Positions 1 to 64,000 of a DNA stretch of 64,000 bases are shown piece by piece. The DNA lies in assembly GCA_009192285.1 (NCBI GenBank), contig CM018603.1:6135613-6199612 (forward strand), read 5' to 3'. A program made the position numbers and the translations under genes. Within the stretch, counting starts at the first letter, position 1. Every line of letters begins with the position of its first letter. The stretch comes from Morchella semilibera (lineage: Eukaryota > Ascomycota > Pezizomycetes > Pezizales > Morchellaceae). A model generated the notes under the pieces. It did no database searches, was not told the origin of the DNA, and saw only the letters and a program-made list of their open reading frames with translations.

Positions 1-179
1 TTGGGGGTGGTCGAATTATCGTTTCGTCGTTCGTCGTTGGGGGGCGTTGCTGTTGCAAGTTGCGTTAATTCACAAATTCCCTGTGGGTTCTGCAACAATG
101 TGGGGGCACTAATCTGGTTTGGAAAAGCAGTGACCGTGTAACATTAGGGTTCAACCCTAGCACCAAATTACATCCGATC

Positions 180-455
180 ATGGCTTCTCACCCGCAAGCA
201 ACCACAGGGAACACCTTTGTCGAAACATATCAACAATACCAACCAATCCCCCGACAGCCTCAAAGACTCACTCGGCTGATCGAAGATAAGATCTACACTC
301 GTGACTATGTGTGGGCTCTCAAACACTCGGTAACTTGATTCTAGAATTACACAATCGGGGTATCGCCTTATAGCTAAGACCCCCCCTCACAGACTTGGCT
401 AGGTAGATGTCTTCAGAGCTTATGTGCTTTGATAAAATGTTTGGAGGAAGAGTAG
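180..455 (+). CDS. Possible small two-exon gene, unrecognised, 70 aa
   Basis: Exon 1 (180-329) starts at ATG and encodes 50 residues rich in Gln, Pro and Thr. It runs into a GT donor at 330. A CACAG acceptor ends at 392, with a CTAAG branch-like motif between. Exon 2 (393-455) continues in phase 0 to a TAG. The intron would be 63 nt, the usual size here. The protein matches nothing I know. Small size and lack of a recognisable domain mean this could be a relic of a larger gene or chance. Transcript evidence would decide. Confidence 0.3.
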
Positions 456-3400
456 GGCCTAGCCTCAACCGATGTGAAGCCACTCGACACTAAAAGAAAC
501 TAGGAGGCTCGAGATGTTAACAGATTAGGGGTCGCCCGGTGCTACCAAATGCTCCAATTCATTACAATCGAAACCACACGGTAGTTATTCAACAACCCCT
601 ATATAAATAATCAGCTTCGTCTCAACTTGCGGCGTGTCCGAGCTACTGTTTCATTTCAAAAATTGGTCTGTGGGTATTCCGGTGCTTTGAACTACCAATC
701 GTTTGCTTGGGAGCTAAAGTCTGTAAAGTTATGGACGGGTTAAAGCCTCGTCTGGGAATTTCTGCATTTCGGGCCGTGGTTTAGTTGAACTACATGTATC
801 TATAACTAACTTTTCATCTATGCGCAGAGACTTAAGTGCATACACGATATAGTACCATAAATTAAATTCGTCTATTCATAATCTCATGCAGGCACCATTT
901 TTTTTAACATTGAGAATCCTCCAATCATGCGGAAATCATCGAGGGTTGCCCGGGGACTTACTAAAATCGAGCAAAAAAGACCCGCTAGATACAATGAAAA
1001 ATAATTCATAATCAGGGAACTTTATCCTGGTTACTTCGCTTTTGTGCGTTTGCGTGATGTGAGACAGTGTTACAGCATCGAGGATCATCGACTGCCGAAA
1101 TCTTTGTACCATGCATTTCCGTTGTTGATCCCGCCGTTATCTGACGGATCGACGAGATATATTCTTGCAGGAAAGCCTACACATCTGTCATGAATTTGAG
1201 TAAAGATTCTTAGTATCCAAATACATATTTAGGCTAAAATAAGTACATACAGCAAACATGATGTAGGTGCATGTATGATGTAAGTACATGTACATGGACG
1301 GCATCTAATACACTCAGTCGTAAAGAGAAATCCGAACTAGTGTATTTTCGGGCAGTGGCAACAAGTTGTGAAACCGTGAGTGCATTGGCGTATCGAGTGA
1401 TATAACATGATGATAAGGAACGGCTTGATATGTTTTTAAACAAGACTAGCTAAGGTTTCGCTGCTGCGACCGCGGGTCAAGGATCCTTCTACCAAGATAT
1501 ATATATATGCGCGCAGTGAACATACTCTTCCCACGAGGCCCCGTTCCTTGAAAGCCCCCCACTGCTGTCCCGTCCCAGAGATTTTTGGCGTGTTTTATTG
1601 GTTTGTTCTAAAGGAAAATGCCCCCCACCCTTTTCATAGGTTTTGCTGGCCAAACAAATCAAGTATTCGCTTATTGATCTGTGTGCCGGAATGTATGTAT
1701 CAGTAGCACGGCCCGGCATTCGGCAGAAAGGGAGCAAGCCTAAGGTATCACGCCGTATCCACCGAGAAACATGTACGTTAGAAGCAGTGCAACATACGGA
1801 TGGTGGCAATTCTATAGGTGCAGCTGCAGCGAGAGAGACAAAAGAAGGACTAACTTTGTCATCATGTCCTTCGGGGAAAATAGCTGGGTACCATTGCTAT
1901 TGTGTGATAGCCCTAACCCCCGTAATGCGGCGCAAGCGCTTGGGCCATTGTCAGCCTGTCATCTTGGTCCTGGGTGATATCGCGGTCAATCATCATGACG
2001 CCTTGCATGACGGAAGGAGGCACGCCGTATTAACAAGGCGGAGGCGTGGGATGAGTCCCAGACCTCGACAGCCGGATGGTATCAACCGCCTAGTCCCGAT
2101 CGTCGGCCATCTCTCTGCACAGAGATGCACCCCCTCATAAGAGAGGCTAGTATTGGGAAATTCGAGAGAATACGATTCATAGCTTGTTGATGGAATCTAG
2201 AATTGATAGATTTTGGTCTAGAATGCTTGTGTACGCACCCCAGTTAGTGCTGTAAACTTTGACGCCCCGTAAAGATAGTAAACGCCCGGTCATGATATCA
2301 ATCACACGGACACTGTCACTACATGAGTTGTTTGGTAGGGTAGAATGTTTTGTCTTACATCTAGGAGAACACATAGGCGCTCTATTTTGTTGTTGATGAG
2401 ACAGCTAGTAACGACGCTTACCGGCACAGCCTGCAAGATAGATAATTGGACTGGAAAACGATGCTGCAGGAAGCAAGGGATGTCAGAGATCTAGTGAATG
2501 ACTCGTAGCAACTGCTGCCGGAGCCGCACCTATATCCGACAACCAGGTGTGCTTTAGGCTTAGGGGGCTATTGTTGGGATTAGTTAATACATGAACATAC
2601 ATATGGTACCTGAAAAGAATTTTCCGGGAGAACTTTAGGGAAGGGTTGCAGGACCCCATATGATGCTGATAGAGTTCCAGATAGATAAAATAACACATCA
2701 TACTTTTGTGAATTTCGGAATCTGGTTCTCGTTTTCCAGCTTGAAAAGATACTGTCTCTTGTATGTCCTGATCGAGATCCTCAAATCTAGTGATGCTGCA
2801 AGAAACCGCCGTGCAACAGCGTCATTAAGTGAACGAAAACCGGCCAGTTGCGACTTAATAGGAAAAGCTATTCCAGCCCCGATAGTTATGTATGCAACAG
2901 AATAAACACTACCCATACGAATGAAGTTTTTCACAAACCATTCTAGGCTTGGCCCGCTTTCATGGGTCTTTAGTAACTAATCTAAGACAGCGATGTGCAT
3001 ACATAACATCTAAGTGCTGCTAAGCCAAGTCCTTCGTTTCTTTTCCTCCCCCCCCCTTCTTCTTGTAGAGTAGTTTTACACACACATAGGTACACTGACT
3101 TCCGAGTCGTCGACTCAGATCGCGATCGGATGTAGTAGATGTTTGGCTTCCGAATAATTACCCGTAGAGAAATTTTTTTTGTATAGCTATAAGTAGATGT
3201 ATGTACTGTAGAGTAGGTTATAAGCTCGGAGGGGGGGTAGTTGGTGTCATGTCATCTGACTACTAGCACGAATAGAGTACCCCCCCGTGGTGGTAAATAG
3301 GGGACATGGTAGGGCCTTGCCTTCTGGCAAGGATTCTGAAATGATTGTTCTAGCCTAACTTGTAAGAATTAGGGTTGTTGGCAACGATGATTGGAGGAGC

Positions 3401-5409
3401 GGCGGGTAAGGGTTACTTGATAGCGGTTCGCGCCGTTCGGACAGTTAACTGCAATTGTACTCTCCTTTGAGTAGTCCTACACACAGTAGTACGTTACAAG
3501 CCAAGCGAGTGAGTGAGTGACAGTGACTTGCTACAAAAATGGTAACTGGGCCAGCCGCGGGAGGGTCTTGAGGCCGACGTCGTTGTTATTGACTTGAGAG
3601 TTCGTGGGTCAAGGCCTGGCCGTACGTCTGGCATGAAGGCAGATGGGTAAGGAGCTAAAGACCCACATATCTGGTGGTCAGGTCTAGGCATAGGAGGAAT
3701 TACAAGAGCTAGCTAGCCTTAGGGATCAGGGAAGCCTTAGGGGAAAGTTGCCGAAACATAATTGGATAAGTCTAAAAAAAAAAAAGCCCCCCCCCCCCCC
3801 AGTGGCGACATCGATATCGTCTTCGGAGGGCCGGTTATGTAGTATATTCGTCAACAACGTTCGCAAGAATAGCGGGATGTTCATTCGAAGCTGCAAAGCT
3901 GCCGTCTCAGTGATCCAGAAATGACCCATAATCATTGTGGGCGACAGGTGTTGCACAAGTTGCTCGGAAGGGGAAGAAATTGCTCCATCAAGTGGGCGCT
4001 CACAAGTTTTTAGGTATCATGCCGTAGGAAATTCCAGGCTAGAAGGCAACAGCAGTTTGCCCGTGCGCGCATCCGTAACGCACAGATCGTCGACAAGCGA
4101 GCAAGTAAGGCATCAAGAGGGGGGTATCTGCCTACTGCTGTGTAGGCATTGTAGGTATACTTACAAACAGTACAAGCTATACATTGAGACTCAATTGGTC
4201 TCTGATGGTAAAAAAAAAAACCCAAAGAGATACGTAGGGATACGGGATATCTAGATCTATCTCCCTCCCATGATATTAGTCCGATGATACCCGTGGACTT
4301 ACGTAGGTGCAGCAGCAACAGGCTAGAAAATAACAATGTGATGCAGACTGATCTGATCGATATACAGTTTTGAAAAAGACGGAGACCTGGGCACAGCTAG
4401 AGTACATGTACATATGTATGTATGTAGCTGCAATAGTAGACGGCGATGATGGTATCTGAAATTTGAGAGAGGTATTTGGAGGGTAAACTCAAGCTTCAAC
4501 CCCAAGTACTATGCACAAATTATGCTCATATTGGAGTATATTCTGTTTAGATGCTCTTTTGGGATTCCCAACGTATCTCACATCTTTATTCGGTGCTGTG
4601 TGGAGCTCTTACTGGACTAGATGGGAAAGACCCTTGCTTCAACCCCCGCATTCATTAATTGGACATATGAAAGTAGTACCGACCTGGACGTTTTAAGCCC
4701 CTCCTCACCTGTCGTTCCTTTTTTTGTTCTACTCTACTGCGGACCTTGCAGCGTGGCAGCCACAATGCTACCAGTTGTTCAAAGGGAAGAGAAAAAAGAG
4801 GCAACCATCTGTTGAAAGCAAGTTTGACTATGTTTATCATAACAGCTTTCTATAAATCTAGCCCCTCGGGGGATGTCTCACTGTGAACTCGCTTCCGTCC
4901 TCTCCGCCCCTCCGACGTCTAAAGGTTATATATCTAATCTCGCTCGCTCGCTCGGAGAGAATTGCGTGAGACCATTGATTGTTTTCAGACCCTATTCTGT
5001 TTTTTAACATATTTCCTGGCTGTATCGCACCCAATTCTCATTGCACAACTAAAAACCAAACCCTTTTACCGTACGATTTACTTTTTGGTGCTGTTGCGCT
5101 TTGGCCGCTGCACGGTGCCCCGCCGATCCCTGTTTACGAAAGATACAATACCTATAGGGAGATTCTTATACATACCGGGCGCTGGGTGCTCTCCTTTTAT
5201 CTCGTGGGCTTTCGACATCTTCAGTCATTTAGTTACGTTTATCGGTTTTCGTGACGGCGAGCAACGTCGGGTTGTGATCTCAAGTTCGTTGCAACCTCCT
5301 GAGCGGTTACCTCTGGAGTCAAAGTCAAAATAGTTAGCTGACACTCTATAGAAAACGAGGTTTAGCAGCAACTCGCGGGCTTTTTTTTTTTTGTTGGAAT
5401 ACTCGAAAA
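456..5409. other. Gene-free stretch
   Basis: No convincing gene was seen on either strand. Open frames here (for example 1643-2140 plus) lack any recognisable domain and look like chance. The DNA carries several TACATGTA palindromes (791, 1285, 4403), a C14 run after an A-tract near 3775-3800, and pyrimidine-rich DNA before the gene at 5410 that may be its promoter and leader. Confidence 0.5.
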
Positions 5410-7287
5410 ATGTACAAAACGGCAGAAGGTGCGAAGCTACCTGAGTATGTGGACTGCTCTGTACGCGACAAAGATTATGTGGGCGACATTCAACCGCACC
5501 GAAGTCCCTCAAAATCCCCTCAATATCGATTATTCGCAATGAACTATGGCCAGGACTACGGGCAGAACCTCCAGCACACCCAGAACCTTCAAGCCATTCA
5601 GAACATGCAGAACAACCAGAAAACCCATTCACGTTCTGAGACGTCATATTCGGACAACATCTCAATGACAACTACTAGGAGTACAGCCACACAGGATCTG
5701 GCAGATTTCCTCAAGACATCCAGTCCTGACGATTTCAAGAGATATCTTTCATCGTCTTCTGAAGATCTTAGTAATGGCGCTGGTTCTCGAGGGGGTAGTT
5801 TTCGGTTCCTGAGGTCGCCGATACATGGAAATTCACCCACTAGAGCAAACACCGCACCCCCTACAGTTATTACTCCCAGTAAGAATGTTGTTTCAAAAAC
5901 CACCTCCAAAGGGAAGCCATATCTTCAAATCCATGTGGACTATGGAGAGACTTACTTCGATTCACACGCCACGAGTGTAAGTCAACAAACAAGTTTCTCT
6001 GAAACATCTTCAGATTGTAATCGAAACAGCATGACAACTAGCCTCAGCACTGGTGCTTATACCATACCTAGCCCCCGAGAACCATGCTCTGGCGAGCGAA
6101 GCCTTAGCCCTACGATACCTAGGAATGCTCGAGAGTCAAAAATTTCACTAGACGCAGCAACTATGGGTAGATATCAGCAGTTTCTTGATTCCGAAACAGA
6201 TATCAAAACTACCAGTGACAGTGTTAGATCGGTACCACGTTCGTACTCCAGTGACCTTGTTGCTATTGGAATGGCGGAGATGAGAGAATTCCAGAAGCGG
6301 GGACGACTGAGGTCACCACCCCGAAGCCCTTCAGGGACTTGCGCTGCGAGCGTTTTAGAGTCCACGAAAGGTTCCCCTCCATGTCGTCGTTCTCGGTCTG
6401 AGGCTCCAGGAACTACTCATCCAAGGTCCCAAGTCATTTCAGCACGCTCGTCCACGACTTCTGTGGTTTTTGAAGATGTCACCGATATTGAATTTGAAGC
6501 CACGGCAAATAGTGGTACTCATGTCCAGCGCAAAAAGAGCCGGAAAACACCACCCATGCCAGGCCCACCGCCGAATAGAAGTCTACCTTCTCTTCCAGAG
6601 AATCACAGCTTTTTACGGCCAGACGAGACGGAGGAGCGGCGCCCGACCTCTACACGCACGCGCATTTCACGGGTATCAATTACAAGCACAACAACAACAA
6701 CATGCCGATTCAATGATGCAGAGTCGATTAGAAGTGACAGAAAGACCCGCGAAGAGCGTGTCAAAGCACGCAAGGAAAAGGATATCCAAAGGATGAGGGA
6801 AAGGAGTAAGGTTCGCCAGAGTAGCGAATCGGGTGAAACATATGATTCAAATAGGAGGAGGTCTACAACTGCACAAAGTACTTTTAGTGACAGTACTGAT
6901 AGAAGATCTTCGCTGGGCCTCGCCGAAAATCAGGTTTCCTCATTCAACAGTTTTCCAAACAGCCCTTCGGACAAGCAGACACACCTCCGCTACGCGGAAG
7001 GATTTGATTCCGAAGCATCAGAGAACGTATCGACACCACCAACACCAACTGTCACAGCCTCAACTCACGTTTCGGCAAGGGAATTGGAGATGGAGGCACG
7101 TATACTTGCTGTTGAGCGGAAGAATAAAATGCTAGAGCAGGCTTTGATGGCGGTTATTCGGAGTACAGTGAAGGGGCAGGCGCAGCGGAAAACAGAGTTA
7201 TTCAAGGCGAATGATATGGAGGAGTTACTGGATGAGTTGAATCTTGAAGAGCTTCCAACTGTTTTGACGGACGGTCAATTGGTTTAA
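5410..7287 (+). CDS. Serine-rich protein with C-terminal coiled coil, function unknown
   Basis: A single open exon encodes 625 aa and ends with TAA. I do not recognise the family by name. The first 550 residues are low-complexity, rich in Ser, Thr, Arg and Pro, with many SP/TP and RS-type sites, as in disordered, phosphorylated fungal regulators. Residues about 555-600 form a charged amphipathic helix (motif ARELEMEARILAVERKNK) likely to be a coiled coil, followed by an acidic Leu-rich tail near 605-620. This last 70-residue part looks the most conserved. The start is uncertain: the ATG at 5410 has an AAAA context, and an in-frame ATG at 5539 opens a Tyr/Gln-rich segment and could equally be the start. 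An upstream exon cannot be excluded. Confidence 0.75.
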   Translation: MYKTAEGAKLPEYVDCSVRDKDYVGDIQPHRSPSKSPQYRLFAMNYGQDYGQNLQHTQNLQAIQNMQNNQKTHSRSETSYSDNISMTTTRSTATQDLADFLKTSSPDDFKRYLSSSSEDLSNGAGSRGGSFRFLRSPIHGNSPTRANTAPPTVITPSKNVVSKTTSKGKPYLQIHVDYGETYFDSHATSVSQQTSFSETSSDCNRNSMTTSLSTGAYTIPSPREPCSGERSLSPTIPRNARESKISLDAATMGRYQQFLDSETDIKTTSDSVRSVPRSYSSDLVAIGMAEMREFQKRGRLRSPPRSPSGTCAASVLESTKGSPPCRRSRSEAPGTTHPRSQVISARSSTTSVVFEDVTDIEFEATANSGTHVQRKKSRKTPPMPGPPPNRSLPSLPENHSFLRPDETEERRPTSTRTRISRVSITSTTTTTCRFNDAESIRSDRKTREERVKARKEKDIQRMRERSKVRQSSESGETYDSNRRRSTTAQSTFSDSTDRRSSLGLAENQVSSFNSFPNSPSDKQTHLRYAEGFDSEASENVSTPPTPTVTASTHVSARELEMEARILAVERKNKMLEQALMAVIRSTVKGQAQRKTELFKANDMEELLDELNLEELPTVLTDGQLV

Positions 7288-9215
7288 TGACCGAATTATG
7301 GCCCGACTGGCGACATATTCTATGGATAAGGTGTTGGTTGTTTGGCTCCCCTTGCGTTGGGTTTGCCTTGGCTTTTTTTATGAGGAACGTTGGTGGTTTT
7401 GCAATTCTCTCTACTCAGTTGACGGTATTGCTGACTCTCAAGCACAACTGGTGGTGTCTATTGATTTTATTATCTGTAAAATTTTTCTCATTACTTTCTA
7501 TTCTTGTACAATTTTTATTACTATACCCAGGTTTTGGCTTATAGCTTAACATTTTTTCTTCAATATTTTTATTTCATATATTCTGCTGATACTACGTAGC
7601 TAGGTAGTGATTACCTGTCGATCACTTATTCTCAGGCACTATCATACACTCATTACACTTAACAGGCATTTATTCCTTAATTTCTATTTATCTCCTTTGT
7701 CTTGGGCGGCCTTATATTTCCTTCTTCTTTTTCGTTTGGTGGGGGCTTTACTGGGGGGTTGGTTCAATTAACAAAAATGGGATGATGGTTTAGGGGAGCC
7801 GGTTTGTTACTTCTTGTTTCTGGGGGTTTTGGGTGCAAGATCTGCCCTTTTTTTTCGATCACACTTTTTCTTGAAATTTTAAGTTTGTGCATACCGTCGA
7901 TATTCATACATACATGTACTGTCTGGTTCAGTTATTTGGCACCAATAGCTAGTGATTTGATGATTGCTCGGGTGTCGTATATAGTGGATACATATTCAAA
8001 GAAAATCAGAAGCCTGGATCAGTCCATACATGTGATATATAAGAAAAAGAATTTTAAAAAAACCATACCATCATCTATACTTTGTATTCAGCTCCAAGTT
8101 AACCACGATTATAGGGTTTAAATTGTGGAACGGTTAGGCGCTTAAAGAACCGATTAAAATGAAGACTAAATTAAGCTGGACTAAGCCGGCCGGCGACTTC
8201 AAGGCAGCCCGCTGAATTTTTCTGTCACTTTTATTTGAGTACATCATGTATTTATTCAAGCCCTAACATATGCGTTGTAAATAAAAGTTGGTGCAGCGGG
8301 CTGAGTGCAAACCGAGATCCGAGGTGGCAATAATTTTTGGTGTTAGCTGATCATTGGCACCACCAATTCATGTTGTGCAAGTTGCTAACCGTTACTGCGC
8401 AAGGATATGGACATGTAGCACATACAACGAAAACTGTATCATTGGTGGATGGGAGAAATTTCCTACGTCAATTACATTTAGAGAACTCAGCTCCTCCAGA
8501 GCTCAGACCAAAGACAAATATCTGCCTCGGCGGCTGTTGTAAGATTGCGCTTGTGCGCAGGGTTTGTTTTATTCACAGTTCACAGAACATTTATTCGCTC
8601 CCCCCATGGCTGCCCCCCCGCTCACAATAAAGTCACACTCTGAATGAAACTCTTTATTGGGTTTGTTCCTTGTGGAGTCATTCCGAGTCATCTATGCTGT
8701 CCATCTAAAGCAAGCGCCAATATTTATCCCGAAAAAAAATATATGGAGCCACCGTATTTCATGTGCATCTTTATTCACAATGGAGCAGGTGGGAAGAACC
8801 TACACCATGTTGAGTGACACTCGTGTGTTAAGAAATGCATTCCTTTCTCGTACCTAATCACAAAACTGCCAATCCAATGTGCTGACGAAATCTATTCCTT
8901 TTTTCTTCGAGAGAGCCGTGCGTTGAAAGCTCCAAGGCAGTGAGAAGGTTGTTGGTAGCTGAATCTATTAGATGTATAAGGATTACCACCAGATTATATC
9001 TTGAGGATGAGGGTCAGATTTCACATACTACCCAAGCGACGAATGTCTGCACTTGTTGCCGGGAAGTTTGAAATCACCCCTACACCTCTATCATGTACAA
9101 AAAAGGGCTCAAGTGGTGTGTTCTCGTTTGCAACTTTCGCATTTATCATGCGGGCCAAGCTATTTTTCTCCCTGTTTCACTATCAGCACTCAACCAAAAC
9201 ATGTTAAGGTAGAAG
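7288..9215. other. Gene-free stretch with one small inverted repeat
   Basis: T-rich DNA follows the 5410 gene and probably holds its 3' end. A 99-bp inverted-repeat segment lies at 8205-8303 and is listed separately. No gene was supported on either strand. Confidence 0.5.
8205..8303. repeat. Short inverted-repeat segment, possible tiny MITE
   Basis: The arms CAGCCCGCTG (8205-8214) and CAGCGGGCTG (8294-8303) are perfect inverted copies. Inside them lies a second inverted pair, ACTTTTATTT and AAATAAAAGT. Spacing between the two pairs differs on the two sides. No clear target-site duplication was seen, so a chance hairpin is possible. Confidence 0.35.
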
Positions 9216-9539
9216 TTATAGTGTTGGCATATACTTTACAGAGAAGTCTCCACGATGCCCACTGAAGTCTTGCTGAAGCTCACCGAACTCCTCACAAAGT
9301 TCACCGAACTCTCGACGAATCTCACCAAGGTTTTGACGAAGCTCACCCAAGTCCTGACGAAGCTCACGAAATTCACGTAGGATACAGAGCTGAGTTTGCT
9401 CCATGCGGTTGAGCTGGTCGACAATGCTCACAACCGGAAGATTCTGCAACTTTTCTAGTTCAGTTGCAGCATCCCTGAGCCCATTACCTGCCACTCTGAT
9501 AAAAGCAGCTATAGCGTTGAAGTCAGGCGGTTCAGCCAT
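9216..9539 (-). CDS. Small coiled-coil protein built from heptad repeats, 107 aa
   Basis: ATG at 9539-9537, stop TAA at 9216. The N-terminal half (motif MAEPPDFNAIAAFIRVAG) is a plausible amphipathic domain. From about residue 55 the protein is a run of seven-residue units of the form GELRQDL / GEIRREF / GELCEEF, a textbook coiled coil. At the DNA level these are six diverged 21-bp tandem units at 9243-9368. A GTAAAG after codon TCT near 9239 could be a splice donor, so the last eight residues may really be intron. I do not recognise the family. Low length and lack of introns leave room for a relic. Confidence 0.45.
   Translation of the reverse strand: MAEPPDFNAIAAFIRVAGNGLRDAATELEKLQNLPVVSIVDQLNRMEQTQLCILREFRELRQDLGELRQNLGEIRREFGELCEEFGELQQDFSGHRGDFSVKYMPTL
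9243..9368 (-). repeat. Six tandem 21-bp units encoding heptads
   Basis: Units begin at 9243, 9264, 9285, 9306, 9327 and 9348, each 21 bp and in frame with the minus-strand ORF at 9216-9539. They share a core like GAAGCTCACC on the plus strand. They are diverged in sequence but keep length exactly, as expected if the heptad register is under selection. Confidence 0.7.
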
Positions 9540-11705
9540 TCTAAAATAGTTAGCTATCATTATTAACGCAATTTTGCTCACATCCTAACCTTATATTTCT
9601 TATGTTCGTAGTAAGGATCTCTAGTGCACGGTAGCTATACATACATGTACATATACGTATGCCGTGGTGGAGGAGTAAATATTACTTACCCTGACGCCAC
9701 CCATTACGGGGTCGCTACTTTGAGCACAGCTGGCACAATTGTCACTTTGGACTATAGGCCTTGGCGTTTTGGACGGTGGTGGGTGTCTAGGTGGTAAATA
9801 CAGCGAAAAAGGTACTTAAACTTTCGCCGGGGACGGCTCGATGCATAAAGTGCTGAAAACCGATTTCACTTTTAGTCTCCAATACAACCAATGGATAGCT
9901 TTCGATTAAAGGAAATAGATGGAGAAGGGAGAAATATGTGTTATATTATACACACGCAATAGTGATATTGCAATTTAATTATCTCACTATTCGTTTTTTA
10001 TCGGTGTGTTGATACGTAGACGGCGAATGTATCCATGCACGGCTAAAGAAAGATATCTTATTGCTTATTCTCGCTGAAAATAATTCTCTTAAAGTATGGT
10101 TGGCTGATAAATACCCCGTCTCCGAGGAACGCACACTTCAGGGATTGAGTGTTATTACATGTAAGTATTTGTAGCTGAACCATTAATTTATAGTTTATAT
10201 AATGCAAATTTATATAATGCATTTAGATGTTGGGTTGCACGCGCTATTTTATACAAGACATAGGACGGAGCCATATAACGTGGATCTCTTGGACCATCGT
10301 GAATAGTGAAATTGTTACTAAAGGCCGGTAATTCGGGGTAGCATAGTGTAGAGATTTCAGTAAGCCAGGTAAAGTAAAGGGTAGGCGTGCGGTGGATCCC
10401 ACCACACCCCTGACCATAATTTGCTTTTCTTTTTCCTTTCTTTTTTTTATGATTGGCGCGCATCCAATCTGTTACATATCTCCTTGATCAGTCTCGGCAC
10501 TATATATAAAGGGAATACCGAGCAAAGACGGCGCGGAAAACCATACCATTCAGGTTATGGGGCTTTTCAATATACCGATAACAATAATCACTTATCGATA
10601 CATACATATGTATTGATCCTTCTAGATCTAGAAAAAGGGGTATTGTCGTACATAAAAACCTACATCGATGTCTAACTCCCCAAAGATCTGAAGTTCGGCA
10701 TTGGCTGGGAATAAGATCGATAGTATACTCGGCCGCGGGTTCAATAGCTACATATACATGTAGTTATGTACCTATCGTCATCCCACATGCTGCTCATGTA
10801 TCAAGTCTCATCTCACTAGAGAACCTTGGCTTAAGATTCGTCAATCTTAAAATGCTGGTTTATTGATATATACTTAGGACTTTAAAGATGCGAAGATCCG
10901 CTACTACTCAAAATACGAAAAGGACCATTTCTCTTGACTTGCCCGAGTGATATCATATGATGAAAAAGATTACTAGGCTGTATGGTTATGTATGGCACTT
11001 AGATAGGCAAAGATAGATGATATACAGTTAGTGAATTGGTAAATGAGCTCAGTACCAAATCTTCGGTTTACTAATCTGGTTTGTCTTCGTCAGCTATTTG
11101 AACCCCTGATTGCTTCATTAACAAATGAGCTACAAAGCAGATGGAGGGTTTATTATATATGGTACTGGATATTCTGGGGGGTGAACTTCTCAAGGCCACA
11201 CTATATATCTGACTATCACTCTGGAGTCCCTAACCACGAATCAGCTCTCTCTAGCATTTTGGTATTACTAGCTATGCTAAGGTGTAAAACAGTACCAATC
11301 CTATCATTCTTAAGTGCAACAGGAATTAGAAAATATCAGAAAGTTCTTCATCCAGGAGAATAAAAATAGATCTTACTTTGAGCTTTGATAGACCAAGTGA
11401 ATTTTGTATAGGCCTAGTTCCTCCCCATATAGTAACTTCGGTCTAAATTGGGTAAGGTATGCCTGATAGATCTATATGTTACTAATCCCTTTTTGTTCGC
11501 TTGTGTGTAAAATTGTAACGGCAGCAGTTAACTACCACAGAGTTGGAGGGGGGCGGGGGGCTCTTAGCATCTATCTATATAGCTATATATATGGTACCGG
11601 CCCATCATAGCAATCGACGTCCTAAACTTGCACTACCGCGTCGACGGCCGTACATGAATTTGCGCATCTCATTCCCCATCATCAATTCATCTCACGAGCA
11701 TCACA
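9540..11705. other. Gene-free stretch
   Basis: AT-rich DNA with TACATGTA palindromes at 9642, 10156 and 10755. No supported gene was found. The last few hundred bases should contain the rec8 promoter and leader. Confidence 0.45.
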
Positions 11706-14164
11706 ATGTTTTACTCTCACGAGGTCCTAACTCAGCGCAAGTACGGCGTCGCCACAATATGGTGAGAATTCTCTCCCCATCAAAAATCACTGATGTTCTT
11801 CTTATAAGACCCTGTTAGGCTTGTCGCTACTATTGGTTCCAAATCGGGACTCAGGAAAGTTCAGCGCAAAGATATCTTATCAGTAAATGTCCCAAAGGCC
11901 TGTGAGACGGTTATACAGCCAGAAGCACCTCTTGCTCTTCGTCTCCAGTCAAATCTACTTTACGGAATTTCTAGGTACACGATTAGAAGCAACGCTATTC
12001 AGAAGGAGCGATAACTAACTGAAATAGGGTATACTCTGGGCAATGTGACTACTTGATGAACGATGCGTCAATGGCACACATGAACATCAGGCGTCTTGTT
12101 AGAGCCACTAAGGTTAGAAACCTAGACTTAGTTAGTGGGGGGAGAGGCAAGTACGGTAGACCTGAATGTCTCTATCTACATGCTATCACTAACGGCGTAT
12201 TTTATATTACAGGCCAGAACAACTAGTTCTTCACGATGATCCAGCCTTCTTGCCTGATGTCAACCTTACTATGCTTCCAGATGGTCTTGGCTTAGTCGTT
12301 GATGAAAATGGTGATCTATTCGCCCTTGATGAAAGCGTAGCAATTTCTTCATTGAATTATGAGCGAAATGGCTCAGTACACTCTCTGGGACAAGTTGGTT
12401 CCCAAGCAGGGTCAATTCCAGGAAGTCCTAGACACAGCCTGATGATTCCTACTTCCGACACCATGGCAGGAGATTATGGATTTCTCCCAGGAGGCTCTTC
12501 ATTTGTTGGGGGTGACGATGAAGGAGAAAGATTTCTTGATGACGTTGGCTTCGAATTCGATGCCAATGGCGAGATGAGGGAGATCGAAACGCCCATGATT
12601 CCCAAGGCAAAAGATACACTTGCCAGTGTTAAGAGCGGAAAGGAAAGAAAAAGGGCCTCGAGCGTTGACAGAGGAAGCCGCCTCAATAGCGAGGATATTG
12701 CGCAACAAGTTCTCCTTGAACACGCTGAGGCTCGCGGCGAAGATCTCAGCAGAAGCCGCATGGTAATTCATTTAACCCAAAACTATTAGAGATATATAAG
12801 TACTAATCAAGTAGCTTGACGGAGATGGAAACGATTATGCCCCGCCAGAAGATGATATCTTCGACATCGCTGCTGAGCCATTTCTTCCTAGCGGTTCAAA
12901 GGAAGTTTCAAAAGAACCTTCTGCTAGTACTGTAGTTGCAGAAGAGAGCGCGCCTCTTAGTAGAAGACGTACTATCAGAGGTACAGCCCCTATTATTGAT
13001 GCTGCAACAGAGATCCGTAGTTCAGAGATGAGGGAATGGCGTGAAAACTACCTTGACAACATGGACGCAGCCATCAAGAAATCCAAGGCTATGAAGAACA
13101 CTAGAAAAGCGAAGGGGAATGCCAAAATGATGTTATTTGACATTGGCCTCTTTGGAGAACTTAAAAACCCGCTCTTGAAGCAACTGTTCTCTACAAAAGC
13201 TATTTTAGAAAGTCTTAATGCAACCTTTAGGGGTAGAAAGCGCAAGGGCACAGAGGATTCCGATGGCAACGAGAGAAGAATTAGAGCAAGAGTCTCTGGA
13301 GGCCTCGAGGAAGAGATGGGCTTAGCTCAAAATCTTGGTGACGAATATGAACTGCCTATGGAAGGGGGTGGTGATATTAACGAGGTCGAAATCGGCCGTG
13401 AGGGTCCAGAAATTGGAAACGACGATATTAGACCTTCCAGCCAAGCCGCTCTTCCATGGAACTTGTTTTCAGAGCATAGATCACGTACCGGGTCTGTAAT
13501 GAGCGAAGGCCGGCTTCCTTCTGTCGGTGGATTTCCGTCTAGCTCTGCAGGCGGTAGTCAAATCGACTTCCCAAGCAGGAGGGGCTCTAAATTCAGTGCT
13601 ATTAAGGGATTTGAAAGGCTAAGCATCATTGGATCACCGATTGGCGAGCGTGATGAAGACGTTGAACAAGAGATTGATCGGGAATTCCCCCCAGGGGAAG
13701 AGATGGAGTTCGAGTATTTTGGTGTTGGTATGTCGTCTACTAAGATGATACCAGCAATTTACATCTATACTAATTGATGTTTCTATATAGGTGCAAACGT
13801 TGATACACAGACTGCCCAGGATAGCCAATGGCTCGCTGCTACCGTAGAACACGAATCTACGAACTTTTTAAAGTACAGATTCCAATATCATTTAGTTTAG
13901 CAACTTGTAGCCACCTAGATTTTTAACACATATTTTAGGTTTGTCAAAGCAGAGCAAGAGAAGACCAACCAAATCGCCGAAGACAATGACGAGGAACCAG
14001 TCAACTTCATCACCTTTGAGCAACTACTCGATCCTACCAAGAATGGAAGGATCGTGGCTGCGCAAGCATTCCACCATACACTTTTGCTAGCTACCAAAGG
14101 GCTCGTCTGTGTCACTCAAGAAGAACCCTATGGAAGTATCCAGATTAGCATCTTGGAATCCTAA
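11706..14164 (+). CDS. rec8: Meiotic cohesin subunit Rec8 (kleisin), 701 aa, seven exons
   Basis: Exons: 11706-11761, 11819-11974, 12028-12150, 12213-12762, 12815-13727, 13791-13872, 13939-14164. They join in frame to 2106 nt. Rec8 is the kleisin that closes the Smc1/Smc3 ring in meiosis and is cut by separase. The N-terminus (MFYSHEVLTQRKYGVATIW, then WLVATIGSK and NLLYGISRVYSGQCDYL) is the Rad21/Rec8 N domain. The His-Glu after MFYS is Rec8-like rather than mitotic Scc1-like. Motif KPEQLVLHDDPAFLP ends the N domain. The middle is disordered and acidic. The last 70 residues (motifs NFITFEQLL, AAQAFHHTLLLATKG) are the C-terminal winged helix that binds Smc1. A candidate separase site, EIGR, lies at residues 487-490. 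The third donor must be GTACGG at 12151 to keep the conserved KPEQLVL frame. Confidence 0.95.
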
Positions 14165-14693
14165 TCTGACTTACTGCTGGTTGGGGTTGACCTAGTTGCT
14201 CAATAGTTACAACTACTCTCATGCGCTAGCAGTTAGTGTGGGGTGAAGGATCAGTATTTTTTTAGCTGTGTCGGTGATATCAAATATTTTATGGGGAGTA
14301 GGAGGGCACGATATCAGTTGTGTATCTCTTTACTGCACGTAGCAATTGTTAGATAGCATAGTGAGATGATAGTTGCAAGTATTAATTAGCACAGATGGCA
14401 GGATAAAGGGATATAGTTCCTGGTGATCAAGACATGATCATCCAGAGCCAAAGTAGCTTTAAAGCAATAAAAAAAAAAAGTGTATCTCACAGTCCGCCCA
14501 AAGCCCAAAGCCCAAGCTAGAAAACCTGATCGTCATAAAAATGCAAAATCCGTCATACAAAAAACCCGGACTCCCTGTGCATCCCAAGCCAATTGAAAAA
14601 GAAGGGGAAAAAATGAAATTACAAGAGTAGGTTAATAACTGGAAAAATACCACAGAAAAGAGGTAAAAATATAAAAACGAAAAGGGAGACTCT
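14165..14693. other. Convergent intergenic region between rec8 and CNL1
   Basis: 529 bp between two 3' ends. It is AT-rich with an A-run near 14468. No gene seen. Confidence 0.5.
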
Positions 14694-15261
14694 CTACTTC
14701 CCAATTCGTTTTTCCAACGCATCCACCCTAACTCGGAAACCCTTCACAATCTCCCCGATCCTCTTGATCTTGAGGAACTCATTTTGCAACTCGTCGCATT
14801 GGCGCAGTATATCCCGCAACGTCTCGATCTCGGCCGTTGCGCGGTCAACCACGGTCGACGCCCGTCTATGGGACGCTTGTGTGGAACGCAAGGTCTGCGC
14901 TGATAACTGTCATCCGGGTAAATATATCGTCAGTATATCTGTTCTCAGCCCATTCGTTTAAACCCGCCCAGCCAATAGCAGTAAAAATTACAAAGATCCA
15001 TGGAGAAGTGGAAATGATATAAAAGGAGGGGGAACCCACATTCTCCACCCGCTGCGAAATACTTGCCAGCAAGTTATCAAAATGGGTGCTCAACGCCGCG
15101 AGCGCGGCCGGATCCAGCGAGATTCCGCCGCTGCTGCCGCTGCTCGCGGAGGTGGAGGAGGAGGGTGGAGTTGGTCGGAGACGTTGCTGTTGGGCAGCAA
15201 TGTACGAGAGGTCCTCGCGCGAAATGTGCAGGGACGGGTCGGTTATCGGTGGGGGGTTCAT
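14694..15261 (-). CDS. CNL1: BLOC-1 complex subunit CNL1-like, 144 aa, two exons
   Basis: Exons on the minus strand: 15261-15040 and 14906-14694, with a 133-nt intron; total 435 nt in frame. The protein begins MNPPPITDPSLHISREDLSY and has a Ser-rich linker, then a helical half. Motifs: LAALSTHFDNLLASISQRVE, LSAQTLRSTQ, AEIETLRDILRQCDELQNEF and IGEIVKGFRVRVDALEKRI. This order and wording matches what I remember of fungal CNL1, a small coiled-coil subunit of the BLOC-1 complex that acts in endosomal sorting. The splice joins VEN to LSAQT, which restores the conserved run. Family assignment is from memory of the helical motifs. Another small coiled-coil subunit is the main alternative. Confidence 0.75.
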
Positions 15262-15664
15262 GGAGGTTACATGGAGGGGCGATTTGTTGAGATGTTCGCC
15301 CTTCAGGATGGGAGGGAGCTTCGTTCAACTCCTCCTTCCTTCCGTCCTTCTTCTTCTCCTCCGCCCTGCTCCTCCGGTCCGAAAGGTGTGGTGGCCGGGG
15401 GTGTGGGGGATGAATGGGTGGAATTGGGCAGACTTTCTTTTAGGGTTAACGGGGGGGGGGGGGGGTGGTCTAGTCCTAGGTGTGTGTGAGTGTGTGTGTG
15501 AGTACGAGGCCGAGGATGTGAGGGTGTGTCGATGTGATCGTGATCGTGGTGGTAGGTTGTAGTGGTGTTTGTTTTTTTGACGTCAGTACTCTACAGGAAC
15601 TGAAGGACCAAGTCAATAGAGTATTTTTTTATGTAGTTGTATGTAGGTGGTAGTAGGTGGTAAT

Positions 15665-15709
15665 AGGTAGGTAGGTAGGTAGGTAGGTAGGTAGATAAGT
15701 AGATAGGTA
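15665..15709. repeat. TAGG/TAGA microsatellite
   Basis: At least seven tandem GTAG tetranucleotides followed by degenerate TAGA units, seen directly. Confidence 0.9.
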
Positions 15710-16317
15710 GGTGACTTGACCTCGACCTGATAGATCTAGAAGAGAAGAGGTTGGCAAGCAAGGCTATCTTTCTCTCTCTCAAATTGTCAGTTTCGAGTAA
15801 CTTGTCTGAGTAAAAGTTATGCAGAGCTTTGACCATTCGTGATACCCACTTGGGTAGTTATGTGACGCGTTACCGAGACTGGGATCGTCGACCGAATAAA
15901 TACGCTGGACACCATTTACCACTGGAAAATAAATGGTACAGTTTCAATATCCAAATATCATCACCGGTTTCCTATCCTATCCAGTGCTCTCTCTCCCGTC
16001 CTTCCACACCCAAGAAAGTAACCCCCCCACACACACACGCACACACCCCTCACTCAACTCCCAATCCAAATTCATGTCGTGGTGGTTGCTCTTCTAAAGT
16101 ACTGGTACAATACATTAGGCACATCGCTCTTACATACATCATACCTTGGGAAATACGTACTACTGACTGCTACATGCTGCTATGTACATGTAGGTACACC
16201 TGCCTGGACTATGATACCGAAGGAAAGGCAAGATCTTAATCTTATCGTCCGTTCGTTAAACTTTTTTCTTTCCTTTTTCTTCCCCCCCCCCCCCCGGACA
16301 ACTGGACCCCACCTAGC

Positions 16318-16456
16318 TACCGTATTATCTGAAAAAATTCGTTGCGAGACAGCAGGGGTATAGTCCAACCGGAGGTCACCTTTAGACGTCAATCTGCAAG
16401 TTTTGGTGTGAATAATCCTTGCTGCAGCGCAACGAATTTTCTCAGATAATACGGTA
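16318..16456. mobile_element. 139-bp MITE with 29-bp terminal inverted repeats
   Basis: Left arm 16318-16346 and right arm 16428-16456 are inverted copies over 29 bp with one mismatch (core CCGTATTATCTGA). Both ends are TA, so the element fits CCGTATT...AATACGG inserted at a TA dinucleotide that was duplicated. That is the habit of Tc1/mariner-type transposons and Stowaway-like MITEs. The inner part continues as a weaker inverted repeat (AGACAGCA against TGCTGCA). No coding capacity. It is plain DNA-transposon material moved in trans. The near-identity of the arms suggests a fairly young copy. Confidence 0.8.
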
Positions 16457-16738
16457 TGTCATGTATGTCTAGCTAGAGCTGCTGCACAGGAGTAACAACC
16501 GTTTTGGTTCGCCATGGATTCTCATTGGACGTTCCAAACCTTCGTTTTGCGCCCTCGCTGCCTGCTGCGAGGGAAAAAGTCCGATCATGTCTGTCGCGCG
16601 AACTGCAGGCTTGCTGCGCATGCAGTGTGCCACAAAAACGGATGCGGAGAAGCTGACTTGAAACGAGACCGATACCCGTCGTTTGGCGGCATAGTTATAT
16701 CTAGACTTGTTTAAGAGCCGTTAGGTGCCATCACTTTT

Positions 16739-16766
16739 TCCTTCCTTCCTTCCTTCCTTCCCTTCC
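16739..16766. repeat. CCTT microsatellite
   Basis: Five to six tandem TTCC units seen directly, followed by TTCCGCACCC. Confidence 0.85.
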
Positions 16767-18125
16767 GCACCCGGCGGGCGGATGTGATAAAGGGGGGGGG
16801 GGTTTATTCTGGGTTTGCTCCGTATGGCTAGACCACTCGAGGGTTACCTTTTAGGGTTCATAAACGCGGATGTGTTATCCTAACAATGTAATAACGGGGA
16901 CCGATATAGGTATATATAGTATACCGGACTTCCAGGTTTTTCGGTGCAATATGGAGTTCTTGTTCTTCTCGCGGTAGAGATTTGTTACTTCTTCTTCGCC
17001 TTTTGAACGGGCTAGAACTCACAGGACTAGGGCCTGGACTAATGTTTTTAGAATAGCCTCGACCTGGAGTTCAAAATAGGATATGTTATATGCTGATCCC
17101 GGAGTATTTCCTAGAGGAAAAAATAGAATCAATCCATGCGTTCCCGTTGGAGTTCCAGAGCAGAGGGTACCGAAATGCTTTTCCGTTCGAGGCCTCGTAT
17201 GATCACATATATAACTATAACAAGTGATATAATTCCTTAAGCCTTCTAATGCCTCTCGCCGATGTCTCTCTGTCGCTCAGGCCGGCGTTCTCGCTCACTC
17301 TAGCGCCGTTGGCTAGCATCGTAATATATATCGCTAATATAATGCGGCTCCTGAGGTCTTTCCCTAAAAATGCTCTCTATAATTTGCTGGTTTGGGGGGG
17401 GGGGGGGGGCTTGATGCATTTGTCGTACTCTATATGAACGAGCGTCAAGGTAAGACAAATGTGGCTGATAATTACTTGAGCCCTAGCTCATACCGAAAGT
17501 ATACCGAAATTTACCACAGTGCGGTACAGTCACAAACTTTACCGTGCGGATAGTGATGGTCTCAGTCTCGGGTATTGGCCATGCTTTGTGATCCATAGAA
17601 TTTCCATATGCACGTGTGTAGTCATTGCAGTGAACTATCTCCCTCTCTCTCTGTGACGGGAGGGTTCTTGCTTTGTAAGGGTGCTGTTTATCGGTGTTTT
17701 GAATATGCGACACAAATTTCCGCTTTTATTAATGGCACTTAAGTGCCATGAGTGCCAATTTCGGGCCCGAGTTACTTACGTAAACTAATCTGAAAAGGCT
17801 AAAATTTATGTAGATTCTATTCGTAGACTCCATATTTTTCACGACTCACGCGTACGACATGCATAGCTATTCGTAACGACATTGATAGCTCTATCTTAGG
17901 TCTATCCCTCTAGCCTTTTGATATTTTTATACTTATTTTATCAATCTATCTCATAATAATAATATGTCTTCATAAAGTGATAAATACATTTACTCTTAAA
18001 CAAAACATACTAAGAAAATATACAGGGAAAACGAAGAATTCACAAGGATAACGTTAAATAAAGCTATAAACATCCAAGGGGGAAAAAAAGATTAAAGATA
18101 CCTGCCCATCAAAAAAAAGGTCGTC

Positions 18126-18581
18126 CTACACTCTATACCCCACTTTCCTGCCAGGCCTCAGTCTATCCTTCCACAACTCGACAGCAGCGCCCACCACCGG
18201 GGTCTTCCTCTGCCTAGGCCTACTCCTCCCAGCAGCACCCTGGCTGCCCACCATCCTAAGCCTATACTCGTCCCTCTCTGGCCCCTTCAGCAGCCTCCGT
18301 ATCTGCCTGGTCAGCTCCAAGTTAAACACCAACCTCTTGTCCGAGTAGCAGCGGGCAAACGCCTCTTTGTGCGCGCTAAGTAGTCCCGGCGACTCCCGGA
18401 TACGGTGGTTGAAGAGACGGTCTATGTTGAGGGCCGATAAGTTCCTGAGACGTTTGTATTGGCACTCGATGGTGTCGTGGCGGATGGCATCCCAGTTTAT
18501 GTGGTAGTGCTTGATGGCGTAAGGGTAGAGAGACTTTTTGTCCGCGGGGGGGTTATACAAGGGGTTGATGATGAGGGTCAT
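18126..18581 (-). CDS. Unrecognised basic protein, 151 aa
   Basis: Single exon, ATG at 18581-18579, stop TAG at 18126. The protein starts MTLIINPLYNPPADKK and is basic, with many Arg and Lys, Tyr-rich near the start, and a C-terminus of the type RSRPRQRKTPVVGAAVELWK. No domain, signal peptide or membrane segment is obvious. Codon third positions are richer in G/C than the flanking DNA, which supports coding. It could be an orphan gene or the last exon of a longer one. The frame is intact and ends cleanly, but I cannot name a function. Confidence 0.45.
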   Translation of the reverse strand: MTLIINPLYNPPADKKSLYPYAIKHYHINWDAIRHDTIECQYKRLRNLSALNIDRLFNHRIRESPGLLSAHKEAFARCYSDKRLVFNLELTRQIRRLLKGPERDEYRLRMVGSQGAAGRSRPRQRKTPVVGAAVELWKDRLRPGRKVGYRV

Positions 18582-20592
18582 GGTCTGGCGTGTTTTTATA
18601 TACTCTTCTGGTTGGTATAGCGGGGATGTTGAACGTCACACGAATAGGTTAGACAGCGGTAAATGGAATTCATGGTAAAAGATATGGGGGGGGGGCGGCT
18701 TTGTTTTAATAGAAGAGGTAGTGGTTTACTGGTGTTGATATCGACCATACATACTATTAGTGTTGGTCAATGATCTGACCAGACCCTCCAAAGAAGAGAA
18801 CCGTAGAATAATTATTAGAGAACTGAGAAGCAATTGTATTTGGCCCAAATGTATTTGGCGTTTAGGTCAGGTAATAATGAACCGAGTGATAGCTTATGAC
18901 TTAGAAACCCTAAGCCTAACATGCACTTTAATAAGCTATAGATTTGAGTTCCATTAAACAAACGAGATATAATGCTGTTCAAGTTCTTCCGGCAAGGGGT
19001 ACAATAATTGAACGCTCTTGATGAGGCTTACGTCTACAAAATAGAATTTAGTAATGAGGGCTTGCACGTGCAAAAGCAGACTCCTAGTCGATCCCCAAGA
19101 TACGCGGTTAAAGTTGCAAACGCGCAGAACCACAATATACTTCTTCTCTCGTACACAACTAGCTGATTGTTGATAGGATGATAGCTCATATACGCGTAGC
19201 TGTAGCCCTAAGTTAATACAATAGTAAGTGGAGTATATACTAACAAGATATTCGGAAGCACATGATATTTTAGGAACCCGTGTGACTTAAGCTAGGCATT
19301 GCCAAGTTGTCCTTTGATAGGTACAGATCATTCTCCGTCGAGCCTCTCTCTCTCACTGCGAATAGTTGCACTGCTTAATTCGGAGGCCTCTAGCTCTTTC
19401 GACAGTTCCCCATCTATATATTGGGTAATGAGTCCTGAAAATTGAGTTATATCTGGTCAGTCTATAGAAGTGATGTGGCGCGCTGCGTAACTCGGCCAAT
19501 TGAGCTGATTAATTCATAAATATTCCTTGGAATATATAAGAATGCACCATTTAATATTAGCACAGGCGCCGACCTGGCCGGTTCGAGGGTCCAAACCTCC
19601 CTATTATGAACCCGTCGAGTTACTCCCTGCCGCATTCTATTTGCCTAGCTTGTGGTGTTTTGTGAATCACTACAAGCCATTGTAGTCATCATTTTTTATA
19701 ATGTCACCATCATCATTACCGTAAATTCATCGCTAGCCGGTGTACCGCCGCCCCCTCCGCTCAGTCGACACTAAGTATTTGGAGAGTCAGGGGAGACGGG
19801 CTCAGGTCTGTCATGCGGTGGTTGTGACTCAATCTGTCCCGCTGCGTGCCACCCGCTAAGCTGCCGCCTAACCAACCGTTTGCATCATGACTTATCAATC
19901 GGCCGCCAAGCCTTTAACCGACGTCACCTGACCTCTAAACTAAGTGCTTCAGCAAAAGCTGGAATACTCCCAAAAAATCTGCAATGGCTATTGAAGATTG
20001 AGAACAGGTGCGCCTACTAAGATGTTTGTGATCAGGATGTTTCTGCTGAAATGTTGATGCCCGTGGTCGACCTTACATAGCTCTTTGTAATATAGATTAC
20101 AGATGGAGGAAGTATGTGGTTATAAGTAACTCAATAGTACCTGTACCATGAGCCGCCGTAGTCTACAGGTCGAGAGAAGTGCAGTTAATACGGCGGTTGG
20201 ATCCCCGAGAGGCCGAACTCATAGGGCTGGTAGTTCGGTCCTCTCTTCCCGGGCAGCCTCCCTCGGGCTGTGGACATGGTTGGGCCTGTATCCCCTCTTT
20301 GGTAGCGTTCTCATCTTCTAACCTAGCCTTAGCGGTAGGTAAGTAGAATCATAAACTATCACTCGATCAGATTTCAGTCATAAAGAAACGGACCAGTCAT
20401 AAAGAAACGGAAGCAGTCGGAATTATAGAAAAGGAAATTTTTTATATAAGAACCTGTTCAAAAGAAGAAGAAAAACCTATAGGAAATGCCCCCTACACCC
20501 AGTATACCGATATAAGTACCTAACAAAGCAAGCAAAAATCCAATCATACCCAGCATAAGAAACACTCTAATTACTTTATGTCTATAAACCAC
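18582..20592. other. Gene-free stretch with a strong hairpin
   Basis: No supported gene. Features: a G-run near 18690, an 18-bp direct repeat (20375-20392 and 20394-20411) and a strong hairpin at 20207-20245 listed separately. The right end is the 3' flank of NMD3. Confidence 0.45.
20207..20245. other. Strong hairpin, possible structured RNA
   Basis: GAGAGGCCGAACT (20207-20219) pairs with AGTTCGGTCCTCTC (20232-20245) apart from a one-base bulge, around a 12-nt loop. GC-rich DNA follows, including CCCGGGCAGCCTCCCTCGGG, which could fold further. I do not recognise a known RNA family. Confidence 0.35.
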
Positions 20593-22310
20593 TTACACTA
20601 CCTCCTCATGGTCATTGACATTGAGCTCATCAAACTCATCAAGTAGTTCGTCCATGGCAATTTCTGGCAATCCCTCTTCCTCGTCGTCCTCGTCCGTTTC
20701 CTCAACCTCCATCTCATCTCCAGTCTTCTCCACACCCTCCATTCTCGTACCGCTCGGTGGGTTCTTCCTCGTGTTCTTGTACAGCGCCAGCGTTCCTCTA
20801 AGCTCCGCATCTTCCTCAACATCCCGCAAGAACATCTCATAATCGCGCTCTGCACGCTCCTGGTCCTGCTTTCTGGGCAACATCTCGGACTCCTCCTTCG
20901 CCATGCGCTGCAGCTTCCAGTTACGGGACTTATTCTTCTTCTTGCGTGGGTAGCTCTTCTTAACGAGTATGACCTCAGGGATCCGGTCCGGCGCGTTGCG
21001 CTCTAGCTCTTCGAAGTGCTCGTTGTTGAGGTTTGCGCCGGTAAGATGGTAGCCGAGCGCAGTATCTCCAGGGTGTAGAATACCGCCGAGATGGGTGCGG
21101 ACGAGGTAGGTGTTGTTGTTTGATGCCATGTCAGATGAGCGGGCGACTGTGACGTCCGAGAGGACGTGCTTTCCGTGAGTGGCACCCAGAGGCTCGATAT
21201 CGAGAACGATGAACTCGACGAGCGAGGACACATCAGCAAGGGAGCTGAAAGGCGCACGCCAATATACGTTTGTAGTGATGTCGGTGACCTGAAGGGTATT
21301 GGGGTCGAGGAGATGGATACTGTTTCCGACACGGTTGCAGAGAAGGAGTGGGGGGATGTTTCCAAGGGTGCGGGCCAACTTAAGAGGGATGCAAACAAGG
21401 TCATCTTTACAGATTGGCACAATCTCTATTGAGTATGTGAACTTGTAGGACTTTGTGGAGGTGTGGATATCCGTTGAGATAAGCTCAGACGACTTCTGTG
21501 ACCGTACCGGAGAAACAGCGGCAAGGAAGTCGACCATTTTTGTGGCGTGGTTTCGCTGAGAGTAGAAAAAGTCTAATCCGTCCTTGGCTTCGCGAATATT
21601 TACAGTGTCACGGTGGGCGTTGTGTTTTAAGATCAACTGTTCGAGGTAAAGGAAAGTACGCTTATGCGGGACTTTCTGGCGGACTTGCACACAGGCTCTC
21701 CACGTATTTGCTATATGACCACTATCAGCAATTGCCCACAAAGCAAGTTCTCCATGACCACTGCTACTAGCACGACTAACCTGTATACGACTTTGCACAA
21801 TCGGGGCACTGGTGATATGCCACGACGTACTCAACCTCAAAACTTTGCTGCAGAATTGTGGACTCGAACGCCTCCTGTTGCACCGTAATCTTGACCTTGA
21901 TTCTCTTCGAGTGGGGTTCCGTCCATATGAAGCTCGCATCGATAATTCGGACCTTGGTAAGACCCCTCAGTCTGCGCAAACAGAGCGCAAGCAGTTCTCT
22001 ACTCTCTAGTGCGGCAGCAACCCAGTGATTTGGGGGTTGCAGCCAGCGATCACAACCACGGCAGAAATGAATAGTTGCTTCGCGCTGGATTCCGGAGGAG
22101 ATATCGACGTTAAGTTTGATGCAGTCATAGCACATAGCAACACCGGTACTGCCATCTATAGGGGCACCACAGGTTGCGCAAAGAATCCTAGAGCGGCAAC
22201 ATTGGTTATTTGGGCACTCACGGGTATGGGGCAGGTGCTACTAACGTTGCGATGGATGCTTTCTGGCCCGCGAAGGGCTGCATTGGTACAGAGTCGTTGT
22301 CGATCTCCAT
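20593..22310 (-). CDS. NMD3: 60S ribosomal export adaptor Nmd3, 537 aa, three exons
   Basis: Minus-strand exons: 22310-22222, 22187-21781, 21710-20593; 1614 nt in frame. Nmd3 loads on pre-60S subunits in the nucleus and brings the exportin Crm1 through a C-terminal nuclear export signal. Four CXXC pairs make the N-terminal zinc region: CATC, CYDC, CRGC and CPDC. Conserved runs include DISSGIQREATIHFC, ELLALCLRRLRGL, FIWTEPHSKRIKVK, LISTDIHTSTKSYKFTYS and LLDPNTLQ. The C-terminus is acidic and ends with a Leu-rich stretch (MDELLDEFDELNV) fit for an export signal. Length is close to the yeast protein (about 518 aa). The second splice restores SYTANTWRACVQVRQ. It stands head to head with the EF-hand gene across 410 bp. 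Confidence 0.98.
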
Positions 22311-22720
22311 TTTAGATATTACTTGATTATTTTTCTCTGTAAGATTTTCGTGAGGTTGTGGTTGTGATGTTTTATGAGGGGTGTTTCTTTTTCCTCTTCT
22401 GATGGGAGGTTATGAGAGATGGATTTAGTGGGGGAGAGGCAACTTTTTTTATTTTTATGCAGTGGTTGTACCCCGCGACGAATCTTATCTAATCTCTTGG
22501 GTTAGCTACATGCAGGCCAGGGGCGCAGATAAGATTGCTAATCGGATGGTTTGTTAAGCAGAGTGACGCATTCGGCCTGAATAAAAGCCGGTGTGTGGGA
22601 ATTTAGTGTGCCGCTACGTAGTACGTACTGCCAGTGATAGGAGCACCTTTTTTTTTTAATAGAGCTCTAATAGCTTCTAAATTCGCTATAATATCATTAT
22701 AAACACAAAAACTACTAATC
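22311..22720. promoter_or_regulatory. Divergent promoter region of NMD3 and the EF-hand gene
   Basis: 410 bp between two start codons on opposite strands. It includes T-rich runs (22447-22460 and 22649-22658) and ATAAA-type AT-rich DNA close to the EF-hand start. No specific binding site could be named. Confidence 0.55.
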
Positions 22721-23507
22721 ATGGTGAGTAAACGCACATTGCGACCCTTGGTACGAATGCTAACAGCTCCCAGCCACCGCGCCGAAGACCACCCCCTCCG
22801 CCGCCCCCCGCTGCCCCTACAAAGAAAGCCAGCGCTTCCAAGGCCGCAAAAGCCCTCGGCCTAGATTCCGACGAAGAAGCTGAAATTCAGGAAGCATGGG
22901 AGATGTTTGTAGATGCAGGTGGATCTGAGGAGGTGGGTGAGCCGGTGGTTATTACTGCGGATGTCCGAAGGGTTATGATGTCAGTTGCGCCGTTTGGCAT
23001 AGCGCTGGGGACTACGGAGAGATACTAATTGGGGGTTGTAGCGCGCTGGGTTTTGATTCCTCGAAAGAGGAAATGAAAGAGATTCTAGAGGTTTTAGACC
23101 CAGAGCGAGAGGGCTTTGTCACGTATGGCATGTTTTTAGAGGTCGCGGCGTTGAAGATGAAGCGTATGTTTGCTCCGAATTTACAAGCAATAATGGTTGT
23201 TAACGTGGCTACAGATCGAGATCAGAAACTCGAAGTTCAGCGCGCATTTGACCTCTTTAAAGGCGGCACTGGGGACGATGGCCCGATCACAATAGCAGAC
23301 CTGCGAAGGGTCGCAACCCAACTAAAAGAAAATGTAACCGATCAGCAGCTAAAAGATATGCTAGACGAGGCATGTAGTAAAGAAGTAGGCAGGGGTGTTA
23401 ATCTGTAAGTCAAACCCCTGTGGGATGTGGGGGTCAATCATTAATAACATTTATTGCTGTGTAGGAGAGATTTCGAGGCTGTTATGAAAAGAGCGGGAGT
23501 ATTATGA
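22721..23507 (+). CDS. EF-hand protein, centrin/calmodulin-like with degenerate loops, 204 aa
   Basis: Proposed exons: 22721-22723 (ATG only), 22774-22979, 23042-23404, 23465-23507; 615 nt in frame. The ATG is followed directly by a GTGAGT donor, and the CCCAG acceptor at 22773 opens the frame MPPRRRPPPPPPPAAP. After this Pro-rich head, residues about 40-204 have the centrin/calmodulin layout. There are helices like EIQEAWEMF and EVQRAFDLF, a linker like ALGFDSSKEEMKEIL, and a C-terminus RDFEAVMKRAGVL. The EF loops are degenerate: the loop DPEREGFVTYGM lacks the usual Glu at position 12, and the third loop starts with Gly. Calcium binding is therefore doubtful. The donor at 22980 (GTCAGT) was chosen because it gives RRVMIALGF, close to centrin. 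Centrin/Cdc31 kinship is likely but not certain. Confidence 0.78.
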
Positions 23508-23703
23508 TTCCGGGCTTATTGGGACCTTGCTTTGCTGGGGGTGTTATGGAGTTTTCATGTCATTTTGATATAATAATAGGTTTTGCTTTAACAATTGAAC
23601 TTTGAGAATTGCGCCAGGAAAGAAAACTTGCACTCTGCATAATTATATTGTTTTCCTAGCCGCCAGAGGGCAGCTATTTCCAACCCCCGCCCTATACCGT
23701 TTC

Positions 23704-24173
23704 TCATGACTGCGACTGCGGCGAGATGAGGACGACGGAATCCCCTATAGACCACCCATCAGTAATTGAACAACGGCCAAATACAAACCGACCACTAACT
23801 AACCTCTAACAAAGAGCATTTCTGAGTTGTTCTTAATTGTCTATGAGGCACCGTGTCAGTCCATATCCCTCACTTATCTACTTTATGATTGGCCGCAGCA
23901 CATACTTTAACACTGTCATCGTCTTCGTCATCATTTACCACGTAGATAGTCTCCTCGACCTCACCGAGGACAAGGTTGCAGTGCGAATCATAAGCCTGCC
24001 CATAACCCACATAATCAGTCCTCGCCCATGCCGCTCCAAAAGTAGGGCTGTACGTGTAGTCTCCCCCGCAGCTCCCGGTCTCCTCGCAGCTTGACAAAAA
24101 CGTGTTCATCAAGCGATAAACGGACAAGGTCGAGGGGCTCCTGGATCGGGTTGCTGTCGTCGGCGTCAGACAT
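23704..24173 (-). CDS. LSM3: U6 snRNA-associated Sm-like protein Lsm3, 95 aa, four exons
   Basis: Minus-strand exons: 24173-24054, 23995-23906, 23840-23804, 23744-23704; 288 nt in frame. Lsm3 is part of the Lsm2-8 ring on U6 snRNA and of the Lsm1-7 ring in mRNA decay. The Sm1 motif is seen in [20 protein letters not shown] and [20 protein letters not shown]. The Sm2 motif is [16 protein letters not shown]. Length is typical of the family. Three introns in under 500 bp are each bounded by good GT..AG signals. It is convergent with the EF-hand gene (196 bp apart) and divergent from PRP19. Confidence 0.97.
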
Positions 24174-24441
24174 GGTGTTTTTGGTTCTGAAATGGGTGTG
24201 GGTAGCAGGTGGATTTGGAGGTCCTCGATCTTCTGGTGGCGGGGCAGGCAAGCAGTCCCGAAATGGTAAGGTGGCATGGGGCTCACTGACGACTGCTGAC
24301 ATAAGACAAGTTACTGACAACGGCATTGTCACACAACCTGTTCAGAATCGCGACTTCTTGTCGTCGCCTCGTGAGCTAGATACAGACAGCACTTCATAAA
24401 ACATCAATCCTACAATCAGGTCTACCACAAGTCCAAAAATC
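24174..24441. promoter_or_regulatory. Shared divergent promoter of LSM3 and PRP19
   Basis: Only 268 bp separate the two start codons. Both products work in splicing, so shared control is plausible. No named binding site was identified. Confidence 0.6.
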
Positions 24442-26139
24442 ATGTTGTGCGCAAGTAAGCTACTCCAATTCAACTCAACTCCCCAAAATTGTGCTGTCTA
24501 TAGCTAACAATCTCCCAGTCTCTGGAGAAGCGCCGTCTGTTCCAGTCGCGTCGACAAAATCCGGCGTCGTCTTTGAAAAACGCCTAATCGAAGCCTACAT
24601 TGCAGAGCACGGCAAAGACCCTGTTACCGGTGAAGATTTAACTACCGCAGACCTCGTTGAGTTGAAATGTAAATCTCATCCCCCCTAGATAGATTTTGTA
24701 AAGACCCTACTTATGCATCACCATAGCGTCTCGAACTGTCCGTCCGCGCCCACCAACACTTACCAGCATTCCGTCTCTTCTAGCAACCTTCCAAAATGAA
24801 TGGGACGCCCTCGCACTTGAGACACATACGCTACGTCAGCAGCTGACCCAGACGAGACAGGAGCTCTCGACAGCACTGTATCAGCACGATGCTGCGACAA
24901 GGGTTATTGCAAGGTTGTTGAAGGAAAGAGATGAGGCTAGAGATGCTCTGAGCAAGATAAGTATTGGGGCCGGCAGCGGATCGGGGGCGCCGGCGGCGGC
25001 AGCTGGTGGTGCTGACGCGATGGAAGTTGATGATGCGGGAGTTGTACCACAGAGTGTACAGGATTTGGTGGAGGAGACAGCAAAAGCGTACGTTTCTCCC
25101 CCTGACATTGTTTTTGGCGGGACACTAATAGTTCCGCAGCAAATCCGGTGGAAGGAGAAAACGTGCCATCCCTGCAGATTGGACAACAGCAGAGTCAGTA
25201 TCAGGCTTTTCGACCCTGTTTGTCTCGGAGCCATTGTACCCTGGGTGCAGCTCTATCGACCTTGACGCATCTGGGGAGCTCGCGCTTCTTGGTGGCTCTG
25301 ACGGCGTTGCGGGTATCTACTCGATTCCGCAGCAGTCGCTGCTTAGCCCACTGAAGAGCGATGACGGTGCAGTTCTGGATGCGATATGGGCTGGTAAAAA
25401 GGCCGTTACTGGGCACTCTTCAGGTGTTGTTAGGGTATGGGATGAGACGGGTAACGGGAGTACCACAATGCGGACTCATGCCGGCGAAGTCAAGGCGTTG
25501 GCATTGCACCCCAGTGAGCGCATTCTTGGCAGCGTAGGTGCGGACAAGAGCTGGGTATTGTATGATATTGAGGCGGGCAAGAAGGTCGTGCAGATCTACG
25601 GCGAGCCTGGTATGTTATTCCTATGTTTTTATACTGCCCCTCATATTTATAAGTCACCTTGCTAATACATTGTAGAACTAACATCCGCGCACTTCCATCC
25701 TGACGGTCGCCTCTTTGCAACCGGCACCGGAAATGCTGTCAACATCTACGACGTACGAACCGCCACCCTCGGCGCCACATTCGGACCTCTCGCCGGCCCA
25801 GTTTCCTCCCTCCATTTTTCAGAAAATGGCTACTGGCTTGCCCTCTCTGTGAAGGACCAGTCATCGGTTGAGATCTGGGATCTTCGTGAGCTGACACAAA
25901 CAAAGGCGATTGACGTGGGAACCCGGGTTGATAACGTTCGTTGGGATTATACTGGGCAATTTATTGCCACGGCGGGACCAAGTGGGGTTAGCGTGCAGCA
26001 ATATCAGAAGAAGGGTAAGACCTGGAGCGAGCCTTTGAGGGTCGGCGTGCCTGCTGTGGCCACGGCATGGGGACCAAGGGCGGAAAGCTTGGTTACGATT
26101 AATAAGGAGGGTATTATTACGGTTTTGGGAGCGAAATAA
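24442..26139 (+). CDS. PRP19: Pre-mRNA processing factor Prp19 (U-box E3 ligase), 485 aa, five exons
   Basis: Exons: 24442-24454, 24519-24668, 24727-25087, 25140-25609, 25676-26139; 1458 nt in frame. Prp19 is the scaffold and ubiquitin ligase of the NineTeen complex that activates the spliceosome, and it also acts in DNA repair. The N-terminus (MLCAISGEAP, then [15 protein letters not shown] and DPVTGEDLT) is the U-box, residues about 1-70. The run [16 protein letters not shown] and the helix [19 protein letters not shown] are the tetramer coiled coil. The Ala/Gly-rich linker is followed by [17 protein letters not shown]40 propeller fills residues about 200-485 (for example [12 protein letters not shown] and [14 protein letters not shown]). 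The first exon codes only four whole residues, which is common for this gene in fungi. Confidence 0.97.
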
Positions 26140-28463
26140 AGTTAAAATATTTTTATGGCTGTAGCAAAAGTGGCTTGTTTTTTCTTGTCATCTTCCTTTC
26201 TTATTCTGTATTGTTTTTAGCTTCTTCCCAGTCTTAGATAATTTGAAGGATCGTGGAATGTGTTACCGCCATTGAGAATGCTGGGGTGAGAGTTGCGTTG
26301 CGGGATGGGCGGTGATATCAGTTACTGCGTAAATGCAAAGTGTCTGCTTTCAAGAATCGTAGATTTGGGCTTTTGAAATGATAAATATAGGGCACAGAAA
26401 AGATTTCTGCAGACATGGTAGGTGTTGTGACACCTGAGCAATACCTTGACCTGTTATTCAAGGATGCGTGTATCCACTTTTGGCTCATAGCATGCTTCTC
26501 CCAATTAAGCATTGCATGCAGTCCCTTTGGTGGTTTATGATCATCCTTATACATAGTGACACATACACATATATACATGTAATATTCTATCATCCTCTCT
26601 TTTAAGGATCGCATACTACATGTAGTTGTCGGAGGTCAGTCATGGGCGTTATGATACTTTAGAAACTCCTACCAATATGCAGCCAGTCAGAGCAAAGACT
26701 ATATAAACATGTACATAATTGGTCAGAAGTTGCTTGTACTAACTGTTACATATGTTAGAGATGGCTGGATGCCCCCAATCTCGTTGATTGGCAAAGTATA
26801 TGTGCTAGGGGATCACTAAAACTTTGCGGTTGTTGGAATGCCATATGCATAAATCGATGCTTTTATGAGTATTCAGTTTCTGGCCCACAACTGCCATCCA
26901 TTCTCATCGAGGTATCACAATCACAACATTTGTTTTTTCTTTGTAAGCATCCTGAGTAGGGTGATACCGATACTGTCCTCTCGATTTTTCGTGCCCGGAG
27001 ACGAAAAGAAACGAAACGAGAGGGTGATTGTCAAGGTTTGGGAGATGGTCTCGAGACCCCCAAAAGGAAAGTTACTTCTTTTTCCCATGATGTGCATGCG
27101 GCTGCTAAACCAATTAAAACACCAGGGCCCAAAAGTCTTAATCTGATATTTCCCCTATAGGGCGTATTTTCATTCTTGAACCTTGCCATTGATTACGACT
27201 CATCTATGGTCTCGGTCCATCACCACTCGCACCGTCCTTTAGTAGCAGGTCTCTCACGGTGCGTTAGCCACAGGTAGCTACGCAGCTATAAGTTGGTCAA
27301 TTGCCTCCCATCAATATATATAATAATTTATATGACTCAATTGTCCAGTAAAGAAAGGACGTGTTCGTGAAGCTGCTGCTCATGTGTTGTTGATTGCAGC
27401 TCCCCGGCTCACTATTGCCGGGTCCTACCAAACAAGCATCATAACTTTCCCACCAAGCTGCAAACCCCAGCCCCCCACATAATAAATAAATTACATGTAT
27501 ATACTGGTGCCCTACCAAGATTGAAATTTGGATCTACTCTACATACCTTCCCCCTCTTCCAGCAGGGACCAGATCGGACGTAGGTACAGGCCACGTTTAC
27601 GGCTGCACGACATTGATATTTTTTTTATTTTTTTATTTTTTTTTTATTTTTTTTATTGTAATTTCGGCCTGTCATTGGCCCATTTGTTGGTTGGGGAGGT
27701 AGGGTTGCGGAGGGGGGGGGGGAAAAAGAAAATGCGATTCATGGAAGGGATGTAGATCTAGTGGATCGGTATCGGATGTGCTCCTTGTTTCTTCTTACTT
27801 TGTGCAGCTCAGTGTGCTCGAGGAGGTGAGAATTCGATCCTCAACTGGAAGGGGAAGTTAGAGGATGGGGGTGGAGAGATGTTGGGTTAACTGAATGAAT
27901 CGTGGTTTAGGTTTCTTTTCTTTTTCTTTTATTTGCGATATGTGCAGTATCCAGGTTTTTTTTCCCTTTTGGTCTTTGCCTGCCTGGACAATTGACTTTT
28001 TGGGAGTGTGGTGTAGTGTAGGGCAGGTTAGAATCCTAGCGTGGATCAGGTACTCGGACTCTGCTGCCACTACTACTACTACTAGCCCGTCGCCGATAGC
28101 CTAGCCATAGAGAGGCTGTTCTGGGGAAGGGGAGAAATCAGGACTGCGAGAATCATCCAGAGCGAAAGTGGAATTGGGGCAGATTGATCGATATTTAGTG
28201 ATGCAGAATAACTACGTATGTATGTGAGCATGACCGAAAGGGTTCTCGTCGCATCATCACAATCACACGACTTATAAAAGCGCTCAAGGGTGATTTTTTT
28301 TCCCCCCTGCTATGGTGCTATTGGAGTTGTTTAGTGGTTTAAGGGTATACTGATAGGTTTCGAAAGAGTTGGCTGCAGAACGACGTGGGCCGAGATCTTC
28401 GGGGAGGATTTAAACTTGGCAGCCTGAAAGGAAGAAAGGAAGTGGAAAAAGTAAAGAGGAGGG

Positions 28464-28496
<33 letters not shown>

Positions 28497-29066
28497 GAGA
28501 GGGCGGTAGTAGCGTGTGAGAGGAGTGTGTGAGAGTGTGTGAAGGGGAGAAGAAAGGAAGCCTGGGGCTGGCTGGATGGCGGGCTTACCTACGGGCTAGG
28601 CTTAAGGAAGGGGACCCATAACCACAACTCCGACCTTCTCGTGGGTCTCTCCTTACTAAGTGATGTATGTGCGTGTATGTGCGCTCACCAGCCGAGTAGT
28701 CGGCCATCTTTCAGACTGACTGATTGACTGAGGTTGAACAACCATGAACGAACGACGTTCCTCCTTTCTATCTTGCTAATCGTCTGTTCCTTCCACCACC
28801 TAGCCCACTCCACCTTTCTTCCCCCCCACCAACAACTACAGCTTTTGCCCCTCCTCCTTCTCTCTTACTTTCTTACTCCTCATAACTTACCCTCTTGCCT
28901 TTCACGTCCTTAAATCCTCTTCACCTAGCCCTCCCCCCCCCCCCCTTCCCCCCTCTCCTCCCCTCCCAACCTCTTCCGTTGATACAATAGAAGTCACCCT
29001 TCCTTTGTATCTTCTGGAAACTGCAGTCCTCTACGAATCATCTAGGCCATTTTCTCGATTCCCGGA
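26140..29066. other. Gene-free stretch, pyrimidine-rich leader at right end
   Basis: No supported gene. There are TACATGTA sites at 26574, 26617 and 27492, a T-rich tract at 27620-27656, and an A27 run at 28470-28496. From about 28750 to 29000 the plus strand is strongly C/T-rich (with a C14 run near 28933-28946). That is usual just upstream of fungal transcription starts and fits the RING gene that follows. Confidence 0.5.
28470..28496. repeat. Poly-A tract
   Basis: About 27 consecutive A residues, read directly. It lies some 570 bp before the RING gene start. Confidence 0.9.
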
Positions 29067-30549
29067 ATGTCGGATCAAGGTTATCGCTTCCCTCGCCCTA
29101 TTCATTACGACAATGATGGCCCAGGACCTAGTCGACCTTCAAAGGTTCGTCCTGCCTCTGTTTTTTTTTTCTTTTTTTTTCCTACTTGCCTTGCCTTTTC
29201 GCTGCTGTAGTATAATATTAAATCAATTTTTTTTTCTTTCTTGCTACTTCTAGCGCCCACGGGACCAAATGAGTATGGCAAGATTGAACAACGCATCGAA
29301 CTCCTCTTCCTCAATCGCCGCCGCCCCCGGACCAAGTTTGATTCTTCCCACTAGGAACGGAGCCTGGAGTAATAACACCAACAGCAACAATAATAATAAC
29401 AATAATAATAGCAATAACAACAACAGCAGCGGAGGGGTGGGTGGGAATATGAATCGAGTATCCCCCGCCCGCTCGTCTTCCTCCTCACAGACGCTCCCCA
29501 ATGGTTCTACAGTAATCGACCTCACCAACTCACCCCCTCCACCACAACAGGAAATGTTCGGGAATAGAGGTAGAGGCCGTTCAAATGGAAGTCGCGGGCT
29601 ATCTAGCAGTGGGAGTAACAATGGTATAGAGGTCATCGATGTCGATGCGCTTCCGGATACTCCATCTTTGCCACCTCGCTGGTCGGGCAACAATGCGCCC
29701 GAATATAGATTCGCCCGGAACGCAGCAACCAGACTTATAGGTGGTGGCCCTCACTTCGCTAGTCGTACAATGCAACACCACCGTCACCACAATCATGGGT
29801 CTGGCTCTCGGCCAGTTCCCGTTGAGCCAAACCTCATATACCCCCGCATCGATCGTATGGATGCTAATGCTCCTGCTTTCCCAGTGTTCGCAGAGGAAAT
29901 GGAGGACCCCGTAATAGGCCACGGCGGCAGGATCGGTCAGGGAATGCCGGAAGTGAATATGGGTCTGGGAATTGGCAATTTTTTACCACGTTTTGGACCT
30001 GGGCAGGGGGGACAACAAGGAATCGACATGATGAGCATTTTGACCTCTTTTGGGGGCGCAGGCGGAATTTTCAGACCGATCGGATTTGAGCCTCCAGACA
30101 TGGATTACAGTCAAAGAGCGCCGGGAATTATCGACAGAGAAGGCTCGCCGATTGTTGATGCTGCTAGAGCAAGGAATATAGACTATAAGTCTCCACCGCC
30201 AGCTAGGGAAGGGTACACTAGGAGCCCAAAGGAGGATGATATCCTTGTTTGTTCGAACTGTTCGTCAGAATTGGGTGTGCCCGGGGAAGGGCCATATTCG
30301 CAGGAGGTCTGGGCCTCCAAATGTGGACACGTATGTCGTGGTTTTGCCCTACCCTCATGCTCTTCTTGCACTTTGGTCTAATGTTTTTAACAGGGTTATT
30401 GTGGGACATGTGTTGCCGCATTCCGCACCCCCCCACATCATTCAAAATCGTCAAAGAAGACTACAAGACTAAAGGCGAAGAATTGTTCAGTGGGCGGTTG
30501 TAAGGTCAACTTAGCGACCAAAACGGCGATGTTTAAGATTCACTTGTGA
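29067..30549 (+). CDS. RING-finger protein with SUMO-interaction-like motifs (putative STUbL), 436 aa
   Basis: Exons: 29067-29144, 29254-30330, 30394-30549; 1311 nt in frame. The N-terminus (MSDQGYRFPRPIHYDNDG) leads to KRPRDQ, a possible nuclear signal. A poly-Asn run from AAC/AAT repeats sits near 29370-29425. Two hydrophobic-acidic cores fit SUMO-interaction motifs: VIDLT at residues 113-117 and IEVIDVD at 151-157. The C-terminal RING has the ligands C359, C362, C383, H385, C388, C391, C416 and C421 (C3HC4). The protein ends soon after with MFKIHL. This build of SIMs plus a terminal RING is that of SUMO-targeted ubiquitin ligases such as Slx8/Rfp. The role is inferred from this; other nuclear E3 ligases are possible. 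Confidence 0.85.
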
Positions 30550-33500
30550 TCAATGTCAATGACGATTCAATTGTGATTACGGTGTCGCTAGACTGGCGAG
30601 CCGCGTATATTTTTTTCTATTAACTTTTTTCATAACTCTAATTGGGAAATGGGAGGCTATTTACTTACTGCTCTTGGGTGTCAACAATACACTGCATTAC
30701 TTTTTCCTTATCTTTCTCTCCTATGTTGGGTTCGGCTAGGGTGTGGCAAAAACGGGCATGCATGGGTTTCCTTCTGTTTGGTCATGGTTTCTTTTACCCC
30801 CTCATCGACTTTCGCCTCCTATATACGGTAGGAAGTATCACTACTTTTTCTCCTTTCCCTCGGTTTCATGTAGTCGTTTCGCATGCCCATACCCACGTCC
30901 GCACTCTTAGCAACTCCATGGTCTTTTGTTTCATTGTTTCGGTCTTGTTTGGTTGGGTGTTTTTTGAGTTTTCCTATGTATATTTTTTGTGTTCCCGTGT
31001 GAATAAATAGTTTCACTGGCGCTTTTTCTTTTCTTCTTTTATTTACCCCGTGGCCATGTACTAAGATTTTGTTTCGATGGAGCGGGGGCGATGAAACCTA
31101 TCGGGGAATGAATGGAAATTTTTTATAAACTTCAATGTTTTAATTGCCAGACCATTTCGTCTCTGGGGTCCTCGAGGGGGGAGCTTGGGGGGGGGGGGGG
31201 GCGCTAGTTGTATCATCGACAACCACAGCTATACCTGCACTTCATATTTTCATCCGCTACTCGATACAGATACAATACTGCAGTTCCAATCCCCCCCTTT
31301 GGGGGCTAGATGGCCCCTCCAGTCTTTCAAAACTTAAATGGCGCTCAAGGGCGCCAGGGGCACCCTCCGTCGAGCCACAATTCAACAATAAACAGAAATA
31401 AGATGTTGAATTCCCTGCGCATTTCAACAACAGGGGCCCTATTTCTGTGCCTTCAAGAATGCTGAGTGGCTCACGATCACAGCACTAAGTGTCCAAACGT
31501 TTTGCCGGATGGAGGTTGTGCATAGTCAGTATCCTGTCGTGTGCGCACAATGGTGCTGCCTTAAAGGGTGAGTGGATGTGAACGGATGTGACTTGAGAGG
31601 ATAATTTTCGAGCCTGCGTGGATGGGGCAGGAGTGAGTTGGTTTGGTAGGTGGGGTAGCGGTGCGGAGCGTCTTAAATTCTATGCTGTATTGAGATGGAC
31701 GCCGCTCGAGCGGGCGGTACTCCGGGTGCGGCACCCTTTTCAGGGCGTGTTGGTTGTTGTTGCTGTTGTTTGTTGGTGGGGTAGTGGAATTTCATATATG
31801 CCCCTGTTCTGCTATAGTCTTAGTGATTTTAACTGCCATATCTTTTTCTGCCATAGCTAGCCAGTATTGAAATATTACGAGTAGCTAATTGACTCTGCAG
31901 ATCGACCTGGAAGTAGCCATTGTGACCAGTTCCCCCCAACTTCAGTGTCTTCTGCGCCGAGAAAAATAAGGCTTCCCAATTGCAAATCTGGCTCTGTAAA
32001 TGGTGTAGTTCCTTCCTTCACAGATGATCACTCGCCCCAATCCTGCAGCTAGTCCACTTTCAGCCGTACATAACAAAGAAACCCATGGTTGCGTCAGCGG
32101 CCGCTGGTGTGAAGCCCTATTGGCCGGTTTGCGGGGCCAGGAATTGGCCAGTGAGGTCGTTGTGTTGCGGCGCCTGTCTGACATGACCCAAACGCACGGG
32201 CGGCGGCCGGGTATTCGTGGGCAAAGTGAGACCGGATGAAAGCGCTCATAACTCAGTGTTCCGGTACGTCCCTTTCTACAGGCTTGAAGGGATGCTCCGA
32301 GGAGTTTATGAAATGTGTGGAGGAATGGTACGGGGGGAGGGGGGGGGGGGGCGTTAATGGGCTAATTGGGTGGGTGTTCGTGTTCGATCGCTACATGTGG
32401 TGGGTCGGTAGGATTTGCTGGTAGATACGCGTTAAGGATACTGTTGGGGTGGCCGAGATAATCCCGGATACTGTGGATCATGGAATATCACTCGTGCTAA
32501 GAGTCCCCCCCCCCGCGTCTTGAGCTGCATATTGCAATGGTTACCGGACCAAACGTAGGGTTTGTATTCTCGTCAGGATATGGCCCGTGGGTCTGAATAC
32601 AGTAGTAGCTCGGACTTAGTAACTATAGCCTATCAGTACTCTTGGTTCTCTCCAAAACTCTAAATGTTAGTTTGGGGTTTTTTTGACGGGAGGTTGCATA
32701 TTGGAGGAAGATCAGCTATATAATTGGTTCCCCCAATCTCCGAAACTACATTTGCATGCGTCTCTAAGCTGTCACCGGTGTGAAATTGAACGTCTCAGTG
32801 CGGCCTATGATATAGGGGTACGTCGTTTTTCATATCATCTCGACGAGATACCTTAACTCTCATGTAACCTCTCATATCACGCCCGTAGTGTCCGAGATTG
32901 GAAATGGAAGACCTGCCAAGGTACGTACGGGTGCGTATATTTATGGTTCAGGTGCAGTTGCATCTACTTAGAGCCTATTGTTGTGGTTGTCCATGTACGT
33001 AGACGGAGGGCTACTGTAACGGATGGGCCTGCTCGAGCTAGCGTTGCAATTGCTATTGGTTCGAGCTTCTCGAGTGTCAAGCTGTTTGAGAGTCTGCATG
33101 GGATGCGATTGATGCTTTACCCCCCCCCTCCCTTCTTGAAACAGCGCAAGGAGGTTTTGAAATCTAGCTTCTGACTCTCGCCCGCCAAACTCCCCCCTCT
33201 AGCTCGATTTCGGAGTTGGGGTTATGTGCTGCTTTTGCCGCGTGGTTTATTTAATATAGCTACAAGGTGGGGGGGATATGGCCCCTACGCGCATCACCTT
33301 GGTGACGGCTACCCCAAATTATCGCGAAGTCGGCGGTGAGTATATAGCCTAGCTCCATGTCTGTATATATAAATACATGTAATATTTCTTAGACGCTGAG
33401 GGTGTGGACTCCCCGGCGTTTGATGGCGTCGTGGTGGCCGGCCAGGGGATGGGGTATAGTATTTACATGTACCTACAGCTGAATCGAGCTCGACCTGGAC

Positions 33501-34515
33501 AGCACTTTTCTGCCCCTCCTTCTACACTATATGAAAATCGAAGGGTGCATGTATACACAATAACCATCTCGTGGATCTGAGAGGCTGAGGGCCATTTGCT
33601 ATATAAGATTCAGCGGGAATTAGCTTGCTAGCATTAGCGGTTAAATTCATGGATTATCACTCGCCAAGCAAGGAACCCCCCCTCTCCGCGTGATTGCTCT
33701 GAGACCCTAAAGCAAGTGAAGTTATGGATTTGTCCATGCGCGGGTTAGGCAGAAAGAAAAAGCAAAAGAAAAGAAAAGTGAATCATCTGCCGTACGGCTG
33801 AGCGCTTAAACCGGCCACACCTGCAGAAGACCTACAGCTACCAAAAAAAGAGCGAATTGTCAATGCTCGTGGCGATAACGCAGAAGCTCTCTCTGTACAG
33901 CTGTCTTGGCCTTTTTTTATTTTTTTATTTTTTTATTTTTTTATTGACCGGCCCCAAAATTACGGCCCGGGCCGTCTTGGAAGAGGTTTAATGGATGGCT
34001 CGGTTCCAACTGCAGAACATGCACCATGGGCATGGCCGAGAGATACTCCATGGCCACACAGAAACTACATCTAGTACATGTGTAGGTCAGCGCCAAGTAA
34101 GGCTTAAACCTCATCTTACCATGGAGACTCTAGATACCCTTGTTGGGGTTGAAAGCCCATGCTGGAAATGTCCGATTAGATGAATCGTAGACTCTTGCAA
34201 GCTCACATAATTATGTATTTCCATGAATTGAATACATACGGTAGCGAACTTTGTCTAGCTACTGCTCAGGGCACATGTCATCCATTCATGATCATCCATT
34301 CTAGTATGAAGTCATCATCAACGGTGAACTAGATAAATGTACCGGAAAGAATACGTGATATCAAAAATGGTCAATTAAAGCTCCCTCGGCAAAGCGGGAG
34401 ACAAGAAGAGGTAAGAATAAAAGTTAGGGACTACATCCACCATCATCATTCCATGTCCGTTTTCCATGCTGTTACTAACTGTACATAATGCATATAGATC
34501 TTCCCATTAAAGCAT
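30550..34515. other. Gene-free stretch of about 4 kb
   Basis: T-rich DNA follows the RING gene. G-runs are present (31187-31201, about 32339-32351). TTTTTTTA repeats lie at 33912-33944. TACATGTA sites are at 33374 and 33464. Short open frames lack any recognisable domain. Nothing supported as a gene. Confidence 0.45.
33912..33944. repeat. (T7A)n simple repeat
   Basis: About four tandem TTTTTTTA units, read directly. Confidence 0.9.
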
Positions 34516-35257
34516 TTAGAGAGCCATGTACCCAACAAGACCCATCCCAACAATTGCGAGCCCACTCATTCCACCAAGACGGTTTGCGGCGTTGGTAGTC
34601 TGAACAGGGACAGAGGCAGTCGACGTAAGGTTTCCAGTGGCAGAGGCCGAGGGGACAGCACTGGTGACGAGGGTTGAGGAGGCAATGATGGTGGGGAATG
34701 ACTCGACGCTTCCGCTGGATACAGGTGCTGCTGAGGAGGAGGAAGCTGCTGCAGAGGTAGTGGCGGCGGCAGAGGTAGTGGCTGCCACAGATGAAGAAGC
34801 TGCTGCGGAAGAGGTGGCTGCGGAGGTAGCGGCGGCAGAGCTAGAGGCCGGGAAGGTGGTTGGGATAGTAACACCTGCGGAGGCGCAAAGAGCTCCTGCA
34901 GCTGCAAGAGCTTCTGTAGGGCCACAGAGTTTTCATCAGTATCTTGTTTGCGATTAATTAATATGTATCGGAAGGCCTACTCTGCTGGTCCGACTCCGGG
35001 CAAGACGTCTGGATACATGTCGCGGAGCCACTGACAAAGTCGGTGTTGGAGCATGCACACTTGAAGTCAGTGATGCTACAGCTAATACCTGTAAGACCAG
35101 AAGTAAGACAGGTCAACTAATATATGATGATTAGAAATGTAACATTTTGAACCAAGGACTTGCAAGCACATACAGCACATGATGGCAAGTCAGAGAGACC
35201 CTGTGCAGAGACAGAGGCGACAAGACTAGCAATAGCAAGGACAAAGACAGACTTCAT
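34516..35257 (-). CDS. CFEM-domain cell-surface protein, probably GPI-anchored, 205 aa
   Basis: Minus-strand exons: 35257-35174, 35116-34981, 34913-34516; 618 nt in frame. Residues 1-19 (MKSVFVLAIASLVASVSA) are a signal peptide. The CFEM domain follows with all eight cysteines: SCALTC, ISCSITDFKCAC, TCIQTSC and LCASAG. The Asp before FKCAC is the residue that, in characterised CFEM proteins, helps bind haem iron. A long Ser/Ala/Thr-rich stalk follows and then a hydrophobic tail (motif GLAIVGMGLVGYMAL), as for a GPI anchor. CFEM proteins serve in haem/iron capture, wall structure or host interaction; which applies here cannot be told. A TATA-like element (minus strand TATAAA, near 35450-35460) lies about 195 bp upstream. 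Confidence 0.92.
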
Positions 35258-37725
35258 TTCGGTTTTGAGTTGAATTTTTTTTTTTTCCCTTGAAAGATAG
35301 AAAACGTATTCGAAACGCTGAACGAGAGTCGTTTTACGAAAGCGAATGTGTGTTCAAGTGAGGAACAAAGACTGATTATCTTACTGCAAGAAATGTAGTA
35401 CTGATGAATAGTGAGGGAGGGAAAGAAAGAAAAGGGGACTCCTATCGAGTCTTTATACACAGTTGAATATACGGTATTCGATGGGTACATGTACTATCGA
35501 CCAACCTCTCCAAAAGTACATGTAATGCAGATTGACCTATAGGTTTGTTTCTTTATTAGTATTCATCCAATGATTTGATTCGAAGAAGGTGCCAATTTTG
35601 CAGATCCTAGATCGCATCGCTCCTAGCCATACATCTACCTTCGCCACACAAACTCAATACACCACGGAGGTTGAACGGAACACATCCATCCCATGGCATG
35701 TGAATGATTTTACATGTATCCTACCTACCTATGTAGCTACATGTACCTATCTAGGAAGTAGCCAGTCTATTCCATGACACAGCGCATACAAACCATGGTA
35801 CATGTAACCTCTTAACCAAACCTGATGTCAAGTACCTACATGTACTACATAGTACTCTACGTTGTCCTAATTTATTTATTTACGAGATGTGACAGATCAT
35901 GGTCCTCTTTGGCAATTACCGAAGCTGGTTAACCGGCTAAAAAGCTTAACAAACGCACAAAGTAAATCTGGGGAAACTGGGTAACAACGGAACCCCCGCA
36001 ACCGCAGTTTGGATACCGAGGTGGCACGTCGTTGGAAAGGGGCAAGTAATGTACCTTCGACAGCATGTGAAGACCGCTACTGGTACCTCCCTTCCTTTCC
36101 ACCTTCAAACTCTTCAAACTCTTCAAGCTCCATCAAACTCAAAGTCTTTTGACAATTGGAAACAGCTAATGTTTACAATAACGCACATTAAATGAAAGAA
36201 AAAATAGGGACAATGTTGATTGGGATTCTGCCCTTTTCCAATGAAGAGTAGGCAGCAGCCCCTCATTCGGATGTTTTAATTCCCTCAGCTGCCCAAATTC
36301 TTGCTTTAACCACCATTAATCCTGTGGACACTGGCATCTTTCGAAACAGATGGCCGACGGAGGTCGATGCTGCCGAGCCAACCGGAAAGGAGCCCTGGAA
36401 TTGACATTTCCTAATGGAGTAAAGTTAGTTGTAGATCATTCACCTGAACTAGATACCTAGTTGCCTTCTCCAGCTCCTCGCTTCCCCCAAGCGACTAGTG
36501 GCGCTACAGTATAATTAATCGAGGCAGTTCTCCAGGCTGCAGTAGGAAATTAAGTGAAATGGACTCCAACACATCATCACCTCCAAATGAGCTCCCTTCC
36601 CATTCTACCGGCTAGAGTGAGCGTGAATAAAGCTCAGATTTACAGCGACTTTGATTCGGGGCCGTTGAGTAGATTATGTGCGTTATGATAGGCAGTTTCT
36701 GTTTCTCCATATAGAGAGAGCATATTATCAGGCATGGGTCCCAACGGGGAAACCTTAGAGTGGCAGCTGTGTCTACTTTCACATACTAAAAGCTTATGCC
36801 TAAAGTGATGTACTTTGCAGCACTCTCTACCAATCTATTCTTTACATAAAGAAATATCCTCTAAAAATACCACAAACCCTCCAATGCTCTCGCCCCCTAC
36901 CCCTTTTGAGATGATTAATATTCTAGCTAACCACTGATTCATCACAGATCTAGATTTTCAGTATGTAGCTAGTAGCACAAACGTCATTTGCTTCACCACC
37001 CTGCATGAGGACTGGCCGGGCGAATGGTGATGTCCGGATTTATTGCTAGGTCTAAATTGGTTCCTAAGCTTGGGACTTACACGTACTTTTCCCCAACGGC
37101 TATGTCCCGGCATGCTCACATGTGGGACCACTGGGGTAGGCGCTTCTTTAGAGCGCGATCTCGGGCACGCCGTGTATGCATACTGGGGCCTGTCCCATCC
37201 TTCCTTTCAACATGTCGATTTGGGCGTGAGGTCAAGGTACAGGTAATTGTTTAGAGGAGAGGCCAAAGAGGTAATAGCTAATGTCCATCAAACCGTAGTG
37301 GTACACAGTTCACATGCCATTATGAAAGAATGCCGAAAATTCTCTCAACATGGGTACCTACGTGTTCAATGCTTGAGAAACCGGTATTGAGGTAAAGTAA
37401 AAAGGGAAAATCACATTTTAACTATTTAAATTGGTAGGTGGATCGTAGGCTAAATATTTGTGACACATACAGATAGGGTTGTTAGAGCATTGATGTGTTG
37501 GTGGCTCTCACTTCCCCATATTACACAAGAAGGGGTTTTTTTTAGCATACAGTGCTTGACTCCCGAGGGTTCTGACAAGCGATATTAAGGTACTCCGGGT
37601 AGCTTTAGGAGATTTTGAATTCTTTAAACGTCACTCAAGTATAGGATCTGGGACTCGGAGTTAACAGTGGGATTCGAGTGATATTTGATGATTTAACTCC
37701 TAAATCTCATCAATGATCAATCCCG
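35258..37725. other. Gene-free stretch, dense in TACATGTA
   Basis: The upstream side of the CFEM gene carries six TACATGTA sites between 35486 and 35844 (35486, 35517, 35711, 35738, 35799, 35837), the densest cluster in the window. No supported gene. Confidence 0.5.
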
Positions 37726-38728
37726 CTACAACTCGTTTCTCCAAGGGATTCCGGCCATTGCTCCTCTCTTTCTCACTTTCCTTCCCGCCGCAATCCCAGC
37801 CCACTTGACCGCCTCTTCAACGGTCTTACCCTCAACAATCGCCACAGCAAAAGCACCTACAAATGTGTCTCCTGCACCCGTAGTATCAACTACATCCTTC
37901 GCCTCCATCACCTCGGGCTTCATCCAGCCTCCCTTTCCCTCGGGGGTACTGAAGTACCCCCCTTTCGCGCCCAGCGTGATCACAACACTCCTCTTCACGC
38001 CCCTCTCCAGGAAGATTCTAGCCGCCGCCTCAACATCCAGATCTTCAACCTCCTCGCCCGTCAACAGAGCGGCCTCGGTCTCATTGACGATCAGATGGTC
38101 CATCTTTGGGTAGAAGTTGACGGGAATGGGCACTGCGGGCGCCGGATTGAATATGCTCGTTATCCCAGCGGCGTCCGCGTGGTTGAGGAGGTGTAGAACA
38201 GTCTGTAGAGGGATCTCGAGCTGCATTAGAAGCGCAGATATGGGCGGGCTCGATGATGTGAAGTAGGTATCTGGGAAGAGGTCTTTGGTCACCCGGGCAT
38301 TCGCGCCAAGGTTAATGAGGATGCGGTTCTCTGCTGTATCTTCGTCGACCTTTTACTCCGACATGTTAGCATCATGTCCACCTATACACACTCTCCACGA
38401 AACGGGGGGAAAAACTCACTATGATGATTGCTGTCCCGCTCTTCTCTTCCTCCTTCACAAACACCCCCTCCACATCCACTCCGCTGTCCGCCAAGGCCCT
38501 CTTCATATCCCTCCCAAACTCATCACCCCCCACACAGCCCACCATCTTGACGACGACGTCGTCGCCGGACAGGCGCGCAGCTGCGACGGCCTGGTTCGCG
38601 CCCTTGCCGCCAGGCGCGGTGGTGAAGGACTGGGCGGTGAGGGTCTCGCCCGGGGCGGGGAGGCGCCGCGTTCGCGTGACGAGGTCAGTGTTGAGGGAGC
38701 CGATAACGGTGATTGTGCGGGGACTCAT
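37726..38728 (-). CDS. RBK1: Ribokinase (PfkB family), 310 aa, two exons
   Basis: Minus-strand exons: 38728-38420 and 38349-37726, with a 70-nt intron; 933 nt in frame. The enzyme phosphorylates D-ribose to ribose-5-phosphate in the cytosol. The N-terminus (TITVIGSLNTDLV) and the glycine-rich APGGKGANQAVAAARL are PfkB signature 1. DTTGAGDTFVGAFA is signature 2 and holds the catalytic Asp. Other family runs are FNPAPAVPIP, HLIVNETEAALLTG and VVITLGAKGGYF. Length matches the family (about 300 aa). The splice joins TAIII to VDEDTAENRI without loss. High confidence. Confidence 0.96.
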
Positions 38729-40679
38729 GGTTGTGTCTGGGGAGTTTTGTTGAGGGCTGACAAGGGCTGACTCTGGGTGTTATAGGGGTTGGGCAGATTC
38801 CGGTGCTCGTGACGAGTGAGCTTGGGCTGACGTAGGAGGCGCTGTGGAGGGCGGCGTTCACCGATAAAGGGTCTCCCCGAATGGATGGTGGGGTGGCCCT
38901 AACCCTGTAGTGTTTATCGCCTCTGAGAAGAGAGGATTTTAAGTGGTAATTAATTTTCAGCCTGTAGAGATCAGCTCAAGATGGCTTGGTTATAGGACAT
39001 GTTTGTGGGGTACGTTTGGGGGCTGCGGTTGCTAATAATTGTTGCAGGTCTTGGCAGATTAATTGGAACTCGGATCGATCATTGGCATTATTAACAATTT
39101 CATTTGCGTTGTCATTCAACGGTTTGGGGGTATTGGTTCGGTCTCTGTATTTATATAATATTTATTATTTTTGTTAATCACATTTATGGTGCCGATACTA
39201 CTGAAGTTGGAGGGAACAAATAAACTATTACTAATCTATTGCGCCTTCCACCTCCAGTATTGGCTTATGCGGTATTCTCCTGTTGTTACGCCCTTACCCC
39301 GAGAAGCCAGCACAATTTCTGCCTCAGTTGTTGTCTCGTCCGGGTATCTTGTCTCTATCAACTCTGGCGACGTCCTCAATACCTAGACCCCCAGGGGTGT
39401 TTGTCGCTGGTGCGGGAGTCGCTTACTCTCCTCGAAGATCACCTGGGCCGAATCTTCCTCTACTGGGGCCCTTTACCACAACCATAGAACTCTCTACTAT
39501 AGCTATCGCTACCATCCCACGGATACTGCTAGAGGCCCTTGTCTCTAACTACCCAAGTGTGTTAGCCACGCAGCAAGAGAGCTCTTAACAAAGTGGTACG
39601 CAGGCCCTTACTAGCGCTATCGAGGCCGAGGGTAGCTTTAATCTATGGAAGCATAGGCGCCGGGGAACGATGGGGCGATATCATATTGTTTTTTATTGCA
39701 GACTAGACCGAGCAGAGGCCCATTGGTAGAGGAGTGGTGATGAGTCCCATGGGTTGATCTTTGTTGGGGGTCATGTAATCCCTCCATTGATAATTTGCTC
39801 TCGGTGTGCCTGGGGGCTAAGAGCTGGGAGGGGGGTAAGACTACAGAACGGTGGAGATAGTGGGACGAGACCTCATAGCTGCGTGGGCGCTCGGGGGTTC
39901 GGCCTTTAGTGCTAGCTTTTGTTCTACCTCGAAGCTGGATGCACCTGGGTCCGCTATCTGAGGCCGCGTGGATTGTGGTCCTTGTAGGGTTCTGGTGTTG
40001 ATATGGGGTCGTGGGACCCGGGGATGTGGTTCTGTTGTTTTAATAAGTGCTGGCTGGCGGGTCTGGAGCTGAGTACATGTAGTAAATGGGCATAGTGACA
40101 GTTGGTTTATTGATTATTAGCTACCTCGAGCTCTTCGGTGATGTTCAAGGAAGTTGTCATGGAGGGGTTGTCTATGGTTATTTGCCTACATGTACTTAGC
40201 CACATACATGTAGTCTTGGGACCATAAGTTATGCGAGAGCGGTGGTTTCCACCAACGATAATTGCTGCATGGATACAGGTATATATGCACTTACATGCAT
40301 ATCTTATGCTACGGCGGGCATTAGCTCTACTAAGTACTAATACTCGATAGAGCTTGCGTCACGGGCCATGGCTCGCACTATACCAAGGAATGAACTTGGC
40401 TCTAGTTTTTAGTCTTGGGCTCCCACAATTAATGATACATGTATAAACAAAAAAGAAAAGAAAAAAATCTTTGGCTCCCCGCCGTGGATCTAGGGCGAGT
40501 GATAATCTATGAAGATGCACCTTCGCCAGGTGGTTTTGGGTTAAGCACTACAGGTACATGTGGTCTTGCTTATTCCGCGGTATCGGTTCCATATAGACGG
40601 GTATCTGGTTTGGTTTGTGAGTGGTAAATCACGGGGTGGGGATAAAGGAAAGCGAGGGCTTGAAATTTTGGGTTACAGA

Positions 40680-40930
40680 TCGATATGTACAAAATTAAGA
40701 GATGAATAAAAAAAATAATAATAAAAAAAAAAAGTAGAGAGAGTAGGGGATAAAAAATAAAACAATAAAAAGTAAAATAATTAATAAATAATTAATAAAT
40801 AATATACATAATAAGAATAAACAAATAATAAATAAATAAATAAAAATAAATAAATAAACAAAAATAAAATAAATAAATAAAAAAAAATTAATAAAAAAAA
40901 ACAAAAAAACAAAAAAACAAAAAAACAGGA
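40680..40930. repeat. A-rich low-complexity block
   Basis: AAT, AAAT and AAAAAAAC tandem-like units dominate about 250 bp, read directly. Open frames across it on the minus strand are Phe/Leu/Ile artefacts. Confidence 0.85.
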
Positions 40931-41105
40931 GAGGAAAGGAACAGACCAAGAAAGGGAAAAGACAGAGAGAGGGCCACAAACCAGAGAGCGAAAGCCTAGG
41001 CAGCAGAGCAGGAAGAAAACCAAGGAGCCCACAGAAAAACACAGTGAAAGTACCCTTTCGACTCCTCGGTATCACAAGGATCACCCAGGAGTCAATAGGG
41101 TGCTG

Positions 41106-41129
41106 TGTCCCCTCCGTGAGGAGGGGACA
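41106..41129. other. Perfect 10-bp stem-loop
   Basis: TGTCCCCTCC pairs with GGAGGGGACA around a GTGA loop. The role is unknown. It could be chance in GC-rich DNA. Confidence 0.5.
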
Positions 41130-42443
41130 GAAGAAGAGAGGGGGAAGAGCCGAGTGAGGTGTGACCACCCTCATCCTCACCACCCCCACAGCTTGCCAGG
41201 CTGTGGTTGTTGTGGTAGGGAAGGGGTGGCGCGTGTTGAGACCGCCCTAAACATACCAGGCGGAGTGTCCCCAAATGGGACTGCTCCAACCGTCGTGCTA
41301 GGGCCCGTGGCCTGGCGCGTTGTCGTTGCCTCTGCGGGAGAGGTCATTGTTCGTGTGGATTGGTGGGGAAAGGGGAGGTGAGGAGAGGAGTGGATTTTTA
41401 TAGCAATGGGAAGTGCTGCCAAGGCGGTTCGGCGAATTTTTTAGGGCAAGGGTAACTTGTAAGGGTAACAATTTTAGGCGGTGGTAAGATTCTATGTCCT
41501 TATCAGTCGATTAGATCAATCTCTTCTTCCCATGGATAGGTAACGATAAACCTAAGAGCCCTGTAGCACATAACTACCGTTCGTAAATACGGTGCAATTT
41601 GTTCGGGAATACAAAGCCGACTACGTGTACCGAAAGTGGACGGAAACTTCAATGAGCAATACCAGGGCGGTTTACATTCACGGCATTAACTGCTTGGTCA
41701 ATAGACAGAAAGAGACCGCAGATGCTTGCAGCTGTATAAGGCTTAAGGAAGCCGGCCAGCTGTCGGCAGTGTGGGATGAGATGCTGGTGTTGCTACCATC
41801 AAAAGGAGTACGGTCATACCACAAACCTACATTTATACAAAGTAACAAGTACTGTTTTCCGATCTCCGATGTGCGGTCTGCACCCACGCAACAACCAAAG
41901 GCTCTAGCCCTACTCACAGGTAAAAAAGTAAATAGTTCCCCAGCCACACCGGCACGTTCTCCCAACTCAAAAAGAGCTGCATTCTTTTTAGTCATGAACT
42001 ATCACTCGGTGGAAGCTCACGACCACTTGGGGCTAGTGCGGGTCCAAGAGAGTGATAAGTAGAGGTTCTAGCTGTTTCTCTCCTCCACAAGACATCTTTG
42101 GCGTTTTTATTGTGTGCAGATATTGTTTCGTTCTTTGTTCACTTAGCTTAATGTTGATCGACTCTCAATTGGAAACAAAGAGAAAAAAGTATGACAGAGG
42201 GATTGTTATTCCTAATATGGCATTATCCTGATATATAACCTGATCCAGGAAATGAGAATACCTATTAGATTCTAAATAAGCCTATTCTGGTTTACTGGGG
42301 TTTGGTAAATGTTAGAGCCGACTTTCTTTGTTAGTTGCCTAGATAAGTAGTAAGGCGGGACCGAGTCCTCATGCAAGCTCCCTCTTGCGCGCTCCATCAA
42401 GATATTCTCCTGATACCGACCCTTAAGATAAGTACCGGCAAGA

Positions 42444-44453
42444 ATGTCCAAAGAGGAGCCAAGCTCAGCCAAAGAATACCAGGAATCATTGTCCCCTTCT
42501 CACGAACTAGAGGCAGCACCCATTACTGCCCTACCTGCATCACCTATAGTCACTAGGGCCGACAAACCTGCTCCTACCACCGTGCCTAAGCTTAAAGGCT
42601 CGAAGACCAATAGCACCCCACAGGTATCTAAAGCCCGCCCGCCCCGAAAGACCCCGACCACCGTCGCCCCCCCCCTACCTAGCATCTACAACACCCGCGC
42701 TACCGCGCACAAAGTCGAGTCCACCGCTCGCACCAACGGCAGTAACCAGTTAGTCTTCTCACTCTCACGTGACGCCTCACAAATGTCGGCCGAGGAGATT
42801 GTCCGCGAGGCTGGTGGCCAGATCACCCTTGCTGATAGCCCAGAGAACGTATTTGATGGCGATGGTGGGAGCACCAACCTTTTTGACGCCCCGCAGAAAA
42901 AGAACAAGCGCTCTAGGGACAAGGAGAGAGGTGCAGAGGCCGGCGGTGGGACCGAGTCCAAAAAGAAGAAAAAGAAGAAGAGTAGTAAGTGGCTGGATAA
43001 GAAGCCCGGAGAGACGCCGGAGAAGTTGTATACCAGCTCGCCCAGTAACTGGGAACACGCGATAGGCGAGACGCCGACAAAGTCGACGGTGAGAGGAGAC
43101 GAGGAAAAGTGGATGATGGACGCCAGTGGTAGCGCTGATAGCCCCCCGCCGGGGGTCTTTAAGCGTGAGCAGGGTGGCACGCCCTCAAAGGCACCAAAGC
43201 TAAAGAGTAGTGCGGAGACGAAGGCGCCGAGTAAGGCACTTCTCCCATTGCCGGATGGATGGTGGAACGTGATGAAGATGACAGATGATCAACGGGATCT
43301 TGTGAGTATACAATGTCCAAGAATTTGTTGCACAAAAGAGTCAAGTGTTGTTACTGACTGAAAAGTGGTTGTTTTAACAGTATACTCAGCTCTTTGAAGA
43401 CTCAGTGAAAATGAAAAGTGATACCCAGTACCAGCTCTGGAACACTGCACTGGACATCGTATATCTCGTTGGTGAAGAGCAAGGGACGTGGGGCTCTGAC
43501 CCTCAGTGGGAGAAGAAACTCTCGGGCTGGCGCGCGGAAATGATTTATAAGCATGATCTGACAATTCCACCACCAATTTCGTGGAACCGTGAGCAGTCGA
43601 TAGCAACCCCGCGCCCAACAGATGAGGAGCGGAGAGCTTATACAGAAAACTTCCACAAGATGTACAACAATGCTTATTGGCGCATATCTAATCAGACATG
43701 GAAGAAAGTGTGCTTGGATAGATGCCATGAAGCAAATAAGGTTATATTGGGCCTTAGGGCGAAATATATGGATTTTCCTTGTATGTATTTACTCTAACCT
43801 CAGTGCTGGGGTTACTCTCACTGACATCCAAGCGTATAATAGGGTGTTGTCTCCCGTTGCCCAGCCATAAATGGCAGAACCATCCAAAACAATACATCCC
43901 GAGGCCTGCCAAACAGTATTATCAATGGGCCGTTAGAATGGTTGATTTCGGCTTGATGAACTTTGGTGATGCAGAAGATGTCAGAGTACCCGGTTATCAA
44001 CCCATGCAGCGAGAAGGCTCCTTTGAATACTACTTCCATAAAGCATGGCTAGAGACCACAGGAGGTGTACCCAAAGGTAAAATCAACCCGGCCGACCAGG
44101 AGTCGGATAATGATGGCTTGTACATTTTGGACACATCAACACAGTCACCAGAGCCGGCCCCCGAGATTGGTGATACTTATTATAATGATGAGGAAGGCTC
44201 AGCGGAAGATGAATTACAAGAGGGAGAGGTATCCGAGGATAGAGAAGAGTCTAAGGATGGTGGTACTTATTATAATGATGAGGAAGGCTCAGCAGAAGAT
44301 GAATTACAAGAGGGAGAGGTATCCGAGGATAGAGAAGAGTCTAAGGATGGTGGAGAGGTCGAAGAGGTAACAGAAAAGAGGCAGATGGCGATGAAGTCAA
44401 AGGTGCCACATGAAAACCTAACAAGTTCTGAGCGATCCAAAATTAATACTTAA
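42444..44453 (+). CDS. Unrecognised three-exon protein, 622 aa, with internal duplication
   Basis: Exons: 42444-43301, 43381-43780, 43843-44453; 1869 nt in frame. I do not recognise it. Residues 1-270 are disordered, rich in Pro, Ser and Lys, with a Lys run like KKKKKKKSSKW. Residues about 275-470 look folded and Trp/Tyr-rich (motifs LPDGWWNVMKMTDDQRDLYT, QYQLWNTALDIVYLVG, WQNHPKQYIPRPAKQYYQW). The acidic C-terminal part carries two copies of a 30-residue unit beginning TYYNDEEGSAEDEL. The third exon start at 43843 (TAATAG acceptor) was chosen because it alone gives a 62-nt intron and keeps frame. It may be a lineage-restricted gene. No transposon or enzyme signature was seen. Confidence 0.62.
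44175..44354 (+). repeat. 90-bp in-frame tandem duplication
   Basis: Copy 1 (44175-44264) and copy 2 (44265-44354) encode the same 30 residues and seem to differ by one silent base (GCG against GCA in Ala). The near-identity points to a very recent duplication. Confidence 0.9.
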
Positions 44454-46164
44454 AGGATGCGTGCGATCATTCATGAATGTAACCTTTACTATAATGATCA
44501 AATATACATATTATTCAGAAGTTTCGGGCCTGAATCTGTGTGCGGTAAACGTGTCAAAAGTGATTTTACCACCGGCGGCGAAAATAATACCAGCATTATG
44601 CCTTAAAATGGATAAAAGCACAGACCTTTTGGCCAAAAGGGGCTATATAATGCCAGTATATATGAACATTGTCCACCGGTGGGGGATTTCACCACCGGTG
44701 TGAAACTGTTGGTATTAATGATAATGCAGAATAAAGACTGAATTAAAGTCAGCATTTATTCTGGAGCAAGGTCTGAAATTCAGTGCTTATACCATCAGTG
44801 GTAAATAACTTACCACCGTTGGTAAAATTACTTTTGACACATTTTACCGCTCCATATGAATCACTCCTACGATGGGTTTTGTCGAATATATTTCACGTTG
44901 GGACACGCTCTGAGTTGATCCGTTGAGCAATCAGCTGATTATTTATGATGGCCTCAGTTTCACAGTCCATGTGTGATCCGATACCTATCCTCCTCCTTGT
45001 GCAGTTGCACTGATTACTGGGCTAGTGCAGCCTTGGAGTATTTTTTTATCAAGCTGTTTTACCAACTCGAGATATCTTTAACCGGCGCGCACGTGAAAGA
45101 TCGGGATATCTACTACGACCAACATGAGAAAGGTACCTATCCAGTGGACGAACAGGTGGCAGACAAGGTCAGGAATATTTTAACTATTGGGTTTCAGCCC
45201 TCTCATAGGTCCATAAAATCCACATGATATGCATCGACATGCAGGCTCTCCAACCGGCAGTCTGGTACACATCGATACTCCGATTTTTGGCTGTCCAGTC
45301 ACTGAAATAAGCGTGGAGATTGACATGTGAAAGGTACTTACATATGATACCTACGTACGTCATGTACGAGAAACGTCCGGTTTCTAATAGATCTATGTAG
45401 TTTTTGAAATTTTTTTAAGGATACATGTAGTATCTATGTAGTATACTGTTCAGAATCCCCAACTAACGAAGCAAGGGGGGTGAAGAGAATTTATCTCCAA
45501 ATTTCAGACGTGTTCTGAATCAAAAGGGGGCACTCGGTTCCAGGTCATGGTAGATCAACTCATCTTTAAGTATAAGAAGGCCATATATGATCTACATGTA
45601 GTGTTGGATTAGGGCCTATGGATAAGCTTCGTTCTGAAATTTACACGGGTGTCGTACAGCCGACGTAGTACTAACTTTCAACTACCCCACAGGTGCTAGG
45701 TTATGTGCGTATGGGAGATATTCTGAGCACAACCACCATAGCCATGCCCGAGAATCCGAAACCCCATGGGCCATGGGCCATGGCAACCGATCCCCTTATT
45801 AGAATCCGGTCTGTGCATCCAGGCCAGCCAACACAGCCTTAACGCGATTAATAACGCAGAATCTCCATGATACGAAAAAGCGTAGGAACCGTACACGGCA
45901 TTGTATATTCCTTGCATGGTTAAACCGGTCCATAAATTCATAAAAGTGACCCTTATCGGTATTGTTGGTGAAATTTCCCACGTGAAATCCCCAACGGAAT
46001 CTGAAACAACGTGGCAAAACACTTTCCAGAACACCACCCTTAACGGAACTCTGCATTTTATGGGGGTGGGGGAGGGGCCAACTCTCCTACATAAATCTCC
46101 GGAGCCGTATTTCTTAAACTTGCTTAGGGAACGTCTGTCATGACAAAAGCAACCCGCTACTAAG
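44454..46164. other. Gene-free stretch holding a MITE-like element
   Basis: The inverted-repeat element at 44542-44850 lies just past the stop of the preceding gene. TACATGTA sites are at 45422 and 45593. No gene supported. Confidence 0.5.
44542..44850. mobile_element. About 309-bp MITE-like element with 34/35-bp terminal inverted repeats
   Basis: The left end (44542-44575, GCGGTAAACGTGTCAAAAG...) and the right end (44816-44850, ...CTTTTGACACATTTTACCGC) are inverted copies with one 1-nt indel and a few mismatches. The inner part repeats the motif ACCACCGG/CCACCGGTGG several times in both orientations. No coding capacity. I could not find a clear target-site duplication, so the superfamily is open. 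It lies about 90 bp after the stop codon at 44453 and may be transcribed as 3' UTR. Confidence 0.7.
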
Positions 46165-49100
46165 ATGTCTGAAACCGGCGATACAGCAACCTCATCTACC
46201 TCCTCAGCTCTTATAACCCCGCTACATGCAGCGGCTTCAGGTCCCACTCTTCTCCCGGGTCCAGTCGCATCGCTCGTTTCAATAATATCAAAGTCTACTT
46301 CAGTTTCAATCAGACTTGGTTCGTTTGTAGGGGGAGCTGCTATTGCCGGCGCACGTATTGGAACTCTGACTGGGTTAGAGCTTGGAAGGGCTGCGATCGA
46401 GGGTATTCTCCATAGGGCAGGGCATGACGTTAATTCTAGAAGACTTGTTGGCGGGAACCATGTGAACGGGTGGACGGAGACTGGTGTGAGTAATTAGCCA
46501 CTGGACCAAGATCAGTGCTTGCGCTTGTGTCGCAAAAAAGGCCCCTTTACTGATGATCCATATACCTCGCAGATAAATATACTCCGCTCTTCGATATCCC
46601 TAACCCAGCTTCTACTCTCAACCGGCTTCGAAATCTCTTCGACTACACTGAGCACCCTCAGCTCATTTGCTGAAACCTATGTTCTTACACTCGACTCCAT
46701 ATTTGGCTCAACTGAGTCTTCACGCGCCATCTCAGCAATCGTATCGCTGATGCGCAAGGAGTTCGACGAGAACTCTGAAGGTGAGGGCCGAATAGGGGCT
46801 GCGGACTTGGTGATCGGCCTTACGTGTTTTGCAGTTTTGCAAATGAAAACAAGGGCTAGGCACGATGATGAAATAGAGACTGAGCTTGTGTGGGATGTTG
46901 TTGCGGACGAGGTGGGTAAGAAAGTTGATATCACATTAGGACGGAAGCGGGATTTTTCCGGGGAAACTGAGTCTGTAACATCATTTTTTGGTGATGAGGA
47001 AATGGACTCTATTTCAGTATATAGTGGCCATGAAGACGAAGATGAGATTGGAAGTGGGTTGCCACCCATGTTTTTTGCGAGGTTACCTCCGTAAGTGTGA
47101 ACTTTTTTCCGTCAACGGAGATAAAAACCTGCTGATACCCTGTGTAGTTCTGCGGATATATCCATCACAACTTCATCCACGACCACAAAGACCACAACTG
47201 TGGAAGTCATAGGAACAGAGCCTCCAGATTTCACTCCACCTGAAGGAGCAGTTATAATTTCCGAGAATTCGTATCAAGACGACAACAGGCCTCGATATAA
47301 GATTGTATACGAGACCATCACAAATAAGACGGAGAACAAACGAGTAAAAAGAGAGGACGGAGAGTATATCGACACAGATGATGTAGTTAGGGATAGTGGA
47401 AGGGTCGTTGAGGAAATACCATCAGATTCATCATCATCGACACTGATCGAAATCCCAAGAAGAAAGCCAACCCGTCGTATATCCTCCAAGGACAAGGAAC
47501 TGCCCACGACCTCAAAAGACTCCAAAAAGCATCGGTCAAAAGGTGAGCCGATTGAAGCGAACTCGGGGAGACGGCTGGCCTCTCTTGGGGGAGGAGGCTC
47601 AGAAAAGAGGCGGGGTGAGAAGCACAAGCTTCGAGAAGCCGATTTCGACAGAGAGGAGAGGCGTAAGGAGAAAAAGAGGGAGAAAGAAAAGGAGAAGGAG
47701 AAAGGGAAAGAAAAGACGGAGAAGAGAAGAAGAAGAAGCGAAACTTTATCGGAGGCCCTGGTGCCCACTGTTAAGAGAAAGAGTGGGCTAGAATCACTCG
47801 CCGTCTCACCTAGGAGTAGACGACTTACAAGATCTGCCACAGAGCCCCCGTTTTCGCCCCCGTTTTCGCCCCCGTTTTCGCCCCCGTTTCCGCCGAATAT
47901 CAGAGGCCCTAGTAGACCTACATCTCCTGAGGCGAGGCCATTTCATCGAAGCAGTTCGCGAACTAGGGTGTTTCGTCGGGAATCATCCATCTCGGGGAGG
48001 TCTGAGTTTCATTCAGCCTCCGCGTATTCTCAGTCCGCAAATATTGAATCATTAGATTCCTATTTGCCACGCAGCCAGCATGTCCGAGGATCTCCCTCGG
48101 TTTACACAATTAGATCCTCCCACTCTCAAACCTCCCTCCTCTTAGAGTCCTATATCCCCCATCCTGATGAAGTATTCCCGAACGCCCCTATTTGCATCAA
48201 CTTTGCAAAATATATGCGGTTCGCAGCAGCCTCGTATGGTCAGAGCTTCATGCAGTTTTTGGGGCTTGGTTCAGCACCGATCCTCCCACCCGCATCGGCG
48301 CACCACGCAGAGCACCACGCATTTTCGCATCATACAGAACTCCCACTTGATACAATCCTTCTGAGCTCTTTCGTAGACCCTGGAGGCGGATATGATACGG
48401 AGGGAAATGTAAATAGCGGTATCCCACTTGTCCATTTTGTGGCCGTGGATCATCCCTCAAAAGCTATTGTAGTCACTTGTAGAGGCACTCTTGGCCTAGA
48501 GGACGTACTAACAGATCTCACATGCAATTACGACGATTTGACTCTTCGGGGAATCAAATACAGAGTCCATAAGGGCATGCTCAACTCCGCCCTCTTGCTC
48601 CTTAGAAAGAAATCTCGATTGCTGGTAGTCGTTAAAGCCGCTCTTGAGGATTATGGTGAGTATGGGCTTGTCTTTACGGGACATTCTCTCGGGGGCGGGG
48701 TAGCAGCAATGATTTCAATGTTACTATCATCACCCTGTAACGGCACATTCATAACCAGCAACGCCGCTGCCACATTGACAGACGGTGTCCGCATTCCTGA
48801 AGGTCGCAAGATTCATTGTTATTCATATGGTACTCCGGCATGCGTATCGGAGGAACTTCGGCGCGCAACTCGAACCCTTATCACTACTGTCGTTCACGGC
48901 AGAGATATCGTACCATCTCTCTCATTCGGAATTATCCGTGACTTCTGGACTGTTTCGGTTGCGTTTAAAGAGGACAATAAGGGCGCAAAGGCGGAGATCA
49001 GGAGGAGGATTATTGATGGCCTCAGCAGAGGAAACCTAGGAGGGTCTCTTGATCACGATGACTGGGCATTTGCGGTTATGAAAACATTACGAGCGTCTAT

Positions 49101-49344
49101 GAGGGCGGAGAAGTTGGTTCCGCCCGGAGAGGTGTGGAATGTGGTGACAGAGAAGGTATATAGAGAAGGAGATGATGGGCCAATAGGGGTGACGGGCAAA
49201 CTTAGAGTTAAGGCATTCGTCATTAGAGATGTCAAGAAGAGATTTCAGGAGATTGGTTTTGGAAGCGGAATGATGGCGGATCATAGTCCCTATTGTTATG
49301 AGAAGGCATTGGATGCCTTGAGGAGGGGAGTTGAGGAAGATTGA
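46165..49344 (+). CDS. Class 3 lipase (alpha/beta hydrolase), 1021 aa, three exons
   Basis: Exons: 46165-46483, 46541-47090, 47148-49344; 3066 nt in frame. The N-terminal part (about 1-290) is helical (ILRSSISLTQLLLSTGF, LTLDSIFGSTESSR). Residues about 300-600 are disordered, with a Glu/Lys/Arg-rich charged block and a four-fold PFSP repeat near 47849-47893. The lipase domain covers about 640-1015. The nucleophile elbow GHSLGGG has Ser at about residue 803, an Asp in HGRDIVPSLS is the likely acid, and a His in ADHSPYCYEKAL may complete the triad. The VDHPSKAIVVTCRGT run is the oxyanion-side strand. Class 3 lipases of this size cut acylglycerols, and some act as sn-1 diacylglycerol lipases. 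The substrate here is unknown. The first donor (GTGTGA at 46484) is weak but is the one that keeps frame. Confidence 0.92.
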
Positions 49345-49813
49345 GGGCCTCAACTTGATGGGGGATATCTTTATTAGATTTAGGAACGGTCTGTAGATAT
49401 TTCTTCGAGGTATTTTATACAGTGGATATATCAATAGCTAGCACTGGTTTTGCTGCGGTTGGGTGTAGTCTTAAATATACCATACAACTTTGCTGAATAC
49501 ATAGTTAATTCTTTTTTTGTGGAATTTATCTTGAATAGAATAATTCCTAGACATTTTTAATTTACACCTTTTTCCTCCATCATACATGTACTCTGGTGTT
49601 AAGGGTAAATGAGTAGAACGCGGCGGTGCGGTTTACGTTGCTACGTTCTGCTCACTTACCCTACTCACGCGTTAACTAAGTCGTTCGTTGCAACCAAATG
49701 CTTATCAAAAATTCCCGACTTTTTAATCAACGACTGAGTACATACATCCCACTTAAGCATCCAATCGCAATCGATCTAAAAACGAGTTAGCATTCTGCGC
49801 TAGACAATCTCCG
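49345..49813. other. Convergent intergenic region with hairpin
   Basis: 469 bp between two 3' ends. AGGGTAAATGAGTAGAACG (49602-49620) pairs with CGTTCTGCTCACTTACCCT (49644-49662) with two mismatches, forming a strong hairpin. Confidence 0.55.
49602..49662. repeat. 61-bp hairpin, two 19-bp arms
   Basis: The arms are inverted with two mismatches around a 23-nt loop. It may be a very small MITE relic or a structured 3' element. No target duplication was found. Confidence 0.45.
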
Positions 49814-51800
49814 TTAGGGGCACGAACCTAGCAACTCATCGATTTGGCCCAGGAGCGAATCATACATCATACCTGCCTCAGTATTGAGATTCTTACTACC
49901 TTCAGCAGTTAATTCCCCTGGCTGGAGCTTCTCCTGCTTGTTTTCCGGATTTATTCCTCGGCCAGTTTCCCTTTCCCCACCCTCCCCACCCTCCCCACCC
50001 TCCTCGCCTTCTTCATACATCTGCATATCCTCCACACGCATGCGGAAGCGTTCATTAAGATAATGTCGGATATCATCAACGAGCTCAATCGTATCAGTTT
50101 CCTGCCGATTCTCGATTCTTTCCGCGCTCTGCGGAATATTAGTTCTGACACTCTGTTAAATAGCTCCGGGTGCCTTGCCTCTTGGATTAAATCCGCAAAA
50201 TTTTTATCGTCAATAAAGAACTCAAGTCTCTCCGCGATATACTTGGCACCAAACTCTTCAAGCCTATGGATCCTAGTCAACCAGCCCGCACGAATAACAT
50301 CGTAGATACTATACGGCAGGTCGTCTGTGTGACCTGCAGTACTAATAACTTGGGCGCAGCGAGTCTTCAATCTGTCAATAAGCAGTTGGTCTGCGGCGAA
50401 TAGAGAATCGAGAGCTATTTCTAGTGGTATTTCCACTTTTTCGGAGTAGAAGAACGCTAATACAAGCTCAAGCACGGCGGGTGACATGTCTAGCGGAATG
50501 ATCTGTAGCGGCTCATCGTCGCGGCTTTTTTGACCCTCGCGGAAAGGGGAGCTGAACATGGTTGTGAAGAATTCAGAGCGAAGCATTGCTTTGTGAACTG
50601 GGTAGATGACTGTGCGTTTTAGAACGCTGGAAGCCTCAGCATCGACCTCATCCTCATCGTCTTCAGAGCTCTCAAACTCGTCTGCTTGCAGCAAGACATC
50701 TGCAAACATCTCGTTATGCCTATCCACACGAGTATTCTCTGGTTTCTCTCCAGGACCCAGCTCAATCTTTCGCCCAATAACAAACTTTTTGAACCATTTA
50801 TCAAAATCATCCTGCGCCTTTTTGACACTCTCGCTCCTTTCCTGTCGTCGGACTCGTGGATCACCCGCAACGAGAACTAGCTCCCACATTTCTGGAATTT
50901 CCAAGTGCCGACTGAGCTTCTCAACTCCTAGCAATACATCCTGTGGTGCTGACTCCATCACCTCGCCAAGATACATATAGCGTACTGCGATATCAAATGC
51001 ACGTGCGTCAAACGAGTTCGCCAATCTAATCTTAGTCTGCTCTTGTAACTTTCTTTGGAAATAAGGGGAGCGGGCAGCCAGGAGGAACTTGTGCAGCTTG
51101 AATTCTTTGATTACTGCCGATGAACTTGATGCCGCGAGGATTGTCACATCTGTTACGTCGATTACGGGCCGGTAGAGTAGTGAAGTCACTCCTGCTGCCC
51201 AAGGTTGGGCAGGGTCAATGCTTTTCGAATACTAACGAGGAGAGTTCAGTAATTCTCCTAATCAAGCAAGACAGTGGGTTTCGCATACATCATATTGCAA
51301 CAATAAGTTTCGGATCCGATGGTTCAGTGCGTTATAGAGAATCCTTTCGCCTTGAAACGTATCTCGCTCACATATAGCTCCACTTTCAAGTAGTAGTTGC
51401 GCTACTTCATAGTGGCCACAAAGACTAGCCTTATCCGGAAACACAAATTTAGTCAGTAATCAACTTGGTAGCTTTTCCAACTTGAGAATAAACAATAAGA
51501 ATATTACCAAAGTGAGCGGCAGGTAATCATAAGCATCAACTGCATTCAAATTAACATTCCCAAAGGCGATGATAGACTGGACTGTCTTGACATCCCCACG
51601 TCTACATGCCTCGCATCTATTACAATTACTTAATACTTTTCACAAGATCTTATCGCCACCTACGGAAGAACTTACAATTGTTGAAAAGTCTCACTTTCGT
51701 CACGTGGGTTCTCTTGGGTGCCACCCGCGTGTCCCTCGTGGACAAGCTGGGAAATCAAAGCTGTCTTTGAGGGATTCGAAACATGTTCTACTGTAACCAT
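49814..51800 (-). CDS. Ankyrin and BTB/POZ-domain protein (ABTB1/BPOZ type), 580 aa, five exons
   Basis: Minus-strand exons: 51800-51676, 51616-51508, 51429-51289, 51231-50179, 50128-49814; 1743 nt in frame. N-terminal ankyrin repeats are seen in LCEACRRGDVKTVQSIIAFG and ASLCGHYEVAQLLLESGA. Two BTB/POZ modules follow: DVTILAASSSSAVIKEFKLH with HKFLLAARSPYFQRKL, and YPVHKAMLRSEFFTTMF. The end (RQETDTIELVDDIRHYLNER) is conserved in the fungal homologues of yeast YIL001W. Such proteins are thought to be Cullin-3 substrate adaptors. The last intron (50178-50129, 50 nt) has a GC donor (GCAAGG), a good ACTAAT branch site and CGCAG acceptor; only this removes a frame break and joins LIQE to SAERIENRQETDT. 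The tail has a Gly/Glu repeat from a GGTGGGGAG-type microsatellite. Confidence 0.92.
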
Positions 51801-52385
51801 CTTATAAAAATCCTGTGTTTGCTAGGAATTTGGCTTAGTTAAATACGATTCCCACGCTGTGCCCGGGTAGATTTATAAGCTCCCGGTCTTTCTGCGGAGT
51901 TTAGGAAGTTCAACCGACGAGATGTAATAACCTCGAAATTCCGAACAGACTAAAAGCTTAAAAAAAACTCGAAGTCACAAAACCAAAAAGACCCGGGGAA
52001 TTGAGGTTAAGCAGCGCCGTACTGAGTAGGTAGTAGTTAGTACGTGCCACCATCTGAGGTGCGGACTTATCGAAGTGTTGTTACCCGGAATTAGCCGGTC
52101 ACGGCTATCACTCGGTGGACCAGTCAGTATACATGCGATGGCTACTGAACGATGAGTGATTTTTGGTGACCTAGTTTCCAACGGATTAGTTTTCCTCCCA
52201 AAGATCTTAAACTAGTATCAGGGTAATGAAAAAGATGTAAGATCAGAGTAAAGATATTGTAGCTGACTGTAGTCTCGAATATAAGGATTGCCTCGTGGTT
52301 TATGTATGCCAAGACTTTTGAACGCGGGTATTCTTAAAAACGTTAGCCGAGGGCGTCTAAAGCGCATCAGCAGATTAGATAAACA
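51801..52385. other. Divergent intergenic region
   Basis: 585 bp between the BTB gene start and the next gene's start on the opposite strand. It probably holds both promoters. No named site seen. Confidence 0.5.
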
Positions 52386-54731
52386 ATGAGTCAGCACCCA
52401 ACACTTGGCTCCAGCCACCACCATTTCATCCCATCAATATCAGCTCATCAACACCTCCATCATACATCAACACCAACATTAAACCCGCAGCCTCCCCTCC
52501 GGGCCCCACCTCCACGAATGCCGCCGCACGCGAAACAACTTAGATACTTTAGGAACCACCCTTCCCCTGAGGATTGGAGTATCTCTGAGTATCTGAGCTA
52601 CCGTCATCGCCCAGCTCCCGCGCCCCGTCGGCTGCTCGATGGGTGGAAGAAGTCTCTGCTGCTCATCGCCAACTGCACAACGCCCTCATGTTGCTCTTCA
52701 GAGCAGCGTGACAGGGCCCGGGATCTTCTTAAGCGGTACGAGGAGAAGGTATGGATATTTCCTCCCCCTCCCCCCCCCCCCCTTTTTACTGCTGTGATGC
52801 AACCTCTGGCGCTCCGACCCACCGGCTCGCGCAGTGCCAGATACTATCGCACGCGGCGCGGATGACCCATGAGCTCGTCCGATGCTTAGCCTGTTAGTTA
52901 GTCCCACCAGCGGCAGATGACCCATGAGCTTGTCTGTTGGCTTTGGTGGGGTAATGGTTGTGTCCAGTGGTAAAGAATAGACCTGGCTAATATGAGTGGT
53001 TATTCTAGGGTAAAGGATCTGACCGGCAATACGGAAAGTCGTGGTTGGCACAGAAACAAAAGGGTTCAAAAATCGCCTCAGCTTCTCCGCCGATCAATAT
53101 TGGAGTGATGTATCAGGGGTCATCGGTTACACATGGCCCGACGACCATCAATAACCAACCCTCGCAAACCACTAACAATCCCAGTGAAGGCACTGAGGAT
53201 GTAAATAACAATAGTGACATAGATAATATAGACGACTCGGATTTCGACTCCAAGGACAGCGAATCCGAAGAGGGTGGGGATGAGGACGAAGGGACTCCAA
53301 CTCCATCAGGGTGCCTAAACGAAGGTCTTTCTGCGGCGCAGATTTCCTTTGCAGATAGGTACAAAGGAATGGATAGAGAATCACGATGGGTTCTTGAGAG
53401 TGGCCGCACAGTGGAAACTATCATCTACAATGCTTGCCTAGCCCTAGATGCAGACTCCTTTGCAAACTCACTCCTTCAGTCCTTTGTAATTGATACATCC
53501 AATGAAGAAACAAAAAAATTATTTACAGATAAAGAATGGGATGAAATACGAGATTATATATTACCATTGCCTAGCGGCGACCACGTATTATTAGATTCAT
53601 TAAGGAGATTTTTTAAAGTATGCCATTTTTTACTCCCACCACTTTAGCATGCCCTGACCGTAATCAACTTAGGTAAGATCTACAAGTGATCTCCGGGATG
53701 TCCTCAGAAAAACAGACTATCTACCGGAAGGCGTAGCATTTGATCAGAATATCCATTTCAACTCCGAATGGGCAGATGTAGTGATCCGTATGATGTGGGT
53801 ATTCCCTTTGTTGCCTTGATGCTTCGCCCTGGGCTCACTCTTGGCGTATAGGCTCATTCAATTCGAGGCACCAGGGGAGCCTCTACGTGCAAGCCACTTA
53901 GAAGACTGGTACTCTTCTTACCTCTGGTCCCCAATTTTTGATCACTGCTTGCTTGATCTTCCAGGAATGACAGTTGAGCGGTAAGCTATTCTCGGACCCA
54001 CGCCAACTCACTCATTCCTAACCCACCCCGTGCCCCTAGTAAAGAATCCACCTGTCGAGCAACCGGAATTAGAAAAAACCGTCTTCGTACAAAAATCGGG
54101 CGAGCAAACAGGCTAAAAATAGGCCGCCGTCTCGACGCGATCATTAGAACCGTTGAGGATGACCCCTACGAATATGGTGCTATGGAGGTGGCCCGGACTT
54201 TCAATGGCGTCACGTCGTCTAAGTGGCTTGGTGACTCCTTCAAGCTCGCAAAGGCTCTCAGGGACATGTTATTTCGCTTGCATGAGTTAGTTGACCATGA
54301 CGAGGCTATCGCGAGGAAGTTACAGGTTGTCGGCGTTTTCAATGCAGGTGTGTAGTTGATTGTGAATTGAAAAGAAGGAAATCGGCTGTTGACTAGCATA
54401 GGCCTCTCATTTCAGCTCATCCGCATGAGTCACCCGAAGGGATTTGTATGTCTTCTTAGTGCAGAGAAGATGCAGCAGGTCCCGAATACTGCCCAGGAGC
54501 TACTCAAGCTCCTGAAAGTTCTGATGAATGTTGCGACGATGAAGGTATTTATTTATCTATCCCCTTATGAGACGATCCAACGCTCACATGCCAAATCAGC
54601 AAATCATCAAGGACTGTAGAGCAGCAGTGGATGAATACCACAATAAAACAGAGGAGGATGTCTATAATGAACTGTTGGGGGAGACGGAAGGCAGTAAATT
54701 GAAGCTTGGATGGGCAGCAGACACACCGTGA
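52386..54731 (+). CDS. Multi-exon protein with PD-(D/E)XK-like C-terminal region, about 601 aa
   Basis: Exons: 52386-52748, 53009-53617, 53673-53794, 53852-53980, 54040-54347, 54402-54544, 54600-54731; 1806 nt in frame. The first intron (260 nt) is unusually long and holds a possible cassette exon, so the 5' structure is uncertain; exons 2-7 are firm. Residues 1-120 are His/Pro-rich and disordered. An acidic Asp/Ser/Glu run follows. Residues about 330-590 look globular. The pattern GRRLDAIIR, then YEYGAMEVARTF, with KLQVVG and later FVCLL strands, resembles a PD-(D/E)XK nuclease core (Asp codon 54134, Glu codon 54185). I recall similar lineage-expanded proteins in other fungi without a settled function. 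A canonical Lys after the Glu is not evident, so activity is open. No transposase partner is seen nearby. Confidence 0.7.
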
Positions 54732-56746
54732 TATTGGGCAGGTACCAATGGATCTCCTCTACTGGAGTGACTACATGTAGCATATTCGGAGGGACAATGA
54801 GATCTCACCCCCTTATCGCATAGACTAGCGCTGAGAGATGAGATTATATATTTGCCATCTATCTCATACCTGAAAGGCCAAATTGCAAATTATTACCTCC
54901 AACGATCCCGAAATCTAATCGGCACTTTTTTTTTTTTTTTTTTTTTTAGAAACTGTCAGTTAAGAATTTACCTGAAACTTATTTGGCTGGAAAATACATA
55001 CATGTATGTATAGCTTATTACTACCGCACTAAACTACATGTATGTAATGACGATTTAATTGTATGCATAAGCGAATAAATCATAACGACGGCTTAACCCT
55101 GGACCTACATAGGGTTAGGTGTGGGTGCTTGGGTTTCAAGGAACCTTCAAAAACTCTGCTGGGAAAGTGGCACCAATTCATCACTCTAGGACAGACGGCG
55201 GCTATGAAAGTTTGTTCAAAAGCGCTAAATTCGTTCCGAGCCCGCAAAAAAGTTATTTCCCTATCTTCCCCTAGGTAACATAAGTTAATCAAAAGTACGC
55301 TGGGCCTATCAACTAACAGGAGTTCCTCCATGTTTCTTGAAATAATCAAGGGCCTGAGTGAATTGGTCTTATTTACATTTCTGGTCGAAGCGTAAGTGCC
55401 CACAACACATGTGTGCACGTGTCGTATGTTGATGTGCTGCATCATAGAAAGTCACTCACCATGCTTTACCCGCTAGTAACCAGCATAATTTGCAATTGAC
55501 CATGCAGGTTAACAAGGACGTTTAGATGCAGTACTTTACCAATATTGTGATAGGTCTCACATATGCAGGAACAAAGCTCGGCCTGATTACATTTATTTGG
55601 ATCTTAGGTTGGCAACTCAATCCATCAATACATATATGAAGTATCAATCAATCAACCCAATCCATCATAGCTTCACTCTGTAGCAGCCACGAAAAACGTG
55701 GTGAGATCTAGATGAACCTTTATAAACAGACAGATATGAGGTAACGATTGGTGCTTGGCATCGCAGAGCGGGGTAAAATGGTACACATTGGTACCTTAGA
55801 CCGCAACGCCAATTACCGGCACCTGCGCGCGGTAGCCTAGGAATATCTTCTTTTATTTCTGCATTTCCAATAGGTAGTACTGTACCTGCTCATCAGTAGC
55901 TGCAGGTGCCATTGATATCTAACGCAATCAGATCTTGCATCTGCTCAAGTGACTCTTCAGTGGAAGAAACAAAATGCCAACTTTGGTTAGTAGAGGTGTA
56001 TCCTATGGCAAAAATCAAATAGCTACCAATTATAAATTTTAGGTATATATATATGTACCTACATACGCTTCCTGGCCAGTCAAAATCTGTTCCAGAATTT
56101 GCACACTCACTAGTAAGGCGTTTTGCACTAGTGCCGAGCAAATAAGCTACTGATGTCTAGACAAGAGTTTCCCTAAAACTCAATTTGCCGAATCAATACC
56201 CTCATAATATAACTTTGAGGCCGACCAAGGAAGAAGAAGATAGGACAATGTATGTACCTAGCTGATGTATTTAGCTAGCACCACATCTCAATGAGACCAA
56301 TCAAGATCTGCCCGCGCAACGCATGCATTAACATTAGAATTACCGTACAAGTGCCCGAGCCCATGAAGCCTTTAGGGTTATAAGGACTTACTTCGTGACA
56401 TGTGCCACCAGAAAGCAATGGATCTGTTATTGGGAGAAGCAATCATGTAATATCACTCGACCTATGGAAGTACCAGATTAGCTAGCGTAATCTTGAAGGG
56501 TCGGAAGATTTGATTTGTAAGGAACCCTCACATTTACATTGACTCTAGAACATGATTTTTTATTGCCGGTGAAAGGAAGAATTTTAGTAGAGATAAATAT
56601 GTGATTCCCAATAAACACACTGTTATACAATTAATTTCCCCATAACTCCCAAAACCCCAGAAAAAATGTTAACGGCGAAAAACAAAACCCCTGGCAAACA
56701 GCATTAAATCATAACCAGTCACCCCTTTCCAAAAAATGTCTTCCTC
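54732..56746. other. Gene-free stretch
   Basis: A T22 run lies at 54926-54947. TACATGTA sites are at 54772, 54999 and 55035. A weak spliced frame near 55900-56160 on the minus strand was considered and set aside. No supported gene. Confidence 0.45.
54926..54947. repeat. Poly-T tract
   Basis: About 22 consecutive T residues, read directly. Confidence 0.9.
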
Positions 56747-58730
56747 TTATATACCAAAAGCCTCAGCATGGAACCAAATACCTTGGGCCCCCGTTCCTTT
56801 GTGCACAGCCCTTTCATCGCTCAACCCCACAACTACCATTCTGCTCGAATTGATCAGCCCCACGGGTCCACAGACCACCACAGCCGTCTCTCCGAGCGCC
56901 TTTTCTAACTCCTTCCGAATGATAGGTTCAACCGCTGGGCGCCCAGCCATGATATGCACGTCGTCTGGCAAACATAAGGTGGTTGCTGATGATCTCCTGT
57001 TGAGGTCCTTCCGTTCCTCCTCTTTCTTGAGCCCGCAGCAGCAGCACTCTTCTTTGGGTTTCTTAGCATCAGACGACACTATAGCGTCTTCGTCTTCGAG
57101 TGTTTCCTGGCAGCAGCACACATCGCCACTGCAAAGCTCGGCTTCAGAAAGGCCGGCCGCTTCCTTTTCGGACTCTCGTTGAGGTTGTTGCTTCTCTTCG
57201 TATTCGGGGGCATTATCCGTGGTTAAGGACCCATCACAAGTGACATATATGCTAGTCTCCAACTCAAAGTCCTTCATCCCTATAACGCTATTTACTGCGT
57301 CCGCAAACTCCTTTGTGAACCACCCCACTTGCCCACGCCCCTTCACGACCCAGACCAGTCGTACCTTCCTCGTCACTGTTGGTAGACGCTCCTGTTTTCT
57401 TCGTACTAGATCTCTCATCAGCGGCACTATAAAGGTTGCCCCTGTACCACCAGCTAATAGAACTACAGTATCAAATTGCTCCAGCGGTCGGAAACATCCA
57501 TATGGTCCATCCACTACGACAGTTTTTGCCACATCTGACATTGGTGGTAACGTGTCGCTCGCATGTGAGAATAACTTCCGAGTCGCTCCTTCCTGGGCCC
57601 TTACAATGAATTCCAACGAATTGTCCGAGGGGAGACTGGTGATCGTGAAAGGATGGGATTGAAAAGGGATGATGGAATGGCAAGACAGAAAGGCATGTTG
57701 TCCCGGCCTCCATCTAAATGGCGGGTTGGCAATGGTTACTTTTGTTGTATTTTCTGGTAATGGGTGAAAGGTCGCCTTGCACGCAAGAAGCTGTTTTGGT
57801 TTTCCATGAAACAAACCAAGGTTGTTATACACCACGAAAACAAACCTGATCAAGCGGTCCAGGAAGAATATCCCGACTGGCACCCATACATACTTGTGTG
57901 CTTTTGTGGGCGTGTGCAGCATAACCATCGTGACAAACCCAACAACACTCACGATATGTTGCACAACAAAAAACTCATATCTCCACCCTCGTATCGGCGC
58001 AAAGCTTGAGAGAACGATCCACAGCAGCACGCACCACGCACCCAGCCCTCTTCTTGATATTATGTCGATGTCGAACTTCCTTTCGATGTAATTGTATTGA
58101 TCCCATGTGCGTAGGAAGTTTCCTAAATGGACAGATGCTGTGAGGAACATAGTCCGCGCTACCCAGCGATGAATCCAATTCAAACGTTCATACGAGATTC
58201 CAGTGGCGTATCCAACTAAGCTGCGCTTGCCGGCGAGAAGGAAGATTAATGGAAGCTGAGTGAGTGTTATCCAACCTGCCCGTACCCCATGGCTTCCCAG
58301 TGTCGTCTATTAGTGGGTTGAAAGCCATACAACGCTAACGAAAGCAGTAACGCAAGATTAACTGCAACTAGTAGTATTTTCCCAAGCGGCGGTAGTGTCG
58401 CCAGGCGTGGATAGCGCTTGTGTAGTGATGGTAGAAATGGTGCGGTGTAATATGTTGCCTCACGGGTTATTGCAGTGGCCGTAGCATACCACCGCAGTAA
58501 CTGATTCTTAGGACGGGCTGGGTCTAGAAGAGCTTTTGAGGCCGCAGAGAGCCTAGATTGGTGGTTAACGAATAGGCTTTATGGGCCAAAGAGAAGAAGC
58601 ACCTTTGATGGCATATTAGTCTATCAGCAATGTGTATGGCTGAAGCGAATGCTATTGTTCCTCCGACAAACATCCAATACACTTCGGCCATGTATGGATC
58701 TGTAGGAAGGTCATGGCCAGCGTGGGACAT
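56747..58730 (-). CDS. Ferric/cupric reductase (FRE type), about 644 aa, with one apparent frameshift
   Basis: Minus-strand exons: 58730-58603, then 58552-56747. FRE enzymes move electrons from NADPH through FAD and two haems to reduce Fe3+ or Cu2+ outside the cell. Membrane helices fill the first half. Two His pairs for the haems are visible: in HRWVARTMFLTASVH, and in HIVSVVGFVTMVMLH. The FAD motif is HPFTITS, and NADPH-binding runs are LLAGGTGATF and VVCGPVGL. Near 58282 the frame changes: upstream reads EAMGY, downstream reads RAGWITLTQLPL. One extra base, TAC(C)GGG, would join them, so this is a one-base loss or a sequence error in the host gene; no plausible intron was found. A Cys-rich insert (CSGDVCCCQ and EECCCCGL) lies at 57020-57145, within the NADPH domain. 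It stands next to copper genes. Confidence 0.9.
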
Positions 58731-60577
58731 ATTGCCTGAGGGGACTTAAGGTAGAGGAAAGGCAACGAAGGCGAGGGAGTCAGTTTCTTCGGGGAGAAAC
58801 AACTGAATGCAAATGATATTGAGAATGAGATTGAAAGCTGATGGACATAAGTGACAATAGAAAAATGGGAAGATTCTCAGAGAGCCAATATTGTCATTCG
58901 AGATCCAACATCGGCAGCAAATAACTCACAATGAGAAGATTACGTCCCGTAAGCCAGCCAGCCTTCCCGCATTTCGCTTTCATTTTATCTCACCTAATCC
59001 ATTCCCATAAAATCGACCTTACCTGTAGTTTTCTCCCTTCTTAACCATGTGGGGTTTTTGGTTTTGGCCTATCACGCCTCCCTGCTCTGTCGCCAACCTG
59101 CTCAGCGCGCCTATCCCTTTTAGGCCAAAACATGCTCACCTACAAACCAGGATCCATCCCGCTCAAACTCCCGCACCACATCCCGACGACACACTAAGAG
59201 CGGACATTCGAGTTTCTTGGCCCCACGTGGCTCAGATCTGGCTTAAACCAACTTGTAGATGAGCTCTCTACTCATACAGGTAGCAGTAGCAGTGCAAGTC
59301 TCAGGTATAGCTTCGCTTTGTTCAAGCCTAGAGGCTAGAGATTTAGATACAATGTAGCATGAACCATGATGACAGCATTTGCTGGCGTCACAGAAAATCA
59401 TTCGACCACATCCCTACCCGCGGCGTAGCGATGTGATACATAATATTACCTTATCGGGGCTTTATGATCGTATCGATATTTGGTGAACCCAGTAAACATT
59501 CGTCCAATCAAGTTAAACTTTAAACGAACTGAAAAACAAAGAACGTAGAGATCAGCCAAGACAGCTGATGTGGCTCCTCGGGGAGCATCATTCGAGCCGA
59601 GAATACGAGAATATTAAGGTACATGTACTCTGGAGTAGACTCGTAGAGTACCCACATAGTGAGGGGAAGAGACGCCTCGTTCCTTTGAAAACTTGATAGG
59701 TATAAGGTAAAAAGGTGTGTCATCTACATACTCTACCATGGTCTTACAGAGGGAGAGAGCTGGCTACTTCTGTAAAACGGATATGTCAAAAACCTTCTAT
59801 TACACGATCATGAAGTCTCGTCTCCAGTTTGAAGCTGAGCCAGGCATGGTGAGTGCAGTTTGACATTGAGCCTTGGCGTGTGGTCCTGCGCAATCAATAC
59901 ATGTATGTTAGACCGCCAAGGTGCAGATTCCAAATGTGCGAGACGACGTGCCGCCGCCAAGAAAAACAGTCGATGTCGGATCCGGGGTAGACCTGAAGCT
60001 CTATGGTTTCAAGGAATGAAATGGCTCCCAAGCTAAACATGAGGAGTGAAGGGGCAGGAGTTAAAGGAAAGGAAGGAAGGGTTAAAAACTTTGGATTTAC
60101 CTACATGTTAGACTACTAACTGATGGAATGGACCCTTGCACTTGCGGCTTAAGGCAGTGATCAACCAACATAATCCTCTCAAACTGGCGCATTAGCCAGC
60201 CCCGCCGTAGCCAAGTAAGAGGGTTCTATCAAATATTACCATCAGCGCCATAGACAAAAACACCTTCACCCCCTCACTCACGCGCGCTCTTCATTCTTTC
60301 TTTTCGCCCCCTTGGTCCCTTACATTGCATTCAATCAATCTAACCGACATCATTGACACTTCTATCAAACACTCCTCAAGACCCCTTCTTCCACCGGTTT
60401 TAGGACTGCATATCAGGGACAATCTCTGTGCCTTGGAATTTAAGCTTATTTTAAGTTAAGGTATTTATATCTTTAAATCCATCTTGATACATACCTTATA
60501 AACCATTCAATCTACCAGTCTCTCTGTGCAAAGCTCGATTTATTTCTATCCGAATAAAGTAAAAAAATTTAACTAAA
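58731..60577. other. Divergent intergenic region between FRE and CTR genes
   Basis: 1.85 kb with TACATGTA sites at 59620 and 59898. I searched by eye for yeast Mac1 sites (TTTGCTC) and found no clear pair. A TTATAAA element near 60496, about 80 bp before the CTR start, could be a TATA box. No gene supported. Confidence 0.45.
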
Positions 60578-61248
60578 ATGCCTAGTCTCTTTTCTCGTCA
60601 CGGTACAATGGCCGCAGACTTCACTCTCAATTCCGACACCTCGTCCACCACCTCGTCCCACGACGGGATGGACATGTCCTCTAGCGACAGCACCATGAGC
60701 ATGAGCATGGCTAGCATGACCTTCCATACTTCCATCTCAGACTCCCTCTACGCTACTGCGTGGACTCCCAAAACCCAAGGTCAATATGCCGGCACAATTA
60801 TCTTCCTCATCCTCCTCGCTTTCTTCTACCGCTTCTTGGCAGCCTACCGCAGCGTTCTAGAGCACCGGTGGGCAAAGATAGATTCGGAGCGGAAGGTACT
60901 GGTGGCTGCAGCGTCGTCGCAATCACAGGATAGTGGTATAGGGAACCCCAAGGAGAATGTGGCGGCGGCGGCGGCCGGGGGCACTGAGAAGGGTCTCTGG
61001 GCAGCGAAGCCGTGGAGGTGGAGCGTAGACCTGCCACGATCGGGATTGGCGGTGCTAGTTTCCGGGGTTGGGTACTTACTGTGAGTATCCCGCATTCTGG
61101 TTCCTACATGTATTTAGAGGATGAGACTGACTAGAGCAGAATGTTGGCGGTAATGACCTTTAACGTTGGGTACTTCATGGCCGTTCTTGGTGGGATATTT
61201 GCAGGAGAATTGGTATGGGGTCGCTGGATCAAGACTGGGGACCATTAG
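60578..61248 (+). CDS. Ctr-family copper transporter, 203 aa, two exons
   Basis: Exons: 60578-61080 and 61140-61248; 612 nt in frame. Ctr proteins are trimeric plasma- or vacuole-membrane channels for Cu(I). The N-terminus is Met-rich (HDGMDMSSSDSTMSMSMASM), a copper-collecting region. TM1 is about GTIIFLILLAFFYRFLAAYR. TM2 carries the MXXXM copper motif in MLAVMTFN. TM3 has GYFMAVLGGIFAGEL with the GXXXG packing motif typical of the family. The splice at CT/A joins GYLL to MLAVM and so completes TM2. Length suits Ctr. A TACATGTA palindrome (61105) lies inside the intron. Neighbours are a metalloreductase gene and a copper-binding surface protein gene. Confidence 0.96.
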
Positions 61249-61932
61249 GTCAAATTCTTTTTTTACCACTATCTATATACTACGGGCGCTGCAACTAATG
61301 CTGAAGTGACATGTCTCCCCTTTGTCGTATTTCCTTTTACTACTGTTTGGGAGGGGTTCTGGGTGTTTTTGGGCTTGGATTTACATAGCTTATAAATTTG
61401 ACGACTCGGAAATAAAATATTTTTGGCTGTTTCTTACAATGGTCATGATCGCGCCTAAAATGAGGGTTTTTCCTCAGGCTAAAAACCCCATGAAAGGATT
61501 AAGCGCATGCTTGATATTACTCTCTGCATGGCTAGCCTTGGGCTGCCTTGGCGCAGACCCGACTGTTGTTTTCAATATCCTTGGCAATGGGTACCTGGTA
61601 GGGTACCTGGTACCTGCTATAAAATGACTCTCATAAGGCACCTTGAAGAACTTACGGGTGAGCGCACAATAGTCATGGAGCAAGGTAACTTAAGAGTTGA
61701 GATGTCACAAGACCTAACTGCATGAGGAAAGCTACATGTTTAATTGTGGATCGACGTCCGAACAGTGTAGACGATTCCCAATTATTTGTATTATCCAGGA
61801 CCCATCATCCCAAAGAAATAAAGAAAGAAAGAATAAAGAATAGAAGGGAGGAAAGAGAAAGGTCCACATGTATCATGAATAGCATATCATACCATGAATT
61901 AATTATACAAATAATTGAACTCCCTCAAAGAC
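61249..61932. other. Convergent intergenic region between CTR and the Bim1-like gene
   Basis: 684 bp between two 3' ends. It includes a short GGTACCTGGTAGGGTACCTGGTACC internal direct repeat around 61590-61616. No gene supported. Confidence 0.45.
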
Positions 61933-62664
61933 CTACAAAGCCAGCGCCACCAAAACACCAGCAAGAACCATGCCACCAGCCGTCAACCTTGCCGCTGCAT
62001 TGGTACTCTGCGGAGAGCTAGAGGCGGAGGAAGTGGGAGTAGAAGTCGAGGTTGCACTGGCAGAGCCTGTGGCAGAGGCAGAGCCGGTTGCGGAGCTGGT
62101 AGAGCTGGAAATAGCCTCTGCGCCGACGCCGGTCCCGTTGACGCAATCCTGTGTCATCATTACTGGCTCGCTCGTGAAGGTGATGTCCGCGCACTAGTTT
62201 ACCCAAGGTCAGCCGTTGGAAACATCTAGTATGGGGGGATAGGTGAGGCAAACATTATACAGCCCGCCACCCGTGTGGCCTCTCTGTACGACCTGGATAG
62301 TCGCATTGACACCGTCAGCCACTCCTGGTGTCCCATCAGGGACACTGAGGGTGTTCCAGCAGAAGGTCCCAAGCCCGATCTGTAAGAATTGCGGCGAAAG
62401 AGTAATGTTGAAATCATTTGCGGAGGGGTTGTTGCCAATGGCAAGGTAGACAGCAGTCTCGGCCTCGTCGTGGCCAGCTTCAAATTCAAGGGCGCCGCCC
62501 TCGACTCCCCAGGGGGAGCGCTCTGCAGAGGGAGTATTAAGACCTCCACATGGGCTTTCAGCTTGTGTCTCGTCAGAGTCGCCGCGGGATGTTGGGTAAG
62601 TGAGGGAGAAGTGGGCGTTGACGGCCGCTGCGGCGAGGGAGAGGAGAGCGAGAGAGTACTTCAT
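61933..62664 (-). CDS. Bim1/X325-like copper-binding surface protein, GPI type, 223 aa
   Basis: Minus-strand exons: 62664-62254 and 62193-61933; 672 nt in frame. Residues 1-17 are a signal peptide ending VNA, so the mature protein would begin with His18 (HFSLTYPTSRG). An N-terminal His after cleavage is the mark of the copper-binding LPMO-like fold, and the HFxLxYPxxRG opening with a following SPCGG is what I know from the Bim1/X325 family. A second His, His65 in EAGHDEAETA, is a good partner ligand. Four Cys (CGG, FCWNT, NCADI, QDCVNG) could make two disulfides. A Ser/Thr-rich stalk and hydrophobic tail (LVALAL end) suit a GPI anchor. In Cryptococcus, Bim1 helps the Ctr importer to gather copper. 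The neighbouring Ctr gene supports that role here. Confidence 0.9.
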
Positions 62665-64000
62665 CTTTTGTATTGTGGATATCACGGGTTTGCTTGATAC
62701 GAATGATGATTGATGTAGAGGAGGTGGAGGATAGGTGAGGTGAAAAGGAAGAGATATTCCATTTTATAGTATAGTTTAGTATATTAAGGCGTTCCCAGCC
62801 ATCATGAGCGGGTTTCTACCTAACAAGTGGGTCAGGGTCGAATTGGTCTAACGTTAACCATAAACCAACCTTGGAGGGGGGAGGGGGGGTCCCAGAGTTT
62901 AGTGATCAAGACCTTTCCACTTCCTTGCCAAAGCGGATAGCTCCAGCCAAACAGAACTCACGAACTTCCAATCGCAAAAGGGGCAGCTGGGAAAGTTCCC
63001 TTCAATTTATCCTTTTGAAGATCTCTCGTCATCAGTGAGATTTCTCCCTTTGCAATCATTCGTTCAGAAGAGCCCGAATCTCGAGGAGCACAACGAAATT
63101 AGATCACGATCTCTCCCTTTTATCTTCGGCAGACAGGAGCCAAGAGGAGAGCGGGGGGAGCATTTTTCATTTTTCTGGGTCCCGGAGCTCGGCCGGAAGC
63201 AAAAAAAAAAAGAAAAGAAAAAAACTGGCTCACTTTACATATGTACATGTAGGTTTTTTTGTGGGGTTGAGATTAGTAGACTTTATTATTTACATGTAGT
63301 TGGAGGGAGGTTGTGATATCCCACTCCCGCACGAGGAAACCTGCGCAAATCAACTCAAACGCCAAGATTAAGGTTTGGTCATGGACTCATGGTGTTCGGC
63401 CAATTCCGAGCTCACACTATGCCGGATAAGGAGGGGGGACAAGCTTACAGGATTGTGGGTGCAGTATTTCCCCACCCCAAGTTCCGAGGTATCGCCAGAT
63501 CTTATGGCAAGTGAACTTCTGCACTGCGGGCTGTCAGACAAATCTGCTCTTTTTCTTCCAACGATGCCTGTCTTGGGTCTGTAAAAGATATAAGCTTTCG
63601 CTCAACTGCGGAGCAGCGGCGCGAATGAGACCCAGCATACAGAAACCACTATTAAATATTAATTATACCCAACCCAGTTGGCCAAGTTGTTTAATATCGG
63701 GATATACCCATTATTGAGTATTATTTATTGGGTTCCGCGCAGAAATCTACATGTAGTACTTCCCATGTGACAAAATTTAGTTTCTCAACCTTATTTTTAA
63801 TGTTGCATGGTCGTCCTCTCTTCACGATCCCGTATCGGTTTTTCGTTAGGCACACTACGGCATAAAGCAAAGCTCCCATGCGCAGAGTGATACCTAAACT
63901 AAGGACGGTTGGTGGCTGTTGACTAGAGGGCCCGGGCCGAGCGGGTACTCTGCAGGTAGTTTTGACAGGTGGTTCAGAATGATGCATGTGGCTCTTATCA
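62665..64000. other. Gene-free right end
   Basis: The first few hundred bases should be the Bim1-like promoter, with TATAGTATAG-type AT-rich DNA near 62765-62785. TACATGTA sites are at 63244, 63292 and 63748. No gene supported before the window ends. Confidence 0.45.

What the first reader, a model, noticed from the sequence alone, without database searches (positions are those of the whole stretch)
56747..62664. Compact copper-acquisition locus: FRE reductase, Ctr transporter and Bim1/X325-like protein side by side
Three neighbouring genes cover each step of copper uptake: reduction of Cu(II), capture at the cell surface, and import of Cu(I). Established: FRE reductases feed Ctr channels in yeast, and Bim1 assists Ctr in Cryptococcus. 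Seen: the three genes with intact diagnostic motifs apart from one frame shift in FRE. Inference: a co-regulated cluster. I do not know of a described three-gene cluster of this kind.
Basis: partly seen in the sequence, partly recalled or inferred. Interest (0 to 1): 0.75.

Follow-up and report, generated by a model that had tools for sequence, protein, structure and literature searches.

The report
Known fungal copper-uptake gene trio
Three neighbouring genes in a morel-like fungus encode a metal reductase, a copper channel and a copper-binding surface protein; the same trio was already described in Aspergillus, so this is a new example of a known arrangement.

Summary
A FRE-type metalloreductase (56747-58730, minus), a Ctr copper transporter (60578-61248, plus) and a BIM1/X325-like protein (61933-62664, minus) lie side by side, with Pfam matches above cut-off. 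FRE has one frame change near 58288 that no intron explains. The host is morel-like (FRE 85% identical to Morchella snyderi).

A Fre/Ctr pair is kept in 110 of 127 fungi screened (PMC7705104). By shared contig lengths, 10 of 84 BIM1-like hits lie on a contig with a listed FRE or Ctr, four with both; three cases disagree.

Mac1-type TGCTCA sites are enriched over four Ctr upstream regions pooled (8 against 1.9 expected) but not over this locus alone, and none lies in the 1000 bases upstream of BIM1. Co-regulation is plausible, unproved. Low surprise; useful evidence that the neighbourhood is widespread.

The parts
56747..58730 (-). FRE-type metalloreductase gene; intron 58602-58553; frame change near 58288
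   Evidence: Pfam; frames and intron; homologue alignment
58731..60577 (.). Intergenic region shared by the divergent FRE and CTR genes
59099..59104 (+). TGCTCA, Mac1-type core; not significant alone
59130..59138 (+). ACATGCTCA, holding a TGCTCA core; word shared with two other Ctr upstream regions of this genome
60578..61248 (+). Ctr copper transporter gene, 203 aa; exons 60578-61080 and 61140-61248
61933..62664 (-). BIM1/X325-like gene, 223 aa; exons 62664-62254 and 62193-61933; His18 and His65 as candidate histidine brace

Best explanation
This is the morel version of a conserved fungal high-affinity copper-uptake locus. The FRE protein reduces Cu(II) at the plasma membrane. The Ctr protein, transcribed divergently from the same 1.85-kb region, imports the Cu(I). 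The BIM1/X325-like protein, tail-to-tail with Ctr, is a surface copper binder with an LPMO-type histidine brace that gathers copper for Ctr. Shown here: gene families, order and strands, conserved brace histidines, recurrence of the neighbourhood in other fungi, and enrichment of Mac1-type sites over this genome's Ctr upstream regions as a group. Inferred from other species and family knowledge: reduction, import, hand-over by BIM1, anchoring at the surface, and induction by copper starvation through a Mac1-type factor.
For: Pfam matches. BIM1 matches the solved protein 6ibh (E 1.1e-9), whose residue 1 His aligns with His18 and whose GH aligns with the GH at 64-65; His18 is kept in 81 of 81 and His65 in 82 of 82 homologues with a residue there, of 84 aligned. 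Same trio adjacent in A. fumigatus (PMC2481287). Fre and Ctr neighbours sharing a Mac1-bound promoter in A. nidulans, pair present in 110 of 127 species (PMC7705104); divergent ctr3/fre9 with Mac1 sites in F. oxysporum (PMC11563359). In P. destructans, genes of all three families rise under copper withholding (PMC12113139), and BLP2 and the gene with the next number, VC83_03096 (FRE7-like), both rise about 12-fold as proteins (PMC13208438). TGCTCA: 8 in four Ctr upstream regions against 1.92 expected, P 8e-4. Three copper-fist matches exist in this genome.
Against: FRE is frame-broken in this assembly. No TGCTCA in the 1000 bases upstream of BIM1. The two TGCTCA sites between FRE and CTR are not significant by themselves and lie about 1.45 kb from the Ctr start (about 0.4 kb from the FRE start). 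No expression data. In A. fumigatus the trio rose in response to neutrophils, and the triple deletion gave a menadione phenotype with normal growth on low iron; a copper phenotype was not in the passages read. Under copper excess Afu6g02820 is more strongly raised in wild type than in an aceA deletant while ctrA2 falls (PMC8425704), so reductase and Ctr there do not simply move together. In P. destructans the Ctr genes have distant gene numbers, so the trio is not obligatory. Sequence does not exclude iron as a FRE substrate.
Confidence: 0.85

Rival explanations
1. FRE and CTR are a copper-regulated divergent pair, while BIM1 is a mere neighbour that is regulated separately and acts on the cell wall rather than in copper import.
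For: No TGCTCA upstream of BIM1; F. oxysporum has the pair with a different third gene; BIM1-like upstream regions pooled show no enrichment (3 against 1.65, P 0.23). The family shares the LPMO-type brace, and Cbi1 is tied to cell-wall integrity (PMC12113139 passage).
Against: BIM1 recurs on the same contig as FRE or CTR in 10 of 84 hits although the partner lists were capped, and beside them in A. fumigatus, where it was raised with them.
Confidence: 0.25
2. The FRE gene of this strain is a true pseudogene, so the locus has lost its reductase and another FRE supplies Cu(I).
For: Frame change without room for an intron in alignments to five homologues; other FRE-type matches exist in the genome.
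Against: The rest of the frame stays open over 519 codons with about 85% identity to M. snyderi, as expected of a live gene with an assembly error at a short homopolymer.
Confidence: 0.25
3. The locus serves reductive iron uptake or a general oxidative-stress response rather than copper uptake.
For: FRE proteins can reduce iron; the A. fumigatus triple deletant failed to grow with menadione.
Against: The same deletants grew normally on low iron; Ctr and BIM1 are copper families; none of the Pfam-scanned neighbours is an iron permease or ferroxidase, though not every gene of the window was scanned.
Confidence: 0.07

Closest known systems
Aspergillus fumigatus Afu6g02800 (GPI-anchored, BIM1-like) - Afu6g02810 (ctrA2) - Afu6g02820 (metalloreductase)
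   Same: Same three families, adjacent, with the Ctr gene numbered between the other two; raised together in hyphae facing normal against CGD neutrophils; deleted as a block in 2008 (PMC2481287 passages). XP_747795, XP_747796 and XP_747797 are listed as A. fumigatus counterparts of FRE7-like, Ctr1a and BLP2 of P. destructans (PMC13208438 table).
   Different: The 2008 paper treats the first gene only as a putative GPI-anchored protein. That it is BIM1-like is my link, through YA280_ASPFU (AFUA_6G02800) as the name given to P. destructans BLP3 (PMC5810475). Strands there were not read.
AnfreC-AnctrA (AN3208-AN3209) of Aspergillus nidulans
   Same: Reductase and Ctr side by side sharing the promoter region where Mac1 binds; 110 of 127 screened species hold the pair (PMC7705104 passages).
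   Different: The passages seen do not mention a BIM1 neighbour.
ctr3-fre9 cluster of Fusarium oxysporum
   Same: Divergent Ctr/Fre pair with Mac1 sites, with ChIP-seq and RNA-seq support (PMC11563359 passages).
   Different: Third gene FOXG_07771 is described as a SAM domain-containing protein, not BIM1.
Cryptococcus neoformans Cbi1/Bim1 with Ctr1
   Same: BIM1-family protein working in copper uptake through Ctr1 (PMC9258870, start of abstract in search listings).
   Different: A basidiomycete; gene adjacency there was not checked.

Membership tests
Ctr copper transporter (PF04145) | Match over the whole Pfam model above cut-off | tested here: met
   139.4 bits against 25.3, positions 1-150 of 151
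Ctr copper transporter (PF04145) | Met-rich N terminus, MxxxM and GxxxG membrane motifs (recalled; MxxxM also in PMC7705104) | tested here: met
   MSMSMASM, MLAVM and GIFAG read in the spliced protein
BIM1/X325-like (PF20238) | Match over the whole Pfam model above cut-off | tested here: met
   127.7 bits against 27, positions 1-140 of 140
BIM1/X325-like (PF20238) | Histidine brace: mature N-terminal His plus a second His | tested here: met
   His18 and His65 aligned to 6ibh, invariant among homologues with a residue there. Signal cleavage before His18 is inferred, no predictor run.
BIM1/X325-like (PF20238) | GPI anchoring | tested here: inconclusive
   Ser/Thr-rich stretch and hydrophobic tail read; no predictor run
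BIM1/X325-like (PF20238) | Copper binding and delivery to Ctr | not testable with these tools
   needs protein or genetics
FRE metalloreductase | Ferric_reduct, FAD and NAD domains and two bis-haem His pairs | tested here: met
   three domains above cut-off; H46/H60 and H117/H131 of the 519-aa frame
FRE metalloreductase | Uninterrupted coding frame in this assembly | tested here: not met
   frame change near 58288; membership as a gene of this family rests on the domains, activity of this copy is open
Mac1-regulated Fre/Ctr divergent pair | Head-to-head Fre and Ctr sharing an intergenic region | tested here: met
   58731-60577
Mac1-regulated Fre/Ctr divergent pair | TGCTCA sites in the shared region beyond chance | tested here: inconclusive
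   2 sites, expected 1.04 (P 0.29) or 0.76 (P 0.18); four pooled Ctr regions P 8e-4, five P 0.003
Mac1-regulated Fre/Ctr divergent pair | Induction under copper starvation | not testable with these tools
   no expression data held

The most novel reading that the evidence does not exclude
FRE, Ctr and BIM1 form an ancestral three-gene copper-import unit of filamentous ascomycetes, kept from morels and truffles to Xylona, lichen fungi and Aspergillus. BIM1-to-Ctr copper hand-over, worked out in a basidiomycete, would then be the general ascomycete mode, and the triple deletant made in A. fumigatus in 2008 would already be a strain in which to test it.
Probability: 0.55. Interest if true: 0.45.

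Novelty: new member of a known kind. Interest (0 to 1): 0.25.

Why it matters
It extends a copper-uptake neighbourhood known from Aspergillus to a morel-like fungus and its relatives, and ties BIM1-type proteins by genome position to Ctr transporters over a wide span of ascomycetes. That makes the BIM1/Ctr partnership testable in harmless laboratory moulds. It adds no new kind of system.

Tried and rejected

Intron as the cause of the frame change: rejected, since both frames abut at one point for the five homologues tested. P0002 was not among them because its predicted protein begins just after that point; why it begins there is unknown.

Second haplotype copy of the FRE stretch: one match only, itself.

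Stricter patterns: T[T/G]TGCTC and TTTGC[T/G]C[A/G] have no match between FRE and CTR; upstream of BIM1 each has one (63086 and 63342; P 0.30 and 0.15), no more than chance. TTTGCTG has 2 between FRE and CTR against 0.40 expected (P 0.04), but this is one of four patterns over eleven regions, so it was not counted.

The pooled Ctr count uses four regions (window, L016, L013, L015) and leaves out the weak fifth Ctr match, L017 (0 sites); with it P is 0.003. L015 matches only positions 1-34 of the Ctr model. The 1000-base upstreams of L013-L015 and L017-L019 were measured from about the Pfam match, not from a start codon. The longer word ACATGCTCA was chosen after seeing the sites: 3 in the four regions against 0.042 expected from 516 in the genome, P 1.2e-5, or 8e-4 after allowing for 64 extensions. 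The pattern read backwards, the tool's control, occurs 299 times in the genome, so ACATGCTCA is itself somewhat common.

Synteny by the DNA of relatives: the window has no relatives in the genome search, and I ran no scan of the prokaryote or viral collections. Equal contig lengths and locus tags were used instead. The FRE and CTR lists show 120 of 1279 and 120 of 340 hits, so absence from them says nothing. Against: Pyronema omphalodes (FRE and BIM1 on different contigs), Ascobolus immersus (CTR and BIM1 on different contigs), Cryomyces minteri (FRE and BIM1 on different small contigs); these could also be paralogues.

The solved-structure search by sequence with the Ctr protein gave nothing at E 0.1. 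The ten papers listed for Morchella and copper terms show no morel. No structure was predicted.
Full report
What is there. The window lies in a 56.8-Mb genome of 23 contigs. The best named homologues of the three genes are Pezizomycetes; FRE is 85% identical to Morchella snyderi, so the host is a morel or a near relative; the species was not determined. FRE (56747-58730, minus) carries Ferric_reduct, FAD_binding_8 and NAD_binding_6 above cut-off, a 50-nt first intron (read) and both bis-haem histidine pairs. CTR (60578-61248, plus) is a 203-aa Ctr protein after removal of a 59-nt intron. BIM1 (61933-62664, minus) is a 223-aa PF20238 protein after removal of a 60-nt intron; M. snyderi P0121 has the same spliced junction sequence LYNCADITF. 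FRE and CTR are head to head over 58731-60577; CTR and BIM1 are tail to tail over 61249-61932.

The frame change. tblastn with five homologues (P0001, P0003, P0007, P0014, P0016) gives, for each, one match ending and the next beginning in another frame at about 58288, without room for an intron. The genome search found one copy. The predicted M. snyderi protein P0001 reads through uninterrupted. Assembly error and true frameshift cannot be told apart here.

Is the neighbourhood kept? One search lists all 84 BIM1-like hits that it scored; searches list the best 120 reductase and 120 Ctr hits. Four thus have all three genes on one contig. FRE and CTR share a contig in at least 14 cases by the same reading, for instance Thelocarpon (tags 002484/002485) and Sclerophora (005800/005801). 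On long contigs this shows linkage, not adjacency; the 18,568-base contig and the close tags show nearness. Three cases go against it: Pyronema, Ascobolus and Cryomyces minteri. The other BIM1 hits could not be judged because the partner lists were cut.

What was known. In A. fumigatus Afu6g02800, 02810 and 02820 (GPI-anchored protein, copper transporter, metalloreductase) are stated to be adjacent on chromosome 6, were all higher in hyphae facing normal than CGD neutrophils, and were deleted together; the deletants failed to grow with menadione, were not sensitive to hydrogen peroxide and grew normally on low iron (PMC2481287, passages). Afu6g02810 is ctrA2 (PMC8425704 and PMC6177249, passages). 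That Afu6g02800 is BIM1-like follows from its being the name given to P. destructans VC83_07867 (PMC5810475, passage), which is the BIM1-like BLP3 (PMC12113139, passages). In A. nidulans AN3208 (freC) and AN3209 (ctrA) share a promoter where Mac1 binds, and 110 of 127 screened species have the pair (PMC7705104, passages). F. oxysporum ctr3 and fre9 are divergent with Mac1 sites, with ChIP-seq support (PMC11563359, passages). So a cluster of this kind is described, though the paper searches, as far as listings and passages were read, show nobody naming a BIM1-Ctr-Fre unit as such.

A result that does not fit simply: in A. fumigatus under copper excess, ctrA2 falls, while Afu6g02820 is among metalloreductases raised more strongly in wild type than in an aceA deletant (PMC8425704).

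Regulation. TGCTCA occurs 30 times in the window, no more than expected (33.8). The FRE/CTR region holds two (59099 and 59133), not significant alone. Over four Ctr upstream regions of this genome (window, L016, L013, L015) there are 8 against 1.92 expected, P 8e-4, or P 0.003 with the weak L017 included. Three of the four share the longer word ACATGCTCA, present 516 times in the genome. Four BIM1-like upstream regions hold 3 against 1.65 (P 0.23), the window's own none. Three copper-fist matches exist in the genome, two of them with equal scores at near-equal positions on two contigs; whether one is a Mac1 was not tested. Control of FRE and CTR by a Mac1-type factor is therefore moderately supported, of BIM1 not.

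Mechanism. By established knowledge of the families, FRE gives Cu(I), Ctr imports it, and BIM1 binds copper at the surface through a histidine brace. The brace residues are shown by alignment; binding, anchoring and hand-over are inferred. A second head-to-head FRE/CTR pair lies at C19:2.63 Mb (L016) with no BIM1 match near it, and the other three BIM1-like matches lie 132 kb or more from any Ctr match.

Verdict. A genuine copper-uptake locus, correctly read, in an arrangement already described in Aspergillus. Interest is modest and comes from the wide span of the neighbourhood. Fungal classes behind 'wide span' are recalled, not looked up.

Noticed in passing
window, 35 places, e.g. 35486-35844, 40074-40443, 61105 (inside the CTR intron), 63244-63755: The palindrome TACATGTA occurs 35 times against 0.93 expected from dinucleotide shuffles. 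In 143 kb of this genome it is the most over-represented 8-mer (of those seen 15 times or more) against a first-order Markov expectation, 98 against 2.2; against its own 7-mers it is 98 against 83, so its sub-words are enriched too. Flanks differ, so it is not one repeat family. Meaning unknown; the ten papers listed were not read.
   Followed up: partly
L016 2099-5091 (G000:C19 about 2,628,600-2,631,600): A second head-to-head FRE/CTR pair in the same genome, with two TGCTCA sites in its 810-base intergenic region.
   Followed up: partly
G000:C9:1577351 and C10:1577211; C12:1143654 and C13:1142583: Copper-fist and ferric-reductase matches recur with equal scores at near-equal positions on pairs of contigs, which suggests that some contigs are alternative copies of one chromosome.
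   Followed up: no
L020 (window 63388 to about 9.3 kb beyond its end): Six open frames of 110 aa or more, the longest 159 aa, in 9.9 kb next to BIM1: it looks gene-poor and would bound the cluster on that side; short exons were not excluded.
   Followed up: no
window 49951-51231 (-), 47125-49344 (+), 20593-21966 (-): Other genes of the window with no copper link: BTB/POZ protein, class 3 lipase, NMD3.
   Followed up: no
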